Source: Actinophytocola xinjiangensis
GTDB lineage: Bacteria; Actinomycetota; Actinomycetes; Mycobacteriales; Pseudonocardiaceae
Reading direction: 5' to 3'
NCBI RefSeq assembly: GCF_001921215.1
Contig: NZ_MSIF01000006.1
Span: forward strand, 248,001 to 312,000
Length of the DNA stretch: 64,000 nt
Position 1 is the stretch's first letter. Each line of letters begins with the position of its first letter. Shown here one piece after another: positions 1-64,000 of the stretch. The notes beneath the pieces are model-generated. The model had not been told where the DNA came from. It made no database searches and saw nothing but the letters and a program-made list of their open reading frames with translations. Position numbers and translations under genes: made by a program.

Positions 1-592
1 GGCCGCCGCACGCCTCCGCGATCCGCTGCGCGCCGTATCCCGGTCCACAGGCGAGATCCAGGAAACGGTTGCCCCTGGCGACCAGCTCCTCGACGCACAG
101 TCCGCGGCCGAACTCGTAGAGCGGACTGGTCATGGTCAGCCGCCATTCCTCCGCCAGGCTCTTGTCGAACCGGGCGAACTGGTGCGGCTTGCGGAGAAAC
201 TCCAGATCGCGGCCGAGGAACTCGATGTTCGTGGTGCGGATCGCCTCCGCGTAGTCGTCCCCGTACCAACCCTCGATGTGCTGGATCTGCGGCACGTACC
301 GACCGTCGTCGTCCAGCGATCGACCGGCCCGCGCGCCGTTCGTCTGGTAACGCGGCCCGCCGTCGACCGTGACCTCCCGCAGGAGCTCCTGACTGGCCAG
401 TAATCGCAGCAGACAGACGAGCTGGTCCCGCTTCTCCGGCAGGAACTCCATGTGTCCGATCATGTCGTCCACACCGCGCGGCTCGGCCAGGTAGGTCAGC
501 AGCCCGGAACTGTCCGCGACCTCGCGAACGGCGTGGCTGAAGATGCGCGACGACTCGATCGCCGCGTCGTACATGCCCTGTTCTGTCCTCAT
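1..592 (-). CDS. SAM-dependent methyltransferase, N-terminal part
   Basis: The gene leaves the window on the left; 197 residues are readable from an ATG at 592. The SAM-binding motif I reads FLDLACGPGYG at about residues 175-185, so the Rossmann fold starts here and most of it lies outside. About 170 residues precede motif I, the usual length of the helical/winged-helix domain of small-molecule methyltransferases. The ATG overlaps the stop of the phosphodiesterase gene upstream (ATGA), so the two are probably co-translated. The substrate cannot be told. The methyltransferase call is firm, the subtype is not. Confidence 0.8.
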   Translation of the reverse strand, partial: MRTEQGMYDAAIESSRIFSHAVREVADSSGLLTYLAEPRGVDDMIGHMEFLPEKRDQLVCLLRLLASQELLREVTVDGGPRYQTNGARAGRSLDDDGRYVPQIQHIEGWYGDDYAEAIRTTNIEFLGRDLEFLRKPHQFARFDKSLAEEWRLTMTSPLYEFGRGLCVEELVARGNRFLDLACGPGYGAQRIAEACGG

Positions 593-2508
593 CGTTGCTC
601 CCTCAGCACGCCCAGTGCGTGCAGGTTGAGTGGCCGGCCATCAGCGTCACGTGGGGCGCGTACACCGAGCAGTTGCGCGAAGGTCGGCGCCAGGTCGACC
701 ATCGCGACGGGAAGCTGGCCGACCGAGCCGGGTTCGAGACTAGGGTGGCGCAGCAGCGCGAGCGTGCGGGCGGATGGTGATGCCGGATGGAACGAGCCGT
801 GGCCGCTGGTGAGTTCGACTCCCGGTTCCGTCAGCACGAAGTACGGCTCGCGTCCCGCTCGCAGCCGGGTCGCGGGCTCGTATCCGCGCGCCATGCTGAA
901 GAACAGGTCGGGAGCGTGCTCACCGCTCTGGCCGTAGGTGGCCATCTCGTCGGCGTCGAGCACACCGGTGACCACCGGCTGCCCGGTCCTCGGATCCACG
1001 AGGCCACGAAGCCCGGCGGTGATCTCCTCGACCAGTCCGCCCACCTCGTCCTCGTGGACGATGCCTCCCGACCACCAGCTCTCCCGGTTGAGCACCACGA
1101 GGCCGGGAAAGAGCGCGTAGGCCCGAGACTTGGACCAGTCGATGTGCACCGAATCGTCGTGCTCGTGGGCGACCAGCCAACCCTGTTCCCGGAAGAAGTC
1201 GTTGACGTGGAACATGGTGTGCACCAGGTCGTGGCCGTGGTCGCTGACCAACGCCACCCCGTCGTCGGCCTCGACGCAGTCCAGCACCGTTCCGACCAGC
1301 CGGTCCATCAGCCGGTAGGTCTCCCGCAGGAACCCGAGATAGCGATCCCGATCCCGGTCGGCCAGTGGGTGGCTGTCGTCCAGGCAGGACCCGGCGATGT
1401 GGTGGGCGTACTCGACGACGTGCCAGTGCACGAAGAACCCGTCCCAGGGGTTGCCGGCGAGGTGTCGGATCGTCCGTTCGAGCCACGCCGTGTGCGCGTC
1501 GTACACCTCGAGTTGGGTCTCGATGTCGAGAAGGCCGTTCATGTAGTCGAAGGTGCCGGTCCACTCACACGGCGGACCCGCGGCATCGACGAGTTCGGAA
1601 GCCAGTTCGGACGGCGTCGTGAAGCCGTCGACGCGGTGCCCTTCTGTACGGTAGATCCGCATGATCCGATTTGTCAGGTCGAGCTCCAACAGCTTGACCC
1701 GGAACATGAACGCGCCCTGGTGGCCTTCCTCGCGGATCCAGTCGGACCACTGCCCGACGGCCAGGTCGGCGACCGCCCCGTCGTCGGACTTCCGTCTGCG
1801 GATCAGCAACCGTGCGCCGTCCGAGGACGGATAGGCCAAGGCATGCAACAGTTCCCGACGCTGTTGCCCACTCGGTTGCACCGGCAGCGTCGACTCGAAC
1901 TCCGGGATACAGCCGGCCGGCAGGTCGGACCAGCCGAGCGGTTTTCGCGCGTGCACGGTGATGTGGCCGTTCGCGCCGTTGGAGTCGATACGGTAATGCT
2001 CCTCGAATCCGCGAGGCACCGCGCAGCATCCGCCCGCGGCCTGTTGGGGAGCCTCGACCCCGCACATGTACGCAGCGGACGGCAACGCCTCGAACCGGCA
2101 GGTGATGTCCGCGTAACCCCCAGCACCGTCCACCTGGACGAATCCGGTGTTCTGCGGGGGCCAGCTGCCCGGGTACTTGACCACCATCGCGGGACGGTCG
2201 TGCTCGGCCAGAACCTCCCACAGGTACTCGGCCTTCACCAGCCTGCGGTCGAAGCCGTTGCGCACCGAGTCCGGCGCCTCTCCCGGAGTGGGTTGCAGCA
2301 GGTTGACCACGCCGTGGGTCGCTGGGTGCGCCCCGGAGGCGATCGTCATCCAGCCCGGCGAGGTCACCGCCGGCAGGGTTGGTGTGACGGACAGACGCGC
2401 CGACGTCTGGAGCAGCTTCGCGCAGTTCGGAAGCAGTCCCTCGGCGAGGAAACGATCAAGGGTAGTTGGTGGCAGGCCATCGATTCCTAGAACAAAGAGT
2501 CGTGACAC
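589..2508 (-). CDS. type I phosphodiesterase / nucleotide pyrophosphatase family protein
   Basis: Alkaline-phosphatase-superfamily metal-dependent phosphohydrolase (Phosphodiest family), about 639 residues. Visible metal-site motifs in family order: FVLGIDG at the N-terminus (Asp10), AHPATHGVVN, VALVSDHGHD at about residue 420, TSGHGSFHP at about 565, then the VDLAPTFAQLLG tail typical of the family. No signal peptide is seen, so it is probably cytoplasmic. The GTG at 2508 starts exactly at the conserved MSRLFVLGIDG; an in-frame ATG at 2535 would add nine residues and neither has a Shine-Dalgarno. GATACT lies 7 nt before the GTG, so a leaderless start is possible. It is co-translated with the methyltransferase and divergent from the SARP gene. 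The real substrate (nucleotide, phosphonate or phospholipid) is unknown. Confidence 0.8.
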   Translation of the reverse strand: MSRLFVLGIDGLPPTTLDRFLAEGLLPNCAKLLQTSARLSVTPTLPAVTSPGWMTIASGAHPATHGVVNLLQPTPGEAPDSVRNGFDRRLVKAEYLWEVLAEHDRPAMVVKYPGSWPPQNTGFVQVDGAGGYADITCRFEALPSAAYMCGVEAPQQAAGGCCAVPRGFEEHYRIDSNGANGHITVHARKPLGWSDLPAGCIPEFESTLPVQPSGQQRRELLHALAYPSSDGARLLIRRRKSDDGAVADLAVGQWSDWIREEGHQGAFMFRVKLLELDLTNRIMRIYRTEGHRVDGFTTPSELASELVDAAGPPCEWTGTFDYMNGLLDIETQLEVYDAHTAWLERTIRHLAGNPWDGFFVHWHVVEYAHHIAGSCLDDSHPLADRDRDRYLGFLRETYRLMDRLVGTVLDCVEADDGVALVSDHGHDLVHTMFHVNDFFREQGWLVAHEHDDSVHIDWSKSRAYALFPGLVVLNRESWWSGGIVHEDEVGGLVEEITAGLRGLVDPRTGQPVVTGVLDADEMATYGQSGEHAPDLFFSMARGYEPATRLRAGREPYFVLTEPGVELTSGHGSFHPASPSARTLALLRHPSLEPGSVGQLPVAMVDLAPTFAQLLGVRAPRDADGRPLNLHALGVLREQR

Positions 2509-2605
2509 GTGAGTTAGTATCAGCAACTGAATCATCAGTACCGCACAGGTCTGACACAGGCCGCAGGGGTTGACGTGCTGGAATCTGATGCTAGGGGGAG
2601 AGTGG

Positions 2606-5533
2606 GTGCGATCTGAGAGAGCACGGCCGCGGTTCCGGCTGCTCGGTGCCCTACAGGTTCTGGCCGACGGACGCGAACTGCACGTCGGCGGCCTGTACTC
2701 GCAGCGGATCTTCGCGATGCTGCTACTCAATGCGAACCAGGTGGTCACCGTGGCCCGGTTGGGCGAGGCGGCCTGGGGCGCGGATCTACCCGAGACAGCA
2801 CACCGGCAGGTACGCAACCGGATCTCCGGACTGCGTCGGCTGCTGACCGGCGCCGGGGTCGTCATCGAGACGAACCGGCCTGGCTACCGTGTCCTCGTCG
2901 ACCCGGAGGATCTCGACGTGCTGGTCTTCGACCGGCTCGTCGAGCAGGCCCGCACCGCGAAGACGCCGCGCCAGGGTGCCCGAATGCTGCGTGACGCCCT
3001 GGCCTGCTGGCGGGGCCCGGCGCTCGAAGGTCTCGGCGAGCCGTTGCGCAGCGAGTCCACGGTGCTCGAGGAGAAACGGCTCGCCGCCGTGGCACGCTGT
3101 ATCGACCTCGAGATCGCCGCCGGTGACCACGCGACCACGCTGCCCGAGCTGCGCAGGCTCAATGCCGAGCATCCCCTCCATGAAGGATTCGCCGCTCGCC
3201 TGATGGTGGCGCTGCGCCGGGAGGGACGGCAGAATGAGGCACTCGCCATCTATCGCCGCCTGCGTCGCCGCCTCGTCGCCGAACTCGGCGTCGAGCCAGG
3301 TATCGAGGTTCGCCAACTGAACGAAGCCACGATCAAGGGCGAAGCCGCGGAACCGGCGACCATCGGCGCTGCCGCCCAGGTCGCGTCGGACGGGCTGCCC
3401 CATGAACTCCTCGGCGACGTCGCCGCCTTCACGGGGCGGGACAACGAGCTGGCCCGGCTCCGTCAGGTCCTTGCCGAGGCCGGCGAGTCGGGCGTACCCG
3501 GCATTCTCGCGGTGCACGGCGCGGGCGGAATCGGGAAGTCGGCCCTCACCATCCACGCGGCACATCAGCTGGCGCACGGCTATCCCGACGGCCAGCTCTA
3601 CGTTGATCTCCAGGGTGCCACCGACGGGCTTCGTCCGTTGACTCCTCTGAACGTCCTACGCCGATTCCTCCGGGTGCTCGACCCGCGCGGCGGTGACATC
3701 CCGTTCGATCTCAGCGAAGGAGCGGGCCGGTTCCGCTCCGTCACGGCGACCAGAAGAATCCTCATCGTTCTGGACAACGCCCGCGACGCGGCACAGGTCG
3801 CGCCACTGCTACCCAGCTCGGCGACCTGCGCGGTCCTGGTGACCAGCCGACGAATGCTGGCCAGCCTGAGCGGCGCGCACCATCTCCATCTCGGTGTGCT
3901 CTCCGACGCCGACGCACTGGAATACCTGGCGCGGATCAGCGGAGTCGAGCAGATCGCGAACGATCCCGCTGCCACGGAGATCATCCACTGGTGCGGAAAC
4001 CTTCCCCTTGCCCTGCGGATCGCCGGCGCGAAACTCGCCGCCCGGCCGGGATTGCGGCTGCGCGACCTGGCCGACCGCCTCGCCGACGCACGACGACGCC
4101 TCGATACCTTGGAGTTCACCGATATCAGCGTGCGCTCCAGTGTCGAGGTCTCACTGCACGAGCTCCGCAGAAGCAGCGAGCGATCGAACCGCGCTGCCGC
4201 CGACGCGCTCGTCATGCTGAGCGTGCTCGACGCGCCCTCCATCGAGGTTCGCGCCGCGGCGCGCGTGCTCGAGGCGTCCGAATCCGCCACCGAGCACACC
4301 CTCGAGAAGCTGGTGGACGTGAGCCTGTTGGAGAACGTCTCCGTCGGCCGCTACCGGCTCCATGACCTGGTCCGGCTCTACGCGCGAGAACGGGCGCTGG
4401 AGGTCATGCCGGCCGAGCACCAGGCTGCCGCGCTGAACCGGGTTCTGGCCATGTACATAGCGACGGCCTGGAACGCGTCGACACTCATCCGGCCGGGGGA
4501 TTTCCGAGCGGGGCGCCGGGACCCGCGCTGGGTCGGCGACAGCCTGACGATCGCCGACAGCGCGGCCGCGCTGGACTGGCTGGAGGCCGAACACGTCAAC
4601 CTGCTCTCGGCGATCCGCCAGGCGGCGTCCACTCCCGGTGTCGCCGCCGAAGCCGCGACCCAGCTCTCCCAAGCCGTGTACGCCTTCCTCCGGTTGCGGG
4701 GACACTGGAGCGACATGGCCGAGTCAAGCCGAATCGCGCTGACCGCGGCCCGCTCGGCCGGTAACCGCGCCGCCGAAGCCGCGGTACGCAACGACCTCGG
4801 CGCCGCCCTCTGCAAACTCGGACACTTCGCTGAGGCGATCGACTGCCTGTCCACCGGTCTGATCATCCACCGCGAACTCGGTGACCGCGACGGCGAGGCC
4901 CAGTGCCTGAGCAACATCGGCGTGGCGCACAAGATGAACGGACGACTGGACTCCGCACTGGCCTGCTACCAGGAAAGCCTCGCCATTCACGAGACGATCG
5001 GCAACCGTCGCGGCCAGGCGATGAGCCTGGGCAACCTCGGCCCGCTCCACCGAATCCAAGGTCGGTACACCGAAGCGCTGGCCTGCCACCAACGCGGCCT
5101 GGAACTCTTCCGATTACTCGGCGACCGCTACGGTCAAGCCGTCGGCCTGGTGGAACTGGGAATGCTCTACGGCCAAACCGGCCGACCAGCCGAGGCCCTC
5201 ACCTGCCTGAACGACAGCCTGGCCACCTACCGCGAAATGGGCGACCGCCACGGCGAGGCCGAAGCCCTCTGCCAACTGGGAGTCATCCAACGCGACATCG
5301 ACCTACCCGAGCAGGCCCTCATCGCCCACCAGGTCGCGATCACCCTCAGCCGCAAGAGCGACCTTCGTCTGGCCCTCGCCCACAACCTCCGAGAAATGGG
5401 GAGAACGCTCCACGCACTGGGGCGCCGGGAAGAGGCGCGCGCCGCATGGTCGGAATCCCTCACCATCTTCACCGAACTGCACACCAGCGACGCCGTCATC
5501 GTCGCCGCGCTGCTGGAAAAGGCACCCTGGTAA
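2606..5533 (+). CDS. AfsR/SARP-type regulator with NB-ARC and TPR domains
   Basis: Large transcription activator of about 975 residues. Domains in order: OmpR-like winged helix (about 9-93), bacterial transcriptional activation domain BTAD (about 100-243), NB-ARC NTPase with P-loop HGAGGIGKSA (about 304-313) and Walker B RILIVLDNA (about 390), then tetratricopeptide repeats to the C-terminus (LGD..GEA.CL.N.G pattern, 40-residue period). This is the AfsR/DnrI architecture used to control antibiotic clusters or global secondary metabolism. The GTG at 2606 is chosen because AGGGGGAG (2593-2600) sits 5 nt before it; ATGs at 2570 and 2588 are in frame but lack a ribosome site. It is transcribed away from the phosphodiesterase/methyltransferase pair, which may belong to a cluster continuing left of the window that it controls (inference). 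Confidence 0.92.
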   Translation: MRSERARPRFRLLGALQVLADGRELHVGGLYSQRIFAMLLLNANQVVTVARLGEAAWGADLPETAHRQVRNRISGLRRLLTGAGVVIETNRPGYRVLVDPEDLDVLVFDRLVEQARTAKTPRQGARMLRDALACWRGPALEGLGEPLRSESTVLEEKRLAAVARCIDLEIAAGDHATTLPELRRLNAEHPLHEGFAARLMVALRREGRQNEALAIYRRLRRRLVAELGVEPGIEVRQLNEATIKGEAAEPATIGAAAQVASDGLPHELLGDVAAFTGRDNELARLRQVLAEAGESGVPGILAVHGAGGIGKSALTIHAAHQLAHGYPDGQLYVDLQGATDGLRPLTPLNVLRRFLRVLDPRGGDIPFDLSEGAGRFRSVTATRRILIVLDNARDAAQVAPLLPSSATCAVLVTSRRMLASLSGAHHLHLGVLSDADALEYLARISGVEQIANDPAATEIIHWCGNLPLALRIAGAKLAARPGLRLRDLADRLADARRRLDTLEFTDISVRSSVEVSLHELRRSSERSNRAAADALVMLSVLDAPSIEVRAAARVLEASESATEHTLEKLVDVSLLENVSVGRYRLHDLVRLYARERALEVMPAEHQAAALNRVLAMYIATAWNASTLIRPGDFRAGRRDPRWVGDSLTIADSAAALDWLEAEHVNLLSAIRQAASTPGVAAEAATQLSQAVYAFLRLRGHWSDMAESSRIALTAARSAGNRAAEAAVRNDLGAALCKLGHFAEAIDCLSTGLIIHRELGDRDGEAQCLSNIGVAHKMNGRLDSALACYQESLAIHETIGNRRGQAMSLGNLGPLHRIQGRYTEALACHQRGLELFRLLGDRYGQAVGLVELGMLYGQTGRPAEALTCLNDSLATYREMGDRHGEAEALCQLGVIQRDIDLPEQALIAHQVAITLSRKSDLRLALAHNLREMGRTLHALGRREEARAAWSESLTIFTELHTSDAVIVAALLEKAPW

Positions 5534-5609
5534 CTCCGGTGGAGCGACCGTCGGCCAAGAACATCAAGCCACCGGAAACCTCGCGGTGACGAGGCGGTGC
5601 ACCTGGCAA

Positions 5610-6071
5610 CTAGGGCGGGGGGAAACCGGGCTCTGGCAGGAGCGTCATGTCCTGCCAGCACCAGTAGCCGTCTGTGTTGATCACCAGGACCTCGATCGAA
5701 CGCATCACGTCGACGACCCTGACCCTGAACTCCGCCGTGACCTCAGCGTCGGAGATCTTCTTGGTGCCGGTCAGCTCGACGCTGTGGATGAAGCTGATCT
5801 CGCGAATGGACCTCTCGACGTTCGGCTCCGCGTCAGCGCAGGTGAGCTCCGTCAACGCGTCCCGTTCCCAGCTTCTGATGTCCACCATCAACTGCTCGAC
5901 GAGCGAGTCCGCGTCGGTGTGGCCAGCGGAGAGGAAGAAACCGGGCGCGACGAAGCCGGTGACGCCGAGGACCACCACAGCACCCAGCACGATCGCCACG
6001 ATGAGGCCGGTCTTCCTCGTCGGCGGGGGTGGTGGCGCACCGTCGGCCTCCGGCTGTTGTGGGGAGACCAT
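5610..6071 (-). CDS. single-pass membrane protein with small extracytoplasmic domain
   Basis: A 153-residue protein: a short proline-rich cytoplasmic leader (DGAPPPPPTRK), one hydrophobic helix (about residues 22-45, GLIVAIVLGAVVVLGVTGF), and an outside domain of about 100 residues with two cysteines (LTCADAEP and YWCWQD) that could form a disulfide. The layout resembles the DUF4878/NTF2-like Rv0361-type membrane proteins of actinobacteria, but I cannot assign a function. The ATG at 6071 has no Shine-Dalgarno; TATGAT stands 6 nt upstream, which supports a leaderless mRNA. Confidence 0.7.
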   Translation of the reverse strand: MVSPQQPEADGAPPPPPTRKTGLIVAIVLGAVVVLGVTGFVAPGFFLSAGHTDADSLVEQLMVDIRSWERDALTELTCADAEPNVERSIREISFIHSVELTGTKKISDAEVTAEFRVRVVDVMRSIEVLVINTDGYWCWQDMTLLPEPGFPPP

Positions 6072-6077
6072 GCCGGC

Positions 6078-6083
6078 ATCATA
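6078..6083 (-). promoter_or_regulatory. -10 element TATGAT, leaderless start of 5610-6071
   Basis: TATGAT reads on the minus strand with 6 nt between its last T and the ATG, so transcription should begin at or next to the start codon. No Shine-Dalgarno is present. Confidence 0.5.
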
Positions 6084-6250
6084 CTGGTCCGACCCCGTTT
6101 CTGGGCCTCGCTCCCTTGTCTGTACCAGCGACCGGTTCCTTGGCCCGTCCGCTCCCCGCTCCCCCGCGTCACGGGAAGTCAGGGCAGCGTGTCGCCGTCG
6201 AGAACGGGGCCTCCGAGGTAGCTCAGCGAGTCCGGAACCCGACGGAGAAG

Positions 6251-6256
6251 TACGGT
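6251..6256 (+). promoter_or_regulatory. -10 element TACGGT, leaderless start of WD40 gene
   Basis: TACGGT is followed by 6 nt and then the ATG at 6263. A GGAGAAG at 6244-6250 is 12 nt from the ATG, too far to be an ordinary ribosome site. Confidence 0.4.
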
Positions 6257-6262
6257 GTCGCG

Positions 6263-7537
6263 ATGACTGTTGTTGAGGTCGTGGCCAGAACGTCGGTCGG
6301 TAGCGGAACCTCCTTTGAGCGCTTGGTGCCTCACCCGCGATTGCCTCTGGTCGCCGCGTTGAGTTCCCAGCGGCCGGCGGTGCACGTCTGGGACCGCGGG
6401 GCGGCGGCGTTACGCGAACTCGGCATCGTTGGTGCCGAGTCGAGCGACTACGGGGACGACGATTGGCGGCAGTCGGACCGGACGCCCGCTGTGGCATGGC
6501 ATCCGAACCGGCCACTTCTGCTGATCTCGGGCGAGGACGGCGTCGTGCAGTGGAGCGAAGCCGGTCTCGCCGAACCGGACGGTGTTCCACCCGGGACCCG
6601 TTACCGCAGTATGGCGTTCAGTCCGGACGGCGAGACGGTATGGGCATCGCCATCGTCAGGTGGGGGCGACGACGCATGGGAACGTTCCGATGTCCTGGAC
6701 CTGGCGACAGGAACCGTCACTTCCGGCCCACCGTGGGACAGCGGCGTCGCCTCGCATCCGGCCGGTGGGCTGGTGGCCACGCTGTGCAGCGATCAAGGCG
6801 CGACACTCGGGCTCTTCGCAAGCATCGCCACAGAGACCACGCCAGCCGGGATGCGGGTGCTGAGTCGTGCACTGATTCTCGACGCCGACGGCTACGAGGC
6901 ACCGGTCTTCAGCGCGGACGGACGTCACCTCGCGATCCGGGGCAACGCGTACGAGAGCTCGCTCGCGGTGTTCGCGTTCCCGACGCTTGACCGCGTGCTG
7001 GCGACGACCCTGGTCGATCCCACCCCTGGCTACCCTTACCCGCCCGAATGGTGTGAACAGATGCGTAGCTGGTCGCGGCACAACATCGCGTTCGGCGGGC
7101 AACCCGGCGCGCTCTGGGTTGGCACACCGGCAGGCACCCTCCTCGAAATCGACCTGGACGACGAGACCGCCAGCGAACACGACGTGCTCGCCGGCTCACC
7201 GGTGACCGCTCTGTGCGTCACCGCGAACGGCGAACTCGTCGTCGCGAACCGCGCAGGCGAACTGGTCGTGCTGTCAGTGCTCACTGAACCCACGGGAACA
7301 CACACCATCGACACCGAAGCGAGCCGAGCCACTGTCACGGCGTTCCTGGCCGCCACCTCCGTGGCACCCGATGAGGGCGACCTCTGGGATCACGTCGTCA
7401 CGACCGACGGAACCCGGGCCTGGACGCCCGACGATCTGACCGCGGTGACCACCGCGACCACGGCGGATCCGGGTTGGCTGCAACTCCGCGCCGCCATCAA
7501 CAACGCTCGCGGCACCGACGGCCAACTCCACACCTGA
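6263..7537 (+). CDS. WD40-like beta-propeller protein
   Basis: A 424-residue cytoplasmic protein with no signal peptide. Propeller blades are recognisable from AVHVWDRG, PAVAWHPNRPLLLISG, MAFSPDGETVWAS, PVFSADGRHLAI and PVTALCVTANGELVVANR, which are WD40/YVTN-type strands. Such proteins are usually scaffolds; no enzymatic motif is seen. The upstream open frame continues to 6029 but has other-frame composition, so the ATG at 6263 is taken. It stands alone between the small membrane protein (divergent) and a decayed lectin fragment. Function unknown. Confidence 0.75.
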   Translation: MTVVEVVARTSVGSGTSFERLVPHPRLPLVAALSSQRPAVHVWDRGAAALRELGIVGAESSDYGDDDWRQSDRTPAVAWHPNRPLLLISGEDGVVQWSEAGLAEPDGVPPGTRYRSMAFSPDGETVWASPSSGGGDDAWERSDVLDLATGTVTSGPPWDSGVASHPAGGLVATLCSDQGATLGLFASIATETTPAGMRVLSRALILDADGYEAPVFSADGRHLAIRGNAYESSLAVFAFPTLDRVLATTLVDPTPGYPYPPEWCEQMRSWSRHNIAFGGQPGALWVGTPAGTLLEIDLDDETASEHDVLAGSPVTALCVTANGELVVANRAGELVVLSVLTEPTGTHTIDTEASRATVTAFLAATSVAPDEGDLWDHVVTTDGTRAWTPDDLTAVTTATTADPGWLQLRAAINNARGTDGQLHT

Positions 7538-7540
7538 CTG

Positions 7541-7960
7541 AGGTCGAGCAACAGCGCCCGGGCGACCAGCCGCAGCTCGACGTCACGGTCGTCGAACCGA
7601 TCACCACCGACACCAGCTCCGCTCTCCGCTGCGGGACCACCGCTGGTTGGCGCCGCCGTCGCAGGTCCAGAGTTGCAGCAGGTGCCCCCGGTGGCGTCCA
7701 GGCACTGCCGGACTCGACGCGGACGCAGCTGCCGTCGGTGTTGGTGTTCCACCGCTGGTTGGCGCCGCTGGCGCGATCCCCGATCACGACCGCGGTGCCA
7801 TCAGCCGTGCGCGTAGGGCGCCGCCAGGTCGGCGAGCGGCACCTCGGTGCGCCCCTGCCCGGCGAGGGTCAGCAGGGCGTCGCCGAGGCGAACGTGTAGG
7901 TGCGGCTGTTGGCTCCCGTCAGGACGGCCAGCCGCCACGAGGTCCGGGGCTCTGCTCGAC
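7541..7960 (-). pseudogene. relic of a ricin-B-type lectin (CBM13) domain, frames broken
   Basis: Reading the minus strand, one ricin-type QxW repeat unit continues through three frames: GANQRWNTNTDGSCVRVESG, then QCLDATGG, then HLLQLWTCDGGANQRW. Each piece fits the next in the lectin fold, but a base is gained or lost at each junction (about 7693 and 7670). Upstream another short frame (HLHVRLGDALLTLAGQGRT, stop near 7803) looks like the C-terminus of a lost catalytic domain. No start codon serves the set. It probably comes from a secreted glycoside hydrolase with a C-terminal CBM13. This relic fills the 425-base gap between the WD40 and methyltransferase genes. Confidence 0.6.
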
Positions 7961-7962
7961 GG

Positions 7963-8556
7963 TCACGACGGCGCACCGAGGACCAGGGTGCTCCACCAGA
8001 CGTCGGTCCGTCCCCGCAGGTCGTCGCGCTCGCTGGAGTGGATCACCCGCAGGCCGCACCGGCTGGCGACCTCGGCCGTCTCCTCGGCGGTGACCTCGAA
8101 CATGCGCCGGCCGGCGGGGACCGGGCCGTGGCGCAGGGACATGATCAGGCTGCTGCCGGGCGCCAGCAGGCCGGCGAGCCGGCGCAGGCCGCTGGCACGC
8201 TCGGTGGCGTCCAGGTGCATCCAGACCGCGCTGAGCAGGACCAGGTCGAAGGTTCCGGTCACCCGGGCCAGGTCGGGCAGGTGGTCGTCGAGCCAGTCGA
8301 TCGCATCGCCGGCGTGCAGGCGCTGGGCGATCCGCCGCAGTTCGGCGGTGGGTTCGACGGCCAGCACCCGGTGACCCCGGCGGGCGAGCGCGGCGGCGTC
8401 CCGGCCGCTGCCAGCGCCGACGTCGAGCACCGTGGCGGGCGCGGCCGGGAACCACGGCATCACCTCGCGGTGCACGTCCTCGAAGGTGACCGCCTCGAAA
8501 CCGGTGGCCAGCGCGTCCGCGTGCTCGCCGTAGCCGGCGTTCGAGCGAACCGTCAT
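7963..8556 (-). CDS. class I SAM-dependent methyltransferase
   Basis: A 197-residue Methyltransf_25/11-type enzyme. Motif I is VLDVGAGSGRDAAALA (about residues 43-58), the acidic ribose-binding strand end is VLAVEP, and motif IV lies around FDLVLLSAVWMHLD, followed by LLAPGSSLIMSLRHG. A free-standing Rossmann domain without an obvious substrate lid, so the acceptor is unknown. The ATG at 8556 has TAGCGT 6 nt upstream and no Shine-Dalgarno. It is 36 bp downstream of the PPOX gene on the same strand and could also be read through from it. Confidence 0.85.
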   Translation of the reverse strand: MTVRSNAGYGEHADALATGFEAVTFEDVHREVMPWFPAAPATVLDVGAGSGRDAAALARRGHRVLAVEPTAELRRIAQRLHAGDAIDWLDDHLPDLARVTGTFDLVLLSAVWMHLDATERASGLRRLAGLLAPGSSLIMSLRHGPVPAGRRMFEVTAEETAEVASRCGLRVIHSSERDDLRGRTDVWWSTLVLGAPS

Positions 8557-8562
8557 GGCGCC

Positions 8563-8568
8563 ACGCTA
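8563..8568 (-). promoter_or_regulatory. -10 element TAGCGT, leaderless start of 7963-8556
   Basis: TAGCGT on the minus strand is separated from the ATG by 6 nt (GGCGCC), and no ribosome site is present. Confidence 0.45.
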
Positions 8569-8592
8569 CGACAGGGCACCGACAGTTCCCGG

Positions 8593-9039
8593 TCAGGCGG
8601 GGTTGGAGTAGACCCGGGTCGGCGTGATGAGCACGGCGGCGCGGCGTTCCTCGACCATGACGCGGTCGTAGGTGTCGTAGTCGTCGTGGGTGCCGCCGGC
8701 GGACCGGAAGATCGTGCGCAGCAGCAGGCGCAGGGTGTCCCGGTCCAGGTCGGGGTGCGGGTCGTCCGGGCCGAGGACCTGCGCGGTGCCCTCGACCGTG
8801 GCCCACGTCCAGCCGGCGCGCACCACGATCGTGGTGCGCGGGTCGGCGCGCAGGTTGCGCAGCTTGCGGATGCCGCCGGCGGCGACCAGGCCCACCACCG
8901 GGCCACCGCCGAACGGGTGGTCCAGCACACCGGCGTTGACCACCGACGACTGGATGCTGCCGTCGCGGCGCAGGGTGGACAGCACGCACAGGCCGTGGTC
9001 GACGGTCAGCAACTCGGAGAACGCGGCAAGATCGGTCAC
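8593..9039 (-). CDS. PPOX-class F420/FMN-dependent protein
   Basis: A 148-residue split-barrel flavin- or F420-binding protein of the pyridoxamine-phosphate-oxidase superfamily. The N-terminus FSELLTVDHGLCVLSTLRRDGS is the strand that opens this fold, and LRNLRADPRTTIVVRAGW is the second signature strand pair. It is closest in layout to the actinobacterial PPOX-class F420-dependent enzymes. The GTG at 9039 is used; AGGAAAGG lies 10 nt upstream. The longer frame extends under the start of the divergent monooxygenase gene and is unlikely. Cofactor choice (F420 versus FMN) and substrate are not visible. Confidence 0.8.
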   Translation of the reverse strand: MTDLAAFSELLTVDHGLCVLSTLRRDGSIQSSVVNAGVLDHPFGGGPVVGLVAAGGIRKLRNLRADPRTTIVVRAGWTWATVEGTAQVLGPDDPHPDLDRDTLRLLLRTIFRSAGGTHDDYDTYDRVMVEERRAAVLITPTRVYSNPA

Positions 9040-9133
9040 GGTGCGAGGGCCTTTCCTGTTGGTGGGCCGGGCCAGCATATTGGTCCTGGCCGGGATGATG
9101 AGCGGGTCGACCGTCCGGAGAGGGTGGCTGCTG

Positions 9134-10576
9134 ATGAAGGCGTGTGTCGTGGGGGCGGGTCCCGGCGGGATCGCCTCGGCCAAGGTGCTGGTGGACAGCG
9201 GGTTCGACGTCACCGTGCTGGACAAGTACGAGCGCGTCGGCGGGATCTGGTCACCGGGCGGGTCCTACGACGGGTTGGCCAACCAGGCGTCGCGTCGCCT
9301 GTTCGAGTTCGCGGACCTGCCCAACCGGCTGCACTACGCCAGCGCGGTCGACACCCAGCGCTACCTGGAGGAGTACGCCCGCCGGTTCGGTGTCCTGGAC
9401 CGGCTGCGGCCCGGCACCGAGGTGGTGTCCGTGCGGGCGGTCGACGGCCCCGGCCCGCTGGGATCGGCCGGCTGGCTGGTCGACTCACGCCCGGCCGGCG
9501 ACACCGGCACACCCCGGCGCGAGGAGTTCGACCACGTCGTGGTCGCCACCGGGGCGCACCACCTGCCGCAGGTGCCCGACCTGCCCGGCCGGTCCGCGTT
9601 CGGCGGGACCGTGCTGCACTCCAACGGCGTGCGCGCCGGCACCTTCACCGGCCGGCGGGTGGTGGTGGTCGGCGGCGGCAAGTCGGCGCTGGACCTGGCG
9701 ACCCGCGCGGCCCGTGACGGCGCGTCCGCGACGCTCGTGCAGCGCAGGGTGAACTGGATGATCCCCGAACGGCTGCTGCTGGGACTGGTCGGCTACAAGT
9801 GGATCCTGTTCACCCGCCTCGGTGAGGCGCTGCTCCCCCGCTACCACGACCAGGACTGCGTGCGCGCGCCCGACCGGCTCGACGACCGCGTCAAACGCGC
9901 GCTGTGGTGGCTGATCACCCGCGACATGCTGTTCTCCGCCGGGTTCTACCGGCTGCCCCGGCGGCTGCGCCCGGCCGGCCCGCTGCCCCACCACCTGGCG
10001 CACGCCGGGGTGATGCCGCGCGGCTACGTCCGCGCCGTGCGGCGGGGACGGCTCGCCACGCACGTCAGCGCCGTCGAGTCGTTCACCGCCGAGGGCCTGC
10101 GACTGGCCGGCGGCCACGAGGTGCCGGCCGACGTCGTGGTGTTCGCCACCGGGCACCGCACGGTGTTCCCGTTCCTGGATTCGCGGGTGCGCACCCACGA
10201 CGAGCACGGGCGACTGCGGCTGTACAAGGGCATCGTCGCGCCCGGCACCGAGGGGCTCGGGTTCGTCGGGTTCCGGCAGATCTTCAACAACGTGCTCGGC
10301 GTCGAACTGACCGCGCACTGGCTGGCCGCCCACCTCCGGGGTGCTCTGGGTACCACCCCGGACGAGGACCGGACCCGGGCCGCGCTCGACTGGCTGGAGG
10401 AGGTCCTGCCCGGCTCCGGCGGCTACGACTTCGGCCCGTACAACACCCACACCGCCGACGAACTCCTGCACGACCTGGGGCTGCCGTCACTGCGCGCGGG
10501 CAACGCGGTCGCCGAGTACCTGCTGCCCGGCGGCGTCGCCCACCGCTACGCCGGGCTCAGAACGGGCAGTACATGA
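9134..10576 (+). CDS. flavin-containing monooxygenase family protein
   Basis: A 480-residue two-dinucleotide-domain flavoprotein. The FAD-binding GAGPGGIASA is at residues 7-16, an ATG-like VVVATGAHHLPQVPDLPG near 140, the NADPH-binding VVVVGGGKSALDLATRA near 178, and the second-site VVFATGHRTVFPF near 340. The family fingerprint region is degenerate (FGGTVLHSN instead of FxGxxxHxxx(Y/F)), so it could oxidise N, S or a ketone (Baeyer-Villiger type). ATG 9134 follows GGAGAGGG at 9117-9124. It is divergent from the PPOX gene and its last 20 bp overlap the GNAT gene tail on the other strand. Substrate unknown. Confidence 0.85.
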   Translation: MKACVVGAGPGGIASAKVLVDSGFDVTVLDKYERVGGIWSPGGSYDGLANQASRRLFEFADLPNRLHYASAVDTQRYLEEYARRFGVLDRLRPGTEVVSVRAVDGPGPLGSAGWLVDSRPAGDTGTPRREEFDHVVVATGAHHLPQVPDLPGRSAFGGTVLHSNGVRAGTFTGRRVVVVGGGKSALDLATRAARDGASATLVQRRVNWMIPERLLLGLVGYKWILFTRLGEALLPRYHDQDCVRAPDRLDDRVKRALWWLITRDMLFSAGFYRLPRRLRPAGPLPHHLAHAGVMPRGYVRAVRRGRLATHVSAVESFTAEGLRLAGGHEVPADVVVFATGHRTVFPFLDSRVRTHDEHGRLRLYKGIVAPGTEGLGFVGFRQIFNNVLGVELTAHWLAAHLRGALGTTPDEDRTRAALDWLEEVLPGSGGYDFGPYNTHTADELLHDLGLPSLRAGNAVAEYLLPGGVAHRYAGLRTGST

Positions 10577-11042
10577 CGTGCAGCCCGACCCGCCCGAGCG
10601 TCGGATGCGCGAACGCGCCGGGAACCGTGCCCACCACCGAGAACCCGAGCCGCCGGTACAGCTCGACCGCCCCCACGTTGCTCTCGGCGACCGCGTTGAA
10701 CTGCATGCCAGCGTAGCCGCGTTCCCGCGCCCAGCCCAACGCGTGCTCGACCATCGCCCGGCCGACGCCGCGCCCCCGCACGTCGGCGGCCACCATGAAA
10801 CTCGCCGTGGACACGTGCGACCCCGGTCCCGGCCGGTTCGTCCCCATGTGCGCCGTTCCCACCACCCGCCCCTCCTCCACCGCGACGACCGTGCGCCCCG
10901 GCGGGGCGAGGACCCAGATCTGCCTGGCCTGCTCGGCGGTCAGGCCGGGGTCGTAGGTGAAGGTGTCCCCGGCGCGCACCACCTCCCGGACGATCTCCCA
11001 CACCTGCGGCCAGTCCGCGTCCTCGACGTCACGAATGAGCAT
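10557..11042 (-). CDS. GNAT family N-acetyltransferase
   Basis: A 161-residue acetyl-CoA-dependent N-acetyltransferase. The acetyl-CoA pyrophosphate loop is VRGRGVGRAMV (about 92-102), followed by NVGAVELYRRLGFSVVGTVP, the usual motif B. It resembles phosphinothricin/streptothricin-type or RimI-type GNATs, but substrate cannot be deduced. The start at 11042 lies 5 nt after TAGTGT, with no Shine-Dalgarno. Its tail overlaps the convergent monooxygenase gene by 20 bp. Confidence 0.85.
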   Translation of the reverse strand: MLIRDVEDADWPQVWEIVREVVRAGDTFTYDPGLTAEQARQIWVLAPPGRTVVAVEEGRVVGTAHMGTNRPGPGSHVSTASFMVAADVRGRGVGRAMVEHALGWARERGYAGMQFNAVAESNVGAVELYRRLGFSVVGTVPGAFAHPTLGRVGLHVMYCPF

Positions 11043-11047
11043 GACGC

Positions 11048-11053
11048 ACACTA
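11048..11053 (-). promoter_or_regulatory. -10 element TAGTGT, leaderless start of GNAT gene
   Basis: TAGTGT on the minus strand ends 5 nt before the ATG at 11042. No ribosome site is seen. Confidence 0.4.
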
Positions 11054-11121
11054 TGCGCCGCCCGCCCCCTCGGCCCGACGCCGGTCCGCCGGGCCCCACG
11101 CCCGAGTTGACCTGGGATGGC

Positions 11122-11148
11122 TGACGGGGAGTTGAACCCCGGCTGAAC
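11122..11148 (-). promoter_or_regulatory. PHO-box-like 11-bp direct repeats
   Basis: On the plus strand TGACG (11122), TGAAC (11133) and TGAAC (11144) recur at exactly 11-bp steps. On the minus strand these are GTTCAGC, GTTCAAC and CGTCAGC. Streptomyces PhoP binds 11-bp direct repeats of GTTCACC type. The position, about 75-100 bp before a PstS-like gene, fits phosphate control, although the repeats sit rather far from the candidate -10 TAGACT at 11186-11191. Confidence 0.45.
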
Positions 11149-11221
11149 TCCTGGTTCTTCCGCCGGGTGGGTGGTGATCCACTCCTAGACTCGGGTTTCG
11201 GGGAGGTAGGAGGGCGGCGGG

Positions 11222-12959
11222 GTGGGTTTCGTCGGTGAGGTGTTGCGGGGGTTGTTGGAGGTTCTGTCGGGAGAGAACCCGTTCGTGGTGGTGTTGACGG
11301 CGGTGGTGGCGGGTGGGGCCATCGCCAGTCCGGTGGCGCAGTGGTACTTCTCGCGGCGCAAGCGGGTGTTGTACCGGGTGCAGAGCGACTCCAAGGTCGG
11401 ACTGGACACCGAGGAGCAGCGGGTCGGGCTCAACGTGGACCAGGCCGGCGGCACCGGGCACGCGGTCCCCGAGCTGATCGCGATGTCGGAGTTGTTCCGG
11501 CGCCTCAGTTTCGTCGTCATCCGGATTCGCAACACCGGGGGGAACGTCTCGGTCGGTGATCTCGGGGAGCCGGTGGAGTTCACGTTCGGCGGGCGGGTCA
11601 TCTGGAACGCGCGGATCTCCGACCCGACCGAGCGGACCACAGAGGAGGAACGGCACAAGCTCGTCGACGGGCTGCGGTTCTTCTCCACCGACCCGGCCTC
11701 GCCCCCGCCGACGACGTTGCGGGAGATCCGGGAAACCTTGCCGCAGCGGCTGGTTCGGGCGTTTCGGCGGGGCACGGCCGGCACGGTGCCCGTCGAACCC
11801 GAGCGTGTCGTGGAGCAGTCGCCGCCGGTGTGGCACGGGGTGCGGCTCAAGCCGTCGCTGGCGTTGACGGCGCGGGAGCGGTTCAAGCTGATCGTCGTGC
11901 TCAGTGAGCCGGCCGAGCGGCGGCACGGGCCGCTCACCAAGGAGGTCTCCGGGCCCACCGGGCACCGACGTGTCCGCGACGAACGTGACGAGCGGCGGGT
12001 CACCTGGCCGTGGGTCACCGCCACGTTCGGTGTGCTGCTGACCGGGTTGTGGATCGCGGCGCTGGTCCTGCGGCCGGGGGCGGCGACGGCCGGGCCGGCG
12101 GTGGACTGTGTCGAGGGCGATCTGCGGATCGTGGGCTCCACCGCGTTCGCGCCGACCATGACCAGCATCGCGCGGGAGTACGCGGCGGTGTGCGGGGGTG
12201 AGATCGACGTCGTCGCCTCCGGCAGCAACGAGGGGGTGCGGGAGGTCGCCGGGCTCGACCCCGCCGAGGCGGCGACGGTGGCGGCGCTGTCCGACGGGCG
12301 GTCCGCCGAGGCCACCGCGCAGCTGCGGGCGCGGCCGGTCGCGGTCACCGTCTACACCGTGATCACCAACAACGCGGCCGGTCGACCGGCTGAGCGCCGC
12401 GCAGGTCCGGGACCTCTACGCGGGGCGCTACCGCGACTGGAACGAACTGCGGCCGGGGCCCTCGGTGCCGGTGCGGGTCGTGGGGCGCGGCGGGGAGTCC
12501 GGCTCGCGGCGCACCTTCGAGCAGACGATGCTCGTCGGCGCGTCCCAGGGCGAGCTGACCTCCGATTCGTGCGTCACCGCCGACCGGGGTGTTCCCGGGT
12601 CGCGGGTCGTGCGCTGCGAACGCGGCTCGGAGGACCTGATCGTCGACGAGGTCGCCACCATCCCCGGCGCCATCGGCTACGTGGACCTCGCCTCCGCCAA
12701 CGCGGCGACCGCCGGCCGGCTGCCGGTCACCGTGCAGCGGCTGGACGGCCGGTACCCGGACGTCAGCGCCGCCGCCACCGGCTATCCACTGTGGACGATC
12801 GAGTACCTGTACACCAAGGGCGAGCCCGAGGACGGCACCGTGCTGGCCGCGCTGACCGAGTACCTGCGCGGCGACACCGCCTACGCCGAACTCGTCGAGG
12901 CCGGCTACACCCCGTGCGCCACCGACGACCGCCCCTACCCGCTGTGCGACGACCAGTAA
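11222..12959 (+). CDS. membrane-anchored PstS-like phosphate-binding protein, frameshifted
   Basis: The GTG at 11222 has AGGAGGG 7 nt upstream. The first frame gives a helix at about 20-43, a soluble region, a second helix at about 262-283, then a PstS-type periplasmic-binding fold starting DCVEGDLRIVGSTAF (about 295-309). At about 12378-12381 the homology jumps frame: VITNNAAG ends in frame 1 and VDRLSAAQVRDLYAGRYRDW resumes at 12381 in the next frame, running to a stop at 12957-12959 (CDDQ end). Frame 1 itself runs on as arginine-rich noise to 13045. So the gene carries a net +1 frameshift, from mutation, sequencing error or recoding. Repaired, it would have about 578 residues. Two helices plus a binding fold suggest a membrane-tethered phosphate sensor or receptor rather than a free lipoprotein. 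Confidence 0.75.
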
Positions 12960-12962
12960 CGT
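12957..12962 (+). promoter_or_regulatory. -10 element TAACGT upstream of MerR gene
   Basis: TAACGT overlaps the stop codon of the PstS-like gene and is followed by 7 nt and the ATG at 12970, with no Shine-Dalgarno. This could be a leaderless promoter for the MerR gene. Confidence 0.35.
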
Positions 12963-12969
12963 CACCGGT

Positions 12970-13299
12970 ATGCGGATCGGTGAGGCGGCCAGGCTCAGCG
13001 GTGTCAGCGCGCGGTCGTTGCGCCACTACGAGGACGCGGGCCTGATCGTCCCCGGCCGGTTCGACAACGGGTTCCGCGACTACTGCCGGTCCACGATCGA
13101 CCGGGTGCTGGTCATCCGCTCGCTGCTGGAATCCGGGCTGCCCGTCCGGCTGGTCAGGGAGCTGCTGCCCGAAGGATCCGGCCCCGGCGCGGAGTTCCTG
13201 CGCGAGGTGACCCACCACCGCGACCGGCTCGACGCCCGGATCGCGATCCTCGTCGAGCAGCGGACGGCGCTCGACGACTTCCTGCGCCAGCATCCTTGA
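12970..13299 (+). CDS. MerR family transcriptional regulator
   Basis: A 109-residue MerR-type regulator. The winged helix MRIGEAARLSGVSARSLRHY starts the protein, the wing is YEDAGLIVPGRFDNGFRDY, and the C-terminal half is the dimerisation coiled coil (EFLREVTHHRDRLDARI). There is no cysteine cluster or ligand domain beyond the coil, as in small stress-sensing MerR proteins. It lies 35 bp upstream of a quinone oxidoreductase on the same strand, with a perfect palindrome between them, so it very probably controls that gene. Confidence 0.88.
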   Translation: MRIGEAARLSGVSARSLRHYEDAGLIVPGRFDNGFRDYCRSTIDRVLVIRSLLESGLPVRLVRELLPEGSGPGAEFLREVTHHRDRLDARIAILVEQRTALDDFLRQHP

Positions 13300-13302
13300 C
13301 CT

Positions 13303-13316
13303 TGACACAAGTGTCA
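13303..13316 (+). promoter_or_regulatory. MerR operator palindrome
   Basis: TGACAC-AA-GTGTCA is a perfect 6+2+6 inverted repeat. It lies immediately upstream of the TAGGTT -10 element of the quinone oxidoreductase gene, centred about 25 bp before its likely transcription start, the usual place for a MerR site. The left arm overlaps a TTGACA (13302-13307). Confidence 0.6.
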
Positions 13317-13322
13317 GGTTCC

Positions 13323-13328
13323 TAGGTT
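13323..13328 (+). promoter_or_regulatory. -10 element TAGGTT, leaderless quinone oxidoreductase
   Basis: TAGGTT ends 6 nt before the GTG at 13335. No ribosome site exists in the short gap. Confidence 0.45.
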
Positions 13329-13334
13329 CGGCGC

Positions 13335-14318
13335 GTGGAGATACGCGCACTGGTCCAGCGAACGCACCGGGGACCGCACGACCTGACCCTCACCACCGAC
13401 CATCGCCGCCCCGACCCGGGGCCCGGCGAGTACCTGATCCGGGTGGGCGCCGCCGGGGTCAACTTCGCCGACGTCATGCAGACCCACGGTACCTACGCCG
13501 GCGGCCCCCGCGCGCCCTACGTCGCCGGGTTCGAGGCGGCCGGCGAGATCGTGGCCGTCGGCCGCGCCGTCGCCGATCCGCTGGCGGTCGGCACGCACGT
13601 CGTCGGCACCGGGCCGGGGGCATTCGCGCAGTACCAGACGATGCCGGCGACCGGCGTGGTGCCCGTCCCGGCCGGCTGGAGCGACCCCGAATCCCTCGGG
13701 CTCGTGCTGAACTGGGCCACCGCCCTGGCCGCGCTGAAGCCGCTCGGCGAGGTCACGGCCGGGGACGTGGTGCTCGTGCACGCCGCGGCCGGCGGCGTGG
13801 GGCAGGCCGCGGTCCGGCTCGCCCGCCACCACGGCGCGCGGGTGATCGCCACGGCGTCCCCGGCCAAGCACGACACCGTCGCCGCGCTCGGCGCCGACGC
13901 GGTCCTGGACAGCCGGCGACCCGACCTGGCCGAGGAGATCATCCGGCTGACCGGCGGGACGGACCTGGTCCTGGAGTCGGTGGGACAGGCCACCTTCGCG
14001 ACCAGCCTGGCGGTCACCACGCCGGTCACCGGGCGGGTCGTCGTGTTCGGCGCCGCCTCCGGGGACGCCACGCTGACCACGCACGACCTGGTGTTCCGGT
14101 ACCCGGTTCAGGTCAAGGGCCTGCACATCGGCGCGCTGGCGGCAGCGGCCCCGGCGATGTTCCGGTCGCTGCTCGCCGAGATCGACGCGCTCATCGCCGC
14201 CGGCGTGTACCCGCCGGGGACCCCCGAGGTGCACCCGCTTGCCGACGGACCGGCGGTCCTGCGCGCCCTGGAAGCCGGGCGGACACAGGGCAAACACGCC
14301 CTCGACCCGTGGCGGTGA
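13335..14318 (+). CDS. NADPH:quinone oxidoreductase (zinc-free MDR family)
   Basis: A 327-residue medium-chain dehydrogenase/reductase without zinc ligands. GAAGVNFADVMQTHGTY is the QOR substrate-domain signature, GFEAAGEIVAVG follows, and the NADPH Rossmann motif is AAAGGVGQAAVRLARHHGA (about residues 152-170). It would reduce quinones or other activated carbonyls. The GTG start is leaderless by context. Control by the adjacent MerR protein is inferred from the operator. The gene ends 7 bp before the convergent TPR gene. Confidence 0.88.
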   Translation: MEIRALVQRTHRGPHDLTLTTDHRRPDPGPGEYLIRVGAAGVNFADVMQTHGTYAGGPRAPYVAGFEAAGEIVAVGRAVADPLAVGTHVVGTGPGAFAQYQTMPATGVVPVPAGWSDPESLGLVLNWATALAALKPLGEVTAGDVVLVHAAAGGVGQAAVRLARHHGARVIATASPAKHDTVAALGADAVLDSRRPDLAEEIIRLTGGTDLVLESVGQATFATSLAVTTPVTGRVVVFGAASGDATLTTHDLVFRYPVQVKGLHIGALAAAAPAMFRSLLAEIDALIAAGVYPPGTPEVHPLADGPAVLRALEAGRTQGKHALDPWR

Positions 14319-14325
14319 GCGCCGG

Positions 14326-15555
14326 CTAACCGCTCAGGGCGCTGACCCACAAGGCGGCGACACCGCTGACGAGCAGCACCACCACCGTGGCCGTGGCCGA
14401 GGGGGCGGCGGTGAGGATCAGGGTGGCGGCGAGGGCCGCGACGGCGGCGGCACCGGCCGCGCCGAAGCCGATGGCCTTGCGCCGGCCAGGGCCGAGCAGG
14501 TGGAGGGAGCCGGCGGCCATCGCCCACAGGCCCAGACCCAGGCCCAGCGTCGTCAGCTGGGCCGGGCCGTTGACCTGGCCGGACACGGCGGCGGCGATCG
14601 CGGCGGCGAGGAAGGCCAGGAACGCGTAGGTGGCCCGTTTCGCGGTGGCGGACAGCAGGTGGCGTTCGCGGCCGAGCAGCAGCACGGTGTTCATCAGCGG
14701 TTCGAGGGTCCAGCTCAGCAACGCCAGCGCGACCACGACGATGATCAGCAGCCGGGCCCACAGCTGCTCCTCGTAGGGGCGCAGCAGCCGGGTCAGCACC
14801 AGCGGCGCCACCAGGACCGCCAGGCGCACTCCCCGGGGCAGCGTGTCCAGCCACAGGCTGAAGCGCAACAGCAGGCCGTACAACGGGTTGCGGGTCTTGA
14901 GCGCGACCGACAGGCCGTCGCGGCTGTCCACGTCGGTCGGGTCGAGGCGCAGCGCGTCGCGGTGGGCGCGGACCGCGTCGCGGCCACCGCCGCGGTGCAG
15001 GGCGATCACCCCGCGCACGCGGTGGGCCTCGGCGTTCTCCGGGTCCAAGCGCAGGGCGTCGTCGGCGGCGGCCAGTGCCTCGTCGAAGCGGCGCAGGTCG
15101 CACAGCAGGGCGGCGCGCAGCGCGGCGACCTCCGAACTCTCCGGGGCCAGGCGCTGGGCCAGGTCCGCGCTGGCCAGCGCGGCCTCGGGGCGTTGGGCGG
15201 CGGCCAGGACCGCCGCCTCCTGCAGGTGCAGGCCGGCGAACTCGGGGGCGAGCGCGAGACCGCGCCGCAGGGTGTCGAGGGCCTCGTCGAACCGCTTCTG
15301 GCCGCCGAGAGCGGCGGCCAGAACGCTGTGGGCCATCACCATCTCGGGTTCGGCGGCCAGCGCGGAGCGGGCGGTGTCCATCGCCGGCCCGAACTTCTCC
15401 TGACGCAGCAGGGCATCCCCGAGCAGGGTCAGCACGACGGGGTCGGCCGGGTCGTCGGCCAGCGCGGTCCGCAGGTGCCGCTCGGCCTCCTCGGCGCGAC
15501 CGAGGTCGAGCAGGGCCATCCCGCGCTGTCTGGCGGTCTGCGCGACCTCGCTCAT
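14326..15555 (-). CDS. TPR-repeat membrane protein
   Basis: A 409-residue protein in two halves. Residues 1-195 are five to six tetratricopeptide repeats (LLDLGRAEEAERHLRTAL, ALRLDPENAEAHRVRG). The C-terminal half has six or so hydrophobic helices (LAVLVAPLVLTRLL, LLIIVVVALALLSW, YAFLAFLAAAIAAAV, LGLGLGLWAMAAG, AAAVAALAATLIL, TVVVLLVSGVAALWVSAL). The TPR domain should face the cytoplasm. The ATG at 15555 has AGGAG 7 nt upstream. It is divergent from an AAA+ ATPase gene only 56 bp away. No enzymatic motif is visible; it may be a membrane partner for the ATPase. Confidence 0.75.
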   Translation of the reverse strand: MSEVAQTARQRGMALLDLGRAEEAERHLRTALADDPADPVVLTLLGDALLRQEKFGPAMDTARSALAAEPEMVMAHSVLAAALGGQKRFDEALDTLRRGLALAPEFAGLHLQEAAVLAAAQRPEAALASADLAQRLAPESSEVAALRAALLCDLRRFDEALAAADDALRLDPENAEAHRVRGVIALHRGGGRDAVRAHRDALRLDPTDVDSRDGLSVALKTRNPLYGLLLRFSLWLDTLPRGVRLAVLVAPLVLTRLLRPYEEQLWARLLIIVVVALALLSWTLEPLMNTVLLLGRERHLLSATAKRATYAFLAFLAAAIAAAVSGQVNGPAQLTTLGLGLGLWAMAAGSLHLLGPGRRKAIGFGAAGAAAVAALAATLILTAAPSATATVVVLLVSGVAALWVSALSG

Positions 15556-15598
15556 CGCCACTCCTGACACTCGTCCGCCGGTCGGGTCCGGCATACCG

Positions 15599-15604
15599 TA
15601 GCGT
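15599..15604 (+). promoter_or_regulatory. -10 element TAGCGT upstream of AAA+ gene
   Basis: TAGCGT ends 7 nt before the GTG at 15612, and no ribosome site is present. The intergenic gap to the divergent TPR gene is only 56 bp. Confidence 0.4.
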
Positions 15605-15611
15605 TCCGCCG

Positions 15612-16859
15612 GTGAGTGATGATCCGGTTATCGCGGCACTGCTCGCCTCCCTGGCGGCCGACGCCGGCAACCACCCCGTGCGGATCCACGTCGCGCGGCT
15701 GCTGCTCGACGCCGGGCAGCCGGCCGACGCGCTCGGCCACGCCACCACCGTGCTCGCCGCCGAGCCGGACAACGTCGCCGCCCTGCGGATCGCGGCGGAC
15801 GCGGCCCGCACCGGCGGCGACGGCGCCAGGGCGGCGTCCTACACCCGGCTCGCCGACGCGCTCGAGCCGGCGGCGCCACCGGCACCGTCACCGCCGCCGC
15901 GTGCCGAGGTCGTGCCGGACACCGCCGACGAGATCCTGGAGCGGTGGGCCGACAGTGACGCGGTCAGCGAGCCCGACATCGGCACGATCGGCGGCGCAGG
16001 GATCACCCTCGCCGACGTCGGTGGCCTCACCGAGGTCAAGAAGCGGCTGAACCTGTCGTTCCTCTCGCCGCTGCGCAACCCCGAACTGCGGCTGCGGTTC
16101 GGCAAGTCGCTGCGCGGCGGGCTGCTGCTGTGGGGGCCGCCCGGCTGCGGCAAGACACTCATCGCCCGCGCGCTCGCCGGGGAACTGGGCGCGAGCTTCT
16201 ACGAGATCGGCCTCAGCGACGTCCTGGACATGTGGATCGGCAGCAGCGAACGGAACCTGCGCGCGATCTTCGACACCGCCCGGCGCAACCGGCCGTGCCT
16301 GCTGTTCTTCGACGAGATGGACGCGCTGGGCCAGAAACGGTCCCACCTGCGCGGCGGCGGGTCGTCGATGCGCGGGGTGGTGAACCAGATGCTCGCCGAA
16401 CTCGACGGCGCCAGCACCGACAACGAGGGCGTGTTCGTGCTGGCCGCTAGCAACCACCCGTGGGACATCGACTCGGCGCTGCTGCGCCCCGGCCGGTTCG
16501 ACCGCACCGTGCTGGTGCCGCCGCCGGACCAGGCCGCCCGCGAGGCGATCCTCGGTTTCCACCTGCGCGGCAAACCGGCCGAACGGCTCAACCTCGGCAA
16601 GATCGCGAAGGTCACCGAGGGCAGGTCGGGCGCCGACCTGGCGCTGATCTGCGAACAGAGCGTCGAGTCGGCGATGGACCGGTCGATGACCGCCGGCACC
16701 GTCGTGCCGATCACCCAGCGGGACCTGGAGGACGCGGCCCGCTCGGTGCGCCCCAGCATCGGCGACTGGCTGGAGACCGCCCGCAACTACGCCTTGTACG
16801 GCAACGAGTCCGGCGCCTACGACGAACTGGCGGCCTACCTCAAGAAGCGCCGCCGCTAG
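15612..16859 (+). CDS. AAA+ ATPase with N-terminal TPR-like segment
   Basis: A 415-residue protein. Residues 1-85 form a short helical-repeat segment (DAGQPADALGHATTVLAAEPDN), then a proline-rich linker, then one AAA+ module of the FtsH/Cdc48 type: Walker A GPPGCGKT (175-182), Walker B LLFFDEMDA (about 220-228), sensor-1 VLAASNHPWDID (about 257-268), and the arginine-finger segment LLRPGRFDRTV. The C-terminal lid carries GRSGADLALICEQSV. No protease domain is attached. Such ATPases remodel or unfold proteins. The GTG start is probably leaderless. The divergent TPR membrane protein and the convergent TPR membrane protein are candidate partners. Confidence 0.85.
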   Translation: MSDDPVIAALLASLAADAGNHPVRIHVARLLLDAGQPADALGHATTVLAAEPDNVAALRIAADAARTGGDGARAASYTRLADALEPAAPPAPSPPPRAEVVPDTADEILERWADSDAVSEPDIGTIGGAGITLADVGGLTEVKKRLNLSFLSPLRNPELRLRFGKSLRGGLLLWGPPGCGKTLIARALAGELGASFYEIGLSDVLDMWIGSSERNLRAIFDTARRNRPCLLFFDEMDALGQKRSHLRGGGSSMRGVVNQMLAELDGASTDNEGVFVLAASNHPWDIDSALLRPGRFDRTVLVPPPDQAAREAILGFHLRGKPAERLNLGKIAKVTEGRSGADLALICEQSVESAMDRSMTAGTVVPITQRDLEDAARSVRPSIGDWLETARNYALYGNESGAYDELAAYLKKRRR

Positions 16860-19305
16860 CGCGACCGTCGTAGCGCCACCGCCAGGAGCCGCGCTCGACG
16901 AACTCGGTCGCCGCCGCGAGGTCGGTGAGCCGTTGGTTCAGTTCGGCGATGGCGCGGCGGGCCTGGTCGGCCACCGGCCGGTAGCCGGTCTCGACCGCGG
17001 CCTGGAACAGGGTGCGGGCCTGGTCGGTGTCACCCTGGTCCGCCTCCAGCCAGGCGAGGTTGAACAGCCCGCGCGCGACCGGCTCGTCGACGCCACAGCC
17101 GATCGCCTCACGGTAGGCGCGGCGGGCCTCGTCGGTCTCGCCGAGTTCGTCCGCCACCACTCCGAGGTTGTGCCTGGCCATCTCGGTGATCGTCGGGTGG
17201 CCGGTGGCGGCGGCCAGTTCATAGCAGTGGCGGGCGGCGTGGAGACTGCCAAGACCGCCCTCCAGCAGTCCGAGGTCGTAGAGGGCGTTCGGGTACACGT
17301 CGGGGCGGCCGGTGTCGATGGCCCGGAGGAACCAGCGACGTGCCTGCGCCGGATCGTCGGCGGAGGCGATGGTGCCGAGTCGGTGCAGCGAGTGCGCGGC
17401 CGCGTCGGGGTCACCGGAGTCGACGGCCCGGAGGAACCAGCTCCTGGCCCGCGCCGTGCGGCCCGCCGACAGGTCCACCTCGCCCAGCCAGCGCATGCTC
17501 GACGGCACCATCGTCGGATGTCCTGACGTGAGCGCGCGCTGGAGAGGTTCGCGCGCACGGGTCAGGTTGCCGGCCTGGTGTTCCAGTTGCCCCAACAGGT
17601 TCAGTGCCCTCGGGGTCGCTTGCGCCTCGCCGGAGGCGATCGCCCGGCCAAGCCACTCGCGCGCCTGCTCGACCTCCCCTCGGCGCATCGCGTGATCGCC
17701 GAGCACCAGCATCGCCTTCGGGGCGAACACCGGGTGACCGGTGCCGATGGCCAGCCGCAGCCAGTGCACGGCCCCATCCGTGTCGCCCTGGTCCCTGGCG
17801 ATCAGGCCGACGCAGTACGTCGCCCGCGCGGCGGTGTCCGGCTCGCGGGCCTCGATGGTGCGCAGGTACCAGTGACGTGCCCGGTCGAGGTCACCGACCC
17901 GGAACTCCAGGGTCGCGAGGCCGTACAGGGCGTTCGGGGACACGACCGGGTCCCCGGACCCGGCCGCCCTCTCGTACCAGTGACGTGCCGGCTCCACGTC
18001 GTCGTTGGCGTTGAGCCATTCCGCGATGGTGACCACGACCTGGGCGTCCAGCGCCGCATCGGGCACGGTGCGCAGCAGGGCATAGGCGTGCGCCGGGTCG
18101 GAGCGGTCGAGGGCGACGAGGCCGAGGTGGCGACGGTCGTCCTCGGACAACGCGTGTTCGGCGTGGTCCCACAGCGCGTCGCTGACCGGGTCGCCGGTGA
18201 CGGCGGCCAGCAGCGGGTGCGGGACGTAGTGGTCGCGGATGCGCTCGACCAGCGGCGGCCGGTGGGCCCGGGCGGCCTTCAGTGCCCGGGCCAAGCCGCT
18301 CGGGCCGAGCTTGTCGGTGCCGGCGATCTCGCGGCGGTAGCGGTCGTGGAGGTCGGCGAGGTCCCGGCGCCGCAGGCGGGTCGGGACACCGGCCCGGTGC
18401 CAGTCGGTGACCGCCCGCAACAGAGCCACCCGGTCGACACCGTCCTCGCCGGTGGGTCGCAGCAGCTGGTCGAGTTCGTCGAGGGTGACCAGCAGGCGGC
18501 CGAGCAACAGTGGGGCGCCGGCGTCGATCGCCGGGGCGAGCTCGCGGTAGGCAGGGGCGGCGCGCAGTCGGGCGCGTTCGTCGGTGGACAGCACGTCGAG
18601 TTCGACGACCGCCGCGTCCTCGCGCAGCACCCGGGCCAGATGCTGTGGCACGGAGAACCCGGTGACCTGGGCGGTGTGGCAGGGCAGGCACAGGCGCAGG
18701 CCGGCCGGCAGCCGGTCGACGAGGTCGTGGTCGAGTTCGGCGAGGTGGGCGGCGGTGATCTCGTCGAGCCACAGCACCGCGCCGGGACCGCCGGCCCACC
18801 GGCGCGCGTCATCGATCAGGTCGGCGAGCCGCTGTCGGGGATCGGGCCGGTACACCAGAACCCGATGGCCGGCCAGCACGGCCGTCGCGGCGCGGGCCAG
18901 AGTGCGGGTGGTGCCGGCGAGTTTCTGGCCGTGCACCACGACGACGCGGCGGCGGTCGTCGCCGAGGGCCTGTTCGAGCCGGGTGTCGACCGCTCGGGCG
19001 ACGTAGGGTGACGCGCCGCGCCGACCGAAGCGGGTCGGGTGGACCCCGAGGTCCTCCGCGGAGACGTCAGCGAGCAGCGGCGGCCGGCCACGGCGATCGC
19101 ACAGGCGCAACGCGATCGCGGGCGCGGGCCGGGTGAGAATGTCGGTGACCGAGGCGCCGGTCACCGCCAGCACCAGCGACACCGGGATCCACGGCCAGCT
19201 CCAGACCCCACCGGCGAGAATCTGGTTGGCGGCCACGGCGATCGCGACGGACAGGGTCGCGGACAGCAGGACCAGCGGCCAGCGCCATCGGCTCATGGCC
19301 GACAT
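16840..19305 (-). CDS. STAND-like TPR-repeat membrane protein
   Basis: An 821-residue protein with two N-terminal transmembrane helices (about 9-31 and 38-58), a P-loop-like domain and a long C-terminal array of Sel1/TPR units of about 37 residues (ARHWYERAAGSGDPVV, ARSWFLRAVDSGDPDA). The Walker A position reads HGQKLAGTTRT (about 125-135) and lacks the catalytic lysine, while a Walker B-like GAVLWLDEI (about 165-173) is kept. ATP hydrolysis is therefore doubtful. The architecture recalls signal-transducing STAND NTPases. The last 20 bp overlap the convergent AAA+ gene. Function unknown. Confidence 0.7.
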   Translation of the reverse strand: MSAMSRWRWPLVLLSATLSVAIAVAANQILAGGVWSWPWIPVSLVLAVTGASVTDILTRPAPAIALRLCDRRGRPPLLADVSAEDLGVHPTRFGRRGASPYVARAVDTRLEQALGDDRRRVVVVHGQKLAGTTRTLARAATAVLAGHRVLVYRPDPRQRLADLIDDARRWAGGPGAVLWLDEITAAHLAELDHDLVDRLPAGLRLCLPCHTAQVTGFSVPQHLARVLREDAAVVELDVLSTDERARLRAAPAYRELAPAIDAGAPLLLGRLLVTLDELDQLLRPTGEDGVDRVALLRAVTDWHRAGVPTRLRRRDLADLHDRYRREIAGTDKLGPSGLARALKAARAHRPPLVERIRDHYVPHPLLAAVTGDPVSDALWDHAEHALSEDDRRHLGLVALDRSDPAHAYALLRTVPDAALDAQVVVTIAEWLNANDDVEPARHWYERAAGSGDPVVSPNALYGLATLEFRVGDLDRARHWYLRTIEAREPDTAARATYCVGLIARDQGDTDGAVHWLRLAIGTGHPVFAPKAMLVLGDHAMRRGEVEQAREWLGRAIASGEAQATPRALNLLGQLEHQAGNLTRAREPLQRALTSGHPTMVPSSMRWLGEVDLSAGRTARARSWFLRAVDSGDPDAAAHSLHRLGTIASADDPAQARRWFLRAIDTGRPDVYPNALYDLGLLEGGLGSLHAARHCYELAAATGHPTITEMARHNLGVVADELGETDEARRAYREAIGCGVDEPVARGLFNLAWLEADQGDTDQARTLFQAAVETGYRPVADQARRAIAELNQRLTDLAAATEFVERGSWRWRYDGRASGGAS

Positions 19306-19338
19306 TCTCGGCCCACCGCGCCACGGCGGGCCGGTGGG

Positions 19339-20238
19339 TCAGTTGTCTGGCTGTTGCTCGGCGAGGAAACGTTCGAACTCGGCGGCCAGCTCGTCCGCGC
19401 TGGGGACCGCCTCGCCCTCGCCGACCAGAAGGTTCTGGGAGGACTCGGTGAACGCGTCGTACTGGCGTTCCAGGGCGGCGACCACCTCGGCCACCTCGCT
19501 GGACTCGGCGACCTGGCGGGCGATCTCGGCGTCGGCCCTGGTCGCCGCCTCTGGCAGCGCGCCCGACTCGATGACCAGGCCGGTCGACTTGGTCAGGGCC
19601 TCCAGCAGGCCGAGCGCGGCCGGCGGGTAGGTGCCCTGGGCGAGGTAGTGCGGCACGTAGGAGGCGAAGCCCATGGCGTCGTGGCCCGACCGGCCCAGGC
19701 GCAGCTCCAGCAGTGCCGAGAGGTGGCCCGGCACCTGAACCCGGCTGAACGGGGACTTCTCGGTGATCAGCTCGGGGCGGGTGGCGTGGGAGATCACCAC
19801 GAGCCGGCGGGTGTGCGGGACGCCCATCGGGATGCCGTGGAACCCGACGGTCAGCCGCACGCCCCAGCGGTCGATCAGGGCGCGGACGGCCGCGACGACC
19901 GCCTCCCACCGGCGGTCCGGTTCCGGGCCGGTCATCAGCAGGAACGGGGTGCCGGCCGAGTCGTGCAGCAGGCGCACCACGAGTTCGGGGGCGTCGTAGG
20001 ACTCCCAGCGGTCGGTGTCGAAGACCATGGCCGGGCGGCGGGCCCGGTAGTCGAACAGGTCGTCGACGTCGAACCGGGCGACGACCCGGTGCTCGTGGGT
20101 GTTCAGCAGGTGCTCGACGAGTGTCGAACCGGCCGAACCGGCGTCCATGAAGCCGTCGAAGTGGTGCAGCAACACCGCCCCGCTCAGATCCGGGACGTCG
20201 GAGTCGACCTCGAACAACTCCTCCGGGTCCTGCGCCAC
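19339..20238 (-). CDS. PAC2 family protein
   Basis: A 299-residue protein of the proteasome-assembly-chaperone-2-like family found throughout actinobacteria. The PAC2 signature is visible as LLHHFDGFMDAGSAGSTLV near the N-terminus, with TPFLLMTGPEPD, RLVVISHATRPEL and GFASYVPHYLAQGTYPPAAL further on; the C-terminus is an acidic helical tail. The GTG at 20238 is chosen because GGGAGGG lies 6 nt upstream. Its own role is not established in bacteria. It lies 33 bp downstream of nothing on its strand except the STAND-like gene, which it precedes. Confidence 0.85.
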   Translation of the reverse strand: MAQDPEELFEVDSDVPDLSGAVLLHHFDGFMDAGSAGSTLVEHLLNTHEHRVVARFDVDDLFDYRARRPAMVFDTDRWESYDAPELVVRLLHDSAGTPFLLMTGPEPDRRWEAVVAAVRALIDRWGVRLTVGFHGIPMGVPHTRRLVVISHATRPELITEKSPFSRVQVPGHLSALLELRLGRSGHDAMGFASYVPHYLAQGTYPPAALGLLEALTKSTGLVIESGALPEAATRADAEIARQVAESSEVAEVVAALERQYDAFTESSQNLLVGEGEAVPSADELAAEFERFLAEQQPDN

Positions 20239-20349
20239 CACACACCCTCCCAGGTCGTCACGTACTTCCCACGCCTCACACACCCAACGTCGCCGCGGCC
20301 CGGGACATTCCCGCCCGGCCACGGCGTCCGGCGACCATACCCCGCCCGG

Positions 20350-21036
20350 TCAGTGGCCCAGCAGGGCGAGATAGCCGTCGAGGTGCGCGGCGCCGGCCAG
20401 CAGGGCACGGCCCCGGGCGGCCAGCCTGGCCTGCCAGGCGTCGAGGAAGGCGCCCAGCGCGTCCGCGCCACCGGCCTCGTGCAACGACTCCACGAAGTGC
20501 GCGACCTGACGCAGTCGGTAACCGCCACGCCGCAGCTGGGTCGCGATCTCGGCGTCGCGCACGGCCGGCGGGTCGTAGGTGCGGTAGCCGGTCGCCGGGT
20601 CGCGTCCGGGGCGCAGGATGCCCTCGGTCTCCCAGGTACGCAGGGTCGCGGGGTGCACACCGACCCTGCGGGCCAGTTCACCGACGGTCAGCGCGCCGGT
20701 CTGGCGGGGGGTCGTGGTGGACAGGGTGTCCAGGGCGGCGGCGACCTCGGTGCGGGTGGCGCGTTCGGCCAGCAGCGCGGCGTGCGTGGCGTCGAGCAGC
20801 CGGTAGGCGGCGTCGAGGTCGTCGCGGTTGACCGCGCGCAGGATCTCGGTGGCCGTGGCGTGCCCGTGGCCCCGGCGCAGCGCCAGGAACGCCCGCAGGG
20901 CCTGGGCGTGGACGGGCGTGTAGCGGCGGTGGCCGGACCCGCCCCGCACGGCCGGCGGCAGGGCGCCGGCGTCCTCGTAGTTGCGGACCGCCTGGGCGGA
21001 CAACCCGTGCTCGCGGGCGAGGTCGATGGGGCGCAC
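20350..21036 (-). CDS. double-MerR (TioE-type) transcriptional regulator
   Basis: A 228-residue protein with two successive MerR-like winged helices. The first is at residues 1-50 (IDLAREHGLSAQAVRNYEDA), the second at about 114-180 (LTVGELARRVGVHPATLRTW, with its wing RDPATGYRTYDPPA). This layout is that of the TioE family regulators found in antibiotic-resistance loci. The GTG start at 21036 has GGAGG 6 nt upstream. It is divergent from the erythromycin-esterase-family gene across a 120-bp gap rich in GAGGT/ACCTC half-sites, so it probably regulates that gene and itself. The C-terminal helix probably dimerises or binds a ligand. Confidence 0.85.
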   Translation of the reverse strand: MRPIDLAREHGLSAQAVRNYEDAGALPPAVRGGSGHRRYTPVHAQALRAFLALRRGHGHATATEILRAVNRDDLDAAYRLLDATHAALLAERATRTEVAAALDTLSTTTPRQTGALTVGELARRVGVHPATLRTWETEGILRPGRDPATGYRTYDPPAVRDAEIATQLRRGGYRLRQVAHFVESLHEAGGADALGAFLDAWQARLAARGRALLAGAAHLDGYLALLGH

Positions 21037-21041
21037 CGTTC

Positions 21042-21124
21042 ACCTCCGATTGAGGTTTCACGGTACCTCCCCAGGTCATTCGTGGAAAAACCTCACCCGA
21101 ACCTTCAACGATACGGTCGAAGGT
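21042..21124. promoter_or_regulatory. divergent operator region with inverted half-sites
   Basis: The gap between the double-MerR gene and the esterase gene holds ACCTC/GAGGT half-sites near 21043-21055, 21051-21069 and 21091, and a wider inverted repeat ACCTTC (21101-21106) with GAAGGT (21119-21124), 12 nt apart and just upstream of the esterase start. Four half-sites in 80 bp suit a regulator carrying two winged helices. Confidence 0.45.
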
Positions 21125-21156
21125 AGTTCCCCATCGGAGAAGAGAATGGAGTGCCC

Positions 21157-22356
21157 ATGCGTGGGATCGCCCGTCAGGTCGACGACCCGACCGGCCTCGG
21201 CCGGGTCGTCGACGATCTGCTCGCCGCGAGGGCCGAACCGCCCGTCGTGCTCGGTCTCGGCGAGCCGACCCACGGGATCGCGGCGTTCCCGTTGCTGCGC
21301 AACGAACTCCTCGGCCACCTGGCCGGCCGGGGGTTCCGGTCGGTCGCCCTGGAGAGCGACCACTTCGCCGCCTCGGTCGTCAACGACCACGTCACCGGCG
21401 GGCCAGGCGAGATCGACGAGGTGCTGGCGACCGGGTTCAGCCACGGCTTCGGTGCCGTCCCGGGGAACCGGGAACTGGTTGAGTGGCTGCGCGAGCACAA
21501 CGCCGGCCGGCCGCCCGCCGACCAGGTCCGCTTCCACGGCTTCGACGCCCCGCTGGAGACCTTCAGCGTGCCCAGCCCCCGGCGCGCGCTGTCCGCGGTC
21601 CGCGACCACCTGCCGGCCGCCCTGCGCCCCGCGTCGGCCGGTGACCTCGACGCGCTGCTGGGCGAGGACGCGGACTGGACCAACCAGGAGGCCGTGCTCG
21701 ACCCGACGAAGTCCATCGGCGACTCGGCCAACGCGCACGCCCTGGCCGCGGTCGCCGACGACCTGGCCAGCGCGGTGCGTCGCGCCTCGCCCGACCTGGG
21801 CCCGGCCGACCCGGCCGGACACCGGCTGGCGCTCGCGCACGCCCGCACCGCGCTGGGACTGCTGCGCTACCACCGTGTCCTGGCCCGCCCGGCACCCGAC
21901 CGGATCGCGACACTGCTCAGCGTGCGGGCGGAGATGATGGCCGAGAACCTGCTCGACATCGTCGAGCGGGAACGCGGCCGCGGGCCGACGCTGGTGTTCG
22001 CGCACAACGTGCACCTGCAGCGCTCACCGTCGGCGATGGCCGTCGGCGCCGAGAACGCGACCTGGGCCGGCGCCGGCGCGCTGGCCGCGCTGACCCTCGG
22101 CGAGCGGTACGTGTTCGTGGCCTCCGACGCCAACCCGCGCGCCGAGGCCGGCACCCTGCAGGGCGCGCTGGCCGGGGCGACCGACCGGCGGGCGCTGTTC
22201 GCGGTGCCGGACCTGCTCGCCGCGCTCGCGCCCTCGACCACGGCCGGCGAACCGATCCTGCCGGGACACCTGCCGCTCAGGCCAGGGGAACTGGCCGGCG
22301 CCGACGCGGTGATCTTCGTCGCCGACACCGACGGCACGCGGCATCAGTACTGGTAG
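21157..22356 (+). CDS. erythromycin esterase family protein
   Basis: A 399-residue EreA/EreB-family hydrolase. The catalytic EPTHG is at Glu36 to Gly40 (EreB uses Glu43 and His46 with the same spacing), VALESDHF follows at about 65, GFDAPLE at about 128, and FAHNVHLQR near 285 supplies the second conserved histidine. Related members are not all macrolide esterases, so resistance is not proven. ATG 21157 has GGAG (21148-21151) 5 nt upstream; a GTG at 21151 would add two residues. It is likely controlled by the divergent double-MerR protein. Its last 13 bp overlap the convergent lipoprotein gene. Confidence 0.85.
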   Translation: MRGIARQVDDPTGLGRVVDDLLAARAEPPVVLGLGEPTHGIAAFPLLRNELLGHLAGRGFRSVALESDHFAASVVNDHVTGGPGEIDEVLATGFSHGFGAVPGNRELVEWLREHNAGRPPADQVRFHGFDAPLETFSVPSPRRALSAVRDHLPAALRPASAGDLDALLGEDADWTNQEAVLDPTKSIGDSANAHALAAVADDLASAVRRASPDLGPADPAGHRLALAHARTALGLLRYHRVLARPAPDRIATLLSVRAEMMAENLLDIVERERGRGPTLVFAHNVHLQRSPSAMAVGAENATWAGAGALAALTLGERYVFVASDANPRAEAGTLQGALAGATDRRALFAVPDLLAALAPSTTAGEPILPGHLPLRPGELAGADAVIFVADTDGTRHQYW

Positions 22357-23495
22357 GAGGCGATGACGCCGCGCGCGTAGGCGTCGGGCGGCAACGCGGG
22401 CGACACGCCGACCGCGCCGCCGGCCCAGATCTCGCGGGTGCCCGGCACGAGTTCCAGGTCGTGCACCTGGAGGTGCTGGCGACGGTCCTCGTCGGTGACC
22501 GCGTCGGTGCGGCCGGGGACCGGTTCGGGGTCGGCGATCACGGCCAGGTCCCCTGTGCCGGTGCGGTGCTGCTCGGCGCCGTGCACGCTGGCCAGCACGA
22601 ACCCGCCGTCGCCGTCGACGGTGCCCAGCAGGGCGGACTCGGCGGGCATCAGGTCGGCCGAGTCGTCGACCGTGTCGGGGACCTCCCGCCACGCCGACCC
22701 GTCCCAGTGCGCGACGAACGGCGACACGGCCTCGCCGGTGGTCAGGTAGCCGAAGGCCCACACGTCCTCGGGGCCCAGCGCCACCAGGTCGCCGATCCGG
22801 CCGCCCTCGACCGCCAGCCGTCGCGGGAGTGGCACCGGTCGCCAGCCGTCACCGTCGAACCGCACCACCGCCGGCCGGCCGTCGTCGGTCCCGGCGGCCC
22901 AGACGTCGTCCGGACCGCTGGCGGCGACGTGGTCGAGGTAGTCGGCGGGCGCCGGGAACTGGCGCCATTCCCGACCGTCCCAGTGGTGGGCGATGGCGAC
23001 GGGGCTCGATGACGCGTCGAGCGCCCACACGTCGTCGGGGGCCACGGCCACGGCGTCGCGCAGGGTGAACCCGGTCGGGACGCGCCGCCACTCGCGGCCG
23101 TTCCAGCGCAGCGCCCCCAGGTCCGGGGAGGCGGCGATCTCGTCGGCGGCGAGTTGGCCGAACAGCCAGACGTCGTCCGGGCCCGACGCGGTCAGCCGCG
23201 TGAACTCCGCTCCGCCCTCGTGGCGCAGCGCCGGATGGTCAGGAGCGGGCCCCCAGTCCGCGCCGTCGCGTCGCAGCAGGGCGAAGGCCGGGTCGCCGTC
23301 CCCGCTCCCGGTCTCGAACGCGATGGCCCAGCCGTCGTCACGACCCAGTGGCAGCACGTCCACCACCACCATCGACCGCGACTCGCTGACGTGGTCGAGC
23401 CGCCAGCGGGGCTCGGTCGGGGCGGCCAGGTCCTCGGACCCGCCGCCGCAGCCGGCCGTCAGCAGACACAGGGCCAGACCCGCTCTCCGCAACAC
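22344..23495 (-). CDS. exported lipoprotein with Kelch/propeller-like repeats
   Basis: A 383-residue protein with a lipoprotein signal: RRAGLALCLLTAGC, lipobox LTAGC, then a GGGSED linker. The rest repeats a strand pattern, GPDDVWLFG, APDDVWALD, GPDDVWAAG and GPEDVWAFG, each followed by a W.G..W(R) element (WNGREWRRVP, WDGREWRQFP, FDGDGWRPVP, WDGSAWREVP), a propeller-type surface protein. Function unknown. The GTG at 23495 is the only start that keeps the signal peptide intact; there is no Shine-Dalgarno, and GATGCT lies 6 nt upstream. Confidence 0.7.
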   Translation of the reverse strand: MLRRAGLALCLLTAGCGGGSEDLAAPTEPRWRLDHVSESRSMVVVDVLPLGRDDGWAIAFETGSGDGDPAFALLRRDGADWGPAPDHPALRHEGGAEFTRLTASGPDDVWLFGQLAADEIAASPDLGALRWNGREWRRVPTGFTLRDAVAVAPDDVWALDASSSPVAIAHHWDGREWRQFPAPADYLDHVAASGPDDVWAAGTDDGRPAVVRFDGDGWRPVPLPRRLAVEGGRIGDLVALGPEDVWAFGYLTTGEAVSPFVAHWDGSAWREVPDTVDDSADLMPAESALLGTVDGDGGFVLASVHGAEQHRTGTGDLAVIADPEPVPGRTDAVTDEDRRQHLQVHDLELVPGTREIWAGGAVGVSPALPPDAYARGVIASYQY

Positions 23496-23538
23496 CCGCC
23501 CAGCATCGCCGACGTGGCCGGGGACCGGTCCCCCGGGC

Positions 23539-25323
23539 TCACGCCCCGCAGCGGCCACCGAACACGTCGGCCCGGCCGTCGCCGGTCAGGTCGGCGAGCG
23601 CCAGCGTCGAGGACGGGCAGGTCGCGCGGGCCAGCGGGGTCCACGAGGTTCGCGCGCCCGAGGAGTAGAACCACTGGGTGCTGTCGGTGCGGAACACGTC
23701 GGTGCGGCCGTCGCCGTCGAGGTCGCCGAACATGAGCGCCGACGCCGCGTAGCCCGAGGTCGCCAGCGGGGACCACCGCTCCCGGCCGGCCGAGGAGAAC
23801 TGCCACCGGTCGCCGACCAGCGCGAACACGTCGGTACGGCCGTCGCCGTCGAAGTCGCCGAAGCCCAGCGAGCCCAGCGGCAGGGTGGCCGAGGTCAGCG
23901 GGGTCCACGCGGTCCGGCCGCCGGCCGAGTAGTACCACCGGGAACCGTTGGTGCGGAACACGTCCGTGCGGCCGTCGCCGTCGAAGTCCCCGAACCGCAG
24001 GTCGGCCAGGCCGTAGCCGGAGGTGTTCAGCGTCTGCCACGCTCCCCGGCCGCCCGGGGAGAACAGCCACTCCCCGCCGGAGGCGGTGAACACGTCGGTA
24101 CGGCCGTCGCCGTCGAAGTCGCCGAAGCGCAGCGCGGCGCGGGTCGTGCCGGAGGTCGTCAGCGGCACCCAGCGACCCACGCCGCCCGGCGAGAAGTACC
24201 AGCGGTGGCCGGTCGCGCGGAACACGTCGTCGCGGCCGTCCCCGTCGAAGTCGCCGAAGCCGACCTCGGCCGCGTCGAAGGTGTAGGGCGCCAGCGACTG
24301 CCAGGAGCCGGTGCCGCCGCTGGAGACCTGCCAGGCCACCAGGCGGCGGGTGCCCTGGACGTGGCAGTTGCCGGTGGTCGTGGCGTAGGTGTTGGTGCCT
24401 ACCGTGAGGTTGCCGGTGAAGTGCAGTTGGCGTGTGGCGGTCGACGCCCCGGTGTGTGCGAAGCAGTTGCGGGTGACCGTGGCCGTGGTGGCCGGCCGGC
24501 CACGGACCACGACCGCCGGCTGGGCGCTGGAGCGGAAGCTGTTGTTGTTGATGTGGATGACGTCCCCGGCGTAGGGGGCGCCGTTGCCCAGCGCCTCGTT
24601 CTCGCCGTGCATGTCGAAGCCGTGGGAGCGGGCGTTGTCGATCACGAGGTTGTAGCGGGCCTCGTACCGCTGGGTGCGCAGGCCGTTGCCGGCGATGGCG
24701 TGCCGGTTCTGCTCGAACCGGTTGAACTCGATGATCGCGCTGGAACTGTTGTACAGCACCACCCCGTAGCCAAGGCCGGTGCGCCGGTTGTGGTGGATGT
24801 CGTTGTTGGCGACGCGCGCCTCGATGGAGTCGCCGAGGTACACCGCGCCGTGCGACCAGCCGGAGAGCTCGTTGTTGTCCACCGTCAGGTCCGAGGTCTC
24901 CAGCGCCTCGATGCCGCGCGAGTTGTCGTACTGGTAGGCGTTGTCGCGGATCTCGGTGTCCGGGCCGCGCAGCCGCAGTCCGGTGATCCGCACCCCGCTG
25001 CCCCTTGGCGAGAACTGCGCCCACGCCTCGCGGTCACCGAGGTCGAGTTCGGTGTTGTACAGCAGGGCGCCCGACGAGCCGCCGCTGCCGCGATCGCTGG
25101 CCAGGGTGACCCCGGCGGGGATGACGATCCGCTTGAGGCCGGTGAGGTTGATCGACGCGGTGCCGGCGACGGTCACCGTGTCCCCCGCCGTGGCGCCGGC
25201 CAGCGCGGCCAGCAGTTCGTCCCTGGTGTCCACCGTGACGTCGCTCGTGAGCTCGTCGGCCGTGGCGGGAGCCGGTGACATCACCAGCACCACCCCGGCG
25301 AGGACCGCACCCAGCCGTCGCAT
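23539..25323 (-). CDS. secreted beta-helix protein with six FG-GAP repeats
   Basis: A 594-residue exported protein. Signal peptide MRRLGAVLAGVVLVMSPAPA, then a right-handed parallel beta-helix (about 30-330) of the pectate-lyase/polysaccharide-lyase type (ITGLRLRGPDTEIRDNAY, DLTVDNNELSG, NNDIHHN). The C-terminus is six FG-GAP/VCBS repeats, each with a calcium-loop DFDGDGRTD and a following W.F(Y)SPGG strand. The DNA for these repeats has a strict 132-bp period. It may bind or cleave a polysaccharide outside the cell; no catalytic residues can be assigned. ATG 25323 has GGGAGG upstream. Confidence 0.85.
   Translation of the reverse strand: MRRLGAVLAGVVLVMSPAPATADELTSDVTVDTRDELLAALAGATAGDTVTVAGTASINLTGLKRIVIPAGVTLASDRGSGGSSGALLYNTELDLGDREAWAQFSPRGSGVRITGLRLRGPDTEIRDNAYQYDNSRGIEALETSDLTVDNNELSGWSHGAVYLGDSIEARVANNDIHHNRRTGLGYGVVLYNSSSAIIEFNRFEQNRHAIAGNGLRTQRYEARYNLVIDNARSHGFDMHGENEALGNGAPYAGDVIHINNNSFRSSAQPAVVVRGRPATTATVTRNCFAHTGASTATRQLHFTGNLTVGTNTYATTTGNCHVQGTRRLVAWQVSSGGTGSWQSLAPYTFDAAEVGFGDFDGDGRDDVFRATGHRWYFSPGGVGRWVPLTTSGTTRAALRFGDFDGDGRTDVFTASGGEWLFSPGGRGAWQTLNTSGYGLADLRFGDFDGDGRTDVFRTNGSRWYYSAGGRTAWTPLTSATLPLGSLGFGDFDGDGRTDVFALVGDRWQFSSAGRERWSPLATSGYAASALMFGDLDGDGRTDVFRTDSTQWFYSSGARTSWTPLARATCPSSTLALADLTGDGRADVFGGRCGA
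23560..24310 (-). repeat. 132-bp tandem DNA repeat encoding FG-GAP units
   Basis: The motif GCCGTCGCCGTC or a close variant recurs at 23575, 23707, 23839, 23971, 24103 and 24235, exactly 132 bp (44 codons) apart. All copies lie inside the FG-GAP region of the beta-helix gene and encode its GDFDGDGR loops. Confidence 0.85.
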
Positions 25324-25422
25324 GACCGCCTCCCGTGATCATCCCGTGGTCGTGCGACATCGAACCACAGCGGGGGCGCCGACAGTAGGGACCGGCGGCG
25401 GCCAACACCGTCTCATGTAGAG

Positions 25423-25436
25423 TGAACATCGGTTCA
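25423..25436. promoter_or_regulatory. TetR autoregulatory operator
   Basis: TGAAC-ATCG-GTTCA is a perfect 5+4+5 palindrome. It overlaps the last base of a -10-like TAGAGT (25418-25423) and covers the expected transcription start of the TetR gene, which suggests autorepression. Confidence 0.55.
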
Positions 25437-25458
25437 TTCAAAGACCGGAGGTGGACGG

Positions 25459-26070
25459 GTGCCACGGAGCGAGGCGCAGTACGAGGCGATGCGGGCCGAC
25501 ACCCGCGAACGGATCGAGGTCGCGGCGATCCGGCTGTTCGCCCGGCAGGGCTTCGCGGCGACCAACGTGCGCGACATCGCCCGCGAGGCCGGGATCAGCA
25601 CCGGGCTGCTGTACCGGCACCACCGGACCAAGGAGGACCTGTTCGGCGAACTGGTCACCCGCGCGGCGCAGGGCCTGAGCGGGGTCACCGCGCGGTTCCT
25701 CGCCGACGACCCGCCGGCCGAGATCATCACCGCGTTCACCGAGGAACTCGTGGCCGATGTCGTCACCAACGGCACGTTCGTGGAGTTCATGCTGATCATG
25801 AACCAGTCCTTTGCCATGGCGAACCCGCCGGCCCAGGTGCGCACGCTGATGGCCAGGCACGACGCGATGATGCGCGCCGTCGCCGACCTGATCGCGCGCG
25901 GCCAGCGCCTCGGCCGGTTCCACCCCGGCGACCCCGCCGAACTGGCCAGCTGCTGGTTCGGCGCCCTCGGCGGCCTGGCGATGCTGCGCTTCACCCTCGG
26001 GAAGCGGTTCGTCGCGCCCCGGCCCACCATGCTGACCCACTTCCTGATCAAGGAGAACACCGATGACTGA
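25459..26070 (+). CDS. TetR family transcriptional regulator
   Basis: A 203-residue TetR/AcrR regulator. The helix-turn-helix lies at residues 18-64 (RIEVAAIRLFARQGFAATNV and ISTGLLYRHHRTKEDLFGEL), followed by an alpha-helical ligand domain (FVEFMLIMNQSFAMANPPAQ, TetR_C-like). The GTG start has GGAGG 8 nt upstream, and an operator-like palindrome lies just before it. It overlaps the following GNAT gene by 8 nt, so the two are co-transcribed at the left edge of the phenazine cluster. Ligand unknown; the protein could sense the phenazine product or a drug. Confidence 0.9.
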   Translation: MPRSEAQYEAMRADTRERIEVAAIRLFARQGFAATNVRDIAREAGISTGLLYRHHRTKEDLFGELVTRAAQGLSGVTARFLADDPPAEIITAFTEELVADVVTNGTFVEFMLIMNQSFAMANPPAQVRTLMARHDAMMRAVADLIARGQRLGRFHPGDPAELASCWFGALGGLAMLRFTLGKRFVAPRPTMLTHFLIKENTDD

Positions 26071-26653
26071 GGTACGACGGGCCGACGAACTCGACGAACA
26101 CACCCGGGCCGGTCTCGGAAAGATCTTTGTCGACGGCTTCGGCGAGCACCTGGACTTCTTCGCCAAGGACCACGACCGGCTGGCGGGTGCGCTCACCCAC
26201 GCCCTGGTCCCGTCGCTGTTCCACGTCGCCCTCGTCGACGGCCGGCCGGCGGCCATCGCCGCCTGCACCGACGGCGTGCGGCTCTCCTTCCGCCACGACG
26301 GGCGGATCCTGCGCCGCGAACTGGGGACCGTCCGGGGAGCACTGGCCGACCAGGTGTTCCGGCGGACGTTCCAGAAACCGTGGACCACCACCACCAGCGG
26401 GAAGGCCTCGATCGAGTTCGTCGCGACGGCCACGGAGTTCCGTGGCCGGGGTGTGGCCACCGCCCTGATCAGCCACCTGCTGACCCTGCCCGAGTACCAC
26501 ACCTACGTTCTGGAGGAGGTCGCCGACACCAACGCCCCGGCGATCGCGCTCTACCAGAAGCTCGGCTTTCGCGAGTTCACCCGAAAGAAGGTACGGCACT
26601 TCGGTCGAACCGGAATCAACTACTACGCTTCGTTCACACTTGAACAGAAATAA
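26063..26653 (+). CDS. GNAT family N-acetyltransferase
   Basis: A 196-residue acetyltransferase. The acetyl-CoA site is TEFRGRGVATALISHL (about 131-146), and APAIALYQKLGFREF is motif B. Translation is coupled to the TetR gene (8-nt overlap). Its position between a TetR regulator and the phenazine regulator makes a self-resistance or tailoring role possible, but nothing in the sequence names the substrate. Confidence 0.85.
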   Translation: MTEVRRADELDEHTRAGLGKIFVDGFGEHLDFFAKDHDRLAGALTHALVPSLFHVALVDGRPAAIAACTDGVRLSFRHDGRILRRELGTVRGALADQVFRRTFQKPWTTTTSGKASIEFVATATEFRGRGVATALISHLLTLPEYHTYVLEEVADTNAPAIALYQKLGFREFTRKKVRHFGRTGINYYASFTLEQK

Positions 26654-26662
26654 CGATCGCCA

Positions 26663-26683
26663 TTCTCCAGAAGCGCTGGAGAA
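26663..26683. promoter_or_regulatory. stem-loop between GNAT and StrR-like genes
   Basis: TTCTCCAG-AAGCG-CTGGAGAA is a perfect 8-bp inverted repeat with a 5-nt loop, 10 bp after the GNAT stop. There is no T-tract, so it could be either a terminator for the TetR/GNAT unit or an operator for the phenazine operon. Confidence 0.45.
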
Positions 26684-26765
26684 CAGGTAGGGCATTCGTT
26701 GCCAGATCCCCTCGCCAGCATGCACCATTTGAATCACCGAACCGTCAACCGGCAGGGAGATGTGC

Positions 26766-27407
26766 ATGCCCGAGTCCGCGGTGCAGGTTTCCGGGAACGC
26801 GACCGGCGGTCAACCCAGTTCACTGGCCGACCGCAAGGCCGTCGCAGCGCGGATCGTCGGCGCGCACCCGCACTGGTCGGACCGCAGAATCGCCACCGCC
26901 GCCGGGCTGTCGGCGGCGACCGTCGCCCGGATCCGGTTGCGCAGAGCCGAACCCGACCCGCCGGACCGGCTCGGGCACGACGGCCGGACCAGGCCGGTCA
27001 ACGCGCGCGAACGCCGCCGGCACGCCCGATCACTGCTGCTCGACGAACCCACCCTGTCGCTGCGTGAGGTCGCCCGGCGCGCCGGGCTCTCCCCGGAGAC
27101 CGTCCGGTCGGTACGCTCCCAGCTGCACCGCGGCGAACCGGCGCCCGCGCCCGAACCGGGCCCCGACCCGACCGCGGTCCTCGCCCAGCTGCGCGGTGAT
27201 CCCCGACTCCGGTTCTCCGAGTCCGGCCGGGAACTGCTGCGGCTGCTGGACCTGCACACGATGCCGGCCCGACGGTGGGCCGCGTCCGCGAACACCGTGC
27301 CGCCGCACTGCCGGGACGCCGCAGCGCGAGTCGCGCGGGAGTGCGCGCGGGCCTGGCACACCTTCGCCGAGCGGCTCGAACGCACGACCGCCACCGAGGC
27401 GAGCTGA
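26766..27407 (+). CDS. StrR-like pathway regulator without ParB domain
   Basis: A 213-residue regulator. [20 protein letters not shown] and [13 protein letters not shown] form a helix-turn-helix, and [19 protein letters not shown] a second one. The C-terminal [20 protein letters not shown] and [18 protein letters not shown] match the C-terminal region of StrR/NovG-type antibiotic regulators. Those proteins carry an N-terminal ParB-like domain of about 100 residues, which is absent here. ATG 26766 is preceded by AGGGAG with 6-nt spacing; ATG 26760 abuts it. Only 23 bp separate it from phzD, so it heads the phenazine operon and probably activates it. Confidence 0.7.
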
Positions 27408-27430
27408 CCACCGGTCGTCAGGAGACAGCC

Positions 27431-28051
27431 ATGGGAATCCCACCGATCGCGGCCTACCCGCTACCCAGCGCCGGTGACCTGCCGGCCAACGTCGCCGACT
27501 GGACGGTCGACCCCGACCGCGCGGTCCTGCTGATCCACGACATGCAGCGGTACTTCCTGCGGCCCTTCCCGGACGAGATCGCGCTGCCGCTGGTCAGCAA
27601 CGTCGCCGACGTCCTCGACCGGTGCCGCGCGCAGGGCGTCCCGGTCCGCTACACCGCCCAGCCCGGCGGCATGACCGACGGCGAACGCGGTCTGCTGAAG
27701 GACTTCTGGGGCGCCGGCATGACCGTCGAACCGGCCGACCGCGAGATCGTCGAACCGCTCGCGCCCCAGCCGGGCGACCACACGTACACGAAGTGGCGCT
27801 ACAGCGCGTTCCACCGCTCCGGCCTGCTCGCCGAACTCCGCGAGCTGCGCCGCGACCAGCTGGTCATCTGCGGTGTGTACGCGCACGTCGGCGTGCTGAT
27901 GACCGCCGTCGAGGCGTTCACCAACGACATCGCGCCCTTCGTCGTCGCCAACGGCACCGCCGACTTCACCCCCGAGGACCACCGGCTGGCCCTGGACTAC
28001 GCCGCCCGCCGCTGCGCGGTGGTGTGCACCGCCAAGGAGGTGCTCCGGTGA
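27431..28051 (+). CDS. phzD: isochorismatase family protein PhzD
   Basis: A 206-residue enzyme that hydrolyses 2-amino-2-deoxyisochorismate to trans-2,3-dihydro-3-hydroxyanthranilate and pyruvate. It aligns along its whole length with Pseudomonas Phz[18 protein letters not shown] with catalytic Asp37, [34 protein letters not shown] with Lys121, and [17 protein letters not shown]. Asp38 and Lys122 of PhzD correspond. ATG 27431 follows AGGAGA. It is the second gene of the operon and overlaps phzE by GTGA. Confidence 0.93.
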
Positions 28052-29955
28052 TAGCGCGGCTCCTCGGCGCGACGCCCCAGCCGTTCGCGATCCTGCACCG
28101 CCCCAACTCCACCGGCGACGACCTCGACGTCCTGGTCGGCGAGGTGTCCACACCGGACACCCTGGCCCGGGTCACGCTGCCCGACACCGGCCCGCCCGGC
28201 CACGACGTGCTGGTGCTGGTCCCCTACCGGCAGATCACCGAACGCGGCTACGCCGCCGTGGACGACGGGTCGCCGCTCATCGCGCTCACCGTCACCCAGC
28301 AGGCCGTACTGCCCAGGAACGACGTGCTGGCCAGCCTGCCTGACACGCCGATCCCGTTGGCCGGCGGCCATTTCGACCCCGACGACGACGCCTACGCCGG
28401 GCTGGTGCGACGGATCATCGACGAGGAGATAGCCCACGGCACCGGCGCGAACTTCGTCGTCCGGCGCTCGTTCGTCGCCGAACTGCCCGGCTTCGGTCCG
28501 GCCGCCGCGCTGACCCTGTTCCGCCGGCTGTGCGAACGCGAGTCGGGCGCCTACTGGACCTTCGTCGTGTACACCGGCGAGCGCACGTTCGTCGGCGCCA
28601 CCCCGGAGCGACACGTGAGCCTGCGCGACGGGGCCGCGGTGATGAACCCGATCAGCGGCACCTACCGCTACCCGCCCTCCGGGCCGACGCTCGCCGGGCT
28701 GATGGAGTTCCTCAACAACACCAAGGAGAACGACGAGCTGCTGATGGTCGTCGACGAGGAACTCAAGATGATGGCCCGGATCTGTGCCTCCGGCGGGCGG
28801 CTGACCGGGCCGTACCTCAAGGAGATGACCCGGCTCGCGCACACCGAGTACCTCATCGAGGGCCGCTCGGCCATGGACCCCCGCCAGATCCTGCACGAGA
28901 CGATGTTCGCGCCGACGGTCACCGGCAGCCCGGTGGAGAGCGCCTGCCGGGTGATCAGCCGCTACGAGCCGGGCGGGCGCGGCTACTACAGCGGGATCAT
29001 CGGGCTCATCGGTCGCGACGAGGACGGCCGGCGTGAGCTGGACTCGGCGATCCTCATCCGCACGGCTGAGATCGGTCACCGGGGGCAGCTGCGGATCGGC
29101 GTCGGCGCCACCCTCGTACGGCACTCCGACCCGGACTCCGAGGTCGCCGAGACCCGCACGAAGGCCGCCGGCCTGCTCTCCGCGTTCGACGTCGACGGCC
29201 CGGTCAGGTTCGGCGAGCGGCCCGAGGTCCAGGCCGCGCTGAACCGGCTCAACGCGCCGCTCGCCGGGTTCTGGCTGGCCGACAACCGCCAGGAGGTCGG
29301 GCCGACGGCGCTGGCCGGGCGGTCGGTGCTGGTCGTCGACGCCGAGGACACGTTCACCGCGATGATCGCCCAGCAGCTGAGCACCCTCGGGCTCGACGTG
29401 ACCGTGCGCCGCTTCGACGAGCCGTACTCGTGGCAGGACCACGACCTGGTGATCATGGGCCCCGGCCCCGGCGACCCCCAGGACACCGGCGACCCGAGGA
29501 TCGCGCACCTGCACACGGCCATCGAGACGCTGCTGGCGCGGCGCCGGCCGTTCCTGGCGGTGTGCCTGAGCCACCAGGTCGTCAGCCTCAAGCTGGGTCT
29601 GCCGGTGCGCCGCTGCGCGGCGCCCAACCAGGGCACCCGCTCGGAGATCGACCTGTTCGGCGAGCGGGAGGTCGTCGGGTTCTACAACTCCTTCGCCGCG
29701 CACGCCACCGCCGAGGTCGTCCACCACCCGAGGGCCGGGCGGGTCGAGGTCAGCCGCGACGAGGACACCGGCGAGGTGCACGCCCTGCGCGGACCGCACT
29801 TCGCGACCATGCAGTTCCACCCCGAGTCGGTGCTCACCAAGGACGGGCCGAGAATCCTGGCCACCCGGATCAAGGAGGTGCTGGACAAGCATGCGAGCCA
29901 CCGTCACGTGGTGGGACCTGAGCACGTCGACCCAGACCATCGACTCATTGCGTGA
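28048..29955 (+). CDS. phzE: 2-amino-2-deoxyisochorismate synthase PhzE
   Basis: A 635-residue fusion of a chorismate-binding (anthranilate synthase I-like) domain and a class I glutamine amidotransferase, as in PhzE. The first domain shows [29 protein letters not shown] and [14 protein letters not shown]. The second shows [14 protein letters not shown], the nucleophile in [16 protein letters not shown] and the His/Glu pair in MQFHPESVL. It converts chorismate and glutamine to 2-amino-2-deoxyisochorismate, the committed step. The GTG start has AAGGAGG 7 nt upstream and overlaps the phzD stop. The last 65 nt are shared with the next gene in another frame, so the final 20 residues are probably non-essential. 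Confidence 0.93.
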
Positions 29956-30232
29956 ACACCTGCGCGACGGCGGGGCGGCGGCGTGGGCCGGGATACCCGG
30001 TCTGCGCCTGAAGTTCTGGATCTCCGACCGCGCCGGCAACCGGTGGGGCGCGGTGATGCTGTGGGAGCCCGGTCATCCCCGGCCCGACCAGCCGCTGCCG
30101 CCCTACCGCGCCCTGGAGCTGATCGGCTACCCGCCGACCGAGCGGATCGTGTTCGACGTCGAGGCCACCGTCGAGGGCAGCTACGCGGTGGCCGCTCTGT
30201 CCGGTCTCGGCCTGGCCGTGGAGGAACCGTGA
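29891..30232 (+). CDS. YdhR-like small ferredoxin-fold protein
   Basis: A 113-residue protein of the dimeric alpha-beta-barrel type. WAGIPGLRLKFWISDRAGN followed by WGAVMLWEPGHP matches the core strand pair of YdhR/ABM-like putative monooxygenases. The ATG lies 11 nt after AAGGAGG, and its first 65 nt overlap phzE in another frame. Its own stop overlaps the phzG start (GTGA). Its place inside the operon points to a role in phenazine formation, perhaps a cofactor-free oxidation or capture of an unstable intermediate, which is inference. Confidence 0.65.
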   Translation: MRATVTWWDLSTSTQTIDSLREHLRDGGAAAWAGIPGLRLKFWISDRAGNRWGAVMLWEPGHPRPDQPLPPYRALELIGYPPTERIVFDVEATVEGSYAVAALSGLGLAVEEP

Positions 30233-30822
30233 CCGAACCGATCACAGCTCCGACCGCGGCTCCGATCGCGCTGGCCAGGGACTGGCTCGCCGAGGCGGTG
30301 GCGGCGGGGGTGAGTGAGCCGGGCGTGCTGTCGCTGGCGACGGTGAGTGCCGCCGGGCGGCCGTCGAACCGGATCGTGGCGACCATCCGGATCACCGACC
30401 ACGGTCTGGTCTTCGCCAGCTACACCACCAGCCCCAAGGGCCGCGACCTCGCCGCCACCGGCTGGGCGTCGGGGGTGCTGTACTGGCGGGAGTCCCGCCG
30501 GCAGGTCATCCTCACCGGCCCGGTCGAGCAGCTCACCGACGAACAGAGCGACGAGCTGTGGTTCGCCAGGGCGCCGGGCCTGCACCCGATGTCGGTGGCC
30601 ACCACGCAGAGCGCGCCGCTGACCGACGAGGACGCGCTGCGCACGCGGGTCCGGGAGCTGGCCGCGTCCGGCGAGCCGCTGGACCGGCCGGCGGCCTGGG
30701 TCGGCTACCAGCTCGTGCCGTCCACTGTGGAGTTCTGGGAGGACCGGCCGGAGCGGTTCTACTGGCGGATGCGCTACGACCGTGACGGGCAGACGTGGAC
30801 GCACACCCGACTTCAGCCGTAG
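30229..30822 (+). CDS. phzG: FMN-dependent phenazine oxidase PhzG
   Basis: A 197-residue pyridoxamine-phosphate-oxidase-fold flavoenzyme. GVLSLATVSAAGRPSNRIV is the FMN-binding opening, FASYTTSPKGRDLAATGWA and LYWRESRRQVILTGPVEQL follow, and VEFWEDRPERFYWRMRY is the family end motif. PhzG oxidises the tetrahydrophenazine produced after PhzA/B. The GTG overlaps the preceding stop, and GAGGA sits just upstream. The last 10 bp overlap the convergent phzF. Confidence 0.88.
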   Translation: MTEPITAPTAAPIALARDWLAEAVAAGVSEPGVLSLATVSAAGRPSNRIVATIRITDHGLVFASYTTSPKGRDLAATGWASGVLYWRESRRQVILTGPVEQLTDEQSDELWFARAPGLHPMSVATTQSAPLTDEDALRTRVRELAASGEPLDRPAAWVGYQLVPSTVEFWEDRPERFYWRMRYDRDGQTWTHTRLQP

Positions 30823-31640
30823 AACGAGCCGCGCGCGACCACGACCGCCGACCCGGACACCTCGACCCGGTCCACCCGGTCGCCCGCGCCGGTCGCGGTG
30901 GCCAGCATCCGCGACGGCCGGCCCATCTCGACGCCCTGCCAGATCTCGATCCGGTCGCCGTAGGCGATGCGGCCGTGCCGGGCGAGGTGCACCGCCAGCG
31001 GGCCGGCGGCCGAGCCGGTCGCCGCGTCCTCGGCGACCCCGTAGGCCGGCGAGAACATCCGCAGCCGCCAGGACTCGCCCGCCGGGGCGAAGCAGTTGGC
31101 GGCGACGTCGAGGTGGTCGGCCAGCGCGCGCTGGTCGGGGCGCAGCGCCGAGAGCGCCCGCACGTCCGGCAGGCCGACGTAGACGTGCCGGGGACCGTTG
31201 CGGTAGACCTCGACCGGCAGCGTCGAGTCGGTGATTCCCAGTGCCGCCACCAGGTGCGCGGACTGGGCGTAGGGCTCCCAGGTCGGCACCGGCTGGCGCA
31301 TCGTGGCCGACAGGACCGCGCGCGAACGGTCGTAGGTGAACGGCACGGTGCCCATGCCGGTCTCCATCAGCAGCCGGTCCCGGTCACCGGCCAGCACGAT
31401 CGCGGTGCCCAGCGTGGGGTGGCCGGCGAAGGACAGTTCGTTGACCGGCGTGAAGATCCGCACCCGCACGTCACCGTCACGCTCGGGCGGCAGCACGAAC
31501 ACCGTCTCCGAGAGGTTCATCTCCCTGGCCAGCCGCTGCATGCGGTCGGCGCTCAGACCGGCGGCGGCCAGGAACACCGCGACCGGGTTGCCGGACAACG
31601 GTTCCTCGGCGAAGACATCGGCGACGACATATTCCAGCAT
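30813..31640 (-). CDS. phzF: trans-2,3-dihydro-3-hydroxyanthranilate isomerase PhzF
   Basis: A 275-residue diaminopimelate-epimerase-fold isomerase. Key PhzF residues are kept: Glu45 in NLSETVFVLP, His74 in SFAGHPTLGTA, and Asp205 in EDAATGSAAGPL (Asp208 in PhzF). It tautomerises DHHA to the aminoketone that dimerises to the phenazine ring. It lies on the strand opposite to the other phz genes, convergent with phzG (10-bp overlap) and divergent from phzB. The ATG has no ribosome site; TATTTT lies 6 nt upstream. Confidence 0.9.
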   Translation of the reverse strand: MLEYVVADVFAEEPLSGNPVAVFLAAAGLSADRMQRLAREMNLSETVFVLPPERDGDVRVRIFTPVNELSFAGHPTLGTAIVLAGDRDRLLMETGMGTVPFTYDRSRAVLSATMRQPVPTWEPYAQSAHLVAALGITDSTLPVEVYRNGPRHVYVGLPDVRALSALRPDQRALADHLDVAANCFAPAGESWRLRMFSPAYGVAEDAATGSAAGPLAVHLARHGRIAYGDRIEIWQGVEMGRPSRMLATATGAGDRVDRVEVSGSAVVVARGSFYG

Positions 31641-31646
31641 TGGTCA

Positions 31647-31652
31647 AAAATA
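31647..31652 (-). promoter_or_regulatory. -10 element TATTTT, leaderless phzF
   Basis: TATTTT on the minus strand ends 6 nt before the phzF ATG at 31640, and no Shine-Dalgarno is present. Confidence 0.5.
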
Positions 31653-31690
31653 GCGCGCGGAGGCGCGCGGAAATGAGCAGTTGGACACGT

Positions 31691-31734
31691 TTGACAGTTT
31701 CCGTCCGGCGCCGTTACAAGTGGGATCCGGACGG
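31691..31734 (+). promoter_or_regulatory. phzB promoter with inverted repeat operator
   Basis: A perfect -35 TTGACA (31691-31696) is followed after 18 bp by a weak -10 TACAAG (31715-31720). An 8-bp inverted repeat, CCGTCCGG (31701-31708) and CCGGACGG (31727-31734), 18 nt apart, brackets the -10. This is a natural site for a pathway regulator acting on phzB-phzM, perhaps the StrR-like protein. Confidence 0.55.
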
Positions 31735-31752
31735 TCGGAAGATTGGCGGGCC

Positions 31753-32223
31753 ATGAACGCATTCGAGCAGAACGTCGAGACGCGACGCCACAACCGGGCC
31801 GTGGTGGAGGACTACATGAGCCGCCGGGGTGAGGGCCGGCTCACCCGGTACGAACTGTTCACCGACGACGGCAGCGGCGGGCTCTACACCGGCGACACCA
31901 TGGAGCCGATCATCTCCGTCGGCCGGGACAAGCTCAAGGCGCACGGCGCCTGGTCGCTGAAGATCTTCCCGGACTGGGTCTGGTACAATGTCGAGATCTT
32001 CGAGACCCAGGACCCGGACCGGTTCTGGGTGGAGTGCGACGGCAAGGGCCAGATCCTGTTCCCGGACTACCCGCCCGGCCAGTACGAGAACCACTTCCTG
32101 CACGCGTTCCGCTTCCGCGACGGCAGGATCTGTGAGCAGCGCGAGTTCATGAACCCCTACCACCAGATGCGCGCGCTGGGCATCGACATCCCGGTGATCA
32201 AGCGCGCCGGAATCCCGACATGA
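31753..32223 (+). CDS. phzB: phenazine biosynthesis protein PhzA/PhzB
   Basis: A 156-residue NTF2/ketosteroid-isomerase-fold protein matching PhzA/B nearly end to end: NRAVVEDYMSRRGEGRLTRY, GLYTGDTMEPI, WSLKIFPDWVWYNVEIFETQ, RFWVECDGKGQILFPDYPPG, YENHFLHAFRFRDG and the terminal KRAGIPT. It promotes condensation of two aminoketone molecules. Only one copy is present, as is usual outside Pseudomonas. The ATG at 31753 begins the conserved protein; an in-frame TTG at 31681 would lie inside the promoter. It overlaps the next gene by ATGA. Confidence 0.92.
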   Translation: MNAFEQNVETRRHNRAVVEDYMSRRGEGRLTRYELFTDDGSGGLYTGDTMEPIISVGRDKLKAHGAWSLKIFPDWVWYNVEIFETQDPDRFWVECDGKGQILFPDYPPGQYENHFLHAFRFRDGRICEQREFMNPYHQMRALGIDIPVIKRAGIPT

Positions 32224-33218
32224 GCGGGGACGTGACGGCCGCCAGCACCGTGGTCGAGCTGATCACCGGCGGCTGGCGCGCCCAGGCCGTCTACACGGCG
32301 GTGAAGCTGCGTCTGCCCGACCACATCGAGGACGGCCGGACCACCGACGCCGAACTGGCCGCCGCGTCCGGCGCCAGGGAGGACGGCATCCACCGGCTGA
32401 TGCGGCTGCTGGTGGCCATGGACGTGTTCGCCGGCACCGGCGCCGGCTACCGCAACACCGACGTGAGCCGTGCGCTGCTGGACCGGCCCGGCTCGCAGCG
32501 GGACATGTGCCTGCTCTACGGCGAGGACTTCTACGCGGCCTGGGGCCACGCCGCCGAGGCGATCAGCACGGTCGGCTCCGGGTTCGAGCTGGCCTACGGC
32601 CGGCCGGTGTACGAGTATTTCACCACCGACCCGGCGGCGGCCGAACGGTTCCAGGGCGCGATGCGCGCCGGCAACCTGTTCTTCGACGCGGTGCCCGGCG
32701 TGTTCGACTTCGCCGGCCGGCGGGTGGTGGACCTCGGCGGCGGCTCGGGGCAGCTGCTGGGCGCGATCCTGGCGGCCACCCCGGACGCCCACGGCGTGCT
32801 GCTGGACCTGCCGAACGTGGTGGCCGCCGCGCGGACCCGGCTGGCGCACCTGGCCGGGCGGCTGGACCTGGTCGCCGGCGACATGTTCGAGGCGGTGCCC
32901 GCCGGCGGCGAGGTGTACCTGCTGTGCCGGGTGCTGGCCGGGCACTCCGACGAGGCGGTGGTGAAGCTGTTCACCGACGTGCGGAACAACCTCACCGGTC
33001 AGGACGCGCGGCTGCTGCTGCTGGACCGGCTGGTGGTCGACGAGAACTCCACCGTGCTGCCGGCACTGTGGGACCTGCACCTGCTGATGACCACCGGCGG
33101 GCGGCACCGCTCGCGTGCCGAGCTGGAGGTGTTGCTCGACCAGGCGGGTCTGGAGGTCGAGCGGGCGGCCGACCTGCCGGTGGAGACCACCGCGCTGGTC
33201 GTGCGCCGGCGGGACTGA
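32220..33218 (+). CDS. phzM: phenazine-1-carboxylate N-methyltransferase, PhzM-like
   Basis: A 332-residue SAM methyltransferase with an N-terminal dimerisation domain. It shares long stretches with Pseudomonas PhzM (334 residues): IHRLMRLLVAMDVF, MCLLYGEDFYAAWGHA, GSGFELAYG, VVDLGGGSGQLLGAIL (motif I, about 168-183) and LWDLHLLMTTGGRHRS. Ordinary O-methyltransferases have a catalytic His in L-H-D-W; here that segment is CRVLAGHSDEA, and PhzM also lacks HDW. N5-methylation of phenazine-1-carboxylate is the most likely reaction. It is translationally coupled to phzB (ATGA) and ends at the terminator. Confidence 0.82.
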   Translation: MSGDVTAASTVVELITGGWRAQAVYTAVKLRLPDHIEDGRTTDAELAAASGAREDGIHRLMRLLVAMDVFAGTGAGYRNTDVSRALLDRPGSQRDMCLLYGEDFYAAWGHAAEAISTVGSGFELAYGRPVYEYFTTDPAAAERFQGAMRAGNLFFDAVPGVFDFAGRRVVDLGGGSGQLLGAILAATPDAHGVLLDLPNVVAAARTRLAHLAGRLDLVAGDMFEAVPAGGEVYLLCRVLAGHSDEAVVKLFTDVRNNLTGQDARLLLLDRLVVDENSTVLPALWDLHLLMTTGGRHRSRAELEVLLDQAGLEVERAADLPVETTALVVRRRD

Positions 33219-33221
33219 GAC

Positions 33222-33253
33222 CGTGCGGGCGCCCGGCGGCGGGCGCCCGCACG
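33222..33253. terminator. bidirectional terminator between phzM and lcp
   Basis: A perfect 13-bp stem (CGTGCGGGCGCCC at 33222-33234 with its complement at 33241-33253) and a 6-nt loop GGCGGC lie between two convergent genes, 3 bp after one stop and 5 bp from the other. The stem is very GC-rich and lacks a T-tract, as is common for actinobacterial terminators. Confidence 0.85.
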
Positions 33254-33258
33254 ATGAC

Positions 33259-34467
33259 TCAGGGCCGGTTGCCGGTGGGGATCGTGATGGGTGTCGTCGT
33301 CGACGAGGAACCCTTGTTGAGGAACAACATCGCGATCGCCCGGATGAACTGGTCGAACATGTAGAAGCCGACCGGCATGACCGGGATCAGCCCCTCGCGG
33401 AACGCGATGTAGGCGGGCCAGCCTGTGCGCACCAGTGCCGCCGCCGCGTAGTCGCGCCGCAGCCCCAGCCAGTCACCGATCTCGTGGCTCAGCGCGTAGC
33501 GCACGAACTCGTTGAGGAAGCCCCGGGTGACGCCCAGGTCGATCTGCGCGGTCAGCCCGAGGAGGTCCTCGGCGAGGTCCCTGCCCTCCTGCGTCGGCGT
33601 GAGAACCGGGGTGAGTGCCTGCTCGGACTGCGCGTACGCCTCCGCCCACGTCTTCGGGATGAACTCCTCCCGCACGCCAAGCAGGTAGATCGCCACCTGC
33701 CACATGTGCAGGAAGGCCTCCTCCTCCGCCGCGGTCATCGGCACCTTCCAGTCGCGCAGCTTCTTGTGCACGTAGGTGCCCAGGCTGTGGAAGGTGACCA
33801 GGATGTCGCCGTTGCTGATCGGGATCTGCTCGTCGGCCACGGCCGTCCACTGCGGTGACTGCGGCAGCAGGTGGCGCACGGCGGCGTGCACCAGGCGGGT
33901 CTTGTTGGCGGTGACCACGAACTGGCCGTCGGGGTCGAAGGCGTTGCGGTCGCTCAGGTCGTAGCCGAAGGTGAACGTCTTGGCCGCGCGGTCCTGCATG
34001 TCGGCGCCGCCGGCCGACCAGTACACCGACTTGGCCTCACGCGGGATGACCGTGCTCATGATGCCGCTGCCCAGGCCGTAGAGCATGAACAGGTAGGTGT
34101 CCTTGCGGCGGTTGAAGTCCGCCGCCAGGCGCAGTTTGGTGGGGTCGGCCCAGCTGGGCAGCGTGTTGACCTTGCGCAGCCAGGTGGTCAGGTTGCCGGG
34201 CAGGCCGGTGGGCAGCGGGTCGTTGTTGTCCACCCAGGTACGCATCGCGGTGTTGACACCGGGGACCTGGCCGGCGTTGAGCAGGCCGGCCATCAGGGTG
34301 TCGATCTCGTCGTCCCAGGCCCACCACGGGTCGGCGGCGGTGGCCTTGCCGGCCGCCGGGGCCAGCGACCCGGCCGTGGACGCCAGGGCCGGGGCAGCGC
34401 CGGCGACGCCGACCAAACCCAGCGCCACACCGAGGGAAAGGGCGTTCCTCCTGCTGAGATTGCTCAT
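33259..34467 (-). CDS. lcp: Tat-exported Lcp-like rubber oxygenase (DUF2236)
   Basis: A 402-residue protein with a twin-arginine signal (SRRNALSLGVALGLVG, cut near APALA). The mature part is a DUF2236/MpaB-family b-type haem protein, and length and layout match latex clearing protein of Streptomyces sp. K30. The diagnostic stretch KTRLVHAAVRHLLPQSP (about 189-205) corresponds to the haem-pocket region that includes the axial His198 of Lcp-K30. Lcp cleaves poly(cis-1,4-isoprene) with O2 to keto-aldehydes outside the cell. It is divergent from the aldehyde dehydrogenase operon. A different MpaB-family oxygenase cannot be excluded. Confidence 0.75.
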   Translation of the reverse strand: MSNLSRRNALSLGVALGLVGVAGAAPALASTAGSLAPAAGKATAADPWWAWDDEIDTLMAGLLNAGQVPGVNTAMRTWVDNNDPLPTGLPGNLTTWLRKVNTLPSWADPTKLRLAADFNRRKDTYLFMLYGLGSGIMSTVIPREAKSVYWSAGGADMQDRAAKTFTFGYDLSDRNAFDPDGQFVVTANKTRLVHAAVRHLLPQSPQWTAVADEQIPISNGDILVTFHSLGTYVHKKLRDWKVPMTAAEEEAFLHMWQVAIYLLGVREEFIPKTWAEAYAQSEQALTPVLTPTQEGRDLAEDLLGLTAQIDLGVTRGFLNEFVRYALSHEIGDWLGLRRDYAAAALVRTGWPAYIAFREGLIPVMPVGFYMFDQFIRAIAMLFLNKGSSSTTTPITIPTGNRP

Positions 34468-34545
34468 TTACTTACCTAGCTTCCTTGATAGGCATAGGCG
34501 CCGCTTGTGCAGGGTCTCGCGGTAGCAAACCAGCCATGTTCCCAC

Positions 34546-34575
34546 TTGAGTCAGTGTGAGAATCTTGATTAACAT
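34546..34575 (+). promoter_or_regulatory. promoter of aldehyde dehydrogenase operon
   Basis: TTGAGT (34546-34551) and TAACAT (34570-34575) are separated by 18 bp in an unusually AT-rich stretch, about 75 bp before the ATG at 34651. Each matches the consensus at four of six bases. Confidence 0.45.
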
Positions 34576-34650
34576 AGCGAAGCTCGCCAGCCCCCGGCAA
34601 GGGGTCGTCGGCAACCCGAACCGCCTCCGCTGTCCCCCCGAGGAGCCACC

Positions 34651-36255
34651 ATGACCAGCGAGCCGACCACCACCGGGACCGACGCCCGTCCCACCTGGGT
34701 CAGCGACGAACACGTCACGCGGTGGTGCGCCCGGGTACGCCGGGACGTCACCCGGCACGCCGACACCGCACCCGAGCCGCTGACCGCCGCCGCGCCCTTC
34801 GACCTCTCCCCCACCGCCGAGGTCCCCAGCAGCGCGCCCGAGGACGTCGCCTCCTGCGCGGACAGCGCCCGGGCCGCGCAGCGGGAGTGGGCCGCCACCC
34901 CGCTCGCGAGCCGGGCCGCGATCGTGCTCGCCTTCCACGACCTGCTGCTGGCCCGCCAGGACCAGGTGCTCGACCTGATCCAGTGGGAGACCGGCAAGGC
35001 CCGCTACCACGCCTGGCAGGAGGTCGCCCAGGTCGCGACGATCGCCCGGCACTACGCCCGCCGCGCCCGCCGCTACCTCGCGCCCCGGCGGGTGCGCGGC
35101 ATGGTGCCCGGCCTGACCAGGGTCCGGGAGGTGCGGGTACCCCGGGGCGTCGTCGGCGTCATCTCACCGTGGAACTACCCGCTCTACCTCGGGGCGGGCG
35201 ACGTGCTGCCCGCGCTGCTCGCCGGCAACGCCGTGATCTCCAAGGCCGACCCGCAGACCCCGCTGACCCTGCTGTGGACCCGTGACCTGATGGCCGAGGC
35301 CGGCCTGCCCGAGGACCTGTGGCAGGTCGTCACCGGCTCCGGGCCGGTCGTCGGCACGGCCGTGGTGGACGCGGTCGACTTCGTCTGCTTCACCGGCTCC
35401 ACCGCCACCGGCCGCACCGTGGCCCGGCGCGCGGCCGACCGGCTCGTCGGCGCGTCACTGGAACTCGGCGGCAAGAACCCGCTGATCGTGCGGGAGGACG
35501 CCGACCTCACCGCCGCCGCGACCGGCACCGCCGTGGCCGCGTTCGCCAACTCCGGCCAGATGTGCATCCACATCGAACGCGTCTACGTGCACGAGGACGT
35601 GCACGACGCCTTCCGGGACGAACTCGTCCGGGTCACCGAGTCCCTGCGACTGGGCCAGACCTACGACTACGCCGCCGACCTCGGTTCGCTGGTGTCCCCC
35701 ACGCGGCTGGCCGCCGTGCAGGCCCACGTCGAGGACGCCGTGCGCCAGGGCGCGACCGTGCTCACCGGCGGCCGGACCCGGCCGGACATCGGCCCGCTGT
35801 GCTACGAACCGACGATCCTCACCGGCGTCACGCCCGAGATGGCCGTCCACGCCGAGGAGACCTTCGGCCCGGTCCTGTCGCTCTACGCCTACCCCGCCGG
35901 TACCGACCCCGTCGAACTCGCCAACCAGGGCAGCCACGGCCTGTCCGCGTCGATCTGGTCGCGCGACAGCCGCGCGGCCGAGCGGTTGGCTGGACGGATC
36001 CGCTCCGGATCGGTCAACATCAACGACGGCGCGGCCGCGGCGGCCGGCAGCATCGAGGCGGGGATGGGCGGCATGGGCGAGAGCGGACTGGGCCGGCGGC
36101 ACGGCGCCGAGGGCATCAGCAAGTACACCGAGAGCCAGACGATCGCCGTGCAGCGGCTGATGCCGCTCGGGCCGACACCGGCGGCACCGGCCGACGGGTT
36201 CGTCCACCGCACCAACCGCCAGCTCACCCTGCTGCGCCGGCTGGGGATCCGGTGA
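34651..36255 (+). CDS. aldehyde dehydrogenase (succinate-semialdehyde type)
   Basis: A 534-residue NAD(P)-dependent aldehyde dehydrogenase. The Rossmann/substrate channel VISPWNYPLYLG, the general base Glu271 in LELGGKNPLI, the nucleophile Cys305 in FANSGQMCIHIERVYV, and the ETFGPVLSLYAY region are all present. The 60-residue N-terminal extension (ARVRRDVTRHADTAPEP) is common in actinobacterial members. A ribosome site GAGGAG lies upstream of the ATG. It heads an operon with the GXWXG and alcohol dehydrogenase genes (GTGA overlaps) and faces lcp, so it could oxidise the aldehyde end of rubber oligomers. Confidence 0.88.
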   Translation: MTSEPTTTGTDARPTWVSDEHVTRWCARVRRDVTRHADTAPEPLTAAAPFDLSPTAEVPSSAPEDVASCADSARAAQREWAATPLASRAAIVLAFHDLLLARQDQVLDLIQWETGKARYHAWQEVAQVATIARHYARRARRYLAPRRVRGMVPGLTRVREVRVPRGVVGVISPWNYPLYLGAGDVLPALLAGNAVISKADPQTPLTLLWTRDLMAEAGLPEDLWQVVTGSGPVVGTAVVDAVDFVCFTGSTATGRTVARRAADRLVGASLELGGKNPLIVREDADLTAAATGTAVAAFANSGQMCIHIERVYVHEDVHDAFRDELVRVTESLRLGQTYDYAADLGSLVSPTRLAAVQAHVEDAVRQGATVLTGGRTRPDIGPLCYEPTILTGVTPEMAVHAEETFGPVLSLYAYPAGTDPVELANQGSHGLSASIWSRDSRAAERLAGRIRSGSVNINDGAAAAAGSIEAGMGGMGESGLGRRHGAEGISKYTESQTIAVQRLMPLGPTPAAPADGFVHRTNRQLTLLRRLGIR

Positions 36256-36716
36256 GCGCGCTGGAACGGTGGCGCGAGCTGCGGGCGGCCACCGGCCCGA
36301 TCGACCCCGACCTGCTGGACGCGCTGTGGGCCGACCTGGAGGTGGTCGACGCGGCGGCGATCCTCGGTTCGTGGCGCGGTTTCGCGTTCCCCACCGGCCA
36401 TCCGATCGAGAAGGCGCTTGGCGCGAGCCGCTGGCACGGCAAGCGGTTCGACGCGCTGGACGACGCCAAGCCACTGATCTGCCGCGCCGAGGACGGCACG
36501 CTCCACTCCGACACCACGACCGGCGGCGGCGAGGCCAGCCTGTGGAACGTGGAGTTCCGGGGCGAGGTCACCGCGACGATGGTCTACGACGGCCGGCCGG
36601 TGCTCGACCACTTCAAGCGGGTGGACGAGAACACGCTGATGGGCGTGATGAACGGCAAGCCGCGCCTCGTGCTCGCCGACGGCCGGCACTTCTACTTCGG
36701 GCTGGAGCGTGAGTGA
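36252..36716 (+). CDS. GXWXG/DUF4334 domain protein
   Basis: A 154-residue protein with the paired GXWXG and DUF4334 domains. The first is LGSWRGFAFPTGHPI (about 37-51) with SRWHGKRFDALDDAKPL, the second ends VEFRGEVTATMVYDGRPVLD and DENTLMGVMNGK. The biochemical role of the family is unknown; members often sit beside alcohol or aldehyde dehydrogenases, as here. It overlaps the genes on both sides by GTGA, so it is an integral part of the operon. Confidence 0.82.
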   Translation: MSALERWRELRAATGPIDPDLLDALWADLEVVDAAAILGSWRGFAFPTGHPIEKALGASRWHGKRFDALDDAKPLICRAEDGTLHSDTTTGGGEASLWNVEFRGEVTATMVYDGRPVLDHFKRVDENTLMGVMNGKPRLVLADGRHFYFGLERE

Positions 36717-37795
36717 GGACCTCGGTACTGCTGTCCCGGGGCGACGCGCCGAGCGAGGTCGTCGACGCCGAACTGGACGACCCCCGGCCGGACGAGGTGG
36801 TGGTGCGGATCGAGGCGGTCGGTGTCTGCCACACCGACCTGGTGATCCGCCAGCGGCTCGGTGACCGGCCAGCGGTGCTCGGCCACGAGGGCTGCGGCGT
36901 GGTCGAGCGGCTCGGCTCCGGTGTCGACGGGTCGGCCGACGGGCTGGCCGTCGGCGACCGGGTGGTGATCTCGTTCGCCTCCTGCGGTGACTGCGGGCAG
37001 TGCCGGGCCGGCCAGCCGGCCTACTGCGCGTCGGCCGCCGCCCTGACCAGTTCCGGGCGCCGCCGGGACGGGTCGCCGACGATCCGCGTGGCCGGCGAGG
37101 CGGTGTTCGGGTCGTTCTTCTCCCAGTCCTCGTTCGCCACGGCCGCGCTGGCCCCGGCCCGCTCGTGCGTGCGGGTCGGCGACCTGCCGCCGGAGGTCGC
37201 CGCGCCGCTGGGCTGCGGTTTCCTGACCGGTGCCGGCGCGGTGCTCAACGTCCTGCGCCCCGGTCCGGGCGCACGGCTGCTGGTCGTCGGCGGCGGTGGG
37301 GTCGGCGCGGCGGCGGCGCTCACCGCGCTGTCCGAACGCGTGGAGGTCGTGGTGGTGGAGCCGATCGCGGCCCGCCGCGACCTCGCCGCCCGGTTCGGGG
37401 CCGCGACCGCCGCCTCGCTGGACGACCCGCTGCCGGCGGTGACCCACGCGCTGGACACCACCGGCCGGCCGGAGGTGATCGCCAGGGCGCTCGGCCTGCT
37501 CGAACCGCGCGGCACGCTGGCCGTCGTCGGTCTCGGGCCGGCCGAGGCCACCATCGACGTGCGGAACGTGATGCTGCGCGGGCTGACGCTGCGCGGCTGC
37601 GTCGAGGGCGACGCCGAGCCGTCGGCGCTGATCCCCGAGCTGGCCCTGCGCCACCGGCAGGGCCGGCTGCCGCTCGACCAGCTGGTGGCGACCTACCCGT
37701 TGGCCGAGTTCGACCGGGCGGTCGCCGACCAGCGGGCCGGGCGGGTGCTCAAGCCCGTACTGCTGCCGCGTCCCGCTCCCGCAGGGCGCCCTTGA
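36713..37795 (+). CDS. zinc-dependent alcohol dehydrogenase (aryl-alcohol type)
   Basis: A 360-residue zinc MDR enzyme. Catalytic-zinc ligands are Cys39 in VGVCHTDLVIR and the GHEGCG segment (about 58), the structural zinc loop is SCGDCGQCRAGQPAYC, and the NAD site is LLVVGGGGVGAAAAL (about 184-198). The layout is that of benzyl/aryl-alcohol dehydrogenases. It would interconvert an alcohol and the aldehyde handled by the upstream dehydrogenase. The last 47 bp overlap the convergent acyl-CoA ligase gene. Confidence 0.88.
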   Translation: MRTSVLLSRGDAPSEVVDAELDDPRPDEVVVRIEAVGVCHTDLVIRQRLGDRPAVLGHEGCGVVERLGSGVDGSADGLAVGDRVVISFASCGDCGQCRAGQPAYCASAAALTSSGRRRDGSPTIRVAGEAVFGSFFSQSSFATAALAPARSCVRVGDLPPEVAAPLGCGFLTGAGAVLNVLRPGPGARLLVVGGGGVGAAAALTALSERVEVVVVEPIAARRDLAARFGAATAASLDDPLPAVTHALDTTGRPEVIARALGLLEPRGTLAVVGLGPAEATIDVRNVMLRGLTLRGCVEGDAEPSALIPELALRHRQGRLPLDQLVATYPLAEFDRAVADQRAGRVLKPVLLPRPAPAGRP

Positions 37796-39317
37796 CGACC
37801 TTGCCGCCGGCGTTGCGCGGAAGTCCGTCGGTCGCCACCAGGTCCTTGGGCATCTTGAACGAGGCCAGCCGGCCGTCGAGGAACGCGGTCAGCTCCGGCA
37901 GCGACAGCTCCGCGCCGGGCGCGAGGGTGACGAACGCGACCGGCACCTGGCCCCAGCGCTCGTCGGCCCGGCCGACGACCGCGACCTCCACCACCGCCGG
38001 GTGCCCGGCGATCGCGTTCTCCAACTCGGCGCAGTAGATGTTCTCGCCGCCGCTGATGATCATGTCCTTCTTGCGGTCGACGACCCAGACGAAGCCCTCC
38101 TCGTCCTGGCGGACCAGGTCCCCGGAGTGGAACCAGCCGCCGGCGAACGCCTCGGCCGTCTCCGCCGGCTTGTTCCAGTACCCCTGGGTCACCGTCGGTC
38201 CCCGGTAGACGATCTCGCCGACCGCGCCGGGGGCCACGTCGTTCATCTCGTCGTCGACGATGCGGTACTGGAGCGTCGGGATGGGCCGGCCGACCGAGCC
38301 GAGCTTGCGCAGCGAGTCCTCTCCGCTGAGCACGCAGGTGATCGGCGAGGTCTCGGTCTGGCCGAACACGGCGACGTTCAGCGCGTCCGGGAAGCAGTCG
38401 GCCATCGCGCGCAGGGTCGCGTCGCTGGCCGGTGCCGCGCCCCAGCTGATGATCCGCAGCCGCAGGTCCCGCTGGGCGATGTCGGGCTGGGCGCAGATCA
38501 GGTCCCACTGCTGCGGGACGTTGAACACCACGGTCGCGCCCTCGCGCTCGTAGGCGTCGAGCACCGCCCGGGGGTCGAACGCGCCGAGCGGGTGGATCAC
38601 CACCGTCCCGCCGACCAGGAAGTTCGCCACGATCGAGCCGAGGCCGGCGATGTGGAAGAACGGCGCGGTCAGGAAACCGACGTCGGAGTCGTCGAAGATC
38701 TTCATCGCCCGGACGCAGGTCTGCGCCTGGAGTTGCAGGTTGCGGTGGGACAGCAGCACACCCTTGGGGTGTCCGGTGGTGCCCGAGGTGTACATGATCA
38801 GCGCGGTCGACTCCTCGCTGATGTCGGGCAGCTCCATCGGCTCCCGCGCGGCCAGGAACTCCTCGTAGGACTCGTGGTCGCCGGCGGCGTCCCGGTCACC
38901 GATGACGATCACCGTGCCGATCGCGGCCGAGGCCGGGGCGGCCAGCAGCAGCGGCAGCAGCGCCGCGTCGACGACCACCGCGGAGGGCGTGCAGTCGGCC
39001 AGGATGTGGTCGAGTTCCTGTGGTGCCAACCGGAAGCTGAGGGGAACGGCCAGTGCGCCGAGGCTGTTGGCCGCGAACACGCTCTCCACGAACCACGGGT
39101 GGTTGAGGGTCAGCATCGCGACCCGGTCGCCGGCGGCCACGCCCCGGCCGGCCAGCCCGGCGGCCAGCCGCAGCGAGCGGTCGGACAGCGCCGCCCAGGT
39201 CGTGGTCTCCCCCCGGTAGCGCAACGCCGGCTTGTCCGGGCGCATCAGCGCGTGCGTCGCCGCGTGCGCCATCCAGTGGTGCCGGAACGTCCAGGGGGGA
39301 ACCTCATGGCTCGTCAC
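37749..39317 (-). CDS. acyl-CoA synthetase (AMP-forming)
   Basis: A 522-residue ANL-family ligase. The ATP P-loop is IMYTSGTTGHPKG (about 172-184), the adenine motif VFGQTETSP (about 315), the hinge WFHSGDL and DRKKDMIISGGENIY (about 400-430), and the C-terminal catalytic lysine NAGGKVVKGALR. It converts a carboxylate to its CoA thioester with ATP. Placed against the aldehyde and alcohol dehydrogenases and next to a tandem TetR regulator, it probably activates the acid made by them. Its tail overlaps the alcohol dehydrogenase gene by 47 bp. Confidence 0.9.
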   Translation of the reverse strand: MTSHEVPPWTFRHHWMAHAATHALMRPDKPALRYRGETTTWAALSDRSLRLAAGLAGRGVAAGDRVAMLTLNHPWFVESVFAANSLGALAVPLSFRLAPQELDHILADCTPSAVVVDAALLPLLLAAPASAAIGTVIVIGDRDAAGDHESYEEFLAAREPMELPDISEESTALIMYTSGTTGHPKGVLLSHRNLQLQAQTCVRAMKIFDDSDVGFLTAPFFHIAGLGSIVANFLVGGTVVIHPLGAFDPRAVLDAYEREGATVVFNVPQQWDLICAQPDIAQRDLRLRIISWGAAPASDATLRAMADCFPDALNVAVFGQTETSPITCVLSGEDSLRKLGSVGRPIPTLQYRIVDDEMNDVAPGAVGEIVYRGPTVTQGYWNKPAETAEAFAGGWFHSGDLVRQDEEGFVWVVDRKKDMIISGGENIYCAELENAIAGHPAVVEVAVVGRADERWGQVPVAFVTLAPGAELSLPELTAFLDGRLASFKMPKDLVATDGLPRNAGGKVVKGALRERDAAAVRA

Positions 39318-39495
39318 TGTGCCACTCCTACCTGCCGGTGCCTGTCCGTCGCGGCGCCAGTATGCCTGCCCGACGGCCGGTTGAGAAGCACTAAGTTAAT
39401 CGAAAGTCACATCGGTGGGTACCGGGTCACGTTGACCGGCGGGCCGGGCGTGGTTGACTGGCGCGCATGGCCCTGTACCGCGTCCGGGCGCCCCG
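39318..39495. promoter_or_regulatory. divergent promoter region, ligase / tandem TetR
   Basis: The gap between the acyl-CoA ligase and TetR-TetR genes contains an AT-rich stretch at about 39391-39412 with TAA-G-TTA symmetry, in otherwise GC-rich DNA, and a TTGACC at about 39433. These are likely promoter and operator elements; I could not settle exact boxes. Confidence 0.35.
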
Positions 39496-40644
39496 GTGAC
39501 CGCGTCGGCCGTCCGGCCGCGCAACCGCAGACAGCTCATCGTCGAGGCGGCCGGTCGGATGTTCAGCCAGCGCGGCTACCACGCGGCGTCCATGGAGGAG
39601 ATCTCCGCCGGTGTCGGCATCACCGCCGCCGCGCTGTACCGGCACTTCCCGAACAAGTACGCGTTGTTCGCCGAGTGCGCCAACGTCACCGTCGACCGGC
39701 TGGTCGCCGCGCTCGACGCCCTGCCGGCCGACGCCTCCGCCGCCGACGTGCTCGCCGCCGCCACCGGGGTCACCGTCGCCCACCGAGCCACCGGCGGGGT
39801 GTACCGCTGGGAGGCCAGGTACCTCGAACGGGCCGACCGCGCCGTGCTCGGCACCAAGTTCGCGCACGTCGTCGGGCGGGTGACCGGGGTGGTGCCCGAC
39901 GACCTGCCGGCCAGGGACCTGCGGGCCGCCGCCGCCCTCGGAGTGGTCGGGTCGATCACCATGCACCGCACGTCGATCGCGCAGCGCCGCGCCGAGGACC
40001 TGCTGCTCGCCTCCGCGCTGCGGGTCGCCACCACCGACCCCACGGCCACCACCGGCGGCGTACCGCTGGTGGAACTGCCCCACCAGCCCGTGCCGCGCAC
40101 CCGCCGCGCGGAGATCATCGCCGCGGCCATCCCGCTGTTCGAACAGGACGGTTTCGCCACCGTCACCAACGGCCGGATCGCCGAGGCCGTCGGCCTGGTC
40201 CCGTCGGCGATCTACCGCTACTTCCCCGGCAAGGCCGACATCCTGGCCGCCGCGTGCCTCCAGGCCGGCGCCCTGCTGTCCCAGTCGGTGGAGCACAACC
40301 TCACCGAGGTCCTCGACCCGCACGAGGCGCTGGCCGTGCTGACCGCGACCTACGTCGCCTACAGCTTCGGGCACACCGCGCTGACCACCGTCGCCAACGC
40401 CGAGCTCGGCGGCCTGCCGGCGGCACTGCAACGCCCGCTGGTGGTCGCCCAGCGCGAGCACATCGCGGTGTGGGAGCAGCAGCTGCGACTGGCCCGCCCC
40501 GAGCTGGACTCCCGCCAGGCCAGGGTGCTCGTGCACGCCGGCTTCGGCGTGGTCGTCGAGGCCGGGCGGCGGCTGCGCTGGCGCGACGACCAGGACAACC
40601 GCGACGCCGTCGGCGCGCTGGTGCTGGGCGCGCTGGGGCTTTAG
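39496..40644 (+). CDS. tandem TetR-TetR transcriptional regulator
   Basis: A 382-residue protein made of two complete TetR units in one chain. The first DNA-binding domain is residues 9-58 (RQLIVEAAGRMFSQRGYHAA, ITAAALYRHFPNKYALFAE), the second residues 201-250 (AEIIAAAIPLFEQDGFATVT, LVPSAIYRYFPGKADILAA), each followed by an all-helical domain. GTG 39496 begins the conserved part; an upstream TTG at 39454 adds 14 residues. It is divergent from the acyl-CoA ligase, which it probably controls, perhaps by sensing an acyl-CoA. One chain may behave as a pre-formed pseudo-dimer. Confidence 0.85.
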   Translation: MTASAVRPRNRRQLIVEAAGRMFSQRGYHAASMEEISAGVGITAAALYRHFPNKYALFAECANVTVDRLVAALDALPADASAADVLAAATGVTVAHRATGGVYRWEARYLERADRAVLGTKFAHVVGRVTGVVPDDLPARDLRAAAALGVVGSITMHRTSIAQRRAEDLLLASALRVATTDPTATTGGVPLVELPHQPVPRTRRAEIIAAAIPLFEQDGFATVTNGRIAEAVGLVPSAIYRYFPGKADILAAACLQAGALLSQSVEHNLTEVLDPHEALAVLTATYVAYSFGHTALTTVANAELGGLPAALQRPLVVAQREHIAVWEQQLRLARPELDSRQARVLVHAGFGVVVEAGRRLRWRDDQDNRDAVGALVLGALGL

Positions 40645-40657
40645 CCGCCCTCGTTTC

Positions 40658-41884
40658 TCAGCCGCACAGGCCCTTCGCGCGCAGCACGCGGTCCAGGGCC
40701 TCGTCGACGCGCTGGCGGGGCAGCCGGCCGGTGGCCACGGCGTTCTCCAGCAGGTCGAGGACCTCGTTGATCTGCGCGGGCGATGACCAGAACGCCACGT
40801 CGACACCGGCGCCCAGCGCGGTCACCACCGCCTCGGGCAACGGGTAGCGGGCCGTGACGGCCTTCATCGCGGCGAGATCGTCGGTGTAGGAGACGCCGTC
40901 GAAGTCGAACTCGTCGTGCAGCAGCGCGTAGGTCGCCGGGCTGAGGGTGGCCGGCTGGCCGTCGGTCAGGCCGGGGACGTCGACGTGCCCGACCAGGACC
41001 GCCGCCGGGCGGTCCGGGCCAAGCAGCTCGCGGTACGGGACGAGGTCGACGGCCTCCAGGTCGGCCAGCGGCGGAGTGACCACAGTGGACTCGTGGGAGT
41101 CACCGGAGGCGCGGCCGTGGCCCGGGAAGTGTTTGAGCACCGGCAGGACGTCGCTGTCACGCAGGCCCTGGGCGAACGCCCCCGCGTAGCGGGTGACGGT
41201 CGCCGGGTCCTCACCGAAGGAACGGTCGCCGATCACCGAGTCGTCCGGCTGGCCGCTGACGTCCACCACCGGGGCGAAGTCGATGGTGACGCCCCGGCCG
41301 CGTAGCGCCGCCCCGCGCTCGCGGGCGAGGTCACGCACCTGGTCGGTGGTCAGGTCCCTGGCCATCGCGCGCGGGCTGGGGATCGGGCCGTCCAGCTCGT
41401 CGATGCGCTGCACCCGCCCGCCCTCCTCGTCGACGGCGACGGTCAGCGGCACCGCCGAGACGGCCTGGACGCGGTCGATCCCGCCGCCGCTCAACAACGC
41501 GGTGTCGTTGCCACCGACGAAGATCCCGCCGACGCCCACCGTGCGGACCAACTCGGCCGCGGGCTCGACCCGGCCGGGGTCGACGCCGACCATCAGCAGC
41601 TGGGCCAGCTGGCGGCGCGGCGGCAGGTCCGCGATCACCCCGGCGCAGGCGGACGCCGTCGTCGTGGGTGCGGTCGTGGTGGTGGTCGCCGCCGGGAGGC
41701 TCGTCGTCGGCGGCGCGTCGGCGGTCGTCGTGGTCGGCGCGGGCCGACGGTCCGCCGGCTGGGCGGTGCCCGAGGTCCTCTCCGGGGCCGCGGCCAGCAC
41801 CAACACGGCGACCATCGCGCCGACAGCACCGAGCGCGACGGCGATCAGCAGTCCGGTCGTGACCGTGAGGCGTCGAAAGAGCAC
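40658..41884 (-). CDS. GH3 beta-N-acetylhexosaminidase (NagZ type), membrane-anchored
   Basis: A 408-residue protein with an N-terminal hydrophobic helix (about 5-34), a threonine/proline-rich spacer (about 45-78) and a family 3 glycosidase domain. The NagZ signature KHFPGHGRASGDSHES (241-256) carries the acid/base histidine loop, and the nucleophile is Asp325 in VSYTDDLAAM. It should release GlcNAc from peptidoglycan fragments or another glycan on the outer face of the membrane. The GTG at 41884 puts the basic LFRRL just before the helix; a GTG at 41929 is possible. TACATT lies 5 nt upstream. Confidence 0.85.
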   Translation of the reverse strand: MLFRRLTVTTGLLIAVALGAVGAMVAVLVLAAAPERTSGTAQPADRRPAPTTTTADAPPTTSLPAATTTTTAPTTTASACAGVIADLPPRRQLAQLLMVGVDPGRVEPAAELVRTVGVGGIFVGGNDTALLSGGGIDRVQAVSAVPLTVAVDEEGGRVQRIDELDGPIPSPRAMARDLTTDQVRDLARERGAALRGRGVTIDFAPVVDVSGQPDDSVIGDRSFGEDPATVTRYAGAFAQGLRDSDVLPVLKHFPGHGRASGDSHESTVVTPPLADLEAVDLVPYRELLGPDRPAAVLVGHVDVPGLTDGQPATLSPATYALLHDEFDFDGVSYTDDLAAMKAVTARYPLPEAVVTALGAGVDVAFWSSPAQINEVLDLLENAVATGRLPRQRVDEALDRVLRAKGLCG

Positions 41885-41889
41885 TCCCG

Positions 41890-41895
41890 AATGTA
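41890..41895 (-). promoter_or_regulatory. -10 element TACATT, start of GH3 gene
   Basis: TACATT on the minus strand ends 5 nt before the GTG at 41884. It supports that start over the GTG at 41929. Confidence 0.4.
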
Positions 41896-41943
41896 GCCTT
41901 TCCCCCTGAACGAGGCTCGGCGAGATCACGGGGGGTCACCGCC

Positions 41944-44904
41944 ATGCCGGATCGCGACGCCGCCCTGTCCGCGCTCCACGCCCTGCTCGGCGGCGCGCGC
42001 GCCAACCCGGACCGGATCCTGGACGCCGGCGCCGCCGCGATCGCCCGCCGGCTGGCCGAGGCCACCGACCCGGACACCGACCTGACGGCGGCGCACGCGC
42101 TGGGCCTGTACCACTGGCTGCGTTGGGAGGTGCTGCCCGACGGCAGCGACGGCGAGGACCTCGCCGCCGCCACCCGCCTGTTCGGCCCGGTGTACCAGGT
42201 CAGCCCGGACTCCGTCCCCGAGCTGCTGCACCACCTCCTCGGCGGGGCCGACCCGGGGAAGGCGTCGCGCGACGCGGGCATCGAGCTGCTCACCGCGTAC
42301 CTGACCACCGGGCGGTTCGAGCAGCTCACCGAGGCGGTGGCCCGCTTCCGGGAGGCCCTCGCCGCCCTCGGCGCCGCCGACGCCCACCGGGACAACGACC
42401 TGAACAACCTGGTGGCCGCGCTCAGCGTGCTCGCCGAGCGCCGCAACGACCCGGACGTCGTGCGGGAGGCGGTGGCCGCCGGCCGCGAGGCGGTGGCGAT
42501 CAGCCGCCACCACAAACTGCGTGTGCGGTACCTGGACAACCTCGGCGGCGTGCTGCGGCTGCTGGCGGTGCGCACCGGGGACCTGGCGACGCTGCGGGAG
42601 GCGGCCGAGGTGGCCCGCGAGGCGGTCGCCGGCCTGACACCGGGACACCCGAGGCTCGCCGCGTTCAGCAGCAACCTCGCCGCCACCCTCCAGGTCCTGT
42701 ACCAGCGCGCCGGGGAGCTGGAGGTGCTGGAGGAGGCGGCGCGGGCCGGCCGCACCGCCGTGGCCGCCACCCCCGAGGGACACCCGAACCGGGCCGTGTT
42801 CCTGCACAACCTCGGCGGCACGCTGGTGTCGCTCTACAGCCGCACCAACCGGTCCGACGTGCTCGACGAGGCCGTGACGGTCAGCCGCGACGCGGTCGCC
42901 GCACTCCCCCGCGACCACCCCGAGCGCGCGTCGATGACCAACGGCCTGGCCGGCACGCTGGGCATGCTGGGCGAGCACACCCGAGACGCCGACATCCTGC
43001 GCGAGGGCGTGCGGACCGAGCGCGACGCGATCACCGCCACCCCGCACGACCACCCCGCCCGCGCCGGCTACCTGCACAACCTGGGGCTCATGCTGCGCAC
43101 CCTGTTCGACCTGACCGGCGAGCTGGACGCGCTGACGCAGGCAGCGCGGGCCGGCCGGGCGGCGGTCGCGGCGACCACCGGCGACCACCCCGACCACGCC
43201 ACCACCCGCTACGACCTCGGCAGCACGCTCCACCGGCTCCACGAGCGCACCGCCGAGCCCGAGGTACTGGCCGAGGCGCTGGAGTGCCTGCGCGCGGCGG
43301 GCGCGAGCTCCGCCGCGTCGACGTTCGTGCGGCTGCGCGCCCGGCACGCCCTGGGCCAGCTGGCCACCGACCCCGCCGAGGCGTTGCGCGCCATGGACAG
43401 CGCCATCGACCTGCTGGAGCTGATCGCCCCGGGCAGCCTGCAACGCAGCGACCGGGAGCACCAGCTCGGCCGACTGGGCAGCCTCGCCGGGGACGCGGCC
43501 GCCGCAGCACTGGCCGCCGGGAACCCCGCGCGCGCCGTCGAACTGCTGGAACGGGCGCGGGGCGTGCTCGCCGCCGACGCCGTCGGCCTGCGCGGCGCCG
43601 ACCACGAACGGCTGCGCGCCCGGTACCCCGACCTCGCCGGCCGGCTCGACCGGGCGCGGAGCCGGATCGTCGAGCTGGACCGCACGCACGCCACCCTCGC
43701 GCACACCGTGCTCACCGCCGGCTCGACCAGGACCGTCAGCGCCCAGCTCCGCCAGCTGGCCGCGTCGCGCCGGGCCGCGTACGCGGACTGGGAACGTGCC
43801 CTGGCCGAGGCGCGCGAGCGCCCCGGGTTCGCCGGTTTTCTGCGGGCGCCGGACATCGGGCAGCTCACCCGGCACGCGCGGGACGGGCCGGTCGTGTACG
43901 TCACCGCCGGCCACGCCCTCGTGCTGACCGCCGACCCCGAGGACCCGGTGCACGTCGTCGCGCTGGCCGGGCTGAGCCCGCGCGCCGCCGAGGGCCGGGC
44001 GACCAGCCTGCTGGCCGCGTGCGGCACGGCCAACGCCCGGGACCTCGCGCCCGCCGCCGCCCGCACGGCCCAGCAGGAGATCCGCGCGGTCCTGGACTGG
44101 GTGTGGGACACCGTCACCGGCCCGGTCCTCGCCCACCTCGGGCACACCGCCGCCGTACCGGCCGGCGGCCCGTGGCCCCGGGTCTGGTGGTGTCCGGTCG
44201 GGGTGCTGGCGTTCCTGCCGCTGCACGCCGCCGGGCACGCGCTGGACCGCGTCGTGTCCTCCTACACGCCCACCGCGCGTGCCAGGAACCCCGAGCCGGC
44301 CGGCGCCGCGCCGGGCACGACCGTGATCGTCCCGGTCCCCGACCTGCCGGGTGCGGCGCTGCCGGGCGTCACCGAGGAGACCGCCGCGATCGGGGCGCTG
44401 GTGCCGGCGGCCAGCGTGCTGACCAACCCCACCCACGACACGGTCCTGGCCGCGTTGCCGGGCCACCAGGTCGCGCACTTCGCCTGCCACGGCCGGGCCG
44501 ACCTGGCCGACCCGGCCCGCAGCCACCTCGTGCTCGCCGACCACGCCACCGCGCCGTTGACCGTCACCGAGATCGGCGCGCTGCGGCTGTCGGCCGGCCT
44601 GGCCTACCTGTCGGCGTGCGCGACCAGCGTGACCGCCGCGCGCCTGGCCGACGAGGCACTGCACATCACCGGCGCGTTCCACCTCGCCGGCTACCACAAC
44701 GTGGTCGGCACGCTGTGGTCCATCGACGACACCACCGCGGCCGAGTTCGCCGCCGGGTTCTACCGGCTGCTCACCGACGACGGCACGGTCGCGCCGAGGA
44801 CCGGGCGCAGCGCCGTCGCCCTGCACGAGGTCACCCGGCGGCTACGGGAGCGGTACCCGGACGTGCCGGCGGTGTGGGCGGCCTACACCCACACCGGCGC
44901 CTGA
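41944..44904 (+). CDS. CHAT-domain (caspase-like) TPR protein
   Basis: A 986-residue protein. Residues 1-600 are helical TPR-type repeats of about 47 residues (AREAVAGLTPGHPRLA, GRTAVAATPEGHPNRAVFL, GRAAVAATTGDHPDHATT), and the C-terminal 300 residues are a CHAT caspase-HetF-associated protease domain. The catalytic pair is kept: His849 in VAHFACHG and Cys892 in AYLSACATS, and the family block HLAGYHNVVGTLWSIDD follows. The enzyme is therefore probably an active cysteine protease regulated by its repeats. The ATG at 41944 follows GGGGGG. No obvious substrate gene is adjacent. Confidence 0.85.
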   Translation: MPDRDAALSALHALLGGARANPDRILDAGAAAIARRLAEATDPDTDLTAAHALGLYHWLRWEVLPDGSDGEDLAAATRLFGPVYQVSPDSVPELLHHLLGGADPGKASRDAGIELLTAYLTTGRFEQLTEAVARFREALAALGAADAHRDNDLNNLVAALSVLAERRNDPDVVREAVAAGREAVAISRHHKLRVRYLDNLGGVLRLLAVRTGDLATLREAAEVAREAVAGLTPGHPRLAAFSSNLAATLQVLYQRAGELEVLEEAARAGRTAVAATPEGHPNRAVFLHNLGGTLVSLYSRTNRSDVLDEAVTVSRDAVAALPRDHPERASMTNGLAGTLGMLGEHTRDADILREGVRTERDAITATPHDHPARAGYLHNLGLMLRTLFDLTGELDALTQAARAGRAAVAATTGDHPDHATTRYDLGSTLHRLHERTAEPEVLAEALECLRAAGASSAASTFVRLRARHALGQLATDPAEALRAMDSAIDLLELIAPGSLQRSDREHQLGRLGSLAGDAAAAALAAGNPARAVELLERARGVLAADAVGLRGADHERLRARYPDLAGRLDRARSRIVELDRTHATLAHTVLTAGSTRTVSAQLRQLAASRRAAYADWERALAEARERPGFAGFLRAPDIGQLTRHARDGPVVYVTAGHALVLTADPEDPVHVVALAGLSPRAAEGRATSLLAACGTANARDLAPAAARTAQQEIRAVLDWVWDTVTGPVLAHLGHTAAVPAGGPWPRVWWCPVGVLAFLPLHAAGHALDRVVSSYTPTARARNPEPAGAAPGTTVIVPVPDLPGAALPGVTEETAAIGALVPAASVLTNPTHDTVLAALPGHQVAHFACHGRADLADPARSHLVLADHATAPLTVTEIGALRLSAGLAYLSACATSVTAARLADEALHITGAFHLAGYHNVVGTLWSIDDTTAAEFAAGFYRLLTDDGTVAPRTGRSAVALHEVTRRLRERYPDVPAVWAAYTHTGA

Positions 44905-44907
44905 GCG

Positions 44908-46134
44908 CTACGCCGCCGCCAGGCCCTCGCCGGTCTGCCCGGCCAGGCGCCGCAGTTCGGCGGTGCACATCATGAAACCGTCGGGCGGCAGCCGGTGCGC
45001 ATAGTGGTCGAGGTCGTCGAGCAGCGCGTACACGTGCACCGGGGTGCCGGCGCGGCCGGCGGCGTTGACCACCTGGCGCAGTCCGGCCAGCACGGCGGGG
45101 TGGCGGGTCTGGTAGGCGTGGGCGACCTGGTGGTTGCTGCGGTCGGCGGCCAGGTAGAACTGCACGAGGTCCTTGGTGCCGACGAACAGCTCGCTCGCCC
45201 CGGCCGCGCAGAACCCCGGCACGGAGTGCACCGCGGCCGGTGTCTCGACGAACACCGCCAGCGGCAGGTCGTCGGGCAGCGCGAGCCGGCGGCGCAGCAG
45301 CAGGTACTCGTGCTGGTCGTTGACGAACGGCACGGCGAAGCCCACGCGGCCGGCGTCCGGGCCGAGGGTGTCGCGCACCTGGGCGCGCAGCGCCTCGAAC
45401 GCCAGCGGGTAGTGCGGCTCGCGCAGCAGCGCCCGCGCGCCGTGCAGGCCGAGGTCGGGGTTGGTCTCGTGGTCCACGGCCCCGGTGGTGATCCGCGCGG
45501 CGTCGTCGGAGCGCAGGTCCAGCAGCCGCATGACCAGCCGCTGTCCGGGCAGCAGCTCGCGGGCGAACCCGCACAGCTCCCGTCCGACGGCGGCCCCGTA
45601 CCGACGGGCCTCGACCGGGCCGGAGCGCAGCGCGTCGAGTGGGCGCAGGCCCACCGACAGGCACACGAACTCCTCGCGGACGAAGAAGCTCGACACCTGC
45701 TCGACGCGCGGCACCAGCGCGTTGGTCGACGCCACGTCGGTCGCTGCGGCCACCACGACACAGATCGACCCGAGGTCCTCGGGTGTGACGGCGAGCCGGC
45801 GGGGGGCCAGGGCCGGTGGCCGCGCGTCGCCGACGACGACCGACTCGCGGTCGGTGCGCACGGTGACCGTGCCGACCAGCCCGGCCAGCTCGCGGCGTTC
45901 GACGCGCAGCACCGGGATTCCCCGCGTGCGGCACAGCGACTCCATGTGGCCGGTGCGTCCGCCGCCGGCGCAGATCACCGCCGAGGAGGCCACGATGGCG
46001 TCGTAGAGGTCCGGCCGGAGCGTCTCGACGACGAGCACCGAGCCGGGGATCGGACGGCCGGTGTGGTTGCAGTCCCCACGGATCTCGATCGCGGGCACGT
46101 CGACCAGCAGGACCCCGGGAAGTTCACGTGCCAT
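44908..46134 (-). CDS. PtsI-like PEP-utilising protein lacking HPr domain
   Basis: A 408-residue protein with the two C-terminal parts of enzyme I/PPDK. A swivelling phosphohistidine domain (about 1-120) carries ICAGGGRTGHMESLCRTRGI, with the histidine of the enzyme I GGRTSH motif kept. A PEP-binding TIM barrel follows (RLLDLRSDDAARIT, VFVETPAAVHSV, LFVGTKDLVQFYLAADRSN). The helical HPr-binding domain is missing, and the barrel end reads VYALLDDLDHYAHRL where enzyme I has its catalytic C-G-E. Normal PEP phosphotransfer is thus doubtful. GGAG lies 3 nt before the ATG. It is 43 bp after the FAD/NAD(P)-binding gene on the same strand. Confidence 0.72.
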   Translation of the reverse strand: MARELPGVLLVDVPAIEIRGDCNHTGRPIPGSVLVVETLRPDLYDAIVASSAVICAGGGRTGHMESLCRTRGIPVLRVERRELAGLVGTVTVRTDRESVVVGDARPPALAPRRLAVTPEDLGSICVVVAAATDVASTNALVPRVEQVSSFFVREEFVCLSVGLRPLDALRSGPVEARRYGAAVGRELCGFARELLPGQRLVMRLLDLRSDDAARITTGAVDHETNPDLGLHGARALLREPHYPLAFEALRAQVRDTLGPDAGRVGFAVPFVNDQHEYLLLRRRLALPDDLPLAVFVETPAAVHSVPGFCAAGASELFVGTKDLVQFYLAADRSNHQVAHAYQTRHPAVLAGLRQVVNAAGRAGTPVHVYALLDDLDHYAHRLPPDGFMMCTAELRRLAGQTGEGLAAA

Positions 46135-46177
46135 GAGCTCCAGGCTGACAACCGGCCGGCGCGGCCCGCATCTCCGC

Positions 46178-47980
46178 CTATGCGAGGGTCTCCAGGCTCT
46201 TGTCCAGCCCGAGGCGGCCACGGAGGTCGCGCGGGGTGACCGACAGGTCCTTGAGCCGCGCCGAGGCGACCTCGGTGACGGCGAGCCGGACCGTGCGTTC
46301 GGTGACCGACCGGCCGTGCCGGGTGCTGATGGCCTGGATGGCGCGCAGGCTGTCCTCCAGCCTGGCGGTGAGCTCCTGGCGCTGGTCGCGGCGCCGGGCG
46401 GTCATCCGCCGGACCTCGATCATGGTCGAGTACGACAGCGCCTCGGTCAGCTCGGGGTCACGGGTCTCGGGCAGGGGGACCCCGGTGGCGTCGTAGCAGG
46501 ACTCCAGCCGGCACAGCAGCGACGCGGCGACCTCCACCGAGTGATTCTTGATGGCGGCGAGGTTGAAGGTGAACGCGCCGGTGCGCCCGTTGCGCACGAT
46601 CTCGTCGCCCTCGCGCGGGCTGCCGACCACCGAGACCGGCGCCGCCGGCAGCCCGGCCGCGCCGACGAGCGTGCCGTGGCCGTCGACCTCGACGCCCCGG
46701 CCGGTGCGGCCGTGCGGGCAGGCCAGGCCCCGGCGCAGCAGGTTGGCCCACAGCGGCGAGTCGACCCTGGCGTAGTCGGACTCGCGCCCGAAGTTCGAGA
46801 TCACCAGGTCGGCGGTGAGCTGTCGCGGTGCGGTGCCGCCGACCGACAGCACCAGCCGGTCGTCCGCGCCGGGGGTGATCGCCTGGATGCGTCCGGCGGT
46901 GACCGCGACCTGGTCGTCCATGGCGGCGTCGACCGGAGCGGCGGTGTAGGCCATGACACCGACGCGCATGATCGCCAGCAGGCTGCCGTACCGGTCGAGG
47001 AGGGTCCGCAGGTCGGCGGAGGGAATCGCGGCGAGGATTTCCGGCAGGTGCGGTTCCCAGGCCTTGAAGACGCGTTCGCTCACGACGGACCGGGCGACCT
47101 CCGGGTGTTCCCGGATCACCCGCAGACCGGCCCGCCGGCATTCGTCCTGGAACCGTTCGATGAAATCGTCGAGGCCGACGTAGGGTTGGTCGCCAAGGCG
47201 CGGCGGCGGGAGTTCCAGAACGTGGTGGCGGTGATCGGCAGGATAGGTGCGCAGGGTACGGCCGGAACCGGAGATCATGTGGATCTTGCCGGTGTGTCCG
47301 TGGCGCAACAACAATGCGGCCGAGTCGTACGCGCTGAGCACCGATCCGACGATCGCGACCTCCGCGTCGGGCGCCACCCCGAGAATCCGTTCGATTCCCC
47401 GTTCCGAGTACGGCTGCGCGACGAACGCCGGGTGGTCGACCACGGTCTCGGCGAACGCCGGGTGCCGCCGCTCCAGCCCGGTGGCCAGCACGACGTGGTC
47501 GGCGACCACGTCGGGGCGGCCGGTCACGGTGACCGTCACCCGGCCGTCGTTCGGTTCCAGGTCAACGGCTTCGCCGTCGACCTGGACCAGGTGGACGCCA
47601 TCGGGCGCCTCGGCGGCGGCCTGGTCGAGGCGGTCGCGCAGGTAGTCGGGATAGACGCAGCGGGGCGCGGGGCCGGACTCGGTGAACACGACGTCGCGCC
47701 ATTCGTCCGGCCAGCCCGACCGGTCGGCCTCCCGGTTGGCCCAGGAGACGAAGTCGTCGACGTCCTCCCGGAACGCCGACATCCGCCCGGCCTGAATGTT
47801 GAAGACGTGCTGCCAGTGATTGCTGCCCGGGTGGTAGGCCACCCCGGCCTGCCGGTATTCGGCGCGCCGTTCCAGGAGCATGATCTCCACCGGTTCCCGC
47901 GCGAACTGGAGCAGGCGAATCGCCGTGGCCGTTCCCCCCAGCCCGGCTCCCACGACAAGCACCCTGGGACGTTCGTTCAC
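46178..47980 (-). CDS. FAD/NAD(P)-binding protein (NAD_binding_9 type)
   Basis: A 600-residue protein. The FAD motif is VLVVGAGLGGTATAIRLL (about 7-24), a conserved SNHWQHVFNIQAGRMSAF lies near 55-72, ADHVVLATG at about 150, and a second dinucleotide motif VAIVGSVLSAYDSAALLL near 190. The fold is that of the HpxO/FAD-NAD(P)-binding family, related to flavin monooxygenases acting on amines; the C-terminal 130 residues are helical. The reaction is unknown. The GTG at 47980 follows GAGGGCGAG. It probably forms an operon with the PtsI-like gene downstream and is divergent from a flavin reductase. Confidence 0.75.
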   Translation of the reverse strand: MNERPRVLVVGAGLGGTATAIRLLQFAREPVEIMLLERRAEYRQAGVAYHPGSNHWQHVFNIQAGRMSAFREDVDDFVSWANREADRSGWPDEWRDVVFTESGPAPRCVYPDYLRDRLDQAAAEAPDGVHLVQVDGEAVDLEPNDGRVTVTVTGRPDVVADHVVLATGLERRHPAFAETVVDHPAFVAQPYSERGIERILGVAPDAEVAIVGSVLSAYDSAALLLRHGHTGKIHMISGSGRTLRTYPADHRHHVLELPPPRLGDQPYVGLDDFIERFQDECRRAGLRVIREHPEVARSVVSERVFKAWEPHLPEILAAIPSADLRTLLDRYGSLLAIMRVGVMAYTAAPVDAAMDDQVAVTAGRIQAITPGADDRLVLSVGGTAPRQLTADLVISNFGRESDYARVDSPLWANLLRRGLACPHGRTGRGVEVDGHGTLVGAAGLPAAPVSVVGSPREGDEIVRNGRTGAFTFNLAAIKNHSVEVAASLLCRLESCYDATGVPLPETRDPELTEALSYSTMIEVRRMTARRRDQRQELTARLEDSLRAIQAISTRHGRSVTERTVRLAVTEVASARLKDLSVTPRDLRGRLGLDKSLETLA

Positions 47981-48280
47981 CTGTTTCTCGCCCTCTCCAG
48001 AACCCGTCGAAACATCGCACGACAGGACACCGGGAAAAAGATCAGCAAACAGATTACCGCGAAACCCGATCGTTGAGCACCTGCGGGCCGGCGGACGATC
48101 ATGGCCCATAAACTCGTCCACGCCCCCGGGTCGCGGCCACTTCCTGCGTGCGCAGTTTCCCCGGGAACCGTTTCCCTTCACAGCCGTCCAGCGACATTCC
48201 ACACTGCGGAAGCCCTTGCCGCGATGTGGTCGGCCGGTCACGATCGGGCCGACAGCCACGATCCGCGGCCAGGAGGTTCC
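47981..48280. other. intergenic region, divergent promoters
   Basis: 300 bp separate the FAD/NAD(P)-binding and FMN reductase genes. The part next to the former (48000-48080) is clearly less GC-rich than surrounding DNA and probably carries its promoter. A near-palindrome TTCCC-C-GGGAA lies at about 48157. I see no gene here: the open frames crossing it lack coding character, and the reductase has a clear ribosome site at 48271. Confidence 0.4.
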
Positions 48281-48838
48281 ATGTCCCTGATCATCGCGCT
48301 GGCGGGCAGCCCGTCGGCGACCTCGCGCACCGTCGCGTTGTTCGGGGCGCTCGCCAGCGGATTGCGGACCGACGGCCACCAGGTGCGGGTGCTGCCCGTG
48401 CGCGCGTTGCCGGCCGAGGCGTTGCTCGGCGCCGACGCCTCGGCACCGGCCATCGCCGAGGCGATCGCGGCCGTCGCCGGGGCGGACGGGCTGATCGTCG
48501 GGTCGCCGGTGTACAAGGCGGCCTACTCGGGCGTGCTGAAGACCTTCCTCGACCTGCTGCCGGCCGACGCCCTGGCCGGCAAGGCGGTGCTGCCGGTACT
48601 CACCGGCGCCGCGCCCGCCCACGCGTTGGCCGTCGACCAGGTACTGGCCCCGGTACTGACGGCGTTGGGCGCGCGGCACGTCGTGTCCGGACTTTTCCTG
48701 CTGGACAAGCAGATCCGCCGCATCGCCGACGGCGCCGTGCTGGCCCCCGAGGCGCGGGACCTGGCCGACGCGGCGATCGGGCGGCTGGTCACGGCACTGG
48801 TCACGGCACTGCCCGCCGGCGAGCGGGTGCGGCGCTGA
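48281..48838 (+). CDS. NADPH-dependent FMN reductase
   Basis: A 185-residue flavodoxin-fold reductase of the SsuE/NAD(P)H-dependent FMN reductase family. The FMN phosphate loop is ALAGSPSATSRTVAL (about 5-19), and GLIVGSPVYKAAYSGVLKTF (about 74-93) is the family signature. It supplies reduced flavin to a monooxygenase or reduces quinones. AGGAGG lies 4 nt before the ATG. It is divergent from the FAD/NAD(P)-binding gene and ends 2 bp before the convergent gadB. Confidence 0.88.
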   Translation: MSLIIALAGSPSATSRTVALFGALASGLRTDGHQVRVLPVRALPAEALLGADASAPAIAEAIAAVAGADGLIVGSPVYKAAYSGVLKTFLDLLPADALAGKAVLPVLTGAAPAHALAVDQVLAPVLTALGARHVVSGLFLLDKQIRRIADGAVLAPEARDLADAAIGRLVTALVTALPAGERVRR

Positions 48839-48840
48839 CC

Positions 48841-50217
48841 TCAGTGGTGGAAGGCGACCTGCGGTGACCGGGTCGCCCCGGCCGAGAGCCGGTCCACGCT
48901 GCGTCGCAGGTCCTCGGCGAGCAGGGTGACCTTGTCGGCGCTGACGCCATGGCGCACGAGGATCCGGTGGATCACGGTGTCCTGGCGGGCGGGCGGCAAC
49001 GGGTAGGCCGGGACCTGCCAGCCGCGCGTGCGGAGCTCGTCGGACAGGTCGTAGAGGGTGAACGGCGTGGTCGCCGGGTCGGCGAGGGTGTAGGAGACGG
49101 CGGGCAGGCCACCCCGGCCGTCGTAGAGCAGGTGGAACGGGCCCATCTCGGTGATCTGCTGGGCCAGCAGTCCCGCCGTGTCGGCGCAGGCCTGGTGGAC
49201 GTTGCGGTAGCCCTCGCGGCCCAGGCGCAGCAGCAGGTAATACTGGGCGATGATCTCCCCGCCGGGGCGGGAGAAGTTGAGGGCGAAGGTCGGCATGTCG
49301 CCGCCCAGGTAGTTCACCCGGAAGACCAGGTCCTCCGGCAGGTCGGCGGCGCTTCGCCAGATGGCCCAGCCGACACCGAGCGGGGCCATGCCGTACTTGT
49401 GGCCCGACGCGTTGATCGAGCACACCCGGGGCACCCGGAAGTCCCACACCAGGTCCGACTGGATGAACGGCGCGACGAAACCGCCGCTGGCCGCGTCCAC
49501 GTGCAGCGGCACGTCCAGGCCGGTGTCGCGCTCGATGGCGTCGAGCTCGGCGGACAACTCGCGGATCGGCTCGTAGTCGCAGGTGAAGGTCACCCCGAGG
49601 ATCCCGACGACGCCGATGGTGTTCTCGTCGACGTGCTCGCGGAGCTGTTCGGGGCGCAGGCCGGTGGCCCCCGGCAGCAACGGGACCTGACGCAGCTCCA
49701 CGTCGAAGTACCGGGCGAACTTCTCCCAGCAGACCTGGACCGGGCCGGTCACCAGGTTCGGCGACCCGGTCGGCTTCCCCGCCGCCGCACGGCGCTGGCG
49801 CCACTTCCACTTCATCGCCAGGCCGCCGAGCATCGCGGCCTCGCTCGACCCGGTGGTCGAACAGCCGACGGTGTCCGCGCTGTTCGGACAGTTCCACAGG
49901 TCGGCCAGCATGTGCACGCACCGGGACTCGATCTCCGCCGTCTGCGGGTACTCGTCCTTGTCGATCATGTTCTTGGTCAGGCCCAGGTCCATCAGCCGGT
50001 GGATCTGGTCGTCGCCCCACGTGGTGCAGAAGGTGGCCAGGTTCTGCGCGGCGTTGCCGTCCAGCTCCAGCTCGTCGCGCAGCAGGTGGTAGACCGCCTG
50101 CGGGTCGTTGCTCTGGTGCGGCATCCGGCGCCGGGGCAGCGGCCGTTCGCTCAGCGGGGTGGCGTAGATGTCCTCGAACGGGCTCGCCTGGTCGTGGTCC
50201 ACGCGGTGCAGCGACAT
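48841..50217 (-). CDS. gadB: glutamate decarboxylase
   Basis: A 458-residue PLP enzyme making GABA and CO2 from glutamate. Family blocks: CTTWGDDQIHRLMDLG, MIDKDEYPQTAEIE, GCSTTGSSEAAMLGGLAMKW, LHVDAASGGFVAPFI, and the PLP lysine in INASGHKYGMAPLGVGWAIW at about 274 (Lys276 in E. coli GadB). Length is close to the 466 of GadB. ATG 50217 is chosen (ATG 50235 would add six residues); a longer frame from 50253 would run into the terminator of the preceding gene. No antiporter gene is adjacent. Confidence 0.93.
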   Translation of the reverse strand: MSLHRVDHDQASPFEDIYATPLSERPLPRRRMPHQSNDPQAVYHLLRDELELDGNAAQNLATFCTTWGDDQIHRLMDLGLTKNMIDKDEYPQTAEIESRCVHMLADLWNCPNSADTVGCSTTGSSEAAMLGGLAMKWKWRQRRAAAGKPTGSPNLVTGPVQVCWEKFARYFDVELRQVPLLPGATGLRPEQLREHVDENTIGVVGILGVTFTCDYEPIRELSAELDAIERDTGLDVPLHVDAASGGFVAPFIQSDLVWDFRVPRVCSINASGHKYGMAPLGVGWAIWRSAADLPEDLVFRVNYLGGDMPTFALNFSRPGGEIIAQYYLLLRLGREGYRNVHQACADTAGLLAQQITEMGPFHLLYDGRGGLPAVSYTLADPATTPFTLYDLSDELRTRGWQVPAYPLPPARQDTVIHRILVRHGVSADKVTLLAEDLRRSVDRLSAGATRSPQVAFHH

Positions 50218-50241
50218 GAGCGAAACCAAACACATCCGCGA

Positions 50242-50281
50242 CCCGCCCGCCACACGGCACGGTCCCCGTGTGGCGGGCGGG
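50242..50281 (-). terminator. terminator of VWA protein gene
   Basis: A 16-bp perfect stem (50242-50257 with 50266-50281) with an 8-nt loop lies between the stop of the VWA gene (50291) and the gadB start (50217). It should insulate gadB from upstream transcription. Confidence 0.85.
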
Positions 50282-50290
50282 CGGCGTGCC

Positions 50291-52399
50291 TCAGATGCCG
50301 ACCCGGCAGCCCGACAGCACGATCTCCTGGCCGAGCAGGGTCACCACCCGGACCGCGTACTGCGCCAGCTGCCCGGCGGGCGTGGTCACGGTCTGGTTCA
50401 CGTGGACGGTGGCCACCCCGAGGATGCTGATCGTCGCCGGCTGGGTGCCGATGGGCCGGCCGTTGATCGTGCCGACCCGCGACGAGCCGGACAGGCCGCT
50501 CTCGTCGGCGACGCAGTGCGTCTCGATGTCGGAGATCCGGATCGCGCCGGCCAGCAGGTTCGCGCCGCTGATCTCGGCCGCCGCGTCGGTGCGCCCGGTG
50601 TCGGCGTTGCGCGTGCACTCGGCGTGCAGCGCCTCGACAGTGGCCAGACCGGGCACGGTGAGGGTCGCGGTGGTCAGGTCACTGTTCGGCGGGCACTCGG
50701 CGTGCGGGGTCTTGGCCACGGTGATCAGGCCGTTGGCGCTGATCGCCCACGCCTCGGCCCGCACGTAGGACACGATCGTCACCACGGCGGTGGCCGCGTC
50801 GCCGTCGTCGTCGGTGACCGTGACCAGCACCTGGTGCGCGCCGACGCCGGTGTAGGTGTGCGTGGCCGCGCAACTGCCGGAGCCGGCGCCCTGGGTGACC
50901 TCACCGGCCACGACCGGCGACCCGTCGTCGAAGTCGACCGTGCACGTGTGGGTGTCGTTGGTGGCGATGTCGGTGAACGGCGCGGTGACCCCGACCGGGG
51001 TGCCGCGCAGGACCAGGGTGCCCTGGTCGGGGGCCGAGACGCTCACCTGCGGGGCGACGTTGGTCAGGGTCAACGACGTGGTGGCCACGACGTCGGGGTG
51101 CAGGCTGTCGTCGGCGCTCAGGGCCAGCGTCCACACGCCGTCGTCGGTGCAGGTCACGGTGGTGGACTGGGCGGCGGGGTCGGCGAAGGAGCAGGTCGCG
51201 CCGGGGTCCACGCCCGAGGCCGGGGTGGCGGTCCACCCGGTCGTCAGGGTCGGGCCGTCCGGGTCGGTGACCAGGCCGCCGAGCTGCACCGGGGTGCCCT
51301 CCTGGCCGGCGTACGGGCCACCGGCGTCGACCTCCGGCGGGTCGTTGATGATCACGTCGACGCAGTCGGTGACCTGGCCGGGGCCGCCGTGGTCCTCGCC
51401 GCGGGCGGTCACGCAGATCCGGTGGCGGCCGGAGGTGAGCGGGTCGGTGGTGAACGAGTAGGTGACGTTCACCGGGCCGGTCTGCGGCGGCACCGGGCTG
51501 ACGTCGGTCACCGGGACGGCGCCGCCGCCGTCGACGGTGGCGGTCAGGCCGGTGAGAGTGGACTCCAGCAGGCCGGGCAGCACGTCGGGCAGGTTCGCCG
51601 GGTCGGCGACCTGGGTGCAGGTGCCGCCGGTGCGGTCGGCGATCACCTGCAGGCTGGCGTTGTAGTCGCCGGCGTCGCACGCGGACCCGCCGCCGACGGC
51701 GAAGGTGTGGATGTCGACGTTGGCCGGGACGTCGTCCAGGGCGGGGTTCACGTCACCGGCGGAGAACCCGTCGGAGAGGAACACCACGATCTTGCGGGAC
51801 TCGGTCTGGGCGTTGGTGACGGCCGTGGCCTTGACCACCGCGTCCGGGAAGAATGTCCCGGTCGGCATGGTCCGGGGGGTGAACTGGCCGATCTGGCCCT
51901 GGCTCATCGAGCCGAAGACCTCCTCGGCGTCGCGGATGCCGTTGGCGTTCTGGTCGGCCTCCGGGGTGGTGAGGACCTGGTCCCCCGCCGTCGGCCGCAT
52001 GTCGGCCACCGCTGCCGACGATCCGAACGCGACGGTGCCGACCGATCCGATCACCGAGGTCGGTTCGGCGGCGCGGGTGTTGAGCGCGGCCGACGCCTCG
52101 ACCTCGCACCGCAGGATCGTGCGCGCCGTCCCGTCGCAACTGGCCGCGGTGCTGCCGGACACGTCGATCACGTAGGTCAGCGCGGTGTCCTTGACCACGG
52201 CCGCCGCCCCGACCGAGGCCGTGCCGGTGACCGTCACCGGCCCCTGGGGGAACACCGTTTCGTCGGCCGGGCTGTCGATGGTCACCGAGATCGAGGTGCC
52301 GCCCGGCAGGGTGCCGTCGACGGCCACCGCCGTGCCGGTGAGAACGGCCAGCGCCGTGACGGCGGCCAGCCCTGATCCGACGAACGTTCGTCGTCTCAT
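50291..52399 (-). CDS. secreted VWA/PKD-domain protein
   Basis: A 702-residue exported protein. Signal peptide RRRTFVGSGLAAVTALAVL, a von Willebrand A domain (about 65-275) with MIDAS motif DVSGS at 79-83 and KIVVFLSDGFSAGD, PKD/Ig-like domains in the middle (VDAGGPYAGQEGTPVQLGG, VDFDDGSPVVAGEV), and a C-terminal domain starting VRAEAWAISANGLITVAKTP with paired cysteines, resembling the choice-of-anchor/adhesin ends of actinobacterial surface proteins. Probably binds extracellular or cell-wall ligands. AGGGAAG lies about 8 nt before the ATG. Confidence 0.82.
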   Translation of the reverse strand: MRRRTFVGSGLAAVTALAVLTGTAVAVDGTLPGGTSISVTIDSPADETVFPQGPVTVTGTASVGAAAVVKDTALTYVIDVSGSTAASCDGTARTILRCEVEASAALNTRAAEPTSVIGSVGTVAFGSSAAVADMRPTAGDQVLTTPEADQNANGIRDAEEVFGSMSQGQIGQFTPRTMPTGTFFPDAVVKATAVTNAQTESRKIVVFLSDGFSAGDVNPALDDVPANVDIHTFAVGGGSACDAGDYNASLQVIADRTGGTCTQVADPANLPDVLPGLLESTLTGLTATVDGGGAVPVTDVSPVPPQTGPVNVTYSFTTDPLTSGRHRICVTARGEDHGGPGQVTDCVDVIINDPPEVDAGGPYAGQEGTPVQLGGLVTDPDGPTLTTGWTATPASGVDPGATCSFADPAAQSTTVTCTDDGVWTLALSADDSLHPDVVATTSLTLTNVAPQVSVSAPDQGTLVLRGTPVGVTAPFTDIATNDTHTCTVDFDDGSPVVAGEVTQGAGSGSCAATHTYTGVGAHQVLVTVTDDDGDAATAVVTIVSYVRAEAWAISANGLITVAKTPHAECPPNSDLTTATLTVPGLATVEALHAECTRNADTGRTDAAAEISGANLLAGAIRISDIETHCVADESGLSGSSRVGTINGRPIGTQPATISILGVATVHVNQTVTTPAGQLAQYAVRVVTLLGQEIVLSGCRVGI

Positions 52400-52428
52400 C
52401 GTGTCACTTCCCTGAATCGTCGCCGAGA

Positions 52429-52446
52429 ATCTCCTGGAAAGGAGAT
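52429..52446 (-). promoter_or_regulatory. leader hairpin of VWA gene
   Basis: ATCTCCT-GGAA-AGGAGAT is a perfect 7-bp inverted repeat with a 4-nt loop, about 30 nt before the ATG of the VWA gene. On the mRNA it holds an AGGAG in the stem. A role in translation or stability is possible. Confidence 0.4.
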
Positions 52447-52512
52447 CGGAAAACCGAAACACCTGGTTACTGCGACAATTCAGTGAACTCCTCGACCTGA
52501 CCGGAGCAAACA

Positions 52513-52526
52513 ATGACGAACGTCAT
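52513..52526. promoter_or_regulatory. palindromic site in divergent promoter
   Basis: ATGACG-AA-CGTCAT is a perfect 6+2+6 palindrome midway between the divergent VWA and serine-hydrolase genes. It is a candidate operator, with no regulator gene next to it. Confidence 0.45.
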
Positions 52527-52636
52527 AACCCGGTCGAGGGAGTTATCGCGAACCTATCGAAATCCGGATACGCCGGGGCAACCGGGCGCCGGGTTGGCTG
52601 GGCGGACCCACTGCCCGACCAACCCCCGGGAGAACC

Positions 52637-53869
52637 GTGAACCACTCCGACTCCGCGCCTCGGTGGCGACGACGTTCCCTGCTCGGTGCCGCCTCGGTGG
52701 CGGCCGGTGGCGCGCTCGTCGGCACCGGCACCGGCATCGGCACCGCACCGGCCGCCGCCGATCCGGTTCCGCCGGACGCGATGCCCGGCGAAGCGTACGA
52801 CCGGTACATCGCCGGGCTGGCCGCGCAGGACCGGTTCTCCGGCGTGGTCATGCTGGTCCACCGGGGGCGCACGGTGCTCTCGCGCAGCTACGGGATGGCC
52901 GACCGGGAGCGCGGGATCCGCAACCACGAGGGTGTGGCGGTGAATCTCGGGTCGGCGGTGAAACCGTTCGTGGCGGTGGCGGTGCTGCAACTGGCCCAGC
53001 GTGGCCACCTTCGGCTCCACGACGTGGTGGGCGACTTCCTGGACGGGTTCCCCGCCGACGTGGCCGCCCAGGTGACCATCCACCACCTGCTGACCGACAC
53101 CTCGGGCCTGAGCCACCCGGAGCAGGATCTCCAGCGGGTGTTCCACAGCCGGGAGGAGGTGCACGCCCACTACGAGCAGTGGTCCCGGCAGGTGTCGCTG
53201 GTGGGGGTTCCGGGAACCGATTCCGGTACCTCCGGGGCGTGCCTGGCGATCGCCGCGCAGATCGTGGAGGCCGTCACCGGGGTGACGTACTGGGACTACG
53301 TCACCGAACACGTCTTCGACCGCTGCGGAATGACCGGAACGGGATTCTTCACACGCCCCGAGTGGTTGAGCGATCCGCACATCGCGCATTCCTACATGAT
53401 CCAGCACGACGGCACCCGGGTGGATGCCGTACGCAACCTGGACAAGGGTGGGGTGAATCCGTTCGAACCGGGGAAGAATCCCGGGCGGAACTTCATCGAC
53501 CACGCCGGGGACGGCGGTTTCGCCACCGCCCCCGACCTGGTGCGGTTCGCGCGGGCACTGGGCGAGGGCACGGTGCTCGACCAGCCGTACGCGGACCTGC
53601 TGACCGGGGCGAAGATGCCGCAGAACTCCGGCAAGCACGGTGGCCCGCCGCCGGCCCACCCCGCGTTCAAGGGCTACACCGTGCCGGTGAAGATCCTGCA
53701 GGGGCAGTGGGTCACCGGGCGGGGCGGGGTGAACCCCGGCAGTACCGCCAACTGGAACCTGTACCAGGGTTCCGGGTGGATCGGCGTCCTGCTGAGCAAC
53801 TACGACAACCTGCCGGTGCAGGAGATCCTGGACCGGGAGCGGCTGGCCGTGCTGGGACCGGCTGACTAG
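52637..53869 (+). CDS. serine hydrolase (beta-lactamase family), Tat-exported
   Basis: A 410-residue class C beta-lactamase/DD-peptidase-like protein with a Tat-type signal (RWRRRSLLGAASVAAGGAL). The nucleophile motif S-x-x-K is present as LGSAVKPF (Ser106, Lys109). The second motif, normally Y-x-N before a G-Y, reads TDSGTSGACLAIAAQ: the tyrosine and asparagine are both missing. The third motif (H/K-x-G) is replaced by NPGSTANW. The fold is clear but the active site is altered. GTG 52637 follows GGGAG. A short gap and the same strand link it to the VanZ gene. Confidence 0.78.
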   Translation: MNHSDSAPRWRRRSLLGAASVAAGGALVGTGTGIGTAPAAADPVPPDAMPGEAYDRYIAGLAAQDRFSGVVMLVHRGRTVLSRSYGMADRERGIRNHEGVAVNLGSAVKPFVAVAVLQLAQRGHLRLHDVVGDFLDGFPADVAAQVTIHHLLTDTSGLSHPEQDLQRVFHSREEVHAHYEQWSRQVSLVGVPGTDSGTSGACLAIAAQIVEAVTGVTYWDYVTEHVFDRCGMTGTGFFTRPEWLSDPHIAHSYMIQHDGTRVDAVRNLDKGGVNPFEPGKNPGRNFIDHAGDGGFATAPDLVRFARALGEGTVLDQPYADLLTGAKMPQNSGKHGGPPPAHPAFKGYTVPVKILQGQWVTGRGGVNPGSTANWNLYQGSGWIGVLLSNYDNLPVQEILDRERLAVLGPAD

Positions 53870-53910
53870 GTTGTGATCCCCGAAATCCCCACCCACCACG
53901 GAGTCCACCG

Positions 53911-54441
53911 TTGCTCATCACCTTCACCGGCGTCATCCTGCTCACGGTGCTCGCGTTACCGCTGGCGGCGGGCATCGTCGCGCTCCTGGCCCGGCGGCGG
54001 ACCCGCGCCGGGGAGGACCACCCGTGGCGGCGGTCGGTGGCCGAGGTCGGCGTCGTCCACGGAACCGTGCCATGGGTCTGGATGATCCTGCTGCCCGGAG
54101 GCGACGAGGCGACCAGCCGGGTGAGTCTGGTCCCCCTCGTCGATCTCGTCACGATCGTCGGCGACGAACCGGTCCTGGCCGTGCGGCAGATCGTGGGCAA
54201 CCTGCTCGTGTTCGCCGCCTTCGGCGCCCTCGCGCCGCTGCGGTTCGCCGCGCTGGCCTCGATCCCCCGGGTCGTGGCCCTCGCGGCGGCCGGCTCGGCG
54301 GCGGTGGAGATCATCCAGTACACCCTGGCCCTGGACCGGGTGTCCTCGGTGGACGACGTGCTGCTCAACGCCGCCGGGGCCGGTGTCGCCGCGTTGGTGT
54401 CCCGACGGTGGTGGGCACCGGAGAGGGTCAGCTCGCGGTGA
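53911..54441 (+). CDS. VanZ family membrane protein
   Basis: A 176-residue protein with four hydrophobic helices (about 3-25, 46-60, 85-110, 115-135). The VanZ signature region is LRQIVGNLLVFAAFGALAPL, and SAAVEIIQYTLALDRVSSVDDVLLNAAGAG gives the conserved acidic/D-x-x-x-N loop. VanZ proteins give low-level glycopeptide tolerance in some strains; in actinobacteria they are common and of unknown function. The start is a TTG with GGAG 8 nt upstream. Its last 14 bp overlap the convergent sulfatase gene. Confidence 0.8.
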   Translation: MLITFTGVILLTVLALPLAAGIVALLARRRTRAGEDHPWRRSVAEVGVVHGTVPWVWMILLPGGDEATSRVSLVPLVDLVTIVGDEPVLAVRQIVGNLLVFAAFGALAPLRFAALASIPRVVALAAAGSAAVEIIQYTLALDRVSSVDDVLLNAAGAGVAALVSRRWWAPERVSSR

Positions 54442-55678
54442 TCCGGCCGCAGGCGCGGGCCTCGGCCGTGGACCGCTGGGCGGTGATCTCGGCGAGGAAG
54501 TCCTCGGCCAGCGCCGTGAGGTGCTCGACGACCTCCGGCTGGCCGTGGCGCAGGTCGTAGGTCTCCGCCGGGTCAAGCTCCAGGTTGAACAGCTGGGGAA
54601 GCTCCTTGCCGTGGGACCGGGTCGGGTCGCGCGGCTGCCGGTCCAGGTGCAGTTTCCACGGCCCCTCCCGCACGGCGTTGAGCGTCCACCAGTGGAAGAA
54701 GAACAGCGGCCGGGACACCGAACCCCCGGTCAGTACGGCGGACACGTCGACGCCGTCGATCGGGCGGTCGGCCGGCAGCGAACCACCGGTCAGGGCGGCC
54801 AGCGTGGGCAGCAGGTCGAACAGGCAGACCGGGACGTCGGACACCGTGCCCTCGGGGATGCGGCCGGGCCACCGGGCGAGGAACGGGACGCGGACGCCGC
54901 CCTCGTAGGTGTGGTTCTTGTTGCCGCGCAACCCACCGGTACTGCCCTCGAACCACGGGCCGTTGTCGCTGGTCACCATGACCAGGGTGTTGTCGGCGAC
55001 CCCGACCTCGTCGAGGGTGTCGAGCAGGCGGCCGACGTGGTGGTCCAGGCACTCGACCACGTCGCCGTAGCGGCCGCCGGCCGATCGGTCGCGGAACTCG
55101 TCGGTCACCGCCAGGGGGATGTGCGGCATCGTGTGGGCGAGGTAGACGAAGAACGGCTCGTCGGCGTGCCGGCGGACGAAGTCGATCGCGTGGTCGGTGT
55201 AGGCGCCGGTCAGGGTCGCCTGGTCGACGTCGGTACCGGTGACCTGGTCGCCCTCGAACATCTCCACCGGGTGCATGTCGTTGCTGTACAGCAGGCCCGC
55301 GTACTCGTCGAAGCCGTGGCGGGTCGGGTGGTGCTCGGGGCGGCAGCCCAGGTGCCACTTGCCGAACATCGCCGTGCGGTACCCGGTGTCGCGCAGCATC
55401 CGGGGCAGGGTGTACTCCCAGGTCGACAGGCCGGTGCCGTCGTGGGGGAACAGGACCTTGGGCAGGCCGACGCGCTGCGGGTACCGGCCGGTCATCAGCG
55501 CCGCGCGGGAGGGCGAGCAGACCGAGGACGCGGCGTAGGTGTGGCGCAGGTTCACGCCGCGCTCGGCCAGGGAGTCGATGCGCGGGGTGCGCAGGATCGT
55601 GTTGCCGGTGCAGCCGAGGTCGCCGTAGCCGAGGTCGTCCATCACGACCAGGACGATGTTCGGTGGCCGGTCGGTCAT
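54428..55678 (-). CDS. arylsulfatase family sulfatase
   Basis: A 416-residue type I sulfatase. PNIVLVVMDDLGYGD gives the metal aspartates, and the formylglycine motif C-x-P-S-R is SVCSPSRAALMTG (Cys54), which needs formylglycine-generating enzyme. Other metal or sulfate ligands are in MFGKWHLG and VTSDNGPW. There is no signal peptide, so the substrate is probably an imported sulfate ester. It is the last gene of the minus-strand operon and its ATG overlaps the previous stop (ATGA). Convergent with VanZ by 14 bp. Confidence 0.9.
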   Translation of the reverse strand: MTDRPPNIVLVVMDDLGYGDLGCTGNTILRTPRIDSLAERGVNLRHTYAASSVCSPSRAALMTGRYPQRVGLPKVLFPHDGTGLSTWEYTLPRMLRDTGYRTAMFGKWHLGCRPEHHPTRHGFDEYAGLLYSNDMHPVEMFEGDQVTGTDVDQATLTGAYTDHAIDFVRRHADEPFFVYLAHTMPHIPLAVTDEFRDRSAGGRYGDVVECLDHHVGRLLDTLDEVGVADNTLVMVTSDNGPWFEGSTGGLRGNKNHTYEGGVRVPFLARWPGRIPEGTVSDVPVCLFDLLPTLAALTGGSLPADRPIDGVDVSAVLTGGSVSRPLFFFHWWTLNAVREGPWKLHLDRQPRDPTRSHGKELPQLFNLELDPAETYDLRHGQPEVVEHLTALAEDFLAEITAQRSTAEARACGRITAS

Positions 55679-57444
55679 GATCCCTCCCGGGGACGCAGGG
55701 TCGCGCTGGCCTCACCCAGCCCGTCGATGGCACCGTGGACGACGACACCGGCGGCGTACTCCTCCCGGGTGACCTCCAGGCGCGCGGTGGTGGCGCCGAG
55801 GGTGATCACGTCGCCGGGGAACAGGGTGATCATCGCCGAGATGACGCCGATCAGCTCGTCGGGGCCGGCGACGTAGGCCGAGGTCGACGCGCGGATCTCG
55901 CGGTCGCCCACGCGCAGGGTCATCTCGCGGTCGCGCCAGTCGTGGGAGGGCAGCGGCACGGGGGTGGCGGCGATGTTGAAGCCGTCGGCCCAGCGACCGT
56001 ACATGGCGGCGATGCCGCGTTCGCCGGCCCGCGCGGGTTCCACCACGGCGTCGGCGAACGAGCGGTCGCACACCGAGACCAGCGGCAGGTAGCCCAGGAC
56101 CAGGTCCGGGTCGCCGGTCCCGGTCACCAGCGCCCGGACGACCACCGCCAGTTCGACGCTCACCACGAGGTCGGTGGCGCGCGGCGGGATCTCCACCTGG
56201 CCGCCGGGGCCGAGGGAGCTGGGTGGGCCGTTGAGGAAACGCGGCACCGACAGCGCCTCGGGGTCGTGGTTGCCGTAGGAGGTGAGGAAGTGTCGAACCG
56301 AGGCCACCGTCCAGTCCTGTGTGGACTCCAGGGCCGGTTCGGCGGCGGCCGCGCGGATCGCGTAGGACGGGTGGTCGGCCGGCGGGACCGGGGCGGTGGC
56401 GACGACGGCCGGGTTGGTCAGGGTGCCGACGTCCTCGATCGACACCTCCAGCGAGGTGCCACGCTCCAGTTCGGCGGCGGGTACCGGCAGGCCGTCGACG
56501 CCCATGGTCGCGAAGTGGATCACGTCGCCGGGGTGCAGGGAGGCGAACGAGGAATACCAGGCGATCACCCGCTCGATGCCCAGGATCGCCGCTCCGCTGT
56601 GCGCGCGGTCGCGGGTACGCCCGGACTGGCGGGTGTACATCAGCAGGTCGTAGGGGTTGGTGACCTCGTCGGCGGTCACCAGGTACGGGCCCATCGGGGC
56701 CATCGTGTCGGCCTTCTTCCCGCCCCAGGACGCGGTCGCCTGGTAGAGCCAGTCGTCGTGGCCGGGCGGCAGCGAGTAGCCCGTGCCGGCGTTGCCGGGG
56801 ACGATGCCGTAGTAGTACGTGCCGGACACGTCGTTGACCACGGTGTACCCGGCGACGTGGTCCATCGCCCGCTCCAGCGGGATGTACCGGCCGCCGGTGC
56901 CGATCACGACCGCCAACTCCACGTTGTAGGCCATCAGCGGCCGGTGGTGGCCGTCGCGGAACACCACCGCCGCCCCGGCGCCGACGGCCGTGCCCTGTGG
57001 ACGCTGGTGGCCCAGCGGGAACAGGTTCACGATCCGGGTCTTCTCGTTGTTGCGCACGAACGACGGCGCGTTGGTCACCAGACCCCAGTACAGCCGGGGC
57101 TTCGGGATCGGCGCCAGCAGTTCGACCTCGGTCACCGGGAATCCGCACGCGGGCACGATCGTGGAGTCCGTCCTGGCGGCGAACCGGGCGGCCTGACCGG
57201 CCACTCGTGCCAGGTCCGCCAGCGCGGTGTCGCCGAGGGCGAGGAAGCCGGCGAGCGTGGGCGGCCACCCGTCCACGGGCGGACGGGGACGGGTGGCCGG
57301 CCCGGAGGACGGGATCGACGCGTAGGCCGCGAGGAACGCCGCGACCCGCGCGGGTTCGAGCACCCACGCCGCCGAGGTGACCGGGTCGTCCACGACGAAA
57401 CCCCACCGCTCGGTTCCCCCGGCGACGAAACTGGCGAGCCGCAC
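55675..57444 (-). CDS. two-domain fumarylacetoacetate hydrolase family protein
   Basis: A 589-residue protein with two successive FAH-fold domains. The first (about 100-330) contains KPRLYWGLVTNAPSFVRNNE, YNVELAVVIGTGGRYIP and TVVNDVSGTYYYG. The second (about 370-585) contains FLTSYGNHDPEALSVPRF, DLVVSVELAVVVRALVTG and GVISAMITLFPGDVITLG. FAH-family enzymes hydrolyse or decarboxylate 2-keto acids in aromatic and deoxy-sugar-acid catabolism. The GTG at 57444 follows GGGGAGGG. It is 44 bp after the beta-helix gene and overlaps the sulfatase. The exact substrate is not evident. Confidence 0.82.
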   Translation of the reverse strand: MRLASFVAGGTERWGFVVDDPVTSAAWVLEPARVAAFLAAYASIPSSGPATRPRPPVDGWPPTLAGFLALGDTALADLARVAGQAARFAARTDSTIVPACGFPVTEVELLAPIPKPRLYWGLVTNAPSFVRNNEKTRIVNLFPLGHQRPQGTAVGAGAAVVFRDGHHRPLMAYNVELAVVIGTGGRYIPLERAMDHVAGYTVVNDVSGTYYYGIVPGNAGTGYSLPPGHDDWLYQATASWGGKKADTMAPMGPYLVTADEVTNPYDLLMYTRQSGRTRDRAHSGAAILGIERVIAWYSSFASLHPGDVIHFATMGVDGLPVPAAELERGTSLEVSIEDVGTLTNPAVVATAPVPPADHPSYAIRAAAAEPALESTQDWTVASVRHFLTSYGNHDPEALSVPRFLNGPPSSLGPGGQVEIPPRATDLVVSVELAVVVRALVTGTGDPDLVLGYLPLVSVCDRSFADAVVEPARAGERGIAAMYGRWADGFNIAATPVPLPSHDWRDREMTLRVGDREIRASTSAYVAGPDELIGVISAMITLFPGDVITLGATTARLEVTREEYAAGVVVHGAIDGLGEASATLRPREGS

Positions 57445-57488
57445 GTCGATCCCTCCCCTGCCTGGTTGACCCTGCCTCGCTGACCTGC

Positions 57489-59297
57489 CTAGTTGACCGG
57501 TGCGCCCAGCGGCATCCGGCGCCAGCCGGAACCGTCGGCGACCGCCAGCGACGCACCGGCCCTGTCGCGCACCAGCACGACCGTTCCCGGTTCCGGGTCG
57601 GGCAGGTCGCCGGCGGCCACCGTCGCCAGCCGCAGGGTGTGCGCGTGGACCGTGCGGATCCGGTGCTGCTCGGAACCGACGTCGCGGACGTTGTCGGCCG
57701 AGGGCACGAGCCCGTTGATGTCCACCCGCATCGCCGGGACGCCGTTGGAGCTGTTGGTGGAGCACAGGAACTCCACGGCCGCCGCGCCGCTGTCGTTGGC
57801 CGGCACCACCCGCACGCCGCCCTTCACGCCCTCGCCCTCCCGGGCGGCGACGAAACTGCCGTAGGCGTCGGCGCCCACCCCCGGGCTGGCGGTGGCCCGC
57901 ACGACCAGCGCGCCGTTCTTGGCCGCCGTCAGCTCGTGCTGGTTGGCCCCGGCCGTGGGGCGCTCGACGTAGTTGTCGGCACCGACCGACTCCGCGTACA
58001 GGACCCCGGCGGTGTTGTCGAAGCTGTTGCCGATCACCGTGGAGCCCGACAGGGCGCCGATCACCCGCACCGGCGGCGCGGCGGCGACGGTGTTCGCGCC
58101 GAACGCGTTGCCCATCACCGACAGGTCCCTGGCGTCGCCGTTGACCCGGATCGCGCTCCACCGCTCCTCGGCGTCGAGGTTCCAGTTGTCGAACGTGTTC
58201 GCGGTGACCGTGACCCGCGAGGCCGCCGCCGCGAAGTACACCGGCGAGCCGAGGACCCAGTTGAACGAGTTGCCGGTGACCGTGATGTCGTGCGCGGCGA
58301 CCTCGGGGCGGAACTCGATGGCGTGCGGCGGCCGGGAACCACCGGTCGGTTGCGCGCCGCCCAGGACGTTGCCGGTGAACGTCAGGTTGGTGCCGCCGGA
58401 GGAGATGGAGATGATCGGGCCGCTGCCGTTCTCCACCACGTTGCCGGAGAACGTCGAGTTGACGATCCCGCCGGCGAACAGCCGCCGGCCGATGTCGAGC
58501 AGGTTGTTGGCGATCACCGCGCCCCGGAACTGGTGGGCGTCCGCGCCGGTGGTGACGATCGCCGTGCCCATGCTGTGGAAGTGGTTGCCCTCGATGAGCC
58601 ACTTGCGCATGCCGTAGGGCAGCAGGTGCACGCCGCTGCCGTCCACGCCCTCGGTCGGCCAGGAGATGTCCAGGCCGAAGTCCCCGACGGCGACCAGGTT
58701 GTTGGTGAACACCAGGCCCCGGCCGACGTGCTTGACCGCCGTGTAGAACTCGATGAACGTGCACTCGGTGATCGTCGGGTCCATGTCGTCGGTGCCCGGG
58801 GTCGGCGCCTTCGGGTCGCGGGCGATGTGCAGGGCGACGGTGTTCTTCAGGCTGGCGGCCACGACGAAGCACAGTCCGCGCACGGCGGCCAGCGGGGCGC
58901 GCAGGAAGATCGCGGTGCCGTCGAAGTCCGGACGGATGATGGAGGTCCGCACGCCCATGGTGCCGGCGCCGGCCAGCACGATCCGGTTGAAGTCGCCGCC
59001 ACCGGCGCCGGCGCGGTCCGGGATGACGATCGTGCGCGTGGTGCGGTAGGTGCCCGGCGGGAAGTAGACGATCTTGTTGGCCTTGTCCAACTGGGCGTCG
59101 ATCGCCTGCTGGATCGCGTCGGTGTCGTCGGCGACGCCGTCGCCGACGGCGCCGAAGTCCTGGGGCGTGGTGGCGCCGGCCAGGTCCGCGGCCGGCTCGG
59201 CGGCCGCCGTGGTGACCGCGGCGCCCAGCGCCGCGGTGGTGACTCCCGCGATGCCCGCGGTACGGATGAGATTGCGCCTGTTCACGGCCTTACCCAT
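57489..59297 (-). CDS. Tat-exported right-handed beta-helix protein
   Basis: A 602-residue protein with a twin-arginine signal (NRRNLIRTAGIAGVTTAALG). The mature part opens with the pectate-lyase-3 cap DFGAVGDGVADDTDAIQQAI, then about 12 coils of parallel beta-helix (VFTNNLVAVGDFGLD, VIANNLLDIG, FSGNVVENGSGPIISIS, VTGNSFNWVLG). The last 120 residues resemble a tail-fibre-like end (SADNVRDVGSEQHRIRTVHA). It is probably a polysaccharide-binding or -cleaving surface protein. It overlaps the DapA-like gene by 8 nt in the transport operon. Confidence 0.85.
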   Translation of the reverse strand: MGKAVNRRNLIRTAGIAGVTTAALGAAVTTAAAEPAADLAGATTPQDFGAVGDGVADDTDAIQQAIDAQLDKANKIVYFPPGTYRTTRTIVIPDRAGAGGGDFNRIVLAGAGTMGVRTSIIRPDFDGTAIFLRAPLAAVRGLCFVVAASLKNTVALHIARDPKAPTPGTDDMDPTITECTFIEFYTAVKHVGRGLVFTNNLVAVGDFGLDISWPTEGVDGSGVHLLPYGMRKWLIEGNHFHSMGTAIVTTGADAHQFRGAVIANNLLDIGRRLFAGGIVNSTFSGNVVENGSGPIISISSGGTNLTFTGNVLGGAQPTGGSRPPHAIEFRPEVAAHDITVTGNSFNWVLGSPVYFAAAASRVTVTANTFDNWNLDAEERWSAIRVNGDARDLSVMGNAFGANTVAAAPPVRVIGALSGSTVIGNSFDNTAGVLYAESVGADNYVERPTAGANQHELTAAKNGALVVRATASPGVGADAYGSFVAAREGEGVKGGVRVVPANDSGAAAVEFLCSTNSSNGVPAMRVDINGLVPSADNVRDVGSEQHRIRTVHAHTLRLATVAAGDLPDPEPGTVVLVRDRAGASLAVADGSGWRRMPLGAPVN

Positions 59298-60222
59298 GCT
59301 GCTGTCCGTTCGTCGGGTGAAGCAACTGATCCTCGTGTGGTGACAGGAAGTCCTGGAGCCGGTCGCCCTCGTCGGGGGTGCACCGGCGCAGCGGCGCGGC
59401 GACGTGGGGGGTGCACAGGGACCGCCGCGCGAGGATCTCCTTGACCGCCGGGGTGCCCGGCCGGATCCCGTGCAGCCCGGTCAGCGCGGTGATCCGCTCC
59501 TGGGCCAGCGCCACCGCGTCCCGGTCGCCGGCCGCGTGCGCGGCGCACAGCGCCAGCGCGGGGCCGGGCGCGAGGTTGGTGACCCCGGGCGTGACGCCGT
59601 GCGCGCCGAGGTCCAGCGCGGCGGCCAACTGGGTCTCCGCGCCCTGGCTGACGGCGAACCCCGGGCGGCTCGCGGCCCGGCCGGTCAGGTGGCGCAGCCA
59701 GTCGAGGTCACCGGAGCTGTCCTTGACGCCCACGACATGGTCCAGCGCCAGCAGCCCGTCGAGCACGGCTTCGGTGACCGGGTTGCTGTAGCGCGGGGCG
59801 TTGTAGGCGATCACCGGCAGCCCGGTGCCGGCCAGCGCGGCGTAGTGGTCGACGATCTCCCCGGCGCGGTGGTGGAAGTAGATCGGCGGGCTCAGCACCA
59901 GCGCGTCGGCCCCGGCGGCGGCCGCGATCGCCGCGCGGTCCAGGGCGTCGGCGGTGCCGGCGGCGGTGACGTTCACGGTGACCACGCCCTCGCCAAGCGC
60001 GCGCCAGTGCGCGGTCACGCCCTCGACGAACGGGGCCAGCGCGCGGGTCGGCACCAGCGGGCCCTCCCCGTTGCTGCCCAACAACATCAGCCGCCGCACG
60101 CCGACGCGGTGCAGCGCGTCGAGCAGGGCGGTGGCCGTCGGGGCGGACGGGGTGCCGTCGCGGTCCATCGGGGTCACCAGCGGCACGGTCACCCCGGCGA
60201 GCAGGTCGGTCCCGGCGCGCAT
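59290..60222 (-). CDS. DapA/NAL-family class I aldolase or lyase
   Basis: A 310-residue TIM-barrel lyase of the dihydrodipicolinate synthase/N-acetylneuraminate lyase family. The Schiff-base lysine is Lys167 in VVGVKDSSGDL, the catalytic tyrosine Tyr140 in VIAYNAPRYS, and the substrate carboxylate loop is LLGSNGEGP (48-56). In a catabolic operon, cleavage of a 2-keto-3-deoxy sugar acid to pyruvate is more likely than lysine synthesis. It shares one base with the preceding stop and overlaps the next start by 8 nt. Confidence 0.88.
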   Translation of the reverse strand: MRAGTDLLAGVTVPLVTPMDRDGTPSAPTATALLDALHRVGVRRLMLLGSNGEGPLVPTRALAPFVEGVTAHWRALGEGVVTVNVTAAGTADALDRAAIAAAAGADALVLSPPIYFHHRAGEIVDHYAALAGTGLPVIAYNAPRYSNPVTEAVLDGLLALDHVVGVKDSSGDLDWLRHLTGRAASRPGFAVSQGAETQLAAALDLGAHGVTPGVTNLAPGPALALCAAHAAGDRDAVALAQERITALTGLHGIRPGTPAVKEILARRSLCTPHVAAPLRRCTPDEGDRLQDFLSPHEDQLLHPTNGQQHG

Positions 60223-61829
60223 CAGTAGCCCTTCACCGACGGCCAGGCCAGCTCGAACCCGTCGGCGCCCAGCTCGCGCTGGAACTCGGCGAGCCGGGCG
60301 TGGTCGGCGTGAACCTGGTGGGGTGTCAGGGAGTTGTCCAGGCAGTGGGCGGCCAGCGCGCCGGCGGCCTCGCCGATGTTCCACTCCACCGGGTGCAGCC
60401 GGTAGCAGCCGTTGGTGATGTGCGTGGTGCCGATGTTCTTGCCGGCGGCCAGCAGGTTGCCCACCCGGCGCGGCAGCAGCGCGCCGAGCGGGATCTGGAA
60501 CGGGCTGCTCGGCACGTCGAGGTAGTTGTCGCCGCCGGTGGAGGGGTGCAGGTCGATCCGGTACATGCCGATGCCGACGGTGTCCCGGTAGGACACCGCG
60601 CCGGCCTCACCACGCACGGCCAGCGACAGGTCCTGCTCGGTGACGGTGGTCAGCGCGCGGATCCGGCGGGACTCGCGGATGTAGGGGGCCATCGCCAGGC
60701 CGTCGGCGGTGCCCATCACGTCGGGGCGCAGGCGCAGCCCGGGCCAGCCGGTGCCGCCGTCGGGGCGCGGCGCCTCGGTCTGCAACCAGTACAGCATGCT
60801 CAGCGAGAGCTGCCGGGAGCCGTCGAGGTGCTTGACCCGTTCCTCGTCGGACACCCCGACCAGCGGGCCGGGCAGGTAGTCGATCATCGGCCAGTTGACG
60901 ACGGTGATGTCGCTGGCCGCGAACCCCGGCACGCACTGCTCGCGGGCGAAGATCCGGCGGAACAGCCACAGGTCCCGGTCGCCGGGGTCGGCGCTCTGGT
61001 CGGCGACGATCGGGCCGGCCGGCGCGTGCGGCACGAACGTGCGGGTCAGCGGCTCCAGCGTCCGTGGGTCGGGCGCGGTGAGGCTCAGCAGCCGGTCGGG
61101 CCAGTAGTCGGGCCGGTAGTCGCGCCAGAAGGCGTACTGGGAGGGGCGGTCGACGGTGTGGTCCTCGCCGTCGCGGTGCTCCACGGCGAACACCCAGGAG
61201 AACGCCTGCTGGTTGAGCGACTGCGCGGTCGCCGGGGCGCTCGGCTCGCCGGTCTGTTCGGTGGACTCGAACCCGACGACGTGCTCGACGCCGGCCAGCG
61301 GCAGCAGGTCGCCGAGCTCGGTGCCGTCCAGCACGAACGGTGCCTCGACCGTGAGCCGATCACCGGTCCGGGACTCGACGGTGACCGAGGTGATCCGGTC
61401 GCCGTCGACCCGCGCGGCGACCGGGGTGTGCGCGGTCAGTACCCGCAGCAGGCCGGCCGATCGGTAGGGCGCCAGCATGCCCTCGAGTACGGCCAGCGCG
61501 GCCCTCGGCTCGTGGCACAGCCGGCTCACCCGGCCCAGTCCCGGGTTGAGGTCGGTGCGGCGTAACGCGTCGGCGGTCAGCGGGTAGAAGGTGCGGTAGT
61601 ACCGGCGGACGCCGTCGCGGAAGGCCCGGTAGGAGCGGGTGGCGCCGAACTGCTCGATCCACGGGTGCTCGTCGGGCGGCACGGCCTGGGAGGTGAGCTG
61701 GCCGCCGAGCCAGTCGTACTCCTCGGTCAGGACCACCGACCGGCCACGGCGCAGCGCCGCGAGGGCCGCGGCCACTCCGCCGACGCCGCCGCCGACGATC
61801 AGCACGTCGGTGTTCGCGTGTTGACTCAA
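60222..61829 (-). CDS. FAD-dependent oxidoreductase (FAD_oxidored type)
   Basis: A 535-residue flavoprotein with the dinucleotide motif DVLIVGGGVGGVAAALAALR (about 8-27) and the family block LTEEYDWLGGQLTSQAVPPD directly after. YDGTELGDLLPLAG-type and NLLAAGKNIGTTHITNGCYR segments are those of PF12831 flavoproteins found in sugar-utilisation operons. The start is a TTG at 61829 overlapping the preceding stop (TTGA), with GGGGAG 8 nt upstream. The substrate is unknown, but its place between the transporter and the DapA-like gene suggests it oxidises the imported compound. Confidence 0.85.
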   Translation of the reverse strand: MSQHANTDVLIVGGGVGGVAAALAALRRGRSVVLTEEYDWLGGQLTSQAVPPDEHPWIEQFGATRSYRAFRDGVRRYYRTFYPLTADALRRTDLNPGLGRVSRLCHEPRAALAVLEGMLAPYRSAGLLRVLTAHTPVAARVDGDRITSVTVESRTGDRLTVEAPFVLDGTELGDLLPLAGVEHVVGFESTEQTGEPSAPATAQSLNQQAFSWVFAVEHRDGEDHTVDRPSQYAFWRDYRPDYWPDRLLSLTAPDPRTLEPLTRTFVPHAPAGPIVADQSADPGDRDLWLFRRIFAREQCVPGFAASDITVVNWPMIDYLPGPLVGVSDEERVKHLDGSRQLSLSMLYWLQTEAPRPDGGTGWPGLRLRPDVMGTADGLAMAPYIRESRRIRALTTVTEQDLSLAVRGEAGAVSYRDTVGIGMYRIDLHPSTGGDNYLDVPSSPFQIPLGALLPRRVGNLLAAGKNIGTTHITNGCYRLHPVEWNIGEAAGALAAHCLDNSLTPHQVHADHARLAEFQRELGADGFELAWPSVKGY

Positions 61830-62644
61830 CTGACTTGCTCCCCTGAGGTGTCTGTGTCGAAACTGTCGAAAGCCGCGCCTTCCAGCTGGTGGGCGGCGCG
61901 CAGCAGGTCGCGGGTGTACGGGTGGGCCGGCTCGGTGAACAGCTGGTCGGCCGGTAGTTGTTCGACGAGTTCGCCCGAGCGCATCACCGCGACCCGGTCG
62001 GCGATCTGGCGCACCACGGCGAGGTCGTGGGTGATGAACAGGACCGACAGCTCGTGCTCGCGCCGCAGGTCCACCAGCAGCCGCAGGATCTGCGACTGCA
62101 CCGAGACGTCGAGCGCGGAGACCGCCTCGTCGCACACCAGCAGCCGGGGCGCCAGCGCCAGCGCCCTGGCGATGCTGACCCGCTGCTGCTGGCCGCCGGA
62201 CAGTGCCGACGGCCGGCGGGTGGCGACCCCGGCGTCCAGGCCGACGTCGGCCAGCACGGCCGCCAGCGCCTCGGCGCGGTCACCCGCCGGCGCGACGGCC
62301 GGGTGGGTCCGCCACGCCTCCCGGATGATCGCGCCGACGGTCATCCGCGGGTTGAGCGAGGAACCGGGGTCCTGGAACACCATCTGCAGGCCACGCTGGG
62401 CCGACGCCGGACGTCGGTCGACCGGCCCGAGCGGCTGGCCCTCGAAGGTGATCGTTCCGGCCTGGGGGCGCACCAGGCCCATCACGCACCGGGCGATCGT
62501 CGACTTGCCCGACCCGGACTCGCCGACCAACGCCAGTGTCTCGCCGGGCAGCACGTCCAGGCTCACGTCGTCGACCGCCCGCACCGACCGCCGGCCGCGC
62601 CCGGTGTAGGTCACCCGCAGGTCACGGATCTCCAGCACGGTCAC
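61826..62644 (-). CDS. oligopeptide/sugar ABC transporter ATPase (DppF-like)
   Basis: A 272-residue ABC ATPase. Walker A GESGSGKST (41-49), Q-loop VFQDPGSSLNPRMTV, signature LSGGQQQRVSIARAL, Walker B LLVCDEAVSALDVS, and the switch histidine in LFITHDLAVV. The C-terminal PAHPYTRDLLRAA is the OppD/DppF mark. It pairs with the next ATPase, each driving one half of a Dpp/Opp-type importer. The GTG overlaps the partner's stop. Confidence 0.92.
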   Translation of the reverse strand: MTVLEIRDLRVTYTGRGRRSVRAVDDVSLDVLPGETLALVGESGSGKSTIARCVMGLVRPQAGTITFEGQPLGPVDRRPASAQRGLQMVFQDPGSSLNPRMTVGAIIREAWRTHPAVAPAGDRAEALAAVLADVGLDAGVATRRPSALSGGQQQRVSIARALALAPRLLVCDEAVSALDVSVQSQILRLLVDLRREHELSVLFITHDLAVVRQIADRVAVMRSGELVEQLPADQLFTEPAHPYTRDLLRAAHQLEGAAFDSFDTDTSGEQVS

Positions 62645-63624
62645 GGCGTCACCTCCTCGGCGAGGTGGCAGGCGCTGAACCGTCCCGGCTCCAGCTCACG
62701 CAGTCGCGGGGTCTCGGTCCGGCAGCGGTCGGTGACCAGCGGGCACCGGGGGTGGAAGGCGCAGCCGGCCGGCCGGTCGAACGGGTTGGCCGGCGCTCCC
62801 GGCAGTGGCCGCGCGATCGCCGAGCGGGTACGTACCGAGGGCACGTTGTTGGCCAGCGCCCGGGTGTAGGGGTGGCGCGGCGAGTCGAGGACCGCGCGGG
62901 CCGGTCCGCGTTCGGCGACCCGTCCCGCGTACATCACCACCAGGTCGTCCGCGACGTTCGCCATCACCCGCAGGTCATGGCTGACCAGCAGCAACGCCGT
63001 GCCCTCCCGCTCGCGCAGGCCGGCGATCAGCGCCAGCACACGGGCCTGGGTGGTGACGTCCAGCGCGGTCGTCGGCTCGTCGGCGATGATCAGCCGCGGT
63101 TCGCCGGCCAGCGCCATCGCGATCATCACCCGCTGGCGCTGGCCGCCGGACAGCTCGTGCGGGTAGGCGTCGATCCGCTGCTCCGGGTCGGGGATGCCGA
63201 CCCGGTCCAGCAGTTCGAGCACCTTCGCCCGGACCGCGTCGCGGGACAGGCCGTCGCGGCGCGGGATCTCACCGATCTGGCGGCCGACGGTCTGGGTCGG
63301 GTTCAACGCCTGGAGCGGGTCCTGGAAGATCACGGCGATCTCACGGCCGCGTACCTGGCGGACCCGGCGCGCGCGGGCACCGAGCAGGTCCTCCTCGCGC
63401 CACCAGACGTGCCCGGCGGTGCGGGCCCCCGCCGGCAGCAGCTGGACGAGGGCCATCGCGGTCATCGTCTTGCCGCTGCCGGACTCGCCGATCAGGCCGG
63501 TCGTGCGGCCGGCGTCCACGGAGAAGGAGATCCGGTCGAGCACGGTTCCCGTGGTGGCGCCGGCCGCGAGGACGACCTCCAGGTCCTCGACGTCGAGCAG
63601 CGCGGTGGGTGGACGGTCAGTCAC
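62641..63624 (-). CDS. oligopeptide/sugar ABC transporter ATPase (DppD-like)
   Basis: A 327-residue ABC ATPase. Walker A GESGSGKTM (about 45-53), Q-loop IFQDPLQALNPTQTVG, signature LSGGQRQRVMIAMAL, Walker B LIIADEPTTALDVT and LLLVSHDLRVM. The C-terminal extension has the OppD/DppD-type cysteine cluster CAFHPRCPLVTDRC and ACHL. The GTG at 63624 starts within the substrate-binding-protein gene (8-nt overlap), so translation is coupled. Permease genes are not in the window. Confidence 0.92.
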   Translation of the reverse strand: MTDRPPTALLDVEDLEVVLAAGATTGTVLDRISFSVDAGRTTGLIGESGSGKTMTAMALVQLLPAGARTAGHVWWREEDLLGARARRVRQVRGREIAVIFQDPLQALNPTQTVGRQIGEIPRRDGLSRDAVRAKVLELLDRVGIPDPEQRIDAYPHELSGGQRQRVMIAMALAGEPRLIIADEPTTALDVTTQARVLALIAGLREREGTALLLVSHDLRVMANVADDLVVMYAGRVAERGPARAVLDSPRHPYTRALANNVPSVRTRSAIARPLPGAPANPFDRPAGCAFHPRCPLVTDRCRTETPRLRELEPGRFSACHLAEEVTP

Positions 63625-64000
63625 CGGAGACGGTGACCTTGGTGAAGTAGGGCGTCGCCTCGGCCGACGGCTCGAACCCCTGGACGGTGTCGCGCCACGC
63701 GTAGGGCTGCTCGACGAACATCGCGTACATGCCGACGGCGTCGTCCCAGATGATCTCGGTGGCCTGCGCGTAGAGGTCCTCCCGCTCGGCGGTGTCACTG
63801 GTCGCGCCGGCGGCCGCGACCAGCTCGTCGAGCTTCGGGTTGCAGTAGCCGGTGCGCTTGGCCGCACACGGGTAGAGCCGGCCGAGGTTGGTGGCCGCGT
63901 CGAAGCCCTGCGAGCCCAGCTGCTGGAAGTTCAGGTCCCACTTCAGGGCCAGCAGGTCCTCCAGGAAGACCGCCTGCTCCTTCTCCAGCGGCTCGGCCCG
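63617..64000 (-). CDS. ABC transporter substrate-binding protein, C-terminal part
   Basis: The last 127 residues of an SBP_bac_5 (Dpp/Opp/NikA-type) extracytoplasmic binding protein; the start lies beyond 64000. YCNPKLDELVAAAGATSDTA followed by REDLYAQATEIIWDDAVGMY is the usual C-terminal lobe end. It feeds the two ATPases immediately downstream. Confidence 0.85.
   Translation of the reverse strand, partial: RAEPLEKEQAVFLEDLLALKWDLNFQQLGSQGFDAATNLGRLYPCAAKRTGYCNPKLDELVAAAGATSDTAEREDLYAQATEIIWDDAVGMYAMFVEQPYAWRDTVQGFEPSAEATPYFTKVTVSGD

Follow-up and report, generated by a model that had tools for sequence, protein, structure and literature searches.

The analysed stretch of Actinophytocola xinjiangensis DNA (64,000 nucleotides in length; hereafter the window) carries at positions 26760-33218 what is probably a complete core phenazine pathway combined with an N-methyltransferase, which would be expected to yield 5-methyl-phenazine-1-carboxylic acid (5-methyl-PCA), and in which a small gene, here termed gene x, would act at the ADIC/DHHA stage. 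We establish the gene content and order of this unit, the phylogeny of its methyltransferase together with the loss of the catalytic base of O-methyltransferases, and, for gene x, both homology to NosA and an association with PhzE. The N-methyl-phenazine operon is a further member of an already known class, and gene x is its most interesting gene: the presence of a NosA-like gene after phzE, set against the seven genes, phzA-G, that usually constitute the described phenazine core (PMC3326630, in the parts of that account considered here), may matter more than the N-methyl operon itself.

Gene content and limits of the phenazine unit

The genes of the unit and of its upstream flank are as follows:

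25459, TetR gene, outside the conserved unit
26063, GNAT gene, outside the conserved unit
about 26760-33218, conserved unit, probable core phenazine pathway with N-methyltransferase
26760-27407, + strand, helix-turn-helix regulator (Pfam HTH_24, E=4.3e-6)
27431-28051, + strand, phzD, isochorismatase (best PDB chain 1nf9 'phzD', 281.6 bits; PF00857)
28048-29955, + strand, phzE, ADIC synthase with chorismate-binding and glutamine amidotransferase parts (3r74, 693.3 bits)
29891-30232, + strand, gene x, NosA-like small protein of 113 aa (NosA homology)
30229-30822, + strand, phzG, FMN oxidase (1t9m, 185.1 bits; NF038138, 260 bits)
30813-31640, - strand, opposite to the operon, phzF, DHHA isomerase (1t6k 'phzF', 358.2 bits)
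31753-32223, + strand, phzB, single PhzA/B gene (PF03284, 4.4e-71; 3ff0 'phzB 2', 220 bits)
32220-33218, + strand, PhzM-type methyltransferase (2ip2 PhzM; PhzM clade)

PhzD, PhzE, PhzF, PhzG and one PhzA/B protein are all present together and complete, as the earlier note had reported, each being encoded by an intact gene identified by its best PDB chain, and the motifs at the residues that we take to be catalytic are preserved in alignments. In the PDB search 3r74 is labelled as component I of anthranilate/PABA synthase and 1t9m as a probable PNP oxidase; we take these chains to be PhzE and PhzG, respectively. Chains labelled phzG reach 159.1 bits, and the PhzG score against the NCBIfam model NF038138, obtained with a longer start, lies 10 bits under the cut-off of 270. 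The earlier inventory placed the named phz genes correctly but overlooked gene x, which shares 65 bases with phzE and 4 (GTGA) with phzG. Four bases are also shared by the ends of phzD and phzE and by those of phzB and the methyltransferase gene; the start of phzG was fixed by the GTGA overlap, and that of phzB was taken as the ATG at 31753.

The inversion of phzF is a layout common to the relatives. Among 40 loci with methyltransferases of the PhzM clade (see below), an inverted phzF ahead of phzB and the methyltransferase gene was likewise recovered in 13, and the order D-E-x-G-F(inverted)-B-M in 9 loci from five genera (Actinophytocola, Streptomyces, Kibdelosporangium, Rhodococcus and Actinocrispum); gene counts across loci were obtained by tblastn, since ORF calling missed genes. 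The TetR and GNAT genes, previously included in the cluster stretch, have no match at E 1e-4 in six relatives and none above 120 bits in a further comparison, and the conserved unit is thus delimited to about 26760-33218. The downstream genes for MpaB-like, aldehyde dehydrogenase and alcohol dehydrogenase proteins were equally without a match in these searches and were rejected as members. The single exception in the flank search at E 1e-4 is an AMP-ligase match of 24% in one locus (L018).

The regulator that begins the unit lacks about 105 N-terminal residues that are present in 11 of 12 compared relatives, and within 25001-28000 the other tblastn hits for it had E-values of 0.18 or worse. 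By eye, the missing part appears ParB/StrR-like. Homologues of the regulator occur in 13 of the 40 PhzM-clade loci; in the sister A. algeriensis locus (L031) there is no clear copy, the best hit having an E-value of 0.003 over 37 residues, and of PhzH only a disrupted fragment is left, about 83 residues split over two frames. Such features might indicate that this strain has an intact cluster that is either silent or decaying. We consider this quite unlikely, given that all seven structural genes have open reading frames with 75-92% identity to their A. algeriensis counterparts (85% in the case of gene x), and that a short regulator is also found in Crossiella (L060).

Searches of 22001-43000 of the window recovered no relative of PhzS at the set match thresholds, in keeping with the earlier observation that no such hydroxylase is adjacent; genome-wide, nothing came closer to a true PhzS homologue than a match with 34% identity and 85.5 bits. 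No PhzH-type asparagine synthase match was found in 22001-43000, the best genome-wide match being of 36-37%; PhzH was counted in 22 of the 40 PhzM-clade loci, including the A. algeriensis remnant. phzC, the DAHP synthase gene that is part of the cluster in Pseudomonas, has no match at 45% identity or more in 22001-43000, as was also noted earlier, and DAHP2 matches occur in 12 of the 40 PhzM-clade loci. Three further genomic sites show class-II DAHP synthase matches (one whole, two in two pieces each), which makes the suggested precursor supply from outside the cluster a reasonable one.

The methyltransferase and its predicted product

The last gene of the unit had been described as matching PhzM over its whole length and as lacking the H-D-W motif of O-methyltransferases, and both statements hold. 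In a PDB search its product aligns with the PhzM chain 2ip2 at 277.7 bits over residues 4-330, the next chain scoring 162.7 bits, and in a phylogeny against PhzM and O-methyltransferases it lies inside a 41-row PhzM clade (support 100/100), where its nearest rows are actinobacterial. This tree took in 6 of the 10 other places in the same genome and left out L074 and L075 (split methyltransferase matches) and L029 (a split own-genome paralogue), and its reference rows consist of the partial chains given in the HMMER output. The catalytic His of O-methyltransferases is absent in 41/41 rows of the clade, its column being occupied by Ala in the window protein, and is retained in 13 of the 14 other rows; L021, outside the clade, is also devoid of it. 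At least one phz core gene was found in the examined stretch of 39 of the 40 PhzM-clade loci and at least three in 33; five sister-group loci (L068-L072) yielded none.

The protein also carries the Pfam O-methyltransferase domain PF00891, is related to the phenazine O-methyltransferase LaPhzM (155.9 bits) and has a Rhizobium relative annotated as acetylserotonin O-methyltransferase, which might point to methylation of a hydroxylated phenazine or to formation of the methyl ester of PCA. Such an activity is most improbable in the face of the missing His, the lack of a nearby match to a PhzS-type hydroxylase that could make the acceptor hydroxyl, and the rejection on a quick tree of groupings with LaPhzM (p-AU 3.01e-7) and MmcR (p-AU 0.0016). 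The enzyme very probably methylates a ring nitrogen, and its grouping with PhzM, apart from the tested O-methyltransferases, makes N5-methylated PCA or a relative, as was proposed earlier, the best reading of the product. Given that neither PhzS nor PhzH was found, we infer that this product should stay an acid, i.e. 5-methyl-PCA rather than pyocyanin or a carboxamide.

PhzM of P. aeruginosa, which shares with the window enzyme the clade, the whole-length match and the loss of the O-methyltransferase His, works with PhzS towards pyocyanin, whereas the window has no PhzS match. In the endophenazine cluster of Streptomyces anulatus an actinomycete N-methyltransferase, PpzM, is likewise encoded without a PhzS orthologue in the cluster, and its deletion abolishes the N-methylated endophenazine B, as published in 2012 (PMC3326630, in the parts considered). 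PpzM is likened here by its description, its sequence lying outside our tree, and its cluster is ordered differently from that of the window and also contains phzC alongside genes for prenylation and mevalonate. With phzM homologues of about 55% identity also described in Streptomyces phz clusters (PMC7591250, in the part compared) and the nearest rows of the tree being actinobacterial, the previous view of the cluster as unusual is not supported. The same part of the PpzM account relates that purified PpzM failed to methylate either PCA or dihydro-PCA and that PhzM needed PhzS in vitro (PMC3326630), so that activity of an N-methyltransferase without PhzS is not self-evident. An endophenazine-like locus of Streptomyces tuirus (L065) has genes for HMG-CoA synthase and mevalonate decarboxylase beside its phz genes and a methyltransferase inside the PhzM clade, but, unlike the window, no gene x.

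Dermacoccus abyssi, the maker of the N-methylated dermacozines, has a 57% homologue of the methyltransferase beside its phz genes. As in the window, the dermacozine locus (L022, L061) combines D-E-x-G with F, B and a PhzM-clade methyltransferase on one contig; it differs in gene order and in possessing PhzH- and phzC-type genes, and it leads to a family of reduced, N-methylated phenazines. The PhzB and PhzM-clade methyltransferase common to both, together with the dicarboxylic route proposed for dermacozines (PMC7143476, in the part considered), raise the alternative that the core yields phenazine-1,6-dicarboxylate (PDC), which the methyltransferase would turn into an N-methyl dicarboxylate, in line with the dermacozine skeleton. 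We hold this to be unlikely, as the window is without both the PhzH- and the phzC-type genes of the D. abyssi locus, and retain 5-methyl-PCA as the predicted product.

Gene x, a homologue of NosA

Gene x is a homologue of NosA, the terminal amide synthase of nosiheptide (4za1), by both sequence and fold. The two proteins are identical at 51 of 106 residues (48%); a profile search (A2) of the PDB recovered 4za1 with E=2.2e-25 as the sole distinct sequence at E up to 10, and the top three Foldseek matches of gene x are NosA chains (E 9e-10), making this its nearest fold. In nosiheptide maturation, NosA breaks a C-N bond, thereby liberating pyruvate. Its active-site Lys and Glu are kept in gene x, with K41/E91 aligned to NosA K49/E101: the Lys equivalent is K in 58 of 58 sequences, of which 55 have E, one has D and two have A at the Glu position, while four plasmid copies all keep the Lys and have E (one), His (two) or Ala (one) in place of the Glu. 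Unlike NosA, gene x has no thiopeptide setting but sits in PhzD-PhzE operons, and it stops at about the equivalent of NosA residue 119, without the C-terminal loop 112-151 that NosA requires for activity on the thiopeptide (PMC4525488). Profile A2 detects one copy in the genome, and no publication connecting NosA to phenazines came up in literature searches.

The next structural matches after NosA are 1wd6 (E. coli JW1657), which we take to be YdhR, and other ABM-fold proteins (E 2e-3), and there is a weak Pfam ydhR match (E 0.078 for the window gene x, 0.0032 for that of L061). These matches, the tight coupling to phzE, which fits a partner protein, and the replacement of the NosA Glu in some relatives would be consistent with gene x being a YdhR/ABM-type oxygenase or a non-catalytic PhzE partner rather than a pyruvate-imine hydrolase. 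We regard this as a substantial possibility, if somewhat short of an even chance, as NosA is the nearer in both sequence and fold and the Lys is kept throughout, the plasmid copies included.

The individual reactions and their regiochemistry, as well as expression and the role of gene x, are extrapolated from known families or guessed. PhzE would convert chorismate and glutamine to ADIC, from which PhzD would produce DHHA and pyruvate; PhzF would then isomerise DHHA, PhzB would guide dimerisation, PhzG would oxidise, and the PhzM-type enzyme would methylate N5 of PCA or dihydro-PCA. Gene x might act at the ADIC/DHHA stage on a C-N link between amine and pyruvate. The ADIC amine adjoins the enolpyruvyl ether and hence could capture the pyruvyl carbon during PhzD catalysis, in which case a ketimine or ring-closed adduct would be the candidate substrate; alternatively, this could be a condensation product of released pyruvate and DHHA. 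As a more general conjecture, which we consider doubtful, PhzD-PhzE pathways of Actinomycetota, some Pseudomonadota plasmids and one cyanobacterial record might possess a dedicated NosA-like enzyme for hydrolysis of the amine-pyruvate C-N bond; this enzyme would be related to thiopeptide maturation and provide a repair or flux-keeping step for phenazines as well as for other products derived from DHHA. The PhzE/PhzD steps are also found outside phenazines, in limazepine, paulomycin and related DHHA pathways (PMC5958127, PMC4425429, PMC4802897), and in the parts compared the gene tables of this type name no small gene next to that for the ADIC synthase. If gene x is catalytic, there would be an unrecognised side reaction or step at the ADIC/DHHA stage, and the pair of PhzE and a NosA-like protein could be used in searches to flag natural products derived from DHHA.

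Association of gene x with PhzE

Gene x is associated with PhzE: of the 29 PhzM-clade loci whose phzE is near-complete, 26 carry it, and it follows phzE in 24 of 26 that have both. Among 66 Streptomyces matches, PhzE (>200 bits) lies in the same stretch in 42, other phz genes in 7 and none in 17, the flanks covered being 1.5 kb in 30 loci and about 3 kb in the other 36, or shorter where a contig ended, which speaks against an invariable linkage; for two of these 17 (L135, L136) no phz match was found within 20 kb. Eleven Streptomyces loci combine gene x with PhzD and PhzE and have no phzF, phzG or phzB match. Gene x is fused to PhzF on a Rhodococcus plasmid, follows phzE on plasmids from three classes of Pseudomonadota and is also found in one cyanobacterial record; a phylum sample of 396 genomes gave a match in 6, two of them weak. 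One genome of this study (G171) has a phz cluster without gene x, as do the phenazine loci L036, L038, L065 and L021. The idea that gene x stands in for PhzS as the missing partner of PhzM-type enzymes was rejected, since L065 has such a methyltransferase without gene x, and gene x occurs beside PhzE without a PhzM-type match in L019 and loci of the L094 type. One profile match (L091) adjoins genes for a DNA polymerase and a phosphodiesterase.

Core phenazine genes and conservation of their layout

The genome of A. xinjiangensis comprises 9.5 Mb in 72 contigs, the window being part of one of these. The phenazine genes named in the earlier note proved to be intact, with their best matches falling on solved phenazine enzymes.

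Best matches of the cluster products to solved phenazine enzymes
PhzD: 281.6 bits
PhzE: 693.3 bits
PhzG-type oxidase: 185.1 bits
PhzF (gene inverted): 358.2 bits
PhzB: 220 bits
Methyltransferase (32220-33218): PhzM, 277.7 bits, versus 162.7 for the next chain

Between phzE and phzG lies a further gene encoding 113 residues (29891-30232; hereafter gene x), which was absent from the list in that note. The genes are tightly packed, with 4-base overlaps at phzD-phzE, x-phzG and phzB-methyltransferase and one of 65 bases at phzE-x, while the inverted phzF overlaps the end of phzG. The regulator preceding phzD (26760-27407) corresponds to the C-terminal region of its counterparts, which are 320-483 residues long, at 11 of the 12 other loci compared; the twelfth, from Crossiella (L060), is similarly short. 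These lengths come from an ORF caller and may be inexact. Around the gene, every other tblastn hit was at E 0.18 or worse.

This layout is conserved and not a product of chance. The closest named relatives of the methyltransferase are those of A. algeriensis (85%) and A. gossypii (65%). A scan of genome contigs with an alignment of four methyltransferases recovered 45 loci. Five of these (L068-L072; 39-42%) branch together as sister to the rest, and the stretch examined around them, up to 10 kb on each side, contains no phz match. At least one phz core gene is present in 39 of the remaining 40 loci, and at least three in 33; the sole exception, L066, begins near a contig end. Tolerating intervening genes, as apparently occur between phzG and phzF in L039 and L067, the order D-E-x-G-F(inverted)-B-methyltransferase is seen in 9/40 loci, G-F(inverted)-B-methyltransferase in 11/40 and F(inverted)-B-methyltransferase in 13/40. 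By title the nine are from Kibdelosporangium (3), Actinophytocola (2), Streptomyces (2), Rhodococcus (1) and Actinocrispum (1). In a 396-genome sample of the phylum, PhzA/B matches at E < 1e-60 were recovered from three genomes, including that of A. xinjiangensis itself.

The methyltransferase and the expected product

A tree of 55 methyltransferases (three reference chains, the window protein, 44 representing 43 of the 45 loci, one from L021 and six paralogues from the same genome) united P. aeruginosa PhzM and the window protein in a 41-row clade with support of 100/100, the exact position of the long-branched Pseudomonas chain within it being weakly supported (91/72). LaPhzM, MmcR and all six paralogues fall outside. 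Forcing the group of the window protein together with LaPhzM made a quick tree 85.5 log units worse (p-AU 3.01e-7), and with MmcR 49.4 log units worse (p-AU 0.0016). The column of the histidine that we take to be catalytic in O-methyltransferases is occupied by Ala or Gly throughout the clade (41 of 41) and by His in 13 of the 14 remaining rows, L021 being the exception. The N-methyl reading of the earlier note is well supported, and these sequence features favour the window protein as a predicted N-methyltransferase. According to passages of PMC3326630, deletion of PpzM in S. anulatus established that it is required for N-methylated endophenazine B. PpzM itself is absent from the tree, its endophenazine-like stand-in being Streptomyces tuirus (L065), whose methyltransferase lies inside the PhzM clade and whose phz genes adjoin those for HMG-CoA synthase and mevalonate decarboxylase.

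No match to PhzS, PhzH or class-II DAHP synthase was recovered in 22001-43000 (E 1e-6; identity 45%, 50% and 45%, respectively). In the genome as a whole, a PhzS homologue (from L073) finds at best a match of 34% and 85.5 bits, and PhzH one of 36-37%; class-II DAHP synthase matches occur at three other places. Since PhzS and PhzH are not found nearby and have only distant matches elsewhere, the product is expected to be a free acid, built on either phenazine-1-carboxylate or phenazine-1,6-dicarboxylate. PMC3326630, in the same passages, tells of purified PpzM being inactive and of PhzM depending on PhzS in vitro, which calls for caution here.

PhzH matches occur in 22 of the 40 clade loci. That of A. 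algeriensis (L031) is only a broken remnant in two frames (4658-4904), upstream of phzD, and none was found in the other two Actinophytocola loci (the window and L045). In Streptomyces sp. AV19 (L073, 9983-12317) the gene right after a PhzM-clade methyltransferase encodes a homologue of PhzS, scoring 402.7 bits against 3c96 (which we take to be PhzS). It is the only PhzS-type match among the 40 loci, and the pair might possibly yield a pyocyanin-like product. In Streptomyces albus subsp. chlorinus (L037) a single phenazine cluster includes two methyltransferases of the PhzM clade, separated by about 7 kb. In Dermacoccus abyssi MT1.1 (L061) a PhzM-clade gene (10001-11002) adjoins the dermacozine phz genes; the passages of the D. 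abyssi genome paper on dermacozine methylation credit a different methyltransferase.

Gene x as a NosA-like protein

An N-methyl-phenazine cluster is of an already known kind; the new element is gene x. Its product falls below every Pfam and NCBIfam cut-off. A profile of 27 relatives searched against the PDB recovered, at E up to 10, NosA as the sole distinct sequence (2.2e-25), with 51 of 106 aligned residues identical to the window protein. For an AlphaFold2 model (pLDDT 79.7, pTM 0.69), Foldseek likewise ranked the three NosA chains first (E 9e-10 to 4e-9), with all further hits at 2e-3 or worse. Across 58 sequences (the 27 of the profile and 31 other matches), the equivalent of NosA K49 is invariant, and at the position of E101 55 have E, one has D and two have A.

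As described in PMC4525488, NosA cleaves a C-N bond with release of pyruvate, its activity being lost in K49A (where folding is perhaps also disturbed) and E101A, retained in E101D, and lost upon removal of loop 112-151. Unlike NosA, gene x lacks this loop; it is therefore NosA-like and not a thiopeptide amide synthase. In PMC7143476 the D. abyssi copy is tabulated as hypothetical ('thio_amide'), with a 'YdhR family protein' as its nearest match, and searches of the open-licence literature for NosA or YdhR with phenazine found no study of a role for such a gene in these pathways.

Distribution and proposed stage of action of gene x

Gene x is present in 28/40 PhzM-clade loci and in 26 of the 29 with near-complete phzE (absent from L036, L038 and L065); 24 of these 26 have it no more than 200 bases from phzE (exceptions L034 and L048). 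To our knowledge Pseudomonas phz operons lack it. In Streptomyces 66 matches were recovered from 56 of 392 genomes, with PhzE (>200 bits) near 42, other phz genes near 7 and neither near 17 in the stretch examined. Eleven Streptomyces loci (L094 and L125-L134, the latter selected for PhzE without PhzF or PhzG) all combine PhzD, PhzE, DAHP synthase and gene x, often with an FAD monooxygenase (9/11), a berberine-bridge-type oxidase (7/11) or an EPSP synthase (5/11), and none has a phzF, phzG, phzB or PhzM match within the 12.9-19.9 kb examined. They look like clusters for DHHA-derived products other than phenazines. That gene x accompanies phzD and phzE where phzF, phzG and phzB are missing points to action at the ADIC or DHHA stage (PhzE and PhzD steps).

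Matches also occur in 13 plasmid records. In three of four plasmids examined (B. ubonensis, R. leguminosarum and E. coli) gene x directly follows an anthranilate-synthase-like gene; in the fourth, from R. qingshengii, it makes up the N-terminal portion of a PhzF protein of 394 residues, a fusion that agrees with the ADIC/DHHA stage. At the position of the NosA glutamate, the Rhizobium and Rhodococcus copies have His and the E. coli copy has Ala, which counts against a strict NosA mechanism.

The R. leguminosarum plasmid pRL3 (L138, 3014-12391) has the order D-E-x-G-asnB-B-methyltransferase with phzF on the opposite strand. Its methyltransferase carries an acetylserotonin O-methyltransferase annotation and shares 57-64% identity with the eight best-matching sequences of the PhzM clade, so that an N-methylated phenazine carboxamide is the likely product. 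On the E. coli O170:H18 plasmid (L139, 3662-16279), a cluster of phenazine type comprises PhzA/B, PhzD, PhzE, PhzF, a PhzG-type oxidase, a non-ribosomal peptide synthetase and a gene resembling x (35% identity). An 18.7 kb contig recorded as the cyanobacterium Nostoc parmelioides (L063) carries a D-E-x-G-H-B-methyltransferase-F phenazine cluster.
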